NCBI GenBank assembly: GCA_017416805.1
Contig: JAFQBB010000035.1
Span: forward strand, 1 to 38,419
DNA length: 38,419 nt
DNA from: Bacteroidaceae bacterium
Lineage (GTDB): Bacteria; Bacteroidota; Bacteroidia; Bacteroidales; Bacteroidaceae
Direction of reading: 5' to 3'
Part shown: piece by piece, positions 1-38,419 of the stretch
How positions within the stretch are numbered: position 1 is the first letter of the stretch
Layout: each line of letters opens with the position of its first letter
Translations under genes and position numbers: made by a program
Notes under the pieces: model-generated
What the model was told of the DNA's origin: nothing
Databases searched by the model: none
What the model saw: only the letters and a program-made list of their open reading frames with translations

Positions 1-197
1 CTGATTTCAGTAGACGTTTTTTTGTTTCATTAGCTAAAAAGGTTTACACCTTTCTTCTTGCCATACTGGAGATGTTTACGTTTTCTCCTATTCCCTACTG
101 TTCGGCTTGACACTTCTGTCAGATGGGACAGCAGGATTCCGCCCCCCATTGTTCGGCACGGCAAAGATATGTCATGCGTCATCCGCGTCTAAAAAAT
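1..197. other. gene-free left edge with half of a dispersed repeat
   Basis: I see no convincing gene here; the one short reading frame has no recognisable product. Bases 175-201 (core CGTCATCCGCGTCTAAAAAAT) closely resemble 33850-33876, one arm of the large inverted repeat downstream of the RlmL-like gene. No matching second arm is visible, so this looks like a half copy of that family. A small hairpin (AAAGGT/ACCTTT) lies near 39-54 and could belong to a gene outside the window. Confidence 0.45.
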
Positions 198-227
198 AAA
201 ATGAGGGCATTTACATGCCCTCATTTT
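198..227 (-). terminator. intrinsic terminator of tRNA-Gln
   Basis: A perfect 13-bp stem (198-210 with 215-227, AAAATGAGGGCAT and its complement) has a 4-nt loop. On the minus strand it is followed by ATTTTTTAG, a U-rich tract. It starts 3 nt after the tRNA 3' end, so it is almost certainly the tRNA's factor-independent terminator. Confidence 0.88.
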
Positions 228-230
228 CCG

Positions 231-301
231 TTGGACTACCAGGATTCGAACCTGGAAAAACAGAACCAAAACCTGTTGTGTTACCATTACACCATAGTCC
301 A
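231..301 (-). tRNA. tRNA-Gln (anticodon TTG)
   Basis: On the minus strand the sequence folds as a full cloverleaf. The 7-bp acceptor stem is TGGACTA with TAGTCCA, giving the U1-A72 pair usual for glutamine tRNAs. The D arm is GGTG..CAC. The anticodon arm is ACAGG-TTTTGGT-TCTGT with anticodon TTG at the centre of the 7-nt loop. The T arm is CCAGG-TTCGAAT-CCTGG, and the discriminator is A. The 3' CCA is not encoded (next bases CGG), so CCA must be added enzymatically. A terminator follows at once. Confidence 0.96.
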
Positions 302-386
302 ATCATCAGGTGCTTTCTGTTAAAAAGCGGTGCAAAGATAGTGCTCTCTCGCGAATTATCCAAAAAAAACACGAAGAAAATTCATT

Positions 387-462
387 TTGGGCGCGGATTT
401 CACGGATTACACAGAAGCTGTATCACTTATATGTTTTCCAATCCTGTGAAATCCGTGCCCAA
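387..462. repeat. imperfect inverted repeat after tyrS (CGGATT family)
   Basis: Arms 387-403 (TTGGGCGCGGATTTCAC) and 446-462 (GTGAAATCCGTGCCCAA) pair at 16 of 17 positions; the motif CGGATT recurs inside the left arm. The repeat begins 6 nt beyond the tyrS stop codon. It has no U tract, so it is not a standard terminator. It resembles in motif and position the repeats at 22466-22529 and 33768-33869. Confidence 0.75.
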
Positions 463-468
463 GAATTT

Positions 469-1761
469 TTACTTCGCAATCACCAAATAATAGTTCTTCT
501 TGCCACGTTGAACGAGCAAATATTTGCCGTTCAGCAGATCGGCCGTGGTGATAGTTTGGTCAAAGGCACCCAGTTTCTCCTTATTCAGCGACACGCCACC
601 ACCTTGAACAAGCTTGCGCATTTCCCCTTTAGAAGGGAATACGGCGGCACACTCTACAAAGAGGTCAACGGCTTTGGCACCTTCAACGAGCAGATTCTTG
701 TCAATCTCAAACTGAGGAACACCTTCAAATACGGCCAACAGAGTTGCTTCATCCAATTTATGCAAAGCTTCGCTGGTAGCGTTTCCGAACAAGATGCCCG
801 ATGCCTCTACAGCCGCGTTATATTCTTCCTCGGAATGTACCATGATAGTAACCTCTTTGGCCAGGCGCTTCTGCAACAAACGCAGATGCGGAGCCTCAGT
901 ATGTTCGGCAATAAGGGCATCAATCTCATCCTTTTCGATAGAGGTGAATATCTTAATGTAGCGGGCAGCATCCTCGTCACTCACGTTCAACCAGAATTGA
1001 TAGAACTTATAGGGTGAAGTATAGGTAGGATCAAGCCAGATATTGCCGCTTTCCGTCTTTCCGAATTTACCTCCATCAGCCTTAGTAATGAGAGGACAAG
1101 TCAGTGCATAAGCTTCGCCACCAGTCGTACGGCGAATCAGCTCCGTACCCGTAGTGATGTTTCCCCATTGGTCACTACCTCCCACTTGCAACTTACAGTT
1201 CTTGTGAGTATTCAGGTAGAGAAAGTCGTATCCTTGCAGGAGTTGGTAAGTAAACTCAGTAAATGAAAGACCGTCGCGTGCCTCACCGTTCAAACGTTTC
1301 TGCACACTGTCCTTAGCCATCATATAGTTCACGGTGATATGCTTACCGATGTCGCGTGCAAAATCAAGGAAGGTAAAGTCCTTCATCCAATCGTAATTGT
1401 TTACTAACTCAGCCTTATTTTCAGCATCGCTATTGAAATCAAGGAACTTTTCCAACTGCTTTTTGATACAAGCCACATTGTGACTCAAAGTTGCTTCATC
1501 AAGCAGATTACGTTCTTGCGACTTTCCCGAAGGGTCACCAATCATACCCGTAGCTCCACCGATGAGAGCCAACGGCTTGTGTCCGCAACGCTGCAAGTGG
1601 CGAAGCATCATCACACCGCACAAGTGCCCGATGTGCAACGAATCGGCCGTAGGGTCAATACCCAAGTAAGCCGTTACCATCTCTTTCGAGAGCAATTCTT
1701 CAGTGCCCGGCATCATGGTGTGCAACATGCCGCGCCATCTCAGTTCTTCTACAAAATTCAT
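469..1761 (-). CDS. tyrS: tyrosyl-tRNA synthetase
   Basis: Charges tRNA-Tyr with tyrosine in the cytoplasm; class Ic aminoacyl-tRNA synthetase. The 430-residue product has the Rossmann-fold signatures HIGH at residues 43-46 and a KMSKS-equivalent KFGKT at 232-236, the latter usual for bacterial Tyr[11 protein letters not shown] (about 194-202) belongs to the tyrosine site. The last ~65 residues form an S4-type RNA-binding domain ([10 protein letters not shown]). I chose the start at 1761 (MNFVEEL) because this is the usual family N-terminus; an in-frame ATG at 1803 would add 14 atypical residues. A strong promoter lies at 1829-1860. The downstream neighbour is tRNA-Gln, not tRNA-Tyr, and no T-box leader is visible. 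Confidence 0.97.
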
Positions 1762-1828
1762 CGTATCTATATATTTAATTTTTATTCCTTTTAATAGGCC
1801 CAATCAGCCTGATAGCTTAATTGGAGGA

Positions 1829-1860
1829 CAAAAGTACGACCTTTTTAGTGAATAGCCAAA
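1829..1860 (-). promoter_or_regulatory. Bacteroidota-type promoter of tyrS
   Basis: On the minus strand TTTG (complement of CAAA 1857-1860), exactly 20 nt, then TACTTTTG (complement of 1829-1836). This matches the -33 TTTG / -7 TAnnTTTG consensus known for Bacteroides. It predicts a leader of about 60 nt before the start at 1761. Confidence 0.82.
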
Positions 1861-1954
1861 AAATCAAATCTATTTGTTTGGATTTTAATGCTCTTCTGAA
1901 CAAATCATTACTCCACCTGTTTCTTTATTCATACATAAATAAAGGAATATAAAA

Positions 1955-3037
1955 ATGACAAATTTCAAAAAACTTCTGATAGGATTGACCATCGCATCCG
2001 GAAACGCACTTCCGATAATGGCCTGCACAGGCATTTCACTCACCGCAAAAGATGGCAGTTTCGTTCATGCACGTACCATTGAATGGGCGGCAGGGTTCGT
2101 GCCTTGTGACTATGTTATCATCCCTCGCGGACAAGCACTCACGTCCTACACTCCCATAGGAAGCAATGGGGTGCAGTTCAGTGCCAGACATGGGGTAGTC
2201 GGGTGTTCCGTAGCACAAAAGGAATTCATCGTGGAAGGAATCAATGAAGCCGGATTGGCCGCAGGACTTTTCTATTTTGCCGATTATGGAGAATATGCCG
2301 AATTTGACTCTACTCTATCTTCCAAAACATTGGCCGACCTCCAAGTGGTGCCATGGATACTCTCCCAATTCAGTACTATCGATGAGGTAAAAGCCGCTAT
2401 TGGCAATGTACGCATTGTTTCACTCGACCCCAAAGTGGCATCTACCGTACATTGGCGCATCAGCCAACCGGACGGACGACAAGTAGTATTGGAAATCCTG
2501 GACGGTGGCGTACCTCATTTTTATGAAAACAAAGTGGGCGTAATCACCAATTCTCCCGGATTCCCGTGGCAAGTGACCAATCTGAACAACTACGTAAACC
2601 TTTACCCCGGCGATGCTCCCACAAACCGGTTGGGTGAAGTGACACTGAAACATATAGGTGGAAGTTCGGGCATGTTGGGCTTGCCAGGCGACTTTACCTC
2701 GCCTTCACGTTTTGTACGTGCTGCATTCCTGCGCAATACAGCTCCACAACAGGCCGATGCCTTCTCTACCGTCACGCTCTGTTTCCACCTGCTCAACAAT
2801 TTCGATGTTCCCATCGGATTGGAACATCCCATAGGAAAAGCCCCTGACCTACCCAGTGCTACGCAATGGACTACCGCTACCGACCTGACCAACCGCCGCA
2901 TTTACTACAAAACGGCCTATAACAACACCATACGTTGCATTGACCTCAACACCATTGACTTCACCCGCACCGCCTACCAAGTGCATCCCATGGACACAAA
3001 ACGTGTCCAACCTGTGGAAGTGATATATGTAAAATAG
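1955..3037 (+). CDS. secreted choloylglycine hydrolase family protein (bile salt hydrolase / penicillin V acylase type)
   Basis: An Ntn-hydrolase that cleaves linear amides. In gut Bacteroides members deconjugate glycine- or taurine-bile salts; penicillin V acylase activity is the alternative. The 360-residue product starts with a signal peptide (KKLLIGLTIASGNALPIMA) directly followed by CTGIS: Cys24 is the expected nucleophile, and Arg40 in ARTIEW is the matching active-site arginine. Further family motifs are INEAGLA, TNSPGFPWQ (substrate-site Asn) and SPSRFVRAAF. Cleavage by signal peptidase after Ala23 would expose the catalytic Cys, though IMAC could also be read as a weak lipobox. It stands alone, divergent from tyrS. 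Base use is C-rich on the coding strand, as for other plus-strand sequence in this half. Substrate preference cannot be read from the sequence. Confidence 0.92.
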   Translation: MTNFKKLLIGLTIASGNALPIMACTGISLTAKDGSFVHARTIEWAAGFVPCDYVIIPRGQALTSYTPIGSNGVQFSARHGVVGCSVAQKEFIVEGINEAGLAAGLFYFADYGEYAEFDSTLSSKTLADLQVVPWILSQFSTIDEVKAAIGNVRIVSLDPKVASTVHWRISQPDGRQVVLEILDGGVPHFYENKVGVITNSPGFPWQVTNLNNYVNLYPGDAPTNRLGEVTLKHIGGSSGMLGLPGDFTSPSRFVRAAFLRNTAPQQADAFSTVTLCFHLLNNFDVPIGLEHPIGKAPDLPSATQWTTATDLTNRRIYYKTAYNNTIRCIDLNTIDFTRTAYQVHPMDTKRVQPVEVIYVK

Positions 3038-3040
3038 AGG

Positions 3041-3076
3041 AAAAAAGGAAGCCAGACCTTCACAGGCCCGGCTCCC
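3041..3076 (-). terminator. intrinsic terminator of the outer-membrane barrel gene
   Basis: A 13-bp stem with three G-U pairs (3047-3059 with 3064-3076) and a 4-nt loop is followed on the minus strand by six U (3041-3046). It lies 27 nt past the stop at 3103. It sits 4 nt after the stop of the convergent hydrolase gene but has no U tract on that side. Confidence 0.8.
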
Positions 3077-3102
3077 AACAAAACAATTTATTATGATTTA
3101 AA

Positions 3103-3843
3103 TTAGAATTTAAATCCTACAGAAATAGATGTGGTAGAGAGTTTGCATTTCTCAGAAATCTCATTGAAATCACTACCATATTGTACACCTACAGTAAAGT
3201 TGTTGAAATCAACATTGGCACCAATCTGCCAGCCAATTTGGAAACGGTTCCAAGTGTTGTCTTCACCCATGTCATCTTCATCGAAGAGATCCCAATCATT
3301 GCTATCACTTTCACTTTCAGTTTCGCCATCGTAAGTAACAGAATAACTATATTCTTCTTCACCCTTTGCACTGAGATTTAATCTCATAGAAATACCGGCA
3401 TAAGGAGTAACAGAAATGTTGCTGTTAGGAATAGCAAACTTATAAGCCAAATTAACAGGCACCTTCAAAGAGAACATTTTGATTTTTTCTTCATATGATT
3501 CTGACCAAGAATAATCATCATCCTTTTCGCCATCACTATCTTCTTCGCTCCACCAGCCATAAGTCAATCCAAGACCAGCCTCAACGAAGAGGGGCATAGA
3601 CTGTGAAATGCTGAATCCCTTCGCAAAGCCGAAAGAAATACCTGTGAAATCACGATCATCAGCACCATCGACATCATATTCAGCTGTCATTGGGTCATAA
3701 GAAACATAAATCTTGCTCCAACCTTCCGTGTCAGCAGCTGAAGTTGTTGCACCACCACCTGCGTTACCTGTAGTAAACTGTGCCGAAGCCATTGTTGAGC
3801 AAGCCAAGAGGCATGCGCTCACGTAAAGTTTTAAATTTTTCAT
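3103..3843 (-). CDS. outer-membrane beta-barrel protein (porin-like)
   Basis: A 246-residue protein with a clear signal peptide (MKNLKLYVSACLLACSTMASA, cut before QF). It alternates strand-like segments with aromatic residues (FVEAGLGLTYGWW, ISVTPYAGISMRLNL, FTVGVQYGSDF) and ends in Phe (SISVGFKF), as integral outer-membrane barrels do. It fits the small outer-membrane beta-barrel families of Bacteroidota; the exact family is uncertain. Three inter-strand stretches are very acidic (around 100-112 EEDSDGEKDDD, 175-185 and 189-199 DLFDEDDMGED), suggesting cation-binding outer loops. It lies 41 nt downstream of the TolB-like gene and is probably co-transcribed with it. No enzymatic role is visible. 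Confidence 0.85.
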   Translation of the reverse strand: MKNLKLYVSACLLACSTMASAQFTTGNAGGGATTSAADTEGWSKIYVSYDPMTAEYDVDGADDRDFTGISFGFAKGFSISQSMPLFVEAGLGLTYGWWSEEDSDGEKDDDYSWSESYEEKIKMFSLKVPVNLAYKFAIPNSNISVTPYAGISMRLNLSAKGEEEYSYSVTYDGETESESDSNDWDLFDEDDMGEDNTWNRFQIGWQIGANVDFNNFTVGVQYGSDFNEISEKCKLSTTSISVGFKF

Positions 3844-3884
3844 AACTTTAATAGATTAAATTAAACAATAAAATGTGTGTGTAT

Positions 3885-4868
3885 TTAATAGTTAAAACTC
3901 ATTCTCCAGATATTGGCCGTCCCATTTGCACTTCCACGCTGCGAAATGAAGTAGATGTAGCGGCCATCCTTGCTCCATACGGGACTGAGGTCATCGGCTG
4001 CATGATAAGTGAGTTGCGCGAACTGCGTACCGTCCATGCGGCAAGCATAAATATCGGTATTCTGGTAAAATCTGCCATTGCCCATGGGAATCCGGCTACT
4101 GCCGACAAACATTATCCACTCGCCATTGGGTGAAATACAGGGTGAAGTGAAACTGCGCTCAGCATCCGAAACGAGACACTCCTCCACACCTGTCTGGTAG
4201 TTTATCTTCCATATCTCACTACGCCCAGTAGCATTACTACGGCTGCAAAGGAATGCCGGCTCGCTTTTTGTCGGACAAGGATTCATACCGGGACTGTAGT
4301 TTGAAAGAAAATTGTTCTCGATGCTGTGACTCCAGATGCTTATACTCTTTGCTTCCTGACGGGCAAAGAAGATGTTTTTCATATCGGCAGAATAGACTGG
4401 CGAATAATCCTGGTTGCCATTGGTAATCTGCCTGCATATATAACCACTCTTTGCATCGGTCTGGAAAATCTGGTTGCTGTTCCCGCGCTTCTCAGAGAAA
4501 CAGATGTACTTGCCATCGGGTGAATAGGAGAAATCAAGCACATTCGTGCGGTTAGTTCGCTGAATGGAACTGCCCTGCTTGCCCAATTCCTTGATGAAAA
4601 TGTTTGTTGTGTTGTTGCGCATTGACAAGTAGGCTATATTTTGCCCATCGGCAGAGATATCCAAAATGCGGTTTGACAACCAATTGACATTATTCATTGT
4701 GCGTTGCACAACGGGCATACATACGTAATCACTGGGGGTGCTGACCTGCATAAATTCAATTCCCGACTCTTCAGGAACAGACACTACGGAATAATCAACC
4801 TGCTGTGCCTGTAGCATCCCTGCCAAAAGGAGGCTGAAAGCTCCTGCAACAATGTTTCTTTTCATCAT
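3885..4868 (-). CDS. TolB-like PD40 beta-propeller protein
   Basis: A 327-residue exported protein with signal peptide MMKRNIVAGAFSLLLAGMLQAQ; translation could begin at either Met. It contains WD40-like/PD40 repeats of the form FSYSPDGKYICFSEKR, YSPVYSADMKNIFFARQ, SPCISPNGEWIMFVGSS and LSPVWSKDGRYIYFISQRG, spaced about 40-50 residues. That matches the propeller half of TolB and of S9 peptidases, with no peptidase domain. Such propellers usually bind a partner protein; the partner is unknown. It probably heads a two-gene unit with the barrel protein at 3103-3843, which suggests an envelope role. This is not the canonical TolB of a Tol-Pal operon, as no tol or pal genes are nearby. Confidence 0.85.
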   Translation of the reverse strand: MMKRNIVAGAFSLLLAGMLQAQQVDYSVVSVPEESGIEFMQVSTPSDYVCMPVVQRTMNNVNWLSNRILDISADGQNIAYLSMRNNTTNIFIKELGKQGSSIQRTNRTNVLDFSYSPDGKYICFSEKRGNSNQIFQTDAKSGYICRQITNGNQDYSPVYSADMKNIFFARQEAKSISIWSHSIENNFLSNYSPGMNPCPTKSEPAFLCSRSNATGRSEIWKINYQTGVEECLVSDAERSFTSPCISPNGEWIMFVGSSRIPMGNGRFYQNTDIYACRMDGTQFAQLTYHAADDLSPVWSKDGRYIYFISQRGSANGTANIWRMSFNY

Positions 4869-4937
4869 CTATTTGCTTATATTTTACACAAAACTGTCCG
4901 AAAACAGTAATAACCGCTGCAAATATACTAAGAAAAG

Positions 4938-4945
4938 CAAAAATA
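4938..4945 (-). promoter_or_regulatory. -7 box candidate for the TolB-like gene
   Basis: TATTTTTG on the minus strand matches TAnnTTTG. A second match (TATATTTG) lies at 4920-4927. No clear TTTG -33 element stands 19-21 nt upstream of either. A G8 homopolymer occupies the spacer of the upstream box, which may make its strength length-dependent. Confidence 0.45.
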
Positions 4946-5105
4946 CCCCCCCCGTTAGTTAAATTGAGTTAACAGGGAAGAAATAAGGATATAACAACAA
5001 AATAAGAAGAGATTGCAATCCCATGTATAAAACCTTATGCACTTGCGTTATAAACGAGTTGGAATTATATTCATACAATATTTCCAAGCGCAAAATAATA
5101 AAACT

Positions 5106-5154
5106 AAAGTTCGAAATATATATTCTGAACCACAAAATATATATTCCGAACTTT
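5106..5154. repeat. AT-rich palindromic and direct repeat upstream of the TolB-like gene
   Basis: Arms 5106-5124 and 5136-5154 (AAAGTTCGAAATATATATT and its complement) pair at 18 of 19 positions. The segment is also a direct repeat: AAATATATATTC(T/C)GAAC occurs at 5114-5130 and 5135-5151. Each copy is itself close to a palindrome with GTTC..GAAC ends. It could be an operator for a dimeric regulator or a 3' structure of the metG transcript. Confidence 0.6.
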
Positions 5155-5157
5155 AAA

Positions 5158-5176
5158 ATATAGGAAGGTCCTATAT
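5158..5176 (-). terminator. weak hairpin after metG
   Basis: An 8-bp stem ATATAGGA/TCCTATAT with a 3-nt loop, followed on the minus strand by TTTTAAAG. It begins 26 nt past the metG stop. The stem is short and AU-rich, so termination would be weak. Confidence 0.4.
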
Positions 5177-5202
5177 GTAAACGGCTTTAAACCGGTATAA
5201 GA

Positions 5203-7260
5203 TTACTTTACTTCACTACCAGGTTTCACTTCTTTCAACAGTGAAGTGACAGCCAAGGAACCGTCGAAATTCTCGGCACTGAGTATCATACCTTCACTCA
5301 CCAGACCGTTCTTGAACTGACGGGGAGCCAAGTTGGCAATGAAGAGCACCTGTTTGCCTACCAACTCCTCGGGAGCATAGTGCTCGGCTATGCCACTCAC
5401 AATGGTACGGTCCTGCAATCCGTCAGCAATCTTGAACTTCAAGAGTTTCTTCATCTTGGGCACACGCTCACACTCGAGCACTGTGCCTACGCGGATATCG
5501 AGTTTCTCAAAATCCTCGAAAGCTATGGTAGGCTTGATAGGATTGGCCTTATAAGCTGCAGCTTCATTGGCCTTCTTGATATCCTCCAGACGTTGCATCT
5601 GTGCATCAATGGCGGCATCCTCAATCTTCTCGAAAAGAAGGGCAGGTGCGGCCAACTGATGACCGACGGGAAGAATATCTGTTTGTCCCAACGAATTCCA
5701 TTCGAACGTCGGCATATTGAGCATACCGCGCAACTTGTCGCTACTGAAGGGGAGGAACGGTTCGAAGGCAATGGCCAGATTGGCTGTCAGCTGAAGAGAG
5801 ATATAGATGATGGTCTTCACGCGTTCGGGATCAGTCTTGATGACCTTCCAGGGTTCGCAATCTGCAATATACTTGTTGCCGATACGTGCCAGATTCATAG
5901 CTTCCTTCTGAGCATCGCGGAATTTGAAATTGTCGAGCAAGCGCTCAACCTTCTCCTTCACATCCTTAAATTCAGCCAAGGTCTCCTTATCATATTCGGT
6001 CAATTCACCAGGAGCGGGCACTACGCCATTGTAGTACTTCTGGGTGAGCTGAAGCGCACGATTCACAAAATTGCCATAGACAGCTACCAACTCGTTGTTA
6101 TTGCGTGCCTGGAAGTCTTTCCATGTGAAATCGTTATCCTTTGTCTCGGGAGCATTGGCGGTAAGCACATAGCGGAGCACATCCTGCTTGCCGGGGAAAT
6201 CGATAAGGTATTCGTGCAACCAAACGGCCCAGTTACGGCTGGTTGAAATCTTATCCCCTTCAAGATTCAAGAACTCATTGCCAGGAACATTGTCGGGCAA
6301 GATGTAGCTGCCCTCAGCCTTCAACATAGCAGGGAATACAATGCAATGGAACACAATGTTGTCCTTTCCGATAAAGTGTACAAGACGGGTTTCGGGATCT
6401 TTCCACCAAGTTTCCCAACTGCCCTTCTCGGGATGAGCATCACAGAGTTCTTTGGTATTGCTGATGTAACCGATGGGAGCATCGAACCATACATAAAGCA
6501 CTTTACCTTCAGCACCTTCCACTGGCACAGGAATACCCCATTCAAGGTCGCGGGTAACGGCACGAGGCTTCAACCCTGCATCCAACCAACTTTTGCACTG
6601 ACCATACACATTGGTACGCCACTCCTTATGGCCCTGCAGAATCCACTCTTCGAGCCAAGGCTGATGAGCATCAAGAGGCAAATACCAATGTTTGGTAGCC
6701 TTCTTCACCAACGGATTGCCAGTAAGGGCATTCACAGGATTGATAAGTTCATCGGGAGAGAGAGTGCTTCCACACTTCTCACACTGGTCACCATAAGCAC
6801 CCTCGGCATGGCAACGGGGACATTGGCCCATGATGTTACGGTCGCTAAGGAACTGCTTGGCTCCTTCATCGTAGAACTGTTCACTCTCCATTTCAATGAA
6901 CTTGCCATTGTCATAAAGAGTCTTGAAGAAATCACTGGCCAACCAGTGATGAGTTTTTGATGTGGTGCGTGAATAGACATCGAACGAAATGCCAAAATCG
7001 GCAAAAGCATTCTTGATGATACCATGGTAACGGTCAACCACATCTTGCGGTGTACAGCCCTCTTTCTTGGCACGAATGGTGACGGGCACTCCGTGTTCAT
7101 CGCTACCGCCAATGAAAAGGACATCCTCACCCTTCAATCGCAAATAGCGCACATAAATATCGGCAGGAACATACACACCTGCCAAATGACCAATATGAAC
7201 AGGACCATTGGCATAGGGCAATGCCGAAGTCACTGTGGTCCGCTTGAATTTTTTTTCCAT
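5203..7260 (-). CDS. metG: methionyl-tRNA synthetase with C-terminal tRNA-binding domain
   Basis: Charges initiator and elongator tRNA-Met. The 685-residue product has HIGH at 22-25, a KMSKS-equivalent KISTS at 337-341, and a four-Cys zinc knuckle (C147, C150, C160, C163). About residues 579-685 form the EMAP/Trbp111-like tRNA-binding OB domain ([25 protein letters not shown]), which also dimerises the enzyme in E. coli. Length fits the long bacterial form. It is last in the minus-strand run, 64 nt after murI; no good promoter is visible in that gap, so at least some transcription probably comes from upstream. A weak hairpin follows. Confidence 0.97.
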
Positions 7261-7324
7261 ATTCTATTCGATTTGTTTAGTAATACTCAAAAAGGACTTA
7301 TAACCTCACGATACTGAACCTTAC

Positions 7325-8146
7325 TTAGCCCAACACCGTGTGCCGTACATCAACTTTCTCCTGCAAGAAAAGAGTTGCCGAGTCCATGAATTTCTGTACT
7401 GACTCGGTGGTGTAAAAACAACAAGTCGCTTTTTTTGAGCAACGCTCATCCATCTCAGGATGGCGATACAGATAATCCTGCAAACTGGTAGCCACATACT
7501 CGCCTTGACTAAGAATGCGGATACCTTCAGGAGTATATTTCTTGATTTTCTCTAACAGAAGGGGGTAATGGGTACATCCTAATATAATGGTGTCTATCTG
7601 CGGGTCGCGCTCCAAGAGTCCATCCATATATTTTTTTACAAAATAATCAGCTCCCATCGAATCAGCCTCTCCATTTTCTACTAAAGGGACCCATAGCGGA
7701 CAAGATTGTCCGGTAACAACCACATCGGGATAAAGTTTCTCTATCTCTAACGGGTAAGACTGTGAAAGAATAGTCCCCTCCGTAGCCAATATACCGACAT
7801 GACGTGTGCGGGAAACCTGTCCAATACTCTCAACAGTAGGACGAATGATGCCCAACACACGACGCGCCTCACCCCAGCGTTGCAAATCGTTTTGCTGTAT
7901 GGTGCGAAGTGCTTTGGCTGAAGCTGTATTACAGGCCAGAATCACCAAAGGACAACCCATACTGAACAATTTCCCGACAGCTTGGCGAGTAAACTCATAA
8001 ACAACCTCAAACGAACGGGACCCATAGGGGGTACGGGCATTGTCGCCCAAGTAGATATAATCATACTCAGGCATCATGCGACGAATCTGTTTCAAGATGG
8101 TAAGTCCACCATAACCAGAATCAAAAACACCTATGGGAGCATACAT
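7325..8146 (-). CDS. murI: glutamate racemase
   Basis: Interconverts L- and D-glutamate, supplying D-Glu for peptidoglycan. The 273-residue product has the signatures GVFDSGYGGLT (residues 6-16), the catalytic Cys72 in LACNTASA and the second catalytic Cys191 in LGCTHYPLL. A cofactor-independent two-cysteine mechanism is known for the family. It follows the third Skp-like gene by 18 nt and precedes metG by 64 nt, so it belongs to the envelope cluster. Confidence 0.96.
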   Translation of the reverse strand: MYAPIGVFDSGYGGLTILKQIRRMMPEYDYIYLGDNARTPYGSRSFEVVYEFTRQAVGKLFSMGCPLVILACNTASAKALRTIQQNDLQRWGEARRVLGIIRPTVESIGQVSRTRHVGILATEGTILSQSYPLEIEKLYPDVVVTGQSCPLWVPLVENGEADSMGADYFVKKYMDGLLERDPQIDTIILGCTHYPLLLEKIKKYTPEGIRILSQGEYVATSLQDYLYRHPEMDERCSKKATCCFYTTESVQKFMDSATLFLQEKVDVRHTVLG

Positions 8147-8164
8147 AGTGTAACAGAGAGGTTA

Positions 8165-8710
8165 TTACTTTATTCCTGCTTTTGCCTTGACAAGGGCTGT
8201 AATATCAATACCACAATCCGCATTGATGAAAGGACATGCATTATTGTCCGTATTCAAAACAAATTGAAGGTTCAATTCCTGACCCACTTCACCAATGACA
8301 ACATTGAGATGTTCCACAACAGGAGCATTAAGTTCCGAACGAGCCTGCTTTATCAAATCTTTGATTTCATCCTTGAAATGAAGGCTCTTCTCCATCAATT
8401 CCTGCAATTCTTTCTGCCTTTTCCGCATGATATTGTCAGGAAACTCGTCCTGTCCCTCTATAAACTCTGCAAATTTGAGATTAAACTCACGGTCAGCACG
8501 AGCCAATTCTGCGTCATATTTCTCCTGCAATTTCTGCAAGGTTTCCTGTGCAGCCACATAATCCGGCATTTGCCTAATCACGGCCGAATAGCTCAAATAG
8601 CCGAAACGTGCCTGTGGCTGTATGGCGGAAGGAGCCACAGACAACGAATCTTGTGCCATTGTCATCAAGGGCAGAAAAAAGAAGAGCGCTATAATCAGTC
8701 TCTTACCCAT
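8165..8710 (-). CDS. Skp/OmpH family periplasmic chaperone, third copy
   Basis: A 181-residue exported protein (signal peptide MGKRLIIALFFFLPLMTMA) of the OmpH/Skp family, whose trimers hold unfolded outer-membrane proteins in the periplasm. The head resembles the other copies (RFGYLSYSAVIRQMPDY), followed by a long charged helical arm (TLQKLQEKYDAELARADREFNLKFAEF..QKELQELMEKSLHFKDEIKDLI) and a C-terminal strand region. It shares the final GIK with the next upstream copy (8717-9220), suggesting tandem duplication. It carries an extra segment after the signal peptide (DSLSVAPSAIQPQA). It lies 6 nt from the second copy and 18 nt before murI. Confidence 0.88.
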   Translation of the reverse strand: MGKRLIIALFFFLPLMTMAQDSLSVAPSAIQPQARFGYLSYSAVIRQMPDYVAAQETLQKLQEKYDAELARADREFNLKFAEFIEGQDEFPDNIMRKRQKELQELMEKSLHFKDEIKDLIKQARSELNAPVVEHLNVVIGEVGQELNLQFVLNTDNNACPFINADCGIDITALVKAKAGIK

Positions 8711-8716
8711 TTCTGA

Positions 8717-9220
8717 TTATTTTATACCCAGTTTTGCCTTTACTGTCTCTGTCACATCCACACTCAACGTTTCACTGATATAAGGAACACCGGCAGCTAC
8801 ATCCATGATATAGACATATCCTCCGGCAACACCCACTTCCTTAATGGCTGCCTTCAGTTTTTCACTGATAGCTCCCATCTTTTCCTGTGAAGCCTTTTCC
8901 ATGTGTTGTTGTCCTTCACGATAATACTGTTCCATACGGTTGTAAAGCTCTTGCAATTCAGCCTGACGACGCTCGGCTATATTAGCAGGCAAAGTGGCCT
9001 TTTGAGCTTCAAACTCTTCCCCTTTCTTGTTCAACTCATCCTGCATACGCTTGATTTCATCTTCGTATTGCTTCTGCAATGTCTGAATTTCGTTTTGTGA
9101 CGTAGTGTACTCAGGCATCAAAGGAATAATCGCTGCAGAGTTAACATGTCCGAACTTCTGTTGTGCACACAATCCCATGGGGATAAGTAGCATCATCGCT
9201 ACAATCAATTTCTTAAACAT
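8717..9220 (-). CDS. Skp/OmpH family periplasmic chaperone, second copy
   Basis: A 167-residue exported protein: signal peptide MFKKLIVAMMLLIPMGLCA, then QQKFGHVNSAAIIPLMPEYTTSQ, the conserved OmpH head. Residues ~45-115 form a charged helical hairpin (LQKQYEDEIKRMQDELNKKGEEFEAQK..RRQAELQELYNRMEQYY), the tentacle of the Skp trimer. The tail ends VDVTETVKAKLGIK. Known family role: chaperoning unfolded outer-membrane proteins to the Bam complex. bamA lies two genes upstream in the same run, which supports this. Spacing to the flanking copies is 38 and 6 nt. Confidence 0.9.
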   Translation of the reverse strand: MFKKLIVAMMLLIPMGLCAQQKFGHVNSAAIIPLMPEYTTSQNEIQTLQKQYEDEIKRMQDELNKKGEEFEAQKATLPANIAERRQAELQELYNRMEQYYREGQQHMEKASQEKMGAISEKLKAAIKEVGVAGGYVYIMDVAAGVPYISETLSVDVTETVKAKLGIK

Positions 9221-9258
9221 AATACTTTTTTTTATTTTGGTTATTAATTATAATTCAT

Positions 9259-9774
9259 TTATTCTGCATACCCCAATTTAGACAACACTTCATTGCTGAT
9301 ATCTACCTTTGGTGATGCAAAAATAATACTGGTATCAGATGCACGGTCAAGAATGAGAGAATACCCTTTAGAGTCTGCAATCTCCTTGACCGCATTATAG
9401 ATTTCATCCTGAATAGGAGCCATCAGGCTCTCACGTTTCTTGTAAAGTTCGCCATCAGGTGCAAAATATTTGCGTTTCAATTCACTGGCTTCTTTTTCCT
9501 TGGCCACAATCTCTTCTTCTTTCTTTGTTTTTTGTTCTTCAGAAAGAAATACTACCTCTGACTGATAATTCTTATAAAGAGTTTGTGCTTCCAAAGTCAA
9601 AGCCTCAACTTCTCCTTGCCAACGCTTGGAAATCTGGTTGAGTTGCTCATTGGCACGCTCATAAGCCGGTATATTCTTGAGAATATACTCCATATCCACC
9701 AAGGCAAATTTCTGTGCATTTGCCGTAACAACGGAAAAGCAAACCATAATTGCTAAAAACAAAAACTTCTTCAT
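9259..9774 (-). CDS. Skp/OmpH family periplasmic chaperone, first copy
   Basis: A 171-residue exported protein, first of three in tandem and 55 nt downstream of bamA. I set the start at 9774 (MKKFLFLAIMVCFSVVTANA, a clean signal peptide). The open frame runs to 9906, but that would bury the signal peptide and overlap bamA. Head motif QKFALVDMEYILKNIPAYERANEQLNQ; charged helical arm about 50-115 (EVEALTLEAQTLYKNYQSEV..EEIVAKEKEASELKRKYF). Its C-terminal part (SKGYSLILDRASDTSIIFASPKVDIS) differs most from the other two and looks closest to the standard family form. Confidence 0.9.
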   Translation of the reverse strand: MKKFLFLAIMVCFSVVTANAQKFALVDMEYILKNIPAYERANEQLNQISKRWQGEVEALTLEAQTLYKNYQSEVVFLSEEQKTKKEEEIVAKEKEASELKRKYFAPDGELYKKRESLMAPIQDEIYNAVKEIADSKGYSLILDRASDTSIIFASPKVDISNEVLSKLGYAE

Positions 9775-9829
9775 ACGCGCGTACATTATTATATATAATA
9801 TATAGTCACTATTCTTTTTTATCTCAAAC

Positions 9830-12487
9830 TTAGAACTCTTGTCCCAAAATGAAATGGAACTGGCTTCCGCCATATTGGCTGGATCCATAAATCTTATCAA
9901 ATCCATAAGCCCAATCGATACCCATCAATCCGACCATAGGAAGGAAAATACGCACACCGGCACCTGCCGAACGTTTCATATCAAAGGGGTTGAACTTCTT
10001 GATATCGGACCATGCATTTCCACCTTCCACAAATCCTAAGACATAGATATTGGTAGAACCTTCAAGCATCAATGGGTAGCGGAGTTCCAATCCCAAACGA
10101 GAATAGGCATAACCCTCATAGCCATAAGGAGTGAGCGAACCATTTTCATAACCACGCAAAGCTATGGTCTCGGTTGCATAACTGTATGAATAGCCACTCA
10201 TACCGTCTCCACCCATATAGAAGGTTTCGAAGGGTGAACGCTTATAGCGATTGTAATGACCCAGCAAACCAAATTCAACACGAGTCATCAACACCGGCGT
10301 CTTTCCTTTTGTAGAGAAAGCAGTATATGTCTTGCTCTTGAATTTCCACTTATGATATTCAACCCACTTATATTTACGATTCATATCGTTCTGATAATTG
10401 GGGTCGGAATAATTTTGGGCATAAGCAGAATAATCTACTCCATCCCATAACGAATAAGGAGGAGTAAATTGGGCAGAAAGAGAAAACTCAGCACCCGAAC
10501 GGGGGAAGATTGGATTATCTACCGAATTTCGTGCCAAAGTCAATTCCAAACTGATATTGTTGCTCTTTCCGTTGGTCACAGGGAAATATTGCCAATCTTT
10601 CAATACATAACGCTGATAAGAAAGTGCTGCAGTAAAGGTGAAATAATCATCCGGCCAACGCAAACGTTTACCAAACATTACCGACACACCATACATCTGC
10701 ACAGACTTATCGGGATCATAAAAAGACTCATAACTATTATAATAACCACTGTTATAGCTTCCGTAACCATACATGTAATTATAATAATTATTGTAATAAG
10801 CAGAGTTGTAATAGTTACTGCTCACATCAGTCTGTTTGGAATAAAAAGCTGAAACAGAGAAAGAATTCGGACGCTTTCCCCCAAACCAAGGGTCAAAGAA
10901 GGAAATGCTATAGGACTGATAATAATCTCCATTAGTCTGTCCGCTCAATGTCAGGGTCTGTCCATCACCTTGGGGAAGGATACCACGACGATTGTCACTC
11001 TTCTTGAACAGATTGGCCATTGAGAAGTTCGTAAACTTCAGACTGACACGACCAATGACACCTGTCTGTCCCCAACCTGCAGAAAGTTCAATCTGGTCAT
11101 TAGCCTTCGACTCCAATCCCCAATTGATATCCACTGTACCCGTTTCAGGATCGGGCTTGATATCAGGATTGATTGTTTCAGGATTGAAATGCCCCATTTG
11201 GGCAATATCACGGTATGAACGTTCAATGGCTTCTTTGCTGAAAAGATCACCCGGCTTGGTACGCAATTCACGACGAATCACCTCTTCATAAAGCCTGTCA
11301 TTACCAGCAATACGAACACGATTGATAGATGCCTGCGGTCCCTCTTGAATACGCATCTCTAAATCAATAGAGTCACCATCCACATTGACTTCAACGGGGT
11401 CGATCCGGAAAAATACATATCCGTTGTTCCAATAAAGATTTTGAATAGCATCTTCGTCAGAACTCAAGCGCTCATTCATCTTCTTCTGGTTATAGACATC
11501 CCCACGTTTCATGCGCAAATCATGGCTGAGCTTGTCAGAAGGATATACCGTATTACCCACCCACGATATATTTCGCAGATAGTATTTGTCTCCTTCTTCC
11601 AGATTCAGATAAATATCTACTGTACGCTCATCGTGAGCTACCACACTATCCGAAAGAATTTGTGCATCCCTATAACCCAATTCATTATATTTGTCAATGA
11701 TGAAGCCCTTGTCTTCTTCATACTTCTCTGTTATGAACTTCTTACCCCCTTTGAAGAAATTGCGGAAACGGTTAGCCCAGTTGCTCCGCTCACGGGTTTT
11801 CTTCATTGCTTTACGTATAGTTTTATCAGAAACTTCTTCATTACCATTGATATAGATTTTATTGATTTTTATTTTCTCTTTCTTGTCAATATCTATATCC
11901 ACAATCATTTGGTTAGCAGCTGATACATCATCACTTTGGCGGATATTAACTTCAGCATTCTTGAATCCTTTTTCATCAAAATAACGCTTGATGACAATCT
12001 TCGCCCTATCCACCATATTAGGAGTTATCTGACGACCTTTGACCATACCCAAACGTCCTTCCAAATCCTCTCGTTCTGACTTTTTAATTCCATGATAACG
12101 GATTTCAGAAATACGCGGACGTTCAGCCAAAGCTATGTTAAGATAGATTTTGTCACCCACAATACTATCTGCAGAAATATGTACATCAGAAAACAATCCG
12201 TGTTTCCAGTAACGCCGGGCTGCATTGGTTATATCATCACCTGGAACTTTTATATACTGTCCGACAGAAAGTCCTGAAAGTCCAATCAATACATAATCTT
12301 CATAGTTCTTGACACCACTTACAGTTATACCACCTATCTCATAGTTTCGTGGTGTTGACGAATAAAGGATAACAGGTTTTACCTGCTTTTCAGCAACCTG
12401 TTGGGCACGAAGCATTGTGGGGAACAATCCCCAACATATAGCCAAACAGGACAGTATCTGAAACCATATTGAAGGTATTCTTTTCAT
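9830..12487 (-). CDS. bamA: outer-membrane protein assembly factor BamA (Omp85)
   Basis: Inserts beta-barrel proteins into the outer membrane. The 885-residue product has a signal peptide ending near LRAQQ (28-30), then successive POTRA domains over about 48-440 (for example NYEIGGITVSGVKNYEDYVLIGLSG, IKINKIYINGNEEVSDKTIRKAM, INRVRIAGNDRLYEEVIRREL). A C-terminal Omp85 barrel spans ~465-885, with the lid-loop motif LRGYENGS (usual VRGF/IRGY) and terminal Phe (FHFILGQEF). A striking Tyr/Asn/Ser-rich stretch at 557-590 has 14 tyrosines in about 32 residues and is predicted to be an outer loop. It follows uppS by 11 nt and precedes three Skp-like chaperones. Confidence 0.96.
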   Translation of the reverse strand: MKRIPSIWFQILSCLAICWGLFPTMLRAQQVAEKQVKPVILYSSTPRNYEIGGITVSGVKNYEDYVLIGLSGLSVGQYIKVPGDDITNAARRYWKHGLFSDVHISADSIVGDKIYLNIALAERPRISEIRYHGIKKSEREDLEGRLGMVKGRQITPNMVDRAKIVIKRYFDEKGFKNAEVNIRQSDDVSAANQMIVDIDIDKKEKIKINKIYINGNEEVSDKTIRKAMKKTRERSNWANRFRNFFKGGKKFITEKYEEDKGFIIDKYNELGYRDAQILSDSVVAHDERTVDIYLNLEEGDKYYLRNISWVGNTVYPSDKLSHDLRMKRGDVYNQKKMNERLSSDEDAIQNLYWNNGYVFFRIDPVEVNVDGDSIDLEMRIQEGPQASINRVRIAGNDRLYEEVIRRELRTKPGDLFSKEAIERSYRDIAQMGHFNPETINPDIKPDPETGTVDINWGLESKANDQIELSAGWGQTGVIGRVSLKFTNFSMANLFKKSDNRRGILPQGDGQTLTLSGQTNGDYYQSYSISFFDPWFGGKRPNSFSVSAFYSKQTDVSSNYYNSAYYNNYYNYMYGYGSYNSGYYNSYESFYDPDKSVQMYGVSVMFGKRLRWPDDYFTFTAALSYQRYVLKDWQYFPVTNGKSNNISLELTLARNSVDNPIFPRSGAEFSLSAQFTPPYSLWDGVDYSAYAQNYSDPNYQNDMNRKYKWVEYHKWKFKSKTYTAFSTKGKTPVLMTRVEFGLLGHYNRYKRSPFETFYMGGDGMSGYSYSYATETIALRGYENGSLTPYGYEGYAYSRLGLELRYPLMLEGSTNIYVLGFVEGGNAWSDIKKFNPFDMKRSAGAGVRIFLPMVGLMGIDWAYGFDKIYGSSQYGGSQFHFILGQEF

Positions 12488-12498
12488 TCTCTTTTTTT

Positions 12499-13248
12499 TT
12501 ATTTATCACACTGATTCCCTGATACTTGTTCACTTGTTTTTCCATATCGACGCTCTTTGCTCTGATAATTACAAATAGCCTTAGCCAATTCTTCTTCAGT
12601 AAAATCAGGCCAAAGAGTATCACAGAAATAAAGTTCGGAATAAGCACATTGCCAAAGCAAATAGTTACTTAATCTGACTTCTCCTCCTGTACGAATCAAA
12701 AGGTCAGGATCAGGCATAAAGTTTGTTGCCAATCGGGAAGCAATGGTCTGTTCATCGATAGAATCAGGATTTAACTTACCGATAATCACTTCGTTTGCAA
12801 TAGAACGTACAGCATGAGTCAGTTCCCATTTTGATGAATAACTGAGAGCCAAAACCAAGGTCATACGGTCATTAGCTGCCGTACGTTTTTCCAACATACG
12901 GATACGGTCAAGCACTGCTTCCGGCATACGGGACATATCACCGATAACCCGAAAAGCCACATTGTTTTTCATGAAGATTTCTTCTTCAAGATTATCAAAC
13001 AGCAATCCCATCAATGCAGCTACTTCAGCCTGAGGACGATTCCAATTTTCAGTAGAAAATGTATATAAAGTCAAGTATCTGATACCCAACTTCACTGATT
13101 CAGTCACTATACGTCGTACAGTTTCAACTCCTTCTATATGTCCCTTACTGCGATTTTCTCCCCGCAACTTAGCCCAACGTCCGTTACCATCCATAATAAT
13201 GGCAACATGAGCAGGTATCCGCTTTGTATCTATCTGTTCTTTATACAT
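12499..13248 (-). CDS. uppS: isoprenyl transferase (undecaprenyl diphosphate synthase)
   Basis: Condenses isopentenyl diphosphate units onto farnesyl diphosphate to make the C55 lipid carrier for peptidoglycan and surface polysaccharides. The 249-residue product carries [13 protein letters not shown] with catalytic Asp20, the YTFSTENW motif and the C-terminal [19 protein letters not shown] signature. I chose the start at 13248 ([16 protein letters not shown]), 10 nt after the preceding stop; an upstream in-frame ATG at 13317 would overlap that gene by about 60 nt. Length fits the family. The bamA start is 11 nt downstream. Confidence 0.96.
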
Positions 13249-13258
13249 ATTCTCTTCA

Positions 13259-13963
13259 TTAATCCTTATTACAATTGTTACACTTGGCCCAAATATCATA
13301 AGTGACTGTAAGTCCAAGTAATGAATAACAATCTTTATTTTTCATAAAACCACTTTTTATCTGATAAGGATCATCCAGCACCAGTCCCTCTGAAGAGGTC
13401 ACATCCAAATCATCAGTGGTTGTAAAACGGACTGCAAATTCAACTCCTACATTCCATCTGGGAGCAAACTTATATTTGATACCTGCTCCTAAAGCAAAAT
13501 GAAATGCAGCAATGTTTTCAACCGGTTCGCTAGCAAAAGTCATTCCTATCCCTCCCAAAATGTAAGGAGTGAACCGTCGGCTTGTCTGATAACTCATACC
13601 ATTTCCGTACGGCCAAAAGTTATATTCAAACTGAGTTCCAAAATCATAAATGGTCCGCTCAAAATCCACTTGACCACCATTTGGAAACGTGTTGTCCAAG
13701 GAATGTGTATTACCCGAAATTTTTCCTATACCAAAATCAGCCTTAATCACCATTCTTGGGTTGAAATTGTATCGGGCTAAAACTCCTGCAGATATTCCCA
13801 TCTCCTTGAAAGGATTTCCATTGGCATCTCCCATATAGGATATACCTCCCAACCGTGCTCCTATCTCCATACGGTATTCCTCGTCAGCATACTGTGCATA
13901 CAGGGATACCGGTATGAAGGAAAAAGCAATCAGTATTTTTATAAATCTGCAACAGTTCACCAT
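13259..13963 (-). CDS. DUF6089-type outer-membrane beta-barrel protein
   Basis: A 234-residue exported protein (hydrophobic start [16 protein letters not shown], cut before [12 protein letters not shown]). It reads as an outer-membrane barrel: [94 protein letters not shown], with frequent Gly and alternating aromatics. This layout, directly upstream of uppS and bamA, is characteristic of the DUF6089 family of Bacteroidota; family name is from recall. The C-terminus ([12 protein letters not shown]) is odd for a barrel: it has two cysteines and no terminal aromatic. It lies 25 nt after the DUF6242 gene and 10 nt before uppS. The role is unknown. Confidence 0.84.
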
Positions 13964-13988
13964 ACTGCATACCTCTTTTCAAAGTGTT

Positions 13989-15320
13989 TCACTGCACCAA
14001 TCCAGGTATTTTCCCTCGGAATATCCGACCATCACTACACAACAACCATATATTTTTGTCATCATCCACTATGCAAGCATAAGATTCATCATATCCCTTC
14101 AATTCAGCAGGCAGACCTATACATTCATTTTGCTTCTGCCAAGTTATACCGCCATCTTCTGATGTATAAATGGCTTCAAAGGCTTCAAGCCCCTTACTTT
14201 CATTTTTGCCACCAAAAGCATACAAGGATTCATCATACGAAATTACTGTCAACCTTTCCATAAATGGACAAGTTTTTGAATTTCCTGTTATTTTTTCATA
14301 GTGAGTCCATTTGTTTTCAGTAGAGAGTTTCACCCAAACTTTAACTTCATTATCCGAATTGGAGATTCCTACCAAAGTTGTACGTGTGATGGATGAATTT
14401 GTAGCCAAAGGTACAGTAACTACAGATGGTGAATAAGGAAAATCTTTTTTAGCTACATGCTGTACTTCTTCCCATCCACTTACAGATTCACTCATTTGAT
14501 CCGGTGCAAAAGCCACAAGGCTAAGACTATCGTCATTACCGGACTCTTCGCATAAGTGAAGACGACCATCTATTGCTCCAACCATGGAAACAAATGTATG
14601 TTCAGAAGACAGACTTGTCCATTCAACAGCATCTGTCGAATTATACAATTTTCCATCTGCCAATAAATAAAGCACGTTATCCAATGAAACAATAGAACTA
14701 TAATCAACTGTACCGGTAATGCCGTTCAATGGGGTTTCGGGCAAAACAAAATTTATTCCATTTGATAAAGAACCATTCAAAACTACAGGCAAACCTTCTT
14801 TTTCACCAAAAACCAATAGTTTGTCATTTATCAAAACGGATTTTTCAACACTCATTCCCAACTCTTTGAAATCTCCATTCTCTACTTTATCCCATATCAA
14901 TGAATCCATATCTATTGTATGAACATTGATAGAAACCGCATAATTCCGTCTCCACGAACCATCAGCAGCATATACAGAGAAAATGACAGGAGAGGTAAAA
15001 TCTATACTGTCTGCAGTACTGTAAGCACGCTCTTCACCGCCTACCGTATAGAAAACCGCACCACCATCAAAAGAGACATTCACACTTACCTTACTCACAT
15101 CAGTACCCACAGGAAGTGAATCACGGTTATAAATTCTGTTTTCTACATGATCAATTGAAAAAGGATACAATACACCGTTCACTGTTCCAAAATCATTTAT
15201 GGAAAATGATGTAATGACAGCTTTATCGCTCAACACTACATCATCATTATCATCCAAGCAAGATGTTAACAAACATACAGCAAACACACACAAACCAAAT
15301 GCGGCTATAATCTTTTTCAT
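13989..15320 (-). CDS. DUF6242-type lipoprotein with kelch/propeller-like repeats
   Basis: A 443-residue lipoprotein: the signal sequence ends in the lipobox LTSC with Cys21, followed by an acidic LDDNDD linker that fits surface export in Bacteroidota. The N-terminal part (about 35-130) looks like an Ig-like fold (VITSFSINDFGTVNGVLYPFSID, YAADGSWRRNYAVSINVH). The rest has repeated short blades of the kelch or sialidase-like kind (SIVSLDNVLYLLADGKLYNSTDAVEWTSL, VISYDESLYAFGGKNESKGL, IYTSEDGGITWQKQNE, IWLLCSDGRIFRGKI). This matches the DUF6242 family; its function is not established. It is the first gene of the envelope run and has its own promoter at 15376-15406. Confidence 0.86.
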   Translation of the reverse strand: MKKIIAAFGLCVFAVCLLTSCLDDNDDVVLSDKAVITSFSINDFGTVNGVLYPFSIDHVENRIYNRDSLPVGTDVSKVSVNVSFDGGAVFYTVGGEERAYSTADSIDFTSPVIFSVYAADGSWRRNYAVSINVHTIDMDSLIWDKVENGDFKELGMSVEKSVLINDKLLVFGEKEGLPVVLNGSLSNGINFVLPETPLNGITGTVDYSSIVSLDNVLYLLADGKLYNSTDAVEWTSLSSEHTFVSMVGAIDGRLHLCEESGNDDSLSLVAFAPDQMSESVSGWEEVQHVAKKDFPYSPSVVTVPLATNSSITRTTLVGISNSDNEVKVWVKLSTENKWTHYEKITGNSKTCPFMERLTVISYDESLYAFGGKNESKGLEAFEAIYTSEDGGITWQKQNECIGLPAELKGYDESYACIVDDDKNIWLLCSDGRIFRGKIPGLVQ

Positions 15321-15375
15321 GTCAAATCTGACCTATATTTCTTTCACAAATAGAACTACAATCTCTAACAAGTTG

Positions 15376-15406
15376 CAAAAATAGTAACATTCTTCCACTA
15401 TACAAA
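15376..15406 (-). promoter_or_regulatory. promoter of the DUF6242-uppS-bamA-skp-murI run
   Basis: On the minus strand TTTG (complement of CAAA 15403-15406), 19 nt, then TATTTTTG (complement of 15376-15383), matching the Bacteroides -33/-7 consensus. It predicts a leader of about 50 nt before 15320. It is the only strong promoter I find ahead of the eight closely spaced minus-strand genes. Confidence 0.78.
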
Positions 15407-15546
15407 GAAAGAATGAATATGTTTTATACTATATTAGGGATAAAAAGAACGATATTACAAACTTTTTGGAGAAGAAAGAGATAATTTAACGTTTAAGACA
15501 CCAAACTGGTACTACCCTCAAAAAAATAAAAGAAAACCACACTATC

Positions 15547-15578
15547 TTTGTATTCACTCAAAAAAGACTGTATCTTTG
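15547..15578 (+). promoter_or_regulatory. promoter of the LTA-synthase-like gene
   Basis: TTTG (15547-15550), exactly 20 nt, then TATCTTTG (15571-15578) fits the -33/-7 consensus. The -33 TTTG is itself the end of another TATCTTTG (15543-15550), so the -7 word occurs twice, 28 nt apart. The predicted leader before the start at 15609 is about 24 nt. Confidence 0.8.
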
Positions 15579-15608
15579 TGCCATTGAAAAAACGTATATC
15601 AAACACGT

Positions 15609-17426
15609 ATGAAAAAAAGAATTTTATATCTCGTTGCATTGTTCGTCACCTTCATTGGGGTTTTTCTTATACAGAAACCCTTATTCATGCTATATAATTA
15701 TTCCGAGGAATTGTCAGTGACAGACTATATACAAGTCATCCTGCATGGATTTTCATTGGATGCTACAACAGCAGGATATTTGACAATAATCCCTCTGTTT
15801 GTAATTTTAGCCAGCATATGGATAAAAAATATAAAATTGCGTAAATTAATGCGCCCTTATTTTATTATCATTTCCTTGCTAATCAGTATTGTATTTGTCA
15901 TTGACATGTCTCTTTATGCTTTTTGGCAATTCAAACTTGATGCTACAATATTCAACTATCTTGATTCTCCATCAGAAGCTTTTGCCAGTGTTTCGGTAGG
16001 ATATATTCTACTGCGCCTTGCAGCTGTAATTTTTGTAACCATATTGACTGCCTGGTTATTAATCCATATAACTCCAAAAAAGTTAGAGAAATGCAACAAG
16101 CATCGTTTGTCAGGAACCATTCTGACACTTCTATTGGCAGGCGGTTTGTTCATAATCATACGAGGTGGAACTACTGAATCAACTTCCAATATAGGACAAG
16201 TATATTACAGCGATAATCAGTTCTTAAACCATTCTGCAGTAAATCCATGTTTCAGTTTACTATCTTCAATAGGAAAAAATGAAAAATTTGAAGATATGTA
16301 TGAGTTTTTTCCAGAAGAGGAACGAGCTAAATTGTTTGAAGGGCTTTATACCAAATCTGACAGTACAACCATAAAACTATTGAATACAGAGCGCCCCAAT
16401 ATACTTGTAATCTTACTTGAAGGATTCGGCAGTGTACTTATTGAATCACAAGGAGGAATTCAAGGGGCTTCACCACATATAGACAGTTTACGGAAAGAAG
16501 GGATATTTTTCAGCAACCTCTATGCAAACAGTTATCGTACTGACCGGGGTACAGTATGCACTTTCAGCGGATATCCGGGTTTACCAAAAACTTCCGTTAT
16601 GAAAATTCCTGCCAAAAGTAGGACATTGCCTGCTATGGCAAAAACACTTCGGAATTCCGGTTATGAAACAGATTTCCTGTATGGAGGAGACATCAATTTT
16701 ACAAACATGAAAAGTTTCCTTTTAAGTTCTGGTTATCAGAAAATAACAGCTGATACTGACTTTACTTTAGCTGAAAGAAAAACAAATGCATGGGGTGTGA
16801 ACGATGATATTACTTTTGATTACCTTTATCAAGAAATATCGGAAAGAAAAGATACTACAAAACGTTGGTTCACAACCTTCTTGACATTAAGCAGTCATGA
16901 ACCTTTTGAAGTACCTTTCAACAAGTTTGAAAATGATCCTATACGCAATTCTTTTGCCTATACAGATAATTGCCTTGGAAATTTTGTAAACAAATTGAAA
17001 CAATTGCCTCAATGGGAGAATCTTCTGATTATCTGTATTCCTGACCATAGCCTCATATACAATCTTAAACAACCTGATGATCGTTTCCGAATACCTATGT
17101 TATGGATAGGAGGAGCTGTGAAATCTTCTGAAAATATAGAAACAATAGCCAATCAGACCGATTTGCCTGCCACTTTATTCGGACAATTAGGATTACCTCA
17201 TGATGATTTTACTTTCAGTCGGAATATATTAGGAAACAAATATACATATCCGTTTGCCTTTTTTACCTTTAACGATGCCCTCGGTTTTCGGGACACAACA
17301 GGAATTACCATATTTGACAATGAATCCGGAAAAACAATAATAGACATTCCTGTTTCTTCCACCGACCGGTTAAAACGCGGACAAGCCATATTGCAAACAG
17401 TTATGGATGATTTGGGAAGCAGATAA
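15609..17426 (+). CDS. membrane sulfatase-fold transferase, LTA synthase family
   Basis: A 605-residue inner-membrane protein. About 190 N-terminal residues hold five hydrophobic segments (ILYLVALFVTFIGVFLI, AGYLTIIPLFVILASIWI, PYFIIISLLISIVFVIDMSLYAF, YILLRLAAVIFVTILTAWLL, LSGTILTLLLAGGLFIII). From ~260 an alkaline-phosphatase/sulfatase-fold domain follows: NILVILLEGF with a metal-ligand Glu, Thr311 in SYRTDRGTVC as likely nucleophile, GYETDFLYGGD, and IPDHS near the end as a metal-ligand Asp-His pair. Family members move phosphoglycerol or phosphoethanolamine headgroups from phospholipids onto glycans or lipids. The organism should not make lipoteichoic acid, so the acceptor here is unknown. 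A DUF4294 gene follows after 87 nt. Confidence 0.9.
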   Translation: MKKRILYLVALFVTFIGVFLIQKPLFMLYNYSEELSVTDYIQVILHGFSLDATTAGYLTIIPLFVILASIWIKNIKLRKLMRPYFIIISLLISIVFVIDMSLYAFWQFKLDATIFNYLDSPSEAFASVSVGYILLRLAAVIFVTILTAWLLIHITPKKLEKCNKHRLSGTILTLLLAGGLFIIIRGGTTESTSNIGQVYYSDNQFLNHSAVNPCFSLLSSIGKNEKFEDMYEFFPEEERAKLFEGLYTKSDSTTIKLLNTERPNILVILLEGFGSVLIESQGGIQGASPHIDSLRKEGIFFSNLYANSYRTDRGTVCTFSGYPGLPKTSVMKIPAKSRTLPAMAKTLRNSGYETDFLYGGDINFTNMKSFLLSSGYQKITADTDFTLAERKTNAWGVNDDITFDYLYQEISERKDTTKRWFTTFLTLSSHEPFEVPFNKFENDPIRNSFAYTDNCLGNFVNKLKQLPQWENLLIICIPDHSLIYNLKQPDDRFRIPMLWIGGAVKSSENIETIANQTDLPATLFGQLGLPHDDFTFSRNILGNKYTYPFAFFTFNDALGFRDTTGITIFDNESGKTIIDIPVSSTDRLKRGQAILQTVMDDLGSR

Positions 17427-17513
17427 GGGGTTATATCTTAAAAGATTACTATCCTATTTGAAAGATGGTTAACAGATACATGTTGCCAAAATTTTTATTT
17501 ATATTTTTGCTCC

Positions 17514-18119
17514 ATGTTGAAACGAGTTTCACATATAGTGTTGTTTATAGGGATGTTAACTTTTTTAGGAACATCTCCAACAAAATCACAGACAACAGAT
17601 AAGACATTGGCACGCTTGTCTGTATATAAAGGTGATACCATTGCATGGATAGAATTAAAGCCTGTTTATATATACAAACCACTGATATTCAAAAGTAAAA
17701 AGAAACAAAATTCATATAACAGACTCGTACGTAACGTAAAAAAAACACTGCCTATAGCTAAAGAGATAAAACAGATTATCATACATACATCAATGCATCT
17801 TGATTCGCTTCCAAACGAAAAAGAACGCAAAAAATATATCAGACAGGTAGAGAAAAAATTAAAAAAAGAATATACGCCACGAATGAAAAAACTCACTTTC
17901 TCACAAGGCAAATTGTTGATAAAACTTGTTGATAGAGAATGTGAACAGACTTCTTACCAATTGGTCAAATCATTCATGGGTTCATTTAAAGCTGGATTTT
18001 ACCAGACTTTTGCATCACTTTTTGGAGCAAGCTTGAAAAAGGAATATGATCCTGAAAATGAAGAAGATGATGCTATTACGGAACGCGTCATTGTATTGGT
18101 GGAAAACGGTCAGATATAA
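17514..18119 (+). CDS. DUF4294 domain protein, exported
   Basis: A 201-residue protein with an N-terminal hydrophobic signal (VSHIVLFIGMLTFLGTSPTKS, cut near SQT). It contains the block recognised as DUF4294 in Bacteroidota: VYKGDTIAWIELKPVYIYKP, YNRLVRNVKKTLPIAKEI, KKYIRQVEKKLKKEYTPRMKKLTFSQGKLLIKLVDRECEQTSYQLVKSFMGSFKAGFYQTFASLFG, then an acidic tail (EYDPENEEDD). The function is unknown. Strongly basic helices suggest a periplasmic or membrane-bound role. A TATTTTTG word at 17502-17509 ends 4 nt before the ATG and may be chance in AT-rich DNA. It converges with the TrmH-family gene, leaving only 8 nt between stops. Confidence 0.84.
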   Translation: MLKRVSHIVLFIGMLTFLGTSPTKSQTTDKTLARLSVYKGDTIAWIELKPVYIYKPLIFKSKKKQNSYNRLVRNVKKTLPIAKEIKQIIIHTSMHLDSLPNEKERKKYIRQVEKKLKKEYTPRMKKLTFSQGKLLIKLVDRECEQTSYQLVKSFMGSFKAGFYQTFASLFGASLKKEYDPENEEDDAITERVIVLVENGQI

Positions 18120-18127
18120 ATTATGTG

Positions 18128-18655
18128 CTAAAAAAATCTTTTTGCAAATTCCCAAATAACCATACCGGCGGTTACTGAAATATTGAGTGAATGTTTCGTA
18201 CCAAACTGAGGAATCTCTATACAACCATCACACATATCAACAACTTCTTGCTTCACTCCTTTTACTTCGTTTCCAAAAACAATGGCATATTTTTTATTCT
18301 CTTCCAATTCTACATCCTGCAACATTGTACTTCCTTCTACTTGCTCAATTGAAAGCACAGTGTAACCTTCATCTTTAAGTTGGTTTACAGCATCGCGCGT
18401 ATCCTTATAATATATCCATGAAACAGAATCTTCTGCACCAAGGGCAGTCTTATGTATTTCCGGATGAGGGGGAGTGGCTGTAATTCCACAAAGATATATA
18501 GACTCTACCCGAAAAGCATCTGAAGTCCGAAATACTGAACCCACGTTGTGCAGACTCCTTACTTCATCCAACACTACGACTAAAGGAAGTTTCTCTGATT
18601 TCTTGAACTCTTCAGTACTTATTCTTTTTAATTCTGTTATATTCAACTTTCTCAT
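18128..18655 (-). CDS. TrmH/SpoU family RNA 2'-O-methyltransferase
   Basis: A 175-residue SPOUT-class methyltransferase using SAM, expected to methylate a ribose 2'-OH in tRNA or rRNA. Motif 1 is LDEVRSLHNVGSVFRTSDAF (about 30-49; the conserved Asn and Arg are present), motif 2 is YAIVFGNEVKGV and motif 3 is IPQFGTKHSLNISVTAGMVIWEF, which form the trefoil knot and SAM pocket. It is a minimal form lacking the N-terminal RNA-binding extension of RlmB. The exact target is not readable. A -7-like TAAGTTTG (complement of 18678-18685) lies just upstream, at the edge of the putative origin, without a clear -33 box. Confidence 0.92.
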   Translation of the reverse strand: MRKLNITELKRISTEEFKKSEKLPLVVVLDEVRSLHNVGSVFRTSDAFRVESIYLCGITATPPHPEIHKTALGAEDSVSWIYYKDTRDAVNQLKDEGYTVLSIEQVEGSTMLQDVELEENKKYAIVFGNEVKGVKQEVVDMCDGCIEIPQFGTKHSLNISVTAGMVIWEFAKRFF

Positions 18656-19123
18656 ACTACAAACTTATTTGCGAGTGCAAACTTACACAAAATAATCGGA
18701 ATATATTAACAGATTGTTGATAACTTGTGGAAATATGGTGAAGAATACAGATATAAAAAATGGATAAAATATTTTGTATTACGAATAAAAGAATTATAAG
18801 TCCATCTTTATCAATTGACCAAAATAAAAAGTGAGAAGTTAATAATTGGATATAAACATACTTTTCATCCGTTTTTTTATCTCCATATCACATAAAGTTC
18901 TTAACTTTGCCGACAATTAACAATATGTTGATAAATAAACAAACATAGCTCTGTTTCAATGGATAAGGTAAAAATAGATGTGAATAACTTTGTGGATTGT
19001 TGTGAAATAAATATTAATAACTTATCTGCCAAATAAAGAGAGAAAATATTATCCACACTATTAACAGGCTATTATCATCATCATAGATTTTTCTTATTTA
19101 AAATAAAAACTTATATAATAATT
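18656..19123. other. oriC: putative chromosomal replication origin (oriC)
   Basis: A 468-nt AT-rich gene-free gap between divergent genes, with a cluster of DnaA-box-like 9-mers (consensus TTATNCACA). There is an exact TTATCCACA at 19049-19057, and TGTGAATAA at 18979-18987 (exact on the minus strand). One mismatch: TGTTGATAA at 18715-18723 and 18926-18934. Two mismatches: TGTGGAAAT 18726-18734, TGTGGATTG 18991-18999, TGTGAAATA 19001-19009. Two-box modules at 18715-18734 and 18979-18999 resemble each other. The A/T-only-rich stretch at 19080-19120 could be the unwinding element. The + strand is C/A-rich left of here and G/T-rich right, as expected at an origin. No dnaA is in the window; that does not exclude an origin. 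TAACTTTG at 18902-18909 and 18985-18992 could be -7 boxes for nadA. Confidence 0.72.
19049..19057 (+). promoter_or_regulatory. exact DnaA box TTATCCACA
   Basis: It matches the strongest known DnaA-binding 9-mer exactly. It is oriented opposite to the other box-like sites in the gap and is the one nearest the AT-rich stretch before nadA, the usual position for the box beside the unwinding region. Confidence 0.75.
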
Positions 19124-20116
19124 ATGGATAAAAAAGATTGGTTGAAAAAGGGGTTTGTAGATGAATCTGTAGATAGCTCCATTGACTTGCGAAAGGAAAT
19201 AGATAGATTGCGTCATGAAAAGAATGCTGTCATTTTAGCACATTATTACCAATCTGGTGAATTGCAGGATATAGCCGATTATGTGGGCGACAGTCTGGCT
19301 CTGGCACAATGGGCTGCAAAAACAGATGCTGACATCATCGTCATGTGTGGTGTTCATTTTATGGGCGAAACTGCTAAAGTGCTTTGTCCTGATAAAAAGG
19401 TATTAGTTCCTGATTTGAATGCAGGTTGTTCGTTGGCTGACAGTTGTCCAGCTGAAGAGTTTGCCAAGTTTGTGGCTGAACATCCCGATTATACGGTCAT
19501 CTCTTATGTAAACACTACGGCTGCCGTCAAAGCTGTGACTGACGTGGTGGTGACCAGTACGAATGCACGTCAGATTGTAGAAAGCTTTCCGCATGACGAA
19601 AAGATTATATTTGGTCCTGACCGTAATTTGGGAGGATACATCAATGCTGTTACCGGACGTCAGATGCTGTTATGGGATGGTGCTTGCCATGTACACGAAC
19701 AGTTCTCTGTGCAGAAGATTATAGAATTGAAACAACAGTATCCTGATGCACAGGTGTTGGCTCATCCCGAATGTAAAGGTGCATTGGTGAAATTGGCTGA
19801 TGTGGTGGGTTCAACTGCCGCTTTATTAAAATATGCTGTTGGTAGCGACAATAAGAATTTTATTGTAGCAACTGAAAGTGGTATTCTGCACGAAATGCGT
19901 AAAAAGTGTCCTGAAAAGAATTTTATTCCTGCCCCTCCTGAGGATAGTACGTGTGCGTGCAATGAATGTAATTTTATGCGTTTGAATACATTAGAGAAAC
20001 TTTATAATACATTGAAATATGAATGGCCGGAAATAGAAGTTGACCGGGCTATTGCAGAAAAGGCTGTCCGCCCCATTCATCGTATGTTGGAAATATCTGC
20101 CGAATTAGGTTTATAA
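19124..20116 (+). CDS. nadA: quinolinate synthase A
   Basis: Condenses iminoaspartate with dihydroxyacetone phosphate to quinolinate in de novo NAD synthesis, using a [4Fe-4S] cluster. The 330-residue product shows the family motifs ILAHYYQSGELQDIADYVGDSLALAQ (37-62), MCGVHFMGETAKVL, PDLNAGCSLADSC (96-108), GPDRNLGGYI, WDGACHVHE (Cys188), AHPECKG (Cys217) and CACNEC (277-282). Cluster ligands are expected in GCSLADSC, GACHVHE and the CxCxxC segment. nadB and nadC, common partners elsewhere, are not adjacent. It is the first gene to the right of the putative oriC and points away from it. The coding strand is G/T-rich. Confidence 0.97.
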   Translation: MDKKDWLKKGFVDESVDSSIDLRKEIDRLRHEKNAVILAHYYQSGELQDIADYVGDSLALAQWAAKTDADIIVMCGVHFMGETAKVLCPDKKVLVPDLNAGCSLADSCPAEEFAKFVAEHPDYTVISYVNTTAAVKAVTDVVVTSTNARQIVESFPHDEKIIFGPDRNLGGYINAVTGRQMLLWDGACHVHEQFSVQKIIELKQQYPDAQVLAHPECKGALVKLADVVGSTAALLKYAVGSDNKNFIVATESGILHEMRKKCPEKNFIPAPPEDSTCACNECNFMRLNTLEKLYNTLKYEWPEIEVDRAIAEKAVRPIHRMLEISAELGL

Positions 20117-20150
20117 TTTTCAAACTTTATGATTTAATTCTGAAAATAAT

Positions 20151-20322
20151 GGGTCAGTCCGAAAAGTCGGTTGCAAATTATGCCTTCTCTGTCACCATGA
20201 GCTTGTCGAAGGGTCTCAGGGTACTGCAAAGGAAACTATAGACCGTCAGCAATGCTCCAAACTCAGGGTGACAAGAGACATCATATAAACAATCATATAT
20301 AACCGACTTTTCGGACTGGTCC
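20151..20322. mobile_element. 172-bp MITE-like element with terminal inverted repeats and flanking direct repeats
   Basis: The ends 20151-20172 and 20301-20322 are inverted repeats matching at 20 of 22 positions, with the inner 17 bp perfect (AGTCCGAAAAGTCGGTT). Immediately outside lie identical octamers AAAATAAT at 20143-20150 and 20323-20330, as expected for a target-site duplication. A second imperfect inverted pair sits inside (GTCACC..TGAG at ~20190-20202 and CTCAGGGTGAC at ~20262-20272). It carries the TCGAAGGGTCTCAGG phrase seen in widely dispersed bacterial repeats. There is no coding capacity, so any movement would need a transposase elsewhere. Confidence 0.7.
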
Positions 20323-20391
20323 AAAATAATTATAGCAGTTTATCGGACGCTTATAAATAGTATTATCGTATTAATATATAGTCTGAATAAC

Positions 20392-20501
20392 CTCTTCACG
20401 GCTGTGAAAGGATCTCTTCACATCTGTCAAGAGATCTCTTCACAGCCGTGAAGAGATGTTTTCACAACTGTGAAGAAATGTTTTCACAACTGTGAAGAGG
20501 T
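20392..20501. repeat. five tandem 22-bp palindromic units
   Basis: Units at 20392-20413, 20414-20435, 20436-20457, 20458-20479 and 20480-20501 are exactly 22 nt each. The pattern is (C/G)T(C/T)TTCACANCNGTGAAGAGAT; every unit is a near-perfect palindrome around TTCACA..TGTGAA. Units 4 and 5 differ at two positions. There are no spacers, so it is not CRISPR. It starts 66 nt past the peptidase stop (20567). Confidence 0.92.
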
Positions 20502-20566
20502 TTAGAAATCTATACTTCTATCGTTATAAGGTATATATATCTTGTGTTTTCTGAAGCTTGAAAGTA

Positions 20567-21841
20567 TTAGTATTCTTCAAGTATAGGATTAGGATGTGTA
20601 GCTTTATACCAATCTGTTTCCGTTTTTGATTCAGCCATTCGGTTTGTACTTGGATCAGATATGGTTACTCCACTAAATGAACGGATTATAGTTTGTCTTC
20701 CATTAAACATGGAATAGAATGTCGGTGTATGCTTGCTACAACTGGATGGGACGGTCAGTTCAAGTTGTTCATTGAATTTTGTGAGCAATATACTGTCTGT
20801 ACATAGTTTTGATACATAGTCACCATAATCATAAAACAAGTGAGGTGAATATCCGTCAAGATATTGCAATGTGTTATTTTTTGAACTGTCCCAAACAAAA
20901 CTATTATTTATTTCACGCATTAGTGTGGCAAGACTATCCAGTTCTGAAGTAACCGTCATTGCTATAGTTCCACAAGGCATTGAATAATCCATATAAAAAT
21001 CATAAAAAGCTTGGCTTATTCCTTCATAATCTATATTTCCAAGCAAGTGTATAGCCATATCCCGATAAGGCATACCGTAGGCCATCACTTCACTTGTTGA
21101 AGCTATCAGATGATTGGTGACATGACGTAGGTCGTAAGCCACTTCAATATTTGACATGTAACAATCATCGAAAAGTATGTATTCCATGTGGATTCCAGCC
21201 ATTTCAATTCCTTCGGCCAATGTCTTTATGTCCGTCTGGTGATTACTGCTTGTTCCTCCAAAATAACGTGTCAGGTATTCACTTTGTATCTCCCAGTGAT
21301 ATTTTGGTACGGTATATGGTATTTTATTTGCTTGTATGTCTGTCTCTGTATTTGGTTCTTCTTTCGGTTTATCTACAGGAATCCAACCCATCCCGTGGCC
21401 TCCTATTGTCATTGAATAAATATTGGATGGGGCATACTCTTTTACTTTATTCAATATATCAGCAATCCCTTCGGGTGTAGTAAAATTATGATTAATGTAT
21501 TCCTTTACTATATTTTTATTGCAGATACCTTCTTTTTTGTCATAAAACAATTCGAATAGAGAAGCCTCTGTTTCTGAATTTGATAAAAGTACAAGTACTC
21601 TCTCATTTTCAAGAATTCCATCTGATATAGCTTCTTCCATATCGGCTATGTTTATATCAAAATATGGTTTTAAGTTTCCTGACCATGGCATGTACATTAA
21701 TAGTGTCTGCTTGGATTTTATGGGAACACGTACACTTTTTATACGCGTATTTTCTTCTTTATCATCCTGACACGAAAAAATGAATAAAGCACAAACTAGA
21801 GAAATTGGTAATATCAAATAGTTATATATATGTTTTGTCAT
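20567..21841 (-). CDS. clostripain-like C11 family cysteine peptidase, lipoprotein
   Basis: A 424-residue caspase-fold peptidase predicted to cleave after Arg or Lys, as known C11 enzymes do. The signal sequence ends at lipobox IFSC (Cys24) followed by QDDKEEN, consistent with a lipoprotein and possible surface exposure. The catalytic dyad is His149 in TIGGHGMGW and Cys227 in LFDDCYMSNIEVAYDLR. The strand LLMYMPWSGNL and the substrate-pocket motif ASTSEVMAYGMPY are also present. Length fits the lipoprotein C11 forms of Bacteroides. The regulator gene ends 7 nt upstream, so the two form a likely operon. It is tied by position to the LuxR-type protein. Whether it self-activates by cleavage cannot be seen. 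Confidence 0.92.
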   Translation of the reverse strand: MTKHIYNYLILPISLVCALFIFSCQDDKEENTRIKSVRVPIKSKQTLLMYMPWSGNLKPYFDINIADMEEAISDGILENERVLVLLSNSETEASLFELFYDKKEGICNKNIVKEYINHNFTTPEGIADILNKVKEYAPSNIYSMTIGGHGMGWIPVDKPKEEPNTETDIQANKIPYTVPKYHWEIQSEYLTRYFGGTSSNHQTDIKTLAEGIEMAGIHMEYILFDDCYMSNIEVAYDLRHVTNHLIASTSEVMAYGMPYRDMAIHLLGNIDYEGISQAFYDFYMDYSMPCGTIAMTVTSELDSLATLMREINNSFVWDSSKNNTLQYLDGYSPHLFYDYGDYVSKLCTDSILLTKFNEQLELTVPSSCSKHTPTFYSMFNGRQTIIRSFSGVTISDPSTNRMAESKTETDWYKATHPNPILEEY

Positions 21842-21848
21842 TACTATT

Positions 21849-22448
21849 TTATATTTGATTTGCTTCTACTAATCCATTTATAATGGCATAAACGGTAAGT
21901 CCTGAAATTGAACGTATGCCCAATTTTTCAGTGATATTTTTTCGATGGCTGATAACGGTAGTAAGACTGATGTTCAGTCTGTTTGCTATTTCTTTGTTTA
22001 TCAATCCGTGTACAATGAGTACCAAGACTTCAACTTCGCGTTTTGATAGAGGAAAATTTTCTTTCTTCCTTATTGTTTTGTATGTTTTTTTTCTTCCGTG
22101 TGCGTGTTCATGAAGTTGTATTAAAGCACTTGCCAATTTATGCTCTGGAAGATTTATGTTCAGTGTATGGAAATTATTGAACGACGCATTGTTTTCTCCA
22201 TTTACCAATACTATGGTTTTATGTTTTCGTTCAAGAAAAAATGATGTATGCTCTAATACTACAGATGAAGATACAAAATAATGAATATACATATCTGGCG
22301 TATCATCTATCAACATTTCAAATGTGTTGAAACAACGTACTATCACTTTTGGAAATATTGTTTCCAATAAGCTTTTCAGTCCTATACAGCTGAATGTATT
22401 TGGATCGATGATAGCAAATTCAGGTATGTCTTTCAAATATGTCATCAA
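21849..22448 (-). CDS. LuxR-type HTH regulator with degenerate receiver domain
   Basis: A 199-residue DNA-binding protein. Residues ~125-195 form a GerE/LuxR helix-turn-helix (LSKREVEVLVLIVHGLINKEIA, NRLNISLTTVISHRKNITEKL, GIRSISGLTVYAIINGLV). The first ~110 residues look like a response-regulator receiver in length and pattern (FAIIDPNTFSCIGLKSLLETIFP start; KTIVLVNGE). The expected phospho-accepting Asp is missing: its place near 55-60 reads MYIHYFVSSS. So it is probably not phosphorylated by a standard kinase, and no kinase gene is nearby. The next gene, a C11 peptidase lipoprotein, starts 7 nt later and is the obvious target. Translation could start at either of the first two Met codons. 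Confidence 0.87.
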   Translation of the reverse strand: MMTYLKDIPEFAIIDPNTFSCIGLKSLLETIFPKVIVRCFNTFEMLIDDTPDMYIHYFVSSSVVLEHTSFFLERKHKTIVLVNGENNASFNNFHTLNINLPEHKLASALIQLHEHAHGRKKTYKTIRKKENFPLSKREVEVLVLIVHGLINKEIANRLNISLTTVISHRKNITEKLGIRSISGLTVYAIINGLVEANQI

Positions 22449-22465
22449 TAGTATGAAATTTATTC

Positions 22466-22529
22466 AGGCGCGGATTATACGAGTTAACATGATACTGTTT
22501 CATTCATGTTATTCGCGTAATCCACGCCT
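22466..22529. repeat. imperfect inverted repeat after valS (CGGATT family)
   Basis: Arms 22466-22492 (AGGCGCGGATTATACGAG..) and 22504-22529 pair with a few mismatches and one bulge over about 26 bp, leaving an 11-nt loop. The motif GCGGATTA matches the repeats at 387-462 and 33768-33869. It starts about 21 nt after the valS stop, between valS and the regulator gene. No U tract follows. Confidence 0.75.
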
Positions 22530-22550
22530 TAAATACAATTAGTTTGTTTT

Positions 22551-25190
22551 TTACTTTTTCAATGCAGCAATGCTTTCCTTTAATGCGGCAATCTTGCTCT
22601 CGGCATCGGCTTGTTTCTTGCGCTCCATCTCGATGACGGCGGCAGGTGCTTTGCTTACGAACTTTTCGTTGCTGAGTTTCTTTAACACACTTTGCAAGAA
22701 ACCTTCATTGTATTTCAGGTCGGCTTCGAGTTTCTTCAACTCTTCCTCTACATTGATGAGGCTACCCAGAGGAACAGCATATTCGGTAGTGCCTACCATG
22801 AATGATGCAGAGCCATCAGCCTTGTTCTCAACAGCCGATACGGCGGTGAGGTTGCACAACTTGGCTATTACACTATTGAAAGCTGCTACAGGATTTGCGC
22901 CTACTACTTGCAATTCCAATATCTCTTTTTGAGTAATGTTCTTTTGCAGGCGTATAGTGCGGATACCACCGATAACTTCCTTCACGGCTTCGAAGTCCTT
23001 CACAATCTCTTCGTCGCAAGCGGTGGGGATGTCCAACTCCTGCACCATCAGACTTTCTCCCTCCTTGCGGTCGTAGAGGTGTTGCCAAAGTTCTTCGGTG
23101 ATGAACGGCATGAAGGGGTGGAGCAACTTCAAGAGGCTATCGAAGAAACCGAGTGTCTTTTCATAAGTGGCGCGGTCAATGGGTTGCGGCTCACCATTGA
23201 TATAGGCAGGCTTCACCATCTCCAGATACCAGCTTGAGAACTCGTCCCAGAAAAGTTTGTACACGGCCATCAACGCTTCACTCAGACGATACTTGCTGAA
23301 GAGGTCATCCACTTCGGCCGCTGTCTTGGCCAGCATGGCTTCGAACCACTTGGTTGCCAGTGCAGCATATTCGGGTTGTTCGATGTCAGCTACCTGCCAT
23401 CCCTTCACGAGACGGAAGGCATTCCATATCTTGTTGTTGAAGTTACGTCCTTGTTCGCATAGGGCATCGTCGAAGAGAATGTCGTTGCCTGCAGGTGCAG
23501 AAAGCATCATACCCATGCGCACACCATCGGCACCGAAACGATCGATGAGATCCAATGGGTCGGGGCTGTTACCCAGTGATTTAGACATCTTGCGTCCCAA
23601 TTTGTCTCGTACAATACCTGTGAAATATACATTCTTGAATGGCATATCGCTCAAGTATTCATAACCGGCCATAATCATACGGGCCACCCAGAAGAAGATG
23701 ATGTCCGGGCCTGTCACCAAGTCGCTGGTAGGATAATAGTACTTGATTTCCTCGTTGCCTGGGTTGTTGATGCCATCGAACAATGAGATGGGCCAGAGCC
23801 ATGATGAGAACCATGTGTCGAGGCAATCGTCATCCTGACGGAGGTCGTCCAATGTCAGGTCGCGTTCGCCAGTCTTTTCACGAGCTAGTTCAAGTGCTTT
23901 CTTGGGTGTCTCAGCTACCACATAACCACCTTCGGGCAGGTAGTAAGCCGGTATGCGGTGTCCCCACCAGAGTTGGCGGCTGATACACCAGTCCTTGATA
24001 TTCTCCAACCAGTTGCGATAGGTGGTCTTGTATTTGGCAGGATAGAACTTCAGTTCGTCATTCATCACGGGAGGCAGAGCCATATCGGCAAAGTGCTTCA
24101 TCTTGAGGAACCATTGCATAGAGAGCTTCGGCTCGATGGCTACACCTGTACGCTCAGAGCAACCTACTTTATTGGTGTAGGCTTCTACCTTTTCCAACAA
24201 ACCGGCTTCGGCCAAATCCTTCTCAATCTGCTTGCGCACATCGAAACGGTCCATACCGACATAAAGTCCGGCTGCTTCGCTCAGTGTACCGTTGTCGTTG
24301 AATATGTCGATAGAAGGCAAGTTGTACTTTTCGCCCAGCATATAGTCGTTCACATCGTGGGCGGGTGTCACCTTCAAACAACCGGTACCGAATTCAATGT
24401 CCACGTAGTCATCTTCGATAACGGGGATAACACGGTTTACCAACGGTACAATCACCTTCTTGCCCTTCAACCACTCGTTCTTCGGGTCGTTGGGGTTGAT
24501 ACACATGGCCGTATCGCCCATGATGGTTTCGGGACGGGTAGTGGCCACGATGGCGTAGCGTCCTTCGGCATCACCCTCTACCTTGTAACGCAGGTAGTAG
24601 AGCTTGCTATTCTCTTCCTTGTAGATAACCTCTTCATCACTGAGGGCTGTCAGCGCCTTGGGATCCCAGTTCACCATGCGCACACCGCGATAGATGAGTC
24701 CCTTGTTGTAGAGGTCACAGAAAACCTTGATGACACTCTCGCTACGCTTTTCGTCCATAGTGAAGGCTGTACGGTCCCAATCGCACGATGCACCCAGTTT
24801 GCGCAACTGCTTCAGGATGATGCCTCCGTGCTCGTCTGTCCACTCCCACGCATGTTTCAAGAACTCATTGCGGGTCAGGTCAGTTTTCTTGATGCCCTGT
24901 CCGGCCAGTTTGTTCACCACCTTGGCTTCTGTAGCGATAGAGGCATGGTCAGTACCCGGCACCCAGCACGCATTGTAACCCTTCATGCGGGCACGGCGCA
25001 CAAGGATGTCCTGGATGGTATTGTTGAGCATGTGTCCCATGTGGAGCACACCCGTCACGTTGGGCGGCGGGATGACGATGGTATAAGGCTTGCGTCCGTC
25101 GGGTTTTGAACTGAAGAGCTTGTTGTCCAGCCAATATTGATACCATTTGGCCTCCACATCTGCGGGATTGTACTTACTTGCTAATTCCAT
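22551..25190 (-). CDS. valS: valyl-tRNA synthetase
   Basis: Charges tRNA-Val; class Ia synthetase with a CP1 editing domain that removes mischarged threonine. The 879-residue product has the HIGH-equivalent HMGH at 50-53, the editing signature [12 protein letters not shown] (217-228), [12 protein letters not shown] (268-279) and KMSKS at 534-538. The anticodon-binding helical domain follows, with [16 protein letters not shown]. The C-terminal ~70 residues form the Lys/Glu-rich coiled coil typical of ValRS ([22 protein letters not shown]..). Length fits the family. The leader upstream (25191-25335) holds three successive hairpins. No T-box is apparent. Confidence 0.98.
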
Positions 25191-25243
25191 TTTCTATATT
25201 TGTCTATATTCTATTTTATTTACTGAGTTTGCTTTTACTTTTT

Positions 25244-25335
25244 TTTACCCTACGTGGAAAAAATATTTTCTCTACGGGAGAGAAAAAAATCTTCTGTAAA
25301 GGGGTAGTATTTTCCTACTACGGAGAAATTTCGTG
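25244..25335 (-). repeat. run of three hairpins in the valS leader
   Basis: On the + strand three imperfect palindromes follow one another: around CCCTACGTGG (25248-25257), TTTTCTCTACGGGAGAGAAAA (25266-25286) and ATTTTCCTACTACGGAGAAAT (25309-25329). All have TTTCY..GGAGAAA arms flanking a TACG-type centre and a rough spacing of 22-40 nt. If transcription starts just downstream of the -7 box at 25336-25343, they lie in the 5' untranslated region of valS. Confidence 0.55.
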
Positions 25336-25343
25336 CAAAAGTA
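25336..25343 (-). promoter_or_regulatory. -7 box candidate for valS
   Basis: TACTTTTG on the minus strand matches TAnnTTTG exactly. No clean TTTG lies 19-21 nt upstream; the closest is TTGG (complement of CCAA at 25371-25374). It would give a structured leader of about 140 nt. Confidence 0.45.
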
Positions 25344-25350
25344 ATAATAA

Positions 25351-25377
25351 TCATTGGATTACGTGAATTACCAATGA
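25351..25377 (-). terminator. possible terminator of the phosphofructokinase gene
   Basis: TCATTGG (25351-25357) pairs with CCAATGA (25371-25377), with partial pairing inside the 13-nt loop. On the minus strand it is followed by the U-rich TTATTATTAC. It lies 43 nt past the stop and directly abuts the valS -7 box. It is a modest candidate. Confidence 0.42.
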
Positions 25378-25420
25378 AACTTTTCTTTTTTAACTTGATA
25401 TTTTAGTGTAAAATAGCAAT

Positions 25421-26431
25421 TTATCCGAAGCATACTCCCATGCGTTGCCCTTGAAGAATAAGTTCATGGTCAACAGGAAGAAGTCGGGTTGAACCTGCCA
25501 CTTCGGAAAGTGAAACTGAAGTGATGCTGTCTCCCCTGACGGCTACCATACGTCCGAATTGCTTGTCAGCTATCAATTTGACGGCATGACTACCCATGCG
25601 GGTAGATAGGATGCGGTCGAACGGACAAGGCGACCCACCCCGTTGTGTATAACCAAGGATGGTTTCCCGTGTTTCAATTCCGGTCATGTCTGCAATGGTT
25701 GAAGCTATGTACTCGCCTGCATGGTTCGGGCGAGGCGTGGATATACCTTCGGCCACTACAACGATGGCATAATTTTTTCCCCGATGCATACGGTTCATGA
25801 TGGCTTGGCAAATTTTTTCCATTGAATATTCACGTTCAGGAATCAGAATAACGTCTCCTCCTGCGGCCATACCGCTATATAGGGCTATCCATCCGGCTTT
25901 GTGTCCCATAACTTCAATGACCATTACTCTTCGATGAGCACTGGCTGTACTATGGAGCCGGTCAATGGCTTCGGTTGCTATACTTACGGCGGTTTGAAAA
26001 CCGAAACAGATGTCCGTACCGGCTACGTCATTGTCAATAGTTTTTGGAATCCCAATAACGGGGATACCTGCGTTTGCCATCTTTCCGGCGGTTTTTTGAG
26101 TACCGTTACCACCTATACAGACTACGGCATCAAGTCCCAATTTTTCTACATTGGCTTTTAGCAATGCAGGTTTGTCCACTCCAGGTATGGCATGTTTTTT
26201 GCTATATGGCTTTTCGCGTGAGGTTCCCAAAATAGTTCCTCCCATGGTTAAAAGTCCTGTAAGTGAACGTTCATCCATCAATTCGAAATCAAGTTCTATC
26301 AATCCTTTGAATCCTCCGTGAATGCCCACCACTTCCATTCCATAATTGTAAATAGCCGTTTTGCACACACCACGGATAGTGGCATTAATGCCGGGACAGT
26401 CTCCACCCGATGTCAATATACCAATGCGCAT
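25421..26431 (-). CDS. pfkA: 6-phosphofructokinase
   Basis: Phosphorylates fructose 6-phosphate to fructose 1,6-bisphosphate in glycolysis. The 336-residue product has GILTSGGDCPGINATIRG (4-21), GTSR (69-72), IGGNGTQKTA (106-115), GIPKTIDNDVAGTD (127-140, catalytic Asp133), and later HKAGWIAL, PERE and LGYTQRGGSP. Gly110 with Lys130 (equivalent to E. coli positions 104 and 124) is the pattern linked to ATP-using enzymes of the long divergent clade, whereas PPi enzymes carry Asp104 with Lys124. Unusually, the position before that Gly is Asn109 where most PFKs have a Mg-binding Asp. Phosphoryl donor is therefore inferred, not certain. It is transcribed alone, divergent from the GH3-like gene. 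Confidence 0.93.
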   Translation of the reverse strand: MRIGILTSGGDCPGINATIRGVCKTAIYNYGMEVVGIHGGFKGLIELDFELMDERSLTGLLTMGGTILGTSREKPYSKKHAIPGVDKPALLKANVEKLGLDAVVCIGGNGTQKTAGKMANAGIPVIGIPKTIDNDVAGTDICFGFQTAVSIATEAIDRLHSTASAHRRVMVIEVMGHKAGWIALYSGMAAGGDVILIPEREYSMEKICQAIMNRMHRGKNYAIVVVAEGISTPRPNHAGEYIASTIADMTGIETRETILGYTQRGGSPCPFDRILSTRMGSHAVKLIADKQFGRMVAVRGDSITSVSLSEVAGSTRLLPVDHELILQGQRMGVCFG

Positions 26432-26544
26432 AACCTACAATGAAAAGTGTTTTATTTTGGCCAAATATGTCCCTAAAGCTCTATAAATGCGAAAACGTTA
26501 GTTAAATTCAGCGTGTAAAGATAGGTATTTTCAGAAGTTTACAC

Positions 26545-26552
26545 TACTTTTG
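26545..26552 (+). promoter_or_regulatory. -7 box of the GH3-like gene
   Basis: TACTTTTG matches TAnnTTTG. Its position overlaps the TTG codon (26550) that opens the longest reading frame, which argues that translation begins at the ATG at 26592 instead. No exact TTTG stands 20 nt upstream. Confidence 0.55.
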
Positions 26553-26591
26553 CACCTGAAATTTATCGATTTTTTGTGTAACAAGACAGAA

Positions 26592-28097
26592 ATGGGTATT
26601 ACAAGACTGATAAGTAAGGCTTTTATTCCGCGTCAACATGCGTTGGAGGCTTACGATACGCAAGCAGAATCCCTGCAAAAAAAACAATTGAGTAAATTGA
26701 TTGAATATGCCCGAAATACAGAATGGGGCATGAAGTATGATTATCGGAGCATACGCTCGTATGAAGAGTATGCCGCACGTGTGCCTGTCCAATCATACGA
26801 TGATATAAAACCTTATGTAGAGCGGATGCGCCATGGAGTCCGGAATGTCCTGTGGCCATCGCAAGTGAAATGGTATGCCAAATCATCGGGCACAACGAAT
26901 GATAAAAGCAAATTCATCCCTGTCACAAAGGAAGGATTGAAAAATATGCACTACAAAGGACCTGCCGATTGTATGGCATATTATTTGCAGACACGTCCTG
27001 ATTCGCGGGTGTTTGATGGGAATGGATTGATTTTGGGTGGAAGTCATGCTCCAAACTACAATTTGAAGCATAGTCTGGTGGGTGACCTTTCGGCTATACT
27101 TATAGAAAATGTCCCTACTTTGGTCAATCTTATCCGCGTACCCAAAAAAGAGATAGCCTTACTCAGTGATTTTGAGGAAAAAATGGAGCGCATAGCCCGT
27201 AGTACCATCGGAAAGAATGTCACTAACATATCCGGTGTTCCTTCTTGGATGATGGCCGTCATCAAGCGAATATTGGAAATTACCGGAGCACAATCACTTG
27301 ATGAAGTATGGCCCAATCTGGAAATATTCTTTCATGGTGGTGTAAGTTTTGGTCCTTATCGTGAGACGTATAAACAATTGATACGTGGAGACCGTATGCA
27401 ATACCGTGAAACGTATAATGCCAGTGAAGGATTCTTTGGTGTACAGAACGACCCTGCTGACCCTGCCATGATGCTGATGTTGGATTATGGTGTGTTTTAC
27501 GAATTTATCCCTATGGAAGAAATAGGAAAGGAAAATCCCACTATAATACCTTTGACAGATGTTGAAGTAGGAAGGAATTATGCTTTGGTTATCAGTAATC
27601 TGTGTGGGCTTTGGCGATATATGATAGGCGATACCATACGTTTTACGAACAAGAATCCCTATAAGTTTGTTATCTCCGGACGCACCAAGCATTTCATCAA
27701 TGCTTTTGGTGAAGAATTGGTAGTGGAAAATGCTGAAAAGGGATTGGCTGCCGCATGTGCCGCTACAGGTGCTCAAGTGAGCGAGTACACGGCGGCACCT
27801 GTTTTCATGGGGACGGATGCCAAGTGTCGTCACCAATGGCTCATAGAGTTCTCTGTTGCTCCTGATTCTATGGAACATTTTGCTCAAGTGTTGGATGACA
27901 CTTTGCAACAAGTGAACAGTGATTACGAAGCAAAGCGTTATAAGGACATTACCCTACAGCGCCTTGAAGTGATACCTGCACGGCCTGATTTGTTTCACAA
28001 TTGGCTGAAAGCGAAAGGAAAACTGGGCGGGCAACACAAAGTGCCACGTTTGAGTAATACCAGAGAATACATTGATGAAATGCTCACTTTCAATTGA
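26592..28097 (+). CDS. GH3 auxin-responsive promoter family protein (acyl-adenylate-forming fold)
   Basis: A 501-residue cytoplasmic protein of the GH3 family, a branch of the adenylate-forming (ANL) superfamily. Plant members conjugate amino acids to hormone carboxylates; the bacterial substrate is unknown. Visible motifs are the N-terminal YDTQAESLQKKQLSKLIEYARNTEWGMKY, the nucleotide loop WYAKSSGTTNDKSKFIPVT, ETYNASEGFFG, LCGLWRYMIGDTIRFTN and the hinge-like VISGRTKHFINAFGEELVVENAE. I set the start at ATG 26592 (MGITRLISKAF), the common family N-terminus; the open frame to 26550 uses a TTG inside the likely promoter. The Big_5 lipoprotein gene follows after 47 nt and is probably co-transcribed. 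Confidence 0.9.
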   Translation: MGITRLISKAFIPRQHALEAYDTQAESLQKKQLSKLIEYARNTEWGMKYDYRSIRSYEEYAARVPVQSYDDIKPYVERMRHGVRNVLWPSQVKWYAKSSGTTNDKSKFIPVTKEGLKNMHYKGPADCMAYYLQTRPDSRVFDGNGLILGGSHAPNYNLKHSLVGDLSAILIENVPTLVNLIRVPKKEIALLSDFEEKMERIARSTIGKNVTNISGVPSWMMAVIKRILEITGAQSLDEVWPNLEIFFHGGVSFGPYRETYKQLIRGDRMQYRETYNASEGFFGVQNDPADPAMMLMLDYGVFYEFIPMEEIGKENPTIIPLTDVEVGRNYALVISNLCGLWRYMIGDTIRFTNKNPYKFVISGRTKHFINAFGEELVVENAEKGLAAACAATGAQVSEYTAAPVFMGTDAKCRHQWLIEFSVAPDSMEHFAQVLDDTLQQVNSDYEAKRYKDITLQRLEVIPARPDLFHNWLKAKGKLGGQHKVPRLSNTREYIDEMLTFN

Positions 28098-28144
28098 GGT
28101 GAACCCTCATTTTTGGGGAAATTCAGAAAATTATAATTGTTTGA

Positions 28145-30085
28145 ATGGCAAAAAAAGATATATACAACAACTCCGTCAACATTTTTATCCTGTTGGCATT
28201 ATTTGTTGTCTCATGCGCTCGTATGGGAACTCCTGACGGTGGGGCATATGATGAAACTCCACCTGTGGTTTTGCGTACAAATCCTGCTATCGGGGCATTG
28301 AATAATGACAAGAAGCGCATAGTATTGGAATTTGATGAATATGTAAAATTGCAGAATGCTTCTGAAAAGATAATCATATCACCTCCGCAAATTGAAATGC
28401 CTGAAGTGAAGACCAGTGGAAAGCGGGTTATTGTGGAACTTATGGATACTCTGAAACCCAATATGACCTATTCCATTGATTTTGGTGATGCTATTGTAGA
28501 TAATAACGAAGGAAACCCTATGGGACAGTTTGCTTTCACTTTCTCTACAGGGGCGCACATAGATTCAATGGAAGTGGCGGGTACGGTACTTGATGCTTCA
28601 AATCTGGAACCTATAAAAGGAATGCAAGTGGGACTTTATTCGGATTTGTCAGATACGGCATTCATCACAAAGCCTTTCGAGCGGATATCAAGAACTGATA
28701 GTCGGGGACATTTTTCCATTAAAGGTGTGGCACCGGGGAAATATCATATTTACGGACTTATAGATAGCGATCAGAACTATTTCTTCAATCAGAAAAGTGA
28801 GATGGTAGCTTTTATGGATTCACTCGTCATCCCCACCAGTGAAATGGCTTTCAGGCAAGATACATTGTGGATTGATTCATTGACTATTGATACGATTATT
28901 GATGTCCCCTACACAAAATATCTGCCGGACAATCTTGTTTTGCAGGCTTTTAAGGAGGAAAATAACATTCAATACCTCCTCAAGAATGAACGGCTCACAC
29001 CAAATAAGTTTTCGTTCTATTTTGCCGCTAAATCGGATAGCATGGCTCATATCAAGGGATTGAATTTTGATTTGTCCTCTGATGCATTCATTCTTGAGAA
29101 AAGCTTGCATAACGATACCTTGCACTATTGGCTTAAGGATTCGGCAATCATCAATATGGATACGCTTGAAATGGCTATCACTTATCTGTGTACGGATACG
29201 GTAGGAAAACTGGTTCCTCAAACAGATACCTTATATATGGCATCAAAAAAGACTCGTGCCATGATTCAGAAAGAGAAAGAGCGGGAAATGGAAGCTTTCC
29301 AGAAAGAACTGAAGAAAAAACGCCGTCGCCTGAAGGAGGGTGAAGTGCTGACTGATACATTACCCCCAACAAAATTCCTGAAAATAGGATGTAAGGGCAT
29401 ACGTGATGTGCATGCTACACTCTATTTGGATTTCGACGAGCCATTGGCACGCATTGACACGCAAGCCATTCATCTGAGACTGAAAGTAGATACTTTGTGG
29501 AAGGATATTCCTTACGTCTTTGAAGCAGTAGAAGGACATACACGGAAATTCCGTATTCGTGCCGAATGGAGGCCTGAAAAAGAATATCAGTTAGAAATTG
29601 ATTCAACAGCTTTTACCGGATTGTATGGATTGCATACAAACAAAATGACGCAGACCATGAAAATGCGTTCGCTTGACGACTATGGGACTTTAGCTTTCGA
29701 TATAACAGGCGGGAACTTGGCAAAAGGGGCTTATGTAGAGTTGTTGAATAATCAGGACAAACCTGTACGCCGTGAGACGATAGACCGGGGACATGTAGAG
29801 TTTTTCTTTCTGAACCCGGGCAAATACTATGCACGCATTGTGAACGATGTGAATGGAAACGGCAAGTGGGATACCGGATGTTATGCCGACAAGTTGCAAC
29901 CGGAACAAGTATTCTATTATCCGCAAGTTTTGGATATACGCGCTTTATGGGACATGCGTCAGGATTGGGCGGTGGACAATCAGAATCTGACAAAACAGAA
30001 ACCGCTAGATATCACAAAGCAGAAACCTGAAAAAGAAAAAGAAAAACGGAGTCGGAATGCAGAGCGTGAAAGAAACAGAAGATAA
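28145..30085 (+). CDS. lipoprotein with N-terminal Ig-like (Big_5) domain
   Basis: A 646-residue lipoprotein; lipobox VVSC with Cys24, then ARMGTPDGGAYDETPPVV. Residues ~38-140 are a bacterial Ig-like Big_5 domain (PPVVLRTNPAIGALNNDKKRIVLEFDEYVKL..KPNMTYSIDFGDAIVDNNEGN). At ~150-210 comes a carboxypeptidase-regulatory-like repeat (VAGTVLDASNLEPIKGMQVGLYSD, GHFSIKGVAPGKYHIYGLIDSDQN). Another Ig-like part lies near 400-510, and a final prealbumin-like piece is AFDITGGNLAKGAYVELLNNQ..FLNPGKYYARIVNDVNGNGKWDTG. The tail is strongly basic and acidic (KQKPEKEKEKRSRNAERERNRR). The family is common in Bacteroidota; its function is unknown. It precedes the DUF3108 gene by 26 nt. Confidence 0.87.
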   Translation: MAKKDIYNNSVNIFILLALFVVSCARMGTPDGGAYDETPPVVLRTNPAIGALNNDKKRIVLEFDEYVKLQNASEKIIISPPQIEMPEVKTSGKRVIVELMDTLKPNMTYSIDFGDAIVDNNEGNPMGQFAFTFSTGAHIDSMEVAGTVLDASNLEPIKGMQVGLYSDLSDTAFITKPFERISRTDSRGHFSIKGVAPGKYHIYGLIDSDQNYFFNQKSEMVAFMDSLVIPTSEMAFRQDTLWIDSLTIDTIIDVPYTKYLPDNLVLQAFKEENNIQYLLKNERLTPNKFSFYFAAKSDSMAHIKGLNFDLSSDAFILEKSLHNDTLHYWLKDSAIINMDTLEMAITYLCTDTVGKLVPQTDTLYMASKKTRAMIQKEKEREMEAFQKELKKKRRRLKEGEVLTDTLPPTKFLKIGCKGIRDVHATLYLDFDEPLARIDTQAIHLRLKVDTLWKDIPYVFEAVEGHTRKFRIRAEWRPEKEYQLEIDSTAFTGLYGLHTNKMTQTMKMRSLDDYGTLAFDITGGNLAKGAYVELLNNQDKPVRRETIDRGHVEFFFLNPGKYYARIVNDVNGNGKWDTGCYADKLQPEQVFYYPQVLDIRALWDMRQDWAVDNQNLTKQKPLDITKQKPEKEKEKRSRNAERERNRR

Positions 30086-30111
30086 ATATAACCTAATAGA
30101 GGAGAAAAAGT

Positions 30112-30933
30112 ATGAAAAAATATATCCTTGCCATCATGGCAGCTTTTATTGCTTGTGCAAATGGGATGTATGCCCAATGCCCCGCCGAGAATAACGCTTT
30201 CAGTAGTGGTGAACAATTGGAGTATGAAATGTACTTCAATTGGAAGTTCATTTGGATTAAGGCCGGAAAATCGTGCTTAAAAACAGATTCAATCAATATT
30301 GATGGAGTACCTGGATATCAGACTTCGCTTGTTGCAACCAGCAGTAAGCGAGTGGATTACTTTTTCAAGATGCGTGACACGTTGCTCTCCCAGATGACCC
30401 GACAGATGGAACCCCTTTATTTCCGCAAAGGGGCAGAGGAAGGAAAAAGATACACGGTAGATGAGGCCTGGTTCAGCTATCCCGAAGGAAAAAGCCATGC
30501 GAAACAGCGTCGTCTGTATAGGGATGGTGAGGTGGCTTATGCTGAAACTACCATGGACGAATGTATCTACGATATGCTCAGTATTTTGCAACGAGCCCGT
30601 TCGTTCGACCCTAAAGACTACAAGGTAGGCCAACACATCAATTTCCAGATGGCCACAGGTCGCAGGGTAGAAAATCAAACACTTATTTATCGGGGAAAAA
30701 GAAAGTTTGAAGCCGAAGACGATGATGAAACAGTGTATCGTTGTCTTGTCTTCTCGCTTGTAGAGTACGATAAAAAGGGAAAAGAGCAGGAAGTGATAAC
30801 CTTCTACATTACAGACGATGCCAATCATTTGCCCGTCCGCCTTGACCTTTTCCTTAACATCGGGTCCGCCAAAGCTTTCCTTAAAAACATCAAAGGAAAT
30901 CGTCATCCGCTGACTTCTATTGTAAAGGACTGA
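30112..30933 (+). CDS. DUF3108 domain protein, exported
   Basis: A 273-residue periplasmic protein with signal peptide MKKYILAIMAAFIACANGMYA. The DUF3108 pattern is clear: FSSGEQLEYEMYFNWKFIWIKAGKSCLKTDS, GYQTSLVATSSKRVDYFFKMRDTLLSQM, MEPLYFRKGAEEGKRYTVDEAWFSYPEGKS, YDMLSILQRARSFDPKDYKVGQHINF and the closing ITDDANHLPVRLDLFLNIGSAKAFL. Structural relatives are lipid- or carbohydrate-binding-like beta proteins, but no function is established. GAGGAGAAAAA just before the start is an unusually purine-rich ribosome site for this organism. It ends the GH3/Big_5/DUF3108 unit; a terminator lies at 31013-31047. Confidence 0.88.
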   Translation: MKKYILAIMAAFIACANGMYAQCPAENNAFSSGEQLEYEMYFNWKFIWIKAGKSCLKTDSINIDGVPGYQTSLVATSSKRVDYFFKMRDTLLSQMTRQMEPLYFRKGAEEGKRYTVDEAWFSYPEGKSHAKQRRLYRDGEVAYAETTMDECIYDMLSILQRARSFDPKDYKVGQHINFQMATGRRVENQTLIYRGKRKFEAEDDDETVYRCLVFSLVEYDKKGKEQEVITFYITDDANHLPVRLDLFLNIGSAKAFLKNIKGNRHPLTSIVKD

Positions 30934-31012
30934 CAGGCATGAGGTAGAGTGTCCAATTTGATCGTATTCCTGTTGTAAGGAATTTCATGTTTAGACGGAT
31001 TCTTTTTGCGAA

Positions 31013-31047
31013 TAATCTGCCAACTTCTTGATTAGTTGGCAGATTTT
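31013..31047 (+). terminator. terminator after the DUF3108 gene
   Basis: AATCTGCCAACT (31014-31025) pairs perfectly with AGTTGGCAGATT (31034-31045) leaving an 8-nt loop. A short U-rich tract TTGTGTTAC follows. It is 80 nt past the stop. Confidence 0.68.
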
Positions 31048-31110
31048 GTGTTACTTTGCAACTTAATTGGCGGAGTAGCCCTTCGCATATAAAAAATAGG
31101 AGTCGTGAGT

Positions 31111-32001
31111 ATGAACCCACAGAGCTATATACAGACATTGACCGGTGCCGTGGAGCTATTGTCCGAGGCTTCGTCCTATACAGGTCTGTGTCACCATCAT
31201 CGCCAGGGGCAGCCCTTGCCTTCGGCCGAACAGTTGGAGCAGATTGTAAACCTTGCCCGCGCTATTCTTTTTCCTGGATATTTTGGTAACTCCAGTGTGA
31301 ATGCCCAAACGATGACTTATCATATCGGGGTGAATGTGGAGCAACTTTATCACCTGCTGGTCAATCAGATTCAGGCAGGACTGGCTTTCAACTTGCCGGA
31401 AGAGGGAAGTGATGCTGAAACTCTTTGTGAACAGGCACGTCTGCTGGCTGCTCAGTTCATTGGCCGTCTTCCCGAAATGCGCCGCACGTTGGCTACTGAC
31501 GTGGAGGCTGCTTACAATGGAGACCCTGCCGCCACGAACTATGGCGAGGTCATCTGTTGCTACCCGGCTATCCGCGCCATCAGCAACTACCGCATTGCTC
31601 ACGAATTGCTTGTGTTGGGTGTCCCCCTCATCCCCCGCATCATCACCGAGATGGCGCATAGCGAGACGGGTATTGACATCCATCCGGGTGCTACCATCGG
31701 CCACCACTTCACCATCGACCACGGTACGGGTGTGGTGATTGGCGAGACCTGTATCATTGGCAACAACGTAAAGCTCTATCAGGGCGTTACCCTCGGTGCA
31801 AAGAGTTTCCCCCTCGACGAACATGGAAATCCCATCAAAGGCATTGCACGTCACCCTATATTGGAGGACGATGTCATCGTCTATAGTAACGCCACCATCT
31901 TGGGACGTATCACCATTGGTCGTGGTGCCACGGTGGGCGCTAACATTTGGGTGACCGAAGATGTCCCTGCCGGGGAACGGATTGTGCAAAGGAGAGGGTG
32001 A
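31111..32001 (+). CDS. cysE: serine O-acetyltransferase (EpsC-type)
   Basis: Acetylates L-serine with acetyl-CoA, the first step of cysteine synthesis. The 296-residue product has the helical N-terminal part of the long EpsC form (about 1-175, including YPAIRAISNYRIAHELLVLGVPLIPRIITEMAHS). A left-handed parallel beta-helix of hexapeptide repeats follows: TGIDIHPGATIGHHFTIDHGTGVVIGETCIIGNNVKLYQGVTLGA, with the catalytic His in IDHGTG. I chose ATG 31111 over the in-frame GTG at 31105 because AGGAG (31098-31102) stands 8 nt before the ATG but only 2 nt before the GTG. No cysK is adjacent. GGAGATA repeats begin 7 nt past the stop. Confidence 0.94.
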   Translation: MNPQSYIQTLTGAVELLSEASSYTGLCHHHRQGQPLPSAEQLEQIVNLARAILFPGYFGNSSVNAQTMTYHIGVNVEQLYHLLVNQIQAGLAFNLPEEGSDAETLCEQARLLAAQFIGRLPEMRRTLATDVEAAYNGDPAATNYGEVICCYPAIRAISNYRIAHELLVLGVPLIPRIITEMAHSETGIDIHPGATIGHHFTIDHGTGVVIGETCIIGNNVKLYQGVTLGAKSFPLDEHGNPIKGIARHPILEDDVIVYSNATILGRITIGRGATVGANIWVTEDVPAGERIVQRRG

Positions 32002-32008
32002 TTTTTTA

Positions 32009-32128
32009 GGGAGATAAAGGGAGATAACAAGGAGATAGAGGCCAATTGCTTTGACCTATCAGGCAAACTATCGGCTTTTATTTCCTTAACAGAGCGAAGC
32101 GGAGTGGTATCTCCCTCTATCTCCCTTT
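32009..32128. repeat. inverted repeat made of tandem GGAGATA words
   Basis: Left arm 32009-32036 has three GGAGATA words at 10-12-nt spacing. Right arm 32108-32128 has two TATCTCC words. AAAGGGAGATA (32016-32026) pairs perfectly with TATCTCCCTTT (32118-32128), and the next words can also pair. It fills most of the cysE to RlmL-like gap, starting 8 nt after the cysE stop. The ~70-nt loop shows nothing distinctive. Confidence 0.8.
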
Positions 32129-32159
32129 AACTACAGAATAACATTAGTACAAAACATAT

Positions 32160-33752
32160 ATGGAATTTGAACTCATCGCCAAGACCTTCCAGGGACTGGA
32201 GGAGGTGCTGGCAAAAGAGCTTACCGCACTGGGAGCAAACAATGTAGAGATTGGCAGACGAATGGTTTCATTCACTGGTAATAAAGAGATGATGTATCGT
32301 GCCAACTTCAGTCTGCGTACGGCTTTGCGTATTTTGAAACCTATCAAGCATTTCAAGGCCCAGTCTGCTGATGAGGTTTATGAAGCAGTGAAAGCGATTG
32401 AGTGGGAACAGTATTTGACGAATGAGAAAACTTTTGCAGTGGATGCAGTGGTATTTAGCGATGAGTTCCGCCATTCGAAGTTTGTAGCCTACAAGGTAAA
32501 GGATGCTATTGTGGACTATTTCCGTGAAAAGACAGGCGACCGTCCCAATGTGCGATTGAATAATCCTGATTTATCACTTAATATTCATGTGGCACAGGAC
32601 AAATGTACCTTGTCACTCGACTCATCGGGCGAATCGCTCCACCGTCGTGGCTATCGTCAGGAGACGATGGAGGCTCCGCTCAACGAGGTATTGGCAGCCG
32701 GTATGATACTGATGACCGGTTGGCAGGGCGAGTGCGATTTCATTGACCCCATGTGTGGTTCGGGTACATTACCCATCGAGGCTGCCCTCATTGCCCGTAA
32801 CATTGCTCCTGGTGTGTTCCGCAAGGAATATGCCTTTGAGAAGTGGAATGATTTTGATCAAGAACTTTTCGATTACATCTATAATGATGATTCGGCCGAA
32901 CGTGCGTTTGAACATAAAATATATGGCTACGACAACAACCGTCAGGCCATTGAGGTGGCTACCCGCAATGTGCGTGCGGCCGGATTAACAAGCGAAATAG
33001 AACTGAAGTTGCAGGATTTTGCTGATTTCCAGACTCCCGAGGAGAAGGCCATCATTGTGAGCAATCCGCCTTATGGTGAGCGCATCTCGGCCGATGACCT
33101 GTTGGGGCTTTATGCCATGATTGGTAACCGTTTGAAGAATGTCTTCAAGGAAGGTGATGCCTGGATATTGAGTTACCGCGAAGAGTGTTTCGATAAGATA
33201 GGCCTGAAACCATCAGTGAAGATTCCAGTATTCAATGGAGCCTTGGCATGCGAGTTCCGCAAATACCAACTGTTCAGCGGACGATACAATGACTTCCGTC
33301 GTGATGGGGAGGAACTGACCGAACGCAGAGAGCGTAGGGAACGGGATGAACGCCGTGCCGGTACGGGACGCTATGAAGAGCGTCGTCAGCGTCGTTTTGA
33401 GGAGCGGAAAGAGCGTGATGACCGTCGTGGTAAACGTGATGGTGACCGCCGTTTCAAGAAAGATACCGACCGTGCTCGTAGGGATGACCGTCGCGAGCGT
33501 AAGTTTGACGACCTTCCTCGTCGCGATGACCGCAAGTTTGATGGAGAACGTAGGTTTGATGGAGAGCGTAAGTCCGACCGTAATCGTAAGGACGGTGGAT
33601 TCAAACCTCGTCGCGAAGAGCGCGACCAGAAGCAAGAGCGTCGGTTTGGTACATGGAAACAGACCGATGAAGAGCGCGAACTCCGCGGTGAACGTAAACG
33701 ACTCAGCGGCATTCAGGCAATGAGTTTTGAACCAAAGAAGCCGGAGGAATAA
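32160..33752 (+). CDS. THUMP-domain class I RNA methyltransferase (RlmL-like) with charged C-terminal tail
   Basis: A SAM-dependent RNA methyltransferase expected to make N2-methylguanine in 23S rRNA, like the N-terminal half of E. coli RlmL. The 530-residue product has a ferredoxin-like and THUMP region (about 1-155) and a Rossmann methyltransferase domain (~165-375) with SAM motif DPMCGSGT (196-203) and catalytic NPPYGER (302-308). Residues ~381-530 are an added tail made almost wholly of Arg, Glu, Asp and Lys, with loose repeats such as RKFDGERRFDGERKSD. It is presumably disordered and RNA-binding. The RlmK half of the E. coli fusion is absent. Arg codons there are mostly CGT or CGC, like the body of the gene. 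Confidence 0.93.
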   Translation: MEFELIAKTFQGLEEVLAKELTALGANNVEIGRRMVSFTGNKEMMYRANFSLRTALRILKPIKHFKAQSADEVYEAVKAIEWEQYLTNEKTFAVDAVVFSDEFRHSKFVAYKVKDAIVDYFREKTGDRPNVRLNNPDLSLNIHVAQDKCTLSLDSSGESLHRRGYRQETMEAPLNEVLAAGMILMTGWQGECDFIDPMCGSGTLPIEAALIARNIAPGVFRKEYAFEKWNDFDQELFDYIYNDDSAERAFEHKIYGYDNNRQAIEVATRNVRAAGLTSEIELKLQDFADFQTPEEKAIIVSNPPYGERISADDLLGLYAMIGNRLKNVFKEGDAWILSYREECFDKIGLKPSVKIPVFNGALACEFRKYQLFSGRYNDFRRDGEELTERRERRERDERRAGTGRYEERRQRRFEERKERDDRRGKRDGDRRFKKDTDRARRDDRRERKFDDLPRRDDRKFDGERRFDGERKSDRNRKDGGFKPRREERDQKQERRFGTWKQTDEERELRGERKRLSGIQAMSFEPKKPEE

Positions 33753-33767
33753 GACTCAAAGGAGTTA

Positions 33768-33869
33768 TTTTCAGACGCAGATGACGCGGATGACGCAGAT
33801 TTTTTTGTTTTGTTATATCCTAATAGGCTATAATTTATCCGCGTTATCCGCGTCATCTGCGTCTGAAAA
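33768..33869. repeat. long inverted repeat after the RlmL-like gene (ACGCGGAT family)
   Basis: Arms 33768-33791 and 33846-33869 are a perfect 24-bp inverted repeat (TTTTCAGACGCAGATGACGC.. and complement). Pairing extends inward to about 33800/33837 with two mismatches, around a loop of about 36 nt. Each arm contains tandem GACGC(A/G)GAT words at 9-nt spacing. It begins 15 nt after the stop; no U tract follows either arm. It shares its motif with 175-201, 387-462 and 22466-22529. Confidence 0.9.
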
Positions 33870-33904
33870 ATAATGATGTACCTTATTCTATAAATAGAAT
33901 CATT

Positions 33905-36058
33905 ATGAAGAAAAGTATTTTAGTACTCATGTCATTATTTGCCACTTTTACCACTATGGCACAAGAAAAGATCCCCTTCACTTTGCATGACCTCATTCCC
34001 GGAGGCAAAAACTATCGCCAGTGTACTCCCCAGAATGCGTGGTATGCATGGTGGGGCGACCACTGTGTGGAATTGGATGTGGATACATTGACAGGTCTGA
34101 AACCTGGGAGTAAGAAACCTGCTACCGTACTGATGGAACTTGATCAGGTGAACCGTTGGTTGGAGGCTGCCGGCAAGCAACCTGTACACACATTGCAAAG
34201 TGTATCGTTCCCATATGCAGACAAGTCGCAGGCACTGTTCCGTACCAATCGTGAATACCTGTTGGTTGATTGGCAAATGGGGGCTGTAGTGTGGAGCTTG
34301 CCTATACCTGAAAAGGCTGCCAATCAGGATTGGCACAAGTTATCGCGAAACCTCGCTTACACCGTTGATAATAACCTATGGGTGATGACGGTCGATGGAA
34401 AGTGTGTGCAAGTGACCAATGAACCTACAGGTATCAAATGCGGACAGGTGGTACACCGAAATGAGTTCGGTATTGAGAAGGGAACCTTTTGGAGTACCGA
34501 CGGACAGCGCTTGGCCTTCTACCGAATGGACGAAACGATGGTGAGTGACTATCCGCAAGTGGATACAGAAGCCCGAACGGCTGAATATGTGCCCGACAAG
34601 TATCCCATGGCCGGGACTGCCAGCCACAAGGTGACGGTGGGTGTATATGACATCGCTACAGGACAGACCGTTTATCTGCAAGCCGGTGACCCTACTGACC
34701 GTTACTTCTCCAATATTGCCTGGAGTCCTTGTGGAGGATATGTCTATATGATGGAACATCCGCGTGAACAGAACCGCGCAGAACTGGTTCGTTACAATGC
34801 CCTGACGGGTGAAAAGAATGCTGTGCTCATTACCGAAGCACACGAAAAATATGTGGAGCCTATGCATCCCATCACATTCCTTCCTTGGGATAACACAAAA
34901 TTCATTTACCAGAGTCAGAAGGATGGATTCAACCATCTATACCTATATAATATAGAAGGAGAAGAGTTGGCGCAGTTGACAAAGGGCGAGTGGCTTGTTC
35001 AGGAACTCGTTGGCTTCCACGAAAAGCGTAAAGAGGTAATCATCGTCAGCACCGAAGTCAGTCCTTTACAGAGTAACCTGTATGCTGTGAGTGTGAAGAA
35101 TGGCAAACGCCGTCCTATAGGCAATAGCGAGGGGGTACATACGGTGCAACTTTCAGCTTCGGCCGATTGGGTGATTGACCACTATTCGGCTCCTGCGACT
35201 CCGCGTTGTATCGAATTGGTGAGTGTGAAGGATGGCAAGAACCGTAATGTCTTGTTGGATGCCCCCAATCCATGGGCAGGATTCAATGTGCCAGAGATGA
35301 CCGTGGGCACACTCAAAGCTGCTGATGGAGTGACAGACCTCTATTATCGTCTGGTAAAACCTGTCGATTTTGATCCTGCGAAGAAATATCCCGCTGTCAT
35401 CTATGTCTATGGCGGCCCTCATGCACAGATGATTCAAAACTCGTGGAACTATGCCGTGCGCGGATGGGACATCTATATGGCTCAGCAAGGTTACGTGGTG
35501 TTTACCGTGGATAATCGTGGAAGCAGCAATCGTGGTTTGGCGTTTGAGAATTGCACTTTCCGCCAATTGGGTGTTGAGGAGATGAAGGACCAGCTCCGTG
35601 GTGTGGATTTCCTCAAGAGTCTGCCTTATGTGGATGCAGACCGTCTGGGTGTGCATGGATGGAGTTATGGCGGTTTCATGACTGCCAACTTGATGCTGAC
35701 CTATCCCGATGTATTCAAAGTGGGTGTGGCCGGTGGCCCCGTTACGGATTGGAAGTACTACGAGGTGATGTACGGTGAACGCTACATGGATACACCGCAA
35801 ACCAACCCCGAAGGTTACAAGAACAGCAGCCTTTTGGAAAAGGCTGGCAACCTGAAGGGCCGTCTGCTCATTATCCATGGAGGTAACGACCCCGTCTGTG
35901 TCCCCCAAATGACCTATTCCTTCCTGAAGGCTTGCATCGACAATGGCACACACCCCGACCTTTTCATCTATCCCGGGCACGGGCACAACATGGTAGGTCG
36001 CGATCGTGTGCATCTGCATGAGCACATCACCCGCTATTTTGAGGATTTCCTGGAGTAA
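33905..36058 (+). CDS. dipeptidyl peptidase IV family serine peptidase (S9B)
   Basis: A 717-residue exported peptidase expected to release X-Pro or X-Ala dipeptides from peptide N-termini. The signal peptide MKKSILVLMSLFATFTTMA is cut before QEKIPF. An eight-bladed DPP4-type propeller spans ~50-440, including the Glu-containing motif WSTDGQRLAFYRMDE. The alpha/beta-hydrolase domain spans ~470-717 with Ser587 in HGWSYGGFM, Asp662 in IHGGNDPV and a His in YPGHGHNM (probably His694). It stands alone. A hairpin ATTCTAT-AA-ATAGAAT (33885-33900) sits 4 nt before the start codon and could affect initiation. After the stop, the same frame stays open for 49 codons through the 24-bp repeat. Confidence 0.95.
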   Translation: MKKSILVLMSLFATFTTMAQEKIPFTLHDLIPGGKNYRQCTPQNAWYAWWGDHCVELDVDTLTGLKPGSKKPATVLMELDQVNRWLEAAGKQPVHTLQSVSFPYADKSQALFRTNREYLLVDWQMGAVVWSLPIPEKAANQDWHKLSRNLAYTVDNNLWVMTVDGKCVQVTNEPTGIKCGQVVHRNEFGIEKGTFWSTDGQRLAFYRMDETMVSDYPQVDTEARTAEYVPDKYPMAGTASHKVTVGVYDIATGQTVYLQAGDPTDRYFSNIAWSPCGGYVYMMEHPREQNRAELVRYNALTGEKNAVLITEAHEKYVEPMHPITFLPWDNTKFIYQSQKDGFNHLYLYNIEGEELAQLTKGEWLVQELVGFHEKRKEVIIVSTEVSPLQSNLYAVSVKNGKRRPIGNSEGVHTVQLSASADWVIDHYSAPATPRCIELVSVKDGKNRNVLLDAPNPWAGFNVPEMTVGTLKAADGVTDLYYRLVKPVDFDPAKKYPAVIYVYGGPHAQMIQNSWNYAVRGWDIYMAQQGYVVFTVDNRGSSNRGLAFENCTFRQLGVEEMKDQLRGVDFLKSLPYVDADRLGVHGWSYGGFMTANLMLTYPDVFKVGVAGGPVTDWKYYEVMYGERYMDTPQTNPEGYKNSSLLEKAGNLKGRLLIIHGGNDPVCVPQMTYSFLKACIDNGTHPDLFIYPGHGHNMVGRDRVHLHEHITRYFEDFLE

Positions 36059-36073
36059 AATATCACCGTAAAT

Positions 36074-36169
36074 GACGTCTCCGATCTCATCATCGGTGAC
36101 ATCCCCGACCTCATCATCAGTGACATCCCCGACCTCATCATCGGTGACATCCCCGACCTCACTGATGGT
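36074..36169. repeat. four tandem 24-bp units after the DPP4-type gene
   Basis: Units at 36074-36097, 36098-36121, 36122-36145 and 36146-36169 follow GACATCCCCGACCTCATCATCGGT with few changes; units 2 and 3 differ at one base, while 1 and 4 are more diverged. Each carries CCGA..TCGG dyad symmetry. The array starts 15 nt after the stop codon. Being a multiple of 3, it is open in the frame of the preceding gene and would read as repeats of DIPDLIIG. Confidence 0.92.
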
Positions 36170-36180
36170 GAATTATTATT

Positions 36181-36224
36181 AGGAAGAATGCTATTCTTAT
36201 GCGCTTGAGATTAGCATTCTTCCT
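36181..36224. repeat. 13-bp perfect hairpin between convergent genes
   Basis: AGGAAGAATGCTA (36181-36193) pairs perfectly with TAGCATTCTTCCT (36212-36224) around an 18-nt loop. It lies between the DPP4-type gene and the end of the small PspC gene. Related GAATG.TATTCTT words follow at about 36232-36243. No U tract follows on either strand, so it may be a transcript-end structure or weak bidirectional terminator. Confidence 0.6.
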
Positions 36225-36264
36225 ACGCGGGGAATGGTATTCTTTGAGCCTGTTGAGAGAAATG

Positions 36265-36471
36265 CTACTTCTGCTCGAGCAAATTGTCTTTCGGCATGAC
36301 CAGCATCATGATGATGTAGAGTATGACTCCAGGGAAGGCCGCCGAGAAGAAGGACAGAAGGATGTAAGCAATACGCACTACGGTAGCATCAATGTCGAGG
36401 TATTCGGCCAATCCACCGCATACACCTGCAATTTTACAATCTCGGGTTGAACGTCTGAGTCTTTTTTCCAT
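36265..36471 (-). CDS. small PspC-domain membrane protein
   Basis: A 68-residue protein that is one PspC domain: MEKRLRRSTRDCKIAGVCGGLAEYLDIDATVVRIAYILLSFFSA, then a second hydrophobic stretch FPGVILYIIMMLVMPKDN. PspC domains sit in the inner membrane and, in proteobacteria, take part in sensing envelope stress; the role of stand-alone short forms in Bacteroidota is not defined. It follows the larger PspC-domain gene after 121 nt, the gap being filled by an octamer repeat array. It ends in a short charged tail (NLLEQK). Confidence 0.92.
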   Translation of the reverse strand: MEKRLRRSTRDCKIAGVCGGLAEYLDIDATVVRIAYILLSFFSAAFPGVILYIIMMLVMPKDNLLEQK

Positions 36472-36502
36472 AATTCTATTGTTTAATGAGTTAATACATC
36501 TT

Positions 36503-36585
36503 AGTTGACAAGTTGACGAGTTGACAAGTTAACGAGGTTAGTACTGCATGGCCCTTGTCAACTTGTATCTTGTCAACTCGTTAAC
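36503..36585. repeat. octamer array AGTTGACA with inverted counterpart, after the larger PspC gene
   Basis: Four head-to-tail octamers (AGTTGACA, AGTTGACG, AGTTGACA, AGTTAACG) fill 36503-36534. The opposite orientation appears at 36554-36585 (CTTGTCAACT..). GTTGACGAGTTGACAAG (36512-36528) pairs at 16 of 17 positions with 36569-36585. The array lies 7 nt beyond the stop of the larger PspC gene. The same octamers recur upstream of that gene at 38270-38317. Confidence 0.88.
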
Positions 36586-36592
36586 TGAATCT

Positions 36593-38257
36593 TCATTTCA
36601 CTTTGCTCAACTTGAAGTCGGTGGCAGAGAACCAGGTGCCATTCCAATAGCCGGTGGCACCGTTGCGGTTGGTCACACCGTAGCGGATGATGCTGTCGGT
36701 CACTTCGATGTTGTCGATGCGTACACGGCTCCATCCATGTCCACGCTTGCGGTTGGCTTCAGCGATGCGCTTCACCTCGCCCGTCAGGGTGTTGTCGTTC
36801 TCCATACGGACCATAGCTTCCTGCCAAATCTCACCACCACTATTGGCATAGACAGGGAAGGAGGCAGAGAGGCGCTCGCCCTTACTGTTGAACACATAAA
36901 TCTCGGGGCCTTCGCCATTGGTGCGTACGGCCGCTTCGAGAGCATAGATGCCCGGAGTGATACGCACGGTGCGCTCAACGGTATAGAGCATGTTGGGATG
37001 CTCGGAGAATCCGTCGATGTACTCCTTCGAGCGGTCACCACTATAGTGCTCGGAACTCTTCATGTAATTATAGGTATGGTCGTGAGCTATGACTTCCCAA
37101 CCACGGTCGGTGAGCCAATCGATCTCCTCCTGGTTACGACGCTCTTCGCGTTGTTCGTTATATTCTTGGCGTATTTGGTCTGACTTGTAATCCATTTCCA
37201 CACCAAAGCCTACCAACGATGAAATGCCCACAATCAGCGATACGAAGAAAATGGCCAAGTAAATCCACAACATACGGCCAAGGGATTTGCCTTTGCCTAA
37301 TATGCGCATGATGGCATGGATAATCAGAATTACAAGTACCAGTACAGCAATGAATAGAGAAATACCGGAAACCCATGTGAAGCCATTGCTGGCGATGGCA
37401 TCAAGGAACATCTGATCACGGTTACCCATACCCATTGCATGACGGGCAATACCGCTATTGCCCATAAAACCCAATGTGCCTGCGCCAAGCAGAACTGTCA
37501 ACAAGAAAAGGAAGGCAATAAGAATCAAAGGAGCCAACATTAAAATAAGGATGGCCTTGATGAGCACGATCAATACTTTGAAGAGTCCATCGAGAACGAC
37601 AGATGACTTGCTACGATTGGTCGCCGGACGCTCCGTCCCGTCGGCACCGTTAACAATCTCCTCATTCAGATTCTCCATCGTCACGGGCTTGCCATGCATA
37701 CGCAGGCGCTCTTCGGGAGTCTTGGCTTCGGGGATAATCAAAGCAAGGACGAAATAGATAATCAGCACCGTCCAGAAGGATATATATATAAAAGGTATAG
37801 GGAGTATGGCCAGTGCCACTACGATGAGGCGCACCCACACGGGGTCGATGCCAAGATAGCAGGCAATGCCGGAGAGCACACCGCACAACAATTTGTCATC
37901 AGGGTTGCAATAGAGTCGTTTCTTCGACACTTGTTCGCTGAACCATTCGCGTCCGCGATGTCCGGTGGCAGAGCCATTCTCTCCCTCGCCAGAAGTTTCG
38001 TCCAGTTCTTCGGGATTGCCTATACGGCCAATGATTTCCTTTACCAGTTCGATATCTATCGGCTCACGGCCGTCGTTCTTCAACTCCAACATCAGTTCGG
38101 CTACGCGATGTTCGATGTCGTCGGCAATCTCTTCGCCTCCCTCCTTACGGGAGAAGTATCTCTTCATGTCGCCCAAGTAGCGGTTGAGCAACTCGTAGGC
38201 GTCTTCATCAATGGCATACAGGGTGCCAAAGAAGTTGATGGTAATATTCTTTTTCAT
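36593..38257 (-). CDS. PspC-domain multi-pass membrane protein with extracytoplasmic C-terminal domain
   Basis: A 554-residue membrane protein. Residues 1-90 are a conserved charged cytoplasmic region (MKKNITINFFGTLYAIDEDAYELLNRYL..VKEIIGRIGNPEEL). A PspC domain follows at ~110-175 (KKRLYCNPDDKLLCGVLSGIACYLGIDPVWVRLIVVALAIL) with its membrane segments. Three more hydrophobic segments come in the middle (VLIVLIKAILILMLAPLILIAFLFLLTVLL; GISLFIAVLVLVILIIHAIM; LWIYLAIFFVSLIVGISSLVG). A C-terminal soluble domain of ~190 residues resembles a jelly-roll (RTVRITPGIYALEAAVRTNGEGPEIYVFNSKGERL). I chose start 38257 rather than 38278 because MKKNITINF is the usual N-terminus. Bacteroidota relatives often sit beside a PadR-type regulator, which would lie outside this window. 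Confidence 0.9.
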   Translation of the reverse strand: MKKNITINFFGTLYAIDEDAYELLNRYLGDMKRYFSRKEGGEEIADDIEHRVAELMLELKNDGREPIDIELVKEIIGRIGNPEELDETSGEGENGSATGHRGREWFSEQVSKKRLYCNPDDKLLCGVLSGIACYLGIDPVWVRLIVVALAILPIPFIYISFWTVLIIYFVLALIIPEAKTPEERLRMHGKPVTMENLNEEIVNGADGTERPATNRSKSSVVLDGLFKVLIVLIKAILILMLAPLILIAFLFLLTVLLGAGTLGFMGNSGIARHAMGMGNRDQMFLDAIASNGFTWVSGISLFIAVLVLVILIIHAIMRILGKGKSLGRMLWIYLAIFFVSLIVGISSLVGFGVEMDYKSDQIRQEYNEQREERRNQEEIDWLTDRGWEVIAHDHTYNYMKSSEHYSGDRSKEYIDGFSEHPNMLYTVERTVRITPGIYALEAAVRTNGEGPEIYVFNSKGERLSASFPVYANSGGEIWQEAMVRMENDNTLTGEVKRIAEANRKRGHGWSRVRIDNIEVTDSIIRYGVTNRNGATGYWNGTWFSATDFKLSKVK

Positions 38258-38269
38258 TGTACTTTTTTT

Positions 38270-38317
38270 AGTTGACAAGTTGACAAGTTGACAAGTTAAC
38301 CAGTTGACGAGTTGACA
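38270..38317. repeat. six-unit octamer array AGTTGACA upstream of the PspC gene
   Basis: Six contiguous octamers at 38270, 38278, 38286, 38294, 38302 and 38310. Units 1-3 and 6 are AGTTGACA; 4 is AGTTAACC and 5 is AGTTGACG. It is the same word family as 36503-36534 and begins 13 nt upstream of the start codon at 38257, so it lies in or next to the promoter or leader. It may also be the 3' end of an unseen upstream gene. Confidence 0.92.
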
Positions 38318-38419
38318 AGGTTGATGAACTGAATGCTTGAACTTTGAACCTTAAACTTTAAATCTTACCCCTTGAACCCGAAACTTTTAATTCTTAATTC
38401 TTTAATTTTTAACTTCCAA
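38318..38419. other. gene-free right edge, AT-rich quasi-repeat
   Basis: No gene is visible. The sequence drifts through related short words (GAACTTTGAACC, TTAAACTTTAAATC, TTAATTCTTAATTCTTTAATTTTT) with a rough period of 7-10 nt, continuing the style of the adjoining octamer array. The stretch is cut off by the window end. Confidence 0.5.

Follow-up and report, generated by a model that had tools for sequence, protein, structure and literature searches.

The window analysed here comprises the entire contig C2 (38,419 bp) of a draft genome of 3.16 Mb in 64 contigs, whose named nearest relatives suggest that it falls within the order Bacteroidales. At its centre of interest lies an AT-rich gap, flanked by a SpoU/TrmH-family RNA methyltransferase gene and by nadA, the gene for quinolinate synthase, which are arranged divergently and both transcribed outward from it (Table 1). 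A preliminary description of this DNA had put the gap forward as a probable chromosomal replication origin that lies away from dnaA. The latter point is borne out by the position of dnaA (TIGR00362) on a separate contig, C40; adjacency to dnaA is not obligatory for oriC. The gap is indeed AT-rich, with a GC content of 0.24, and in its sequence composition corresponds to the AT-rich unwinding element expected beside the boxes of an origin. The A/T-only stretch also mentioned in the preliminary description calls for a small correction: such runs are short, with the longest spanning 16 nt.

Two TAACTTTG sites in the gap are directed at nadA and fit the motif TAnnTTTG, the Bacteroidetes -7 element. 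This motif matches 47 times in the window versus 34 times expected by chance, which calls for caution with regard to both sites. An RNA leader or riboswitch in the gap was considered and rejected: at gathering thresholds, the sole Rfam match in the window is a tRNA at positions 231-301, and none falls in the gap.

Table 1. Coordinates of the gap, its flanking genes and its sequence elements (positions in the window).
Feature	Position	Strand	Basis or remark
SpoU/TrmH-family RNA methyltransferase gene, left neighbour	18128..18655	-	Pfam PF00588, E 1.5e-37
oriC region (proposed)	18656..19123	.	468-nt AT-rich gap, methyltransferase gene to nadA
DnaA box TTATCAACA	18715..18723	-	sequence match
TAACTTTG	18902..18909	+	fits TAnnTTTG, directed at nadA
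DnaA box TTATCAACA	18926..18934	-	sequence match
DnaA box TTATTCACA	18979..18987	-	1 mismatch to TTATCCACA, exact to TTATNCACA
TAACTTTG, second copy	18985..18992	+	directed at nadA; overlaps box at 18979
Consensus DnaA box TTATCCACA	19049..19057	+	first box of conserved core; 53.8-bit core match begins here
Weaker second box CTATTAACA	19058..19066	+	abuts first box; A16, C17 invariant in 57 selected copies
GC-rich spacer GGCT	19067..19070	+	36-nt core matrix
3-nt-periodic repeat ATT ATC ATC ATC AT, proposed variant DnaA-trio	19071..19084	+	core matrix
AT-rich stretch past repeat, proposed unwinding start (putative role)	19085..19123	.	sequence
nadA, quinolinate synthase, right neighbour	19124..20116	+	Pfam PF02445, E 3.1e-124

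DnaA boxes cluster in the gap

All four main DnaA boxes that the preliminary description had placed in the gap are present, accompanied by six further sites with two mismatches. As is expected of oriC, their clustering exceeds chance. At up to one mismatch, the gap contains four boxes, compared with a mean of 0.21 in dinucleotide shuffles, and none of 2000 shuffles reached this number. E. coli oriC likewise has DnaA boxes beside AT-rich DNA. Genome-wide, we counted exact copies of TTATCCACA, TTATCAACA and TTATTCACA only. These three variants occur at 152 sites in the 3.16-Mb draft, and the gap, with four of them, is the sole place in the draft genome that holds at least three within 500 bp; in simulations with uniform placement, four sites fell within 343 bp in 3 of 20,000 cases. 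The dnaA contig C40 carries only two isolated exact sites of these variants. Two variants are more abundant in the genome than their reversed controls (TTATCCACA, 51 versus 29; TTATCAACA, 74 versus 39), and TTATTCACA is without clear excess (27 versus 24).

The gap also contains a 19-nt direct repeat (18705-18723 and 18916-18934; ATTAACA..TGTTGATAA), whose copies are 84% identical and 211 nt apart. It holds two of the boxes, so that a DnaA box and its flank may form a larger unit.

A conserved core at the right edge of the gap

A sharper element, absent from the preliminary description, is found at positions 19049-19084. In order, this core comprises a pair of directly adjoining boxes, a GC-rich spacer of 4 nt and a 3-nt-periodic repeat, followed by AT-rich DNA; T-rich and then A-rich DNA past the repeat recurs in relatives. 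We described it by a 36-nt matrix, which was refined on 78 distinct sequences and scored on this same training set, including the window. The score is at least 20 bits in 75 of the 78 copies, with the lowest two (L013 and L082) at background level, and in 62 of the 78 the core is found 73-99 nt ahead of the nadA match (-73 to -99). Adenine occupies every third column of the repeat (columns 23, 26, 29, 32 and 35), at frequencies of 0.97, 0.97, 0.96, 0.91 and 0.95 among the 78 copies. Positions A16, C17, A23, A26, A29 and A35 are invariant in 57 copies, a finding favoured by their selection from among those with at least 28 bits. When the window, itself a member of the training set, was scanned, the core scored 53.8 bits at 19049 and the next best site 10.5. 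In held-out scans of 800 kb each, it scored 46.1 bits in genome G022 (next best, 11.6) and 36.3 bits in G008 (next best, 11.1).

The core stays in place when its neighbour genes change

nadA was detected in 51 of 61 genomes, counting that of the window, and the best 80 named nadA loci were taken for comparison. The divergent order of methyltransferase gene, gap and nadA is represented by 78 gap rows, duplicates included, in which the gap usually measures 400-650 bp. The preliminary description had named loss of the box cluster among close relatives that share the gene order as an outcome speaking against an origin. Taken literally, this outcome occurs in 16 of the 78 gap rows, which are devoid of any box at up to one mismatch; the 15 distinct ones (L072 being a duplicate that was dropped) carry the core with weaker boxes at 34 bits or more, as members of the training set.

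In three very close relatives (L004/L033, L005/L034 and L006), whose nadA is 89-90% identical, the methyltransferase gene is not adjacent and boxes before nadA are kept. Two of them have TTATCCACA on the plus strand at -79/-80 (window, -75) and minus-strand boxes near -215 (window, -198). In the third, minus-strand boxes are located at -203 and -213 and the core scores 41.1 bits, with no plus-strand box at up to one mismatch before nadA. The core is absent, and boxes are few, at the nadA loci of several other relatives, including Prevotella. With nadA elsewhere, the core is still found beside the methyltransferase gene in G029 (42.1 bits), G030 (33.2 bits) and G015 (22.7 bits) and, judged by coordinates, in G020 and G017 (the latter weak); scans of the nadA loci of G029 and G015 revealed no core. 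In G008, G003, G010 and G007, nadA is reoriented, with the core behind its end. The core is absent from the methyltransferase loci L114, L115 and L117, all three in relatives that have kept it beside nadA, and from the methyltransferase loci L127, L130, L133, L134, L138 and L142.

R1, a sequence-only profile of the core, found matches in 26 of 40 genomes, that of the window included. The best match is located at most 1 kb from nadA and/or the methyltransferase gene in 24 of these 26; the other two lie elsewhere and are weak (E about 0.007-0.008), and a second match in G009 is also away from both genes. The 14 genomes without a match to R1 include the single-contig genome G019, and R1 misses G015 and G047, in which the core matrix scores 22.7 and 27.8 bits. 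Across the phylum, 37 of 296 genomes match: that of the window, two others from its family, 17 others from its class (15 from family f29, two from f27) and 17 from the rest of the phylum. In f29, which we guess to be Flavobacteriaceae, the matches are recurrent at 18-31 bits, as exemplified by CTATTAACA-AGCT-ATCATAACCACCAT followed by T-rich and then A-rich DNA. The value of 37 out of 296 is no prevalence figure, since at least six f29 genomes lack a match, six being counted among the 20 non-matching genomes listed, and since the f29 match L266 and several matches in the rest of the phylum look, by eye, unrelated to the core. Judged from these comparisons, the core recurs among Bacteroidales as well as in a second family of the class, and it stays put where nadA has moved. 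In G006, nadA and the core occur twice with identical scores (C29:40869-41855 and C30:15190-16176), probably as the result of an assembly duplication.

GC skew switches at the gap

A skew minimum falls in the gap: the cumulative G-C minimum of contig C2 lies at 18,697, a local result given that the genome is in 64 contigs. The cumulative skew climbs to the right of the gap, with a flat stretch until about 27 kb, and the skew is higher on the right than on the left in 43 of the 47 named loci that have 5 kb on each side. Divergent transcription also shifts the skew at divergent gene pairs, and the local skew is partly transcriptional.

Since the genome of the window is in pieces, four others with a chromosome-sized contig each were sampled for skew, over 400-800 kb per genome. 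Contiguity guided the choice of G022, from the same family, and of G008, a genome of the same genus in three contigs; G178 and G258, which belong to family f29 of the same class, were included for their R1 match, that of G258 being weak (20.3 bits); the single-contig f29 genomes with an R1 match G117, G163, G194 and G286 were left out. A step fit placed the skew origin at 1.52-1.54 Mb in G258 (core, 1.535 Mb), at 0.54 Mb in G008 (core, 0.578 Mb) and at 0.36 Mb in G022 (core, 0.435 Mb), where the core is thus 75 kb off the best fit and positions of 0.40 and 0.44 Mb fit nearly equally well. In G178, whose profile is noisy, the fitted origin at 1.18-1.26 Mb and the core at 1.344 Mb are 84-164 kb apart. 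In three of the four genomes, the core thus coincides with the fitted skew origin or lies close to it; in the fourth, the agreement is looser (combined p = 0.0009, using the furthest tied fit). dnaA opens the record in G022, G178 and G258 and is therefore away from the core there, and in the sampled part of G022 the skew does not change sign at dnaA (60-1451). An origin linked to dnaA was accordingly rejected, given the location of dnaA on C40, the constant sign of the skew at dnaA in G022 and a core that is not dnaA-adjacent. In G258 (L332), dnaA at the record start is close to the fitted skew terminus and hence almost opposite the origin core.

The core and the DnaA pocket compared with B. 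subtilis

The core resembles the basal unwinding system (BUS) of B. subtilis oriC (PMC8287927, PMC6669920, PMC10721633) in its succession of strong box, weaker box, GC-rich gap and trinucleotide repeat. As described in PMC8287927, a BUS has a DnaA box or tandem boxes no more than 16 bp from a trinucleotide repeat, with 3'-GAT-5' as the commonest trio; the upstream one of the tandem boxes is the stronger, the GC-rich gap averages 4 bp and the commonest spacer measures 13 bp. In the core, tandem boxes lie within 16 bp of the repeat, and the spacer between box and repeat (9 + 4 = 13 nt) has this commonest length. Counted from the first box, the 13-nt register reads 3'-TAA TAG TAG TAG-5' on the trio strand, opposite ATT ATC ATC ATC, and thus comprises at least three 3'-NAN-5' trios in the form of 3'-TAR-5' repeats; the 11-nt register reads 3'-GAT AAT AGT AGT-5'. 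Both registers fit the sequence. The two systems differ in the trio itself, which is 3'-GAT-5' in B. subtilis, whereas the repeat found here is ATY on the box strand and 3'-TAR-5' on the other, where GAT occurs just once, as the opening triplet in the 11-nt register.

A second difference concerns DnaA. In the B. subtilis protein, R202 and E228 hold the G of the trio, N187 and E183 the A and N196 the third base, and the properties of the trio-reading residues are reported to be generally maintained among DnaA homologues (PMC10721633). We read 30 Bacteroidales DnaAs, one from the window's own genome and 29 from other genomes, which were the top 30 among the 39 genomes in which a match was obtained. 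E183, N187, R202 and E228 are replaced in all of them, with V/T/I/L at position 187, I/M/L/F at 202 and T/V/A at 228, and N196 is kept in all 30. The f29 DnaAs (n = 10) keep E183 and have Q at 187, I at 202 and V at 228. Among 17 further DnaAs of the phylum, position 202 is never basic, and E228 and N187 are kept in four each. Taken together, none of the 57 Bacteroidota DnaAs examined has a basic residue at position 202, and 53 of them have lost E228. By comparison, position 202 is R or K and position 228 is E in the DnaAs of B. subtilis, T. maritima, A. aeolicus and E. coli; the E. coli protein has E183, Q187, K202 and E228. The pocket properties described as generally maintained in PMC10721633 are thus not maintained in the Bacteroidota DnaAs examined. 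As these share ancestry, the change may have happened just once; R202 is lost in a wider set than the genomes showing the repeat, which was seen in Bacteroidales and f29.

Discussion

Our comparisons suggest that positions 18656-19123 are the chromosomal replication origin, a reading to which we assign a probability of roughly 0.94. The proposal of the preliminary description is strengthened by a box cluster unique in the genome, a switch in skew and a core that remains constant as its neighbour genes change. The finding is nevertheless of a known kind, since origins away from dnaA are ordinary in Bacteroidetes, whose oriC is commonly far from dnaA (PMC4755523). The oriC predicted for Prevotella intermedia OMA14 and other Bacteroidetes is similar in its DnaA-box cluster, its GC-skew transition and its distance from dnaA; unlike the core reported here, the description in the available portion of PMC4755523 comes without flanking genes, an abutting box pair or a trio repeat. 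A PMC literature search joining DnaA-trio with Bacteroidetes, supplements not covered, returned no relevant paper. Bacteroidetes trios may already stand in the supplements of PMC8287927, which span nine phyla, or in DoriC. The core could provide a portable sequence rule for recognising origins in draft genomes of a gut-common phylum in which dnaA gives no guidance.

The boxes, their layout and conservation and their position at the skew switch can be read from the DNA, whereas the direction of the oligomer, its engagement with one strand and the opening step are modelled on B. subtilis. DnaA would bind the box cluster of the gap, with the abutting pair TTATCCACA-CTATTAACA at the right edge anchoring a DnaA-ATP oligomer. 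This oligomer would grow rightward across GGCT onto one strand of the repeat (19071-19084), such that the AT-rich DNA before nadA could open and the helicase be loaded there. The 3-nt repeat may represent the Bacteroidia version of the DnaA-trio, with a base preference other than 3'-GAT-5'. It is tempting to speculate, at somewhat below even odds, that Bacteroidia DnaA lost the polar pocket for 3'-GA-5' and gained a largely hydrophobic one, with the origin repeat, whose trio strand has a near-invariant thymine every third base, changing in step. If true, trio and pocket would have co-evolved, and one would expect that neither origins nor DnaAs could be exchanged between the two kinds. The core and its DnaA also offer natural pairs of initiator and origin with which to study the reading of single-stranded origin DNA by DnaA, a matter raised in PMC10721633 by the suggestion that homologues of DnaA could be able to recognise various sequences.

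Alternatively, the origin may be real but its repeat simply a degenerate version of the ordinary DnaA-trio, with pocket changes that leave the base preference unaltered, an explanation whose chances we consider a little below even. It would fit the first trio of the 11-nt register and the survey in PMC8287927, which permits any 3'-NAN-5' and identified candidate BUS sequences for 1755 out of 2070 origins. Moreover, PMC10721633 reports that some trio substitutions are tolerated and the architecture could vary. Against this explanation stand the same base at every third position in 91-97% of the 78 copies and the replacement of all four base-contacting residues, E183, N187, R202 and E228, in all 30 Bacteroidales DnaAs.

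It is very improbable that the boxes and the core are instead a DnaA-regulated nadA promoter or mRNA leader without origin function. Although the core closely precedes nadA in most loci and the TAnnTTTG matches point towards this gene, it stays beside the methyltransferase gene or behind the end of nadA in the nine genomes named above, the gap has no Rfam match and the skew switches there; a nadA leader is rejected because the core stays put once nadA leaves. Least credible of all is the notion that skew switch and boxes are by-products of two divergent genes set in AT-rich DNA, with the origin elsewhere, for instance at dnaA, which draws on the transcriptional share of the local skew and the draft state of the genome but is at odds with the unmatched box cluster, its absence from the shuffles, the two isolated sites on C40 and the unchanged sign of the G022 skew at dnaA.

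Other features of the window

Five tandem 22-nt near-palindromes (CTCTTCACAGCCGTGAAGAGAT type) at 20392-20501, about 1.3 kb to the right of the origin, were considered as an origin-linked site and rejected as a dispersed repeat, since similar stretches occur elsewhere in the genome, on contigs C3, C20, C23 (in part), C29, C32 and C63; a search with one regular expression found no arrays of at least three such palindromes in the other compared loci. An inverted repeat at 20150-20323, with 32-nt arms that are 81% complementary and 110 nt between them, resembles a small MITE-like element. The protein encoded at 13989-15320 matches NCBIfam BamI_Bacteroidota with 316.8 bits, under the cut-off of 370, and the reading frames at 9830-12487 and 8165-9906 look, by eye, like genes for BamA and three OmpH/Skp-like proteins.
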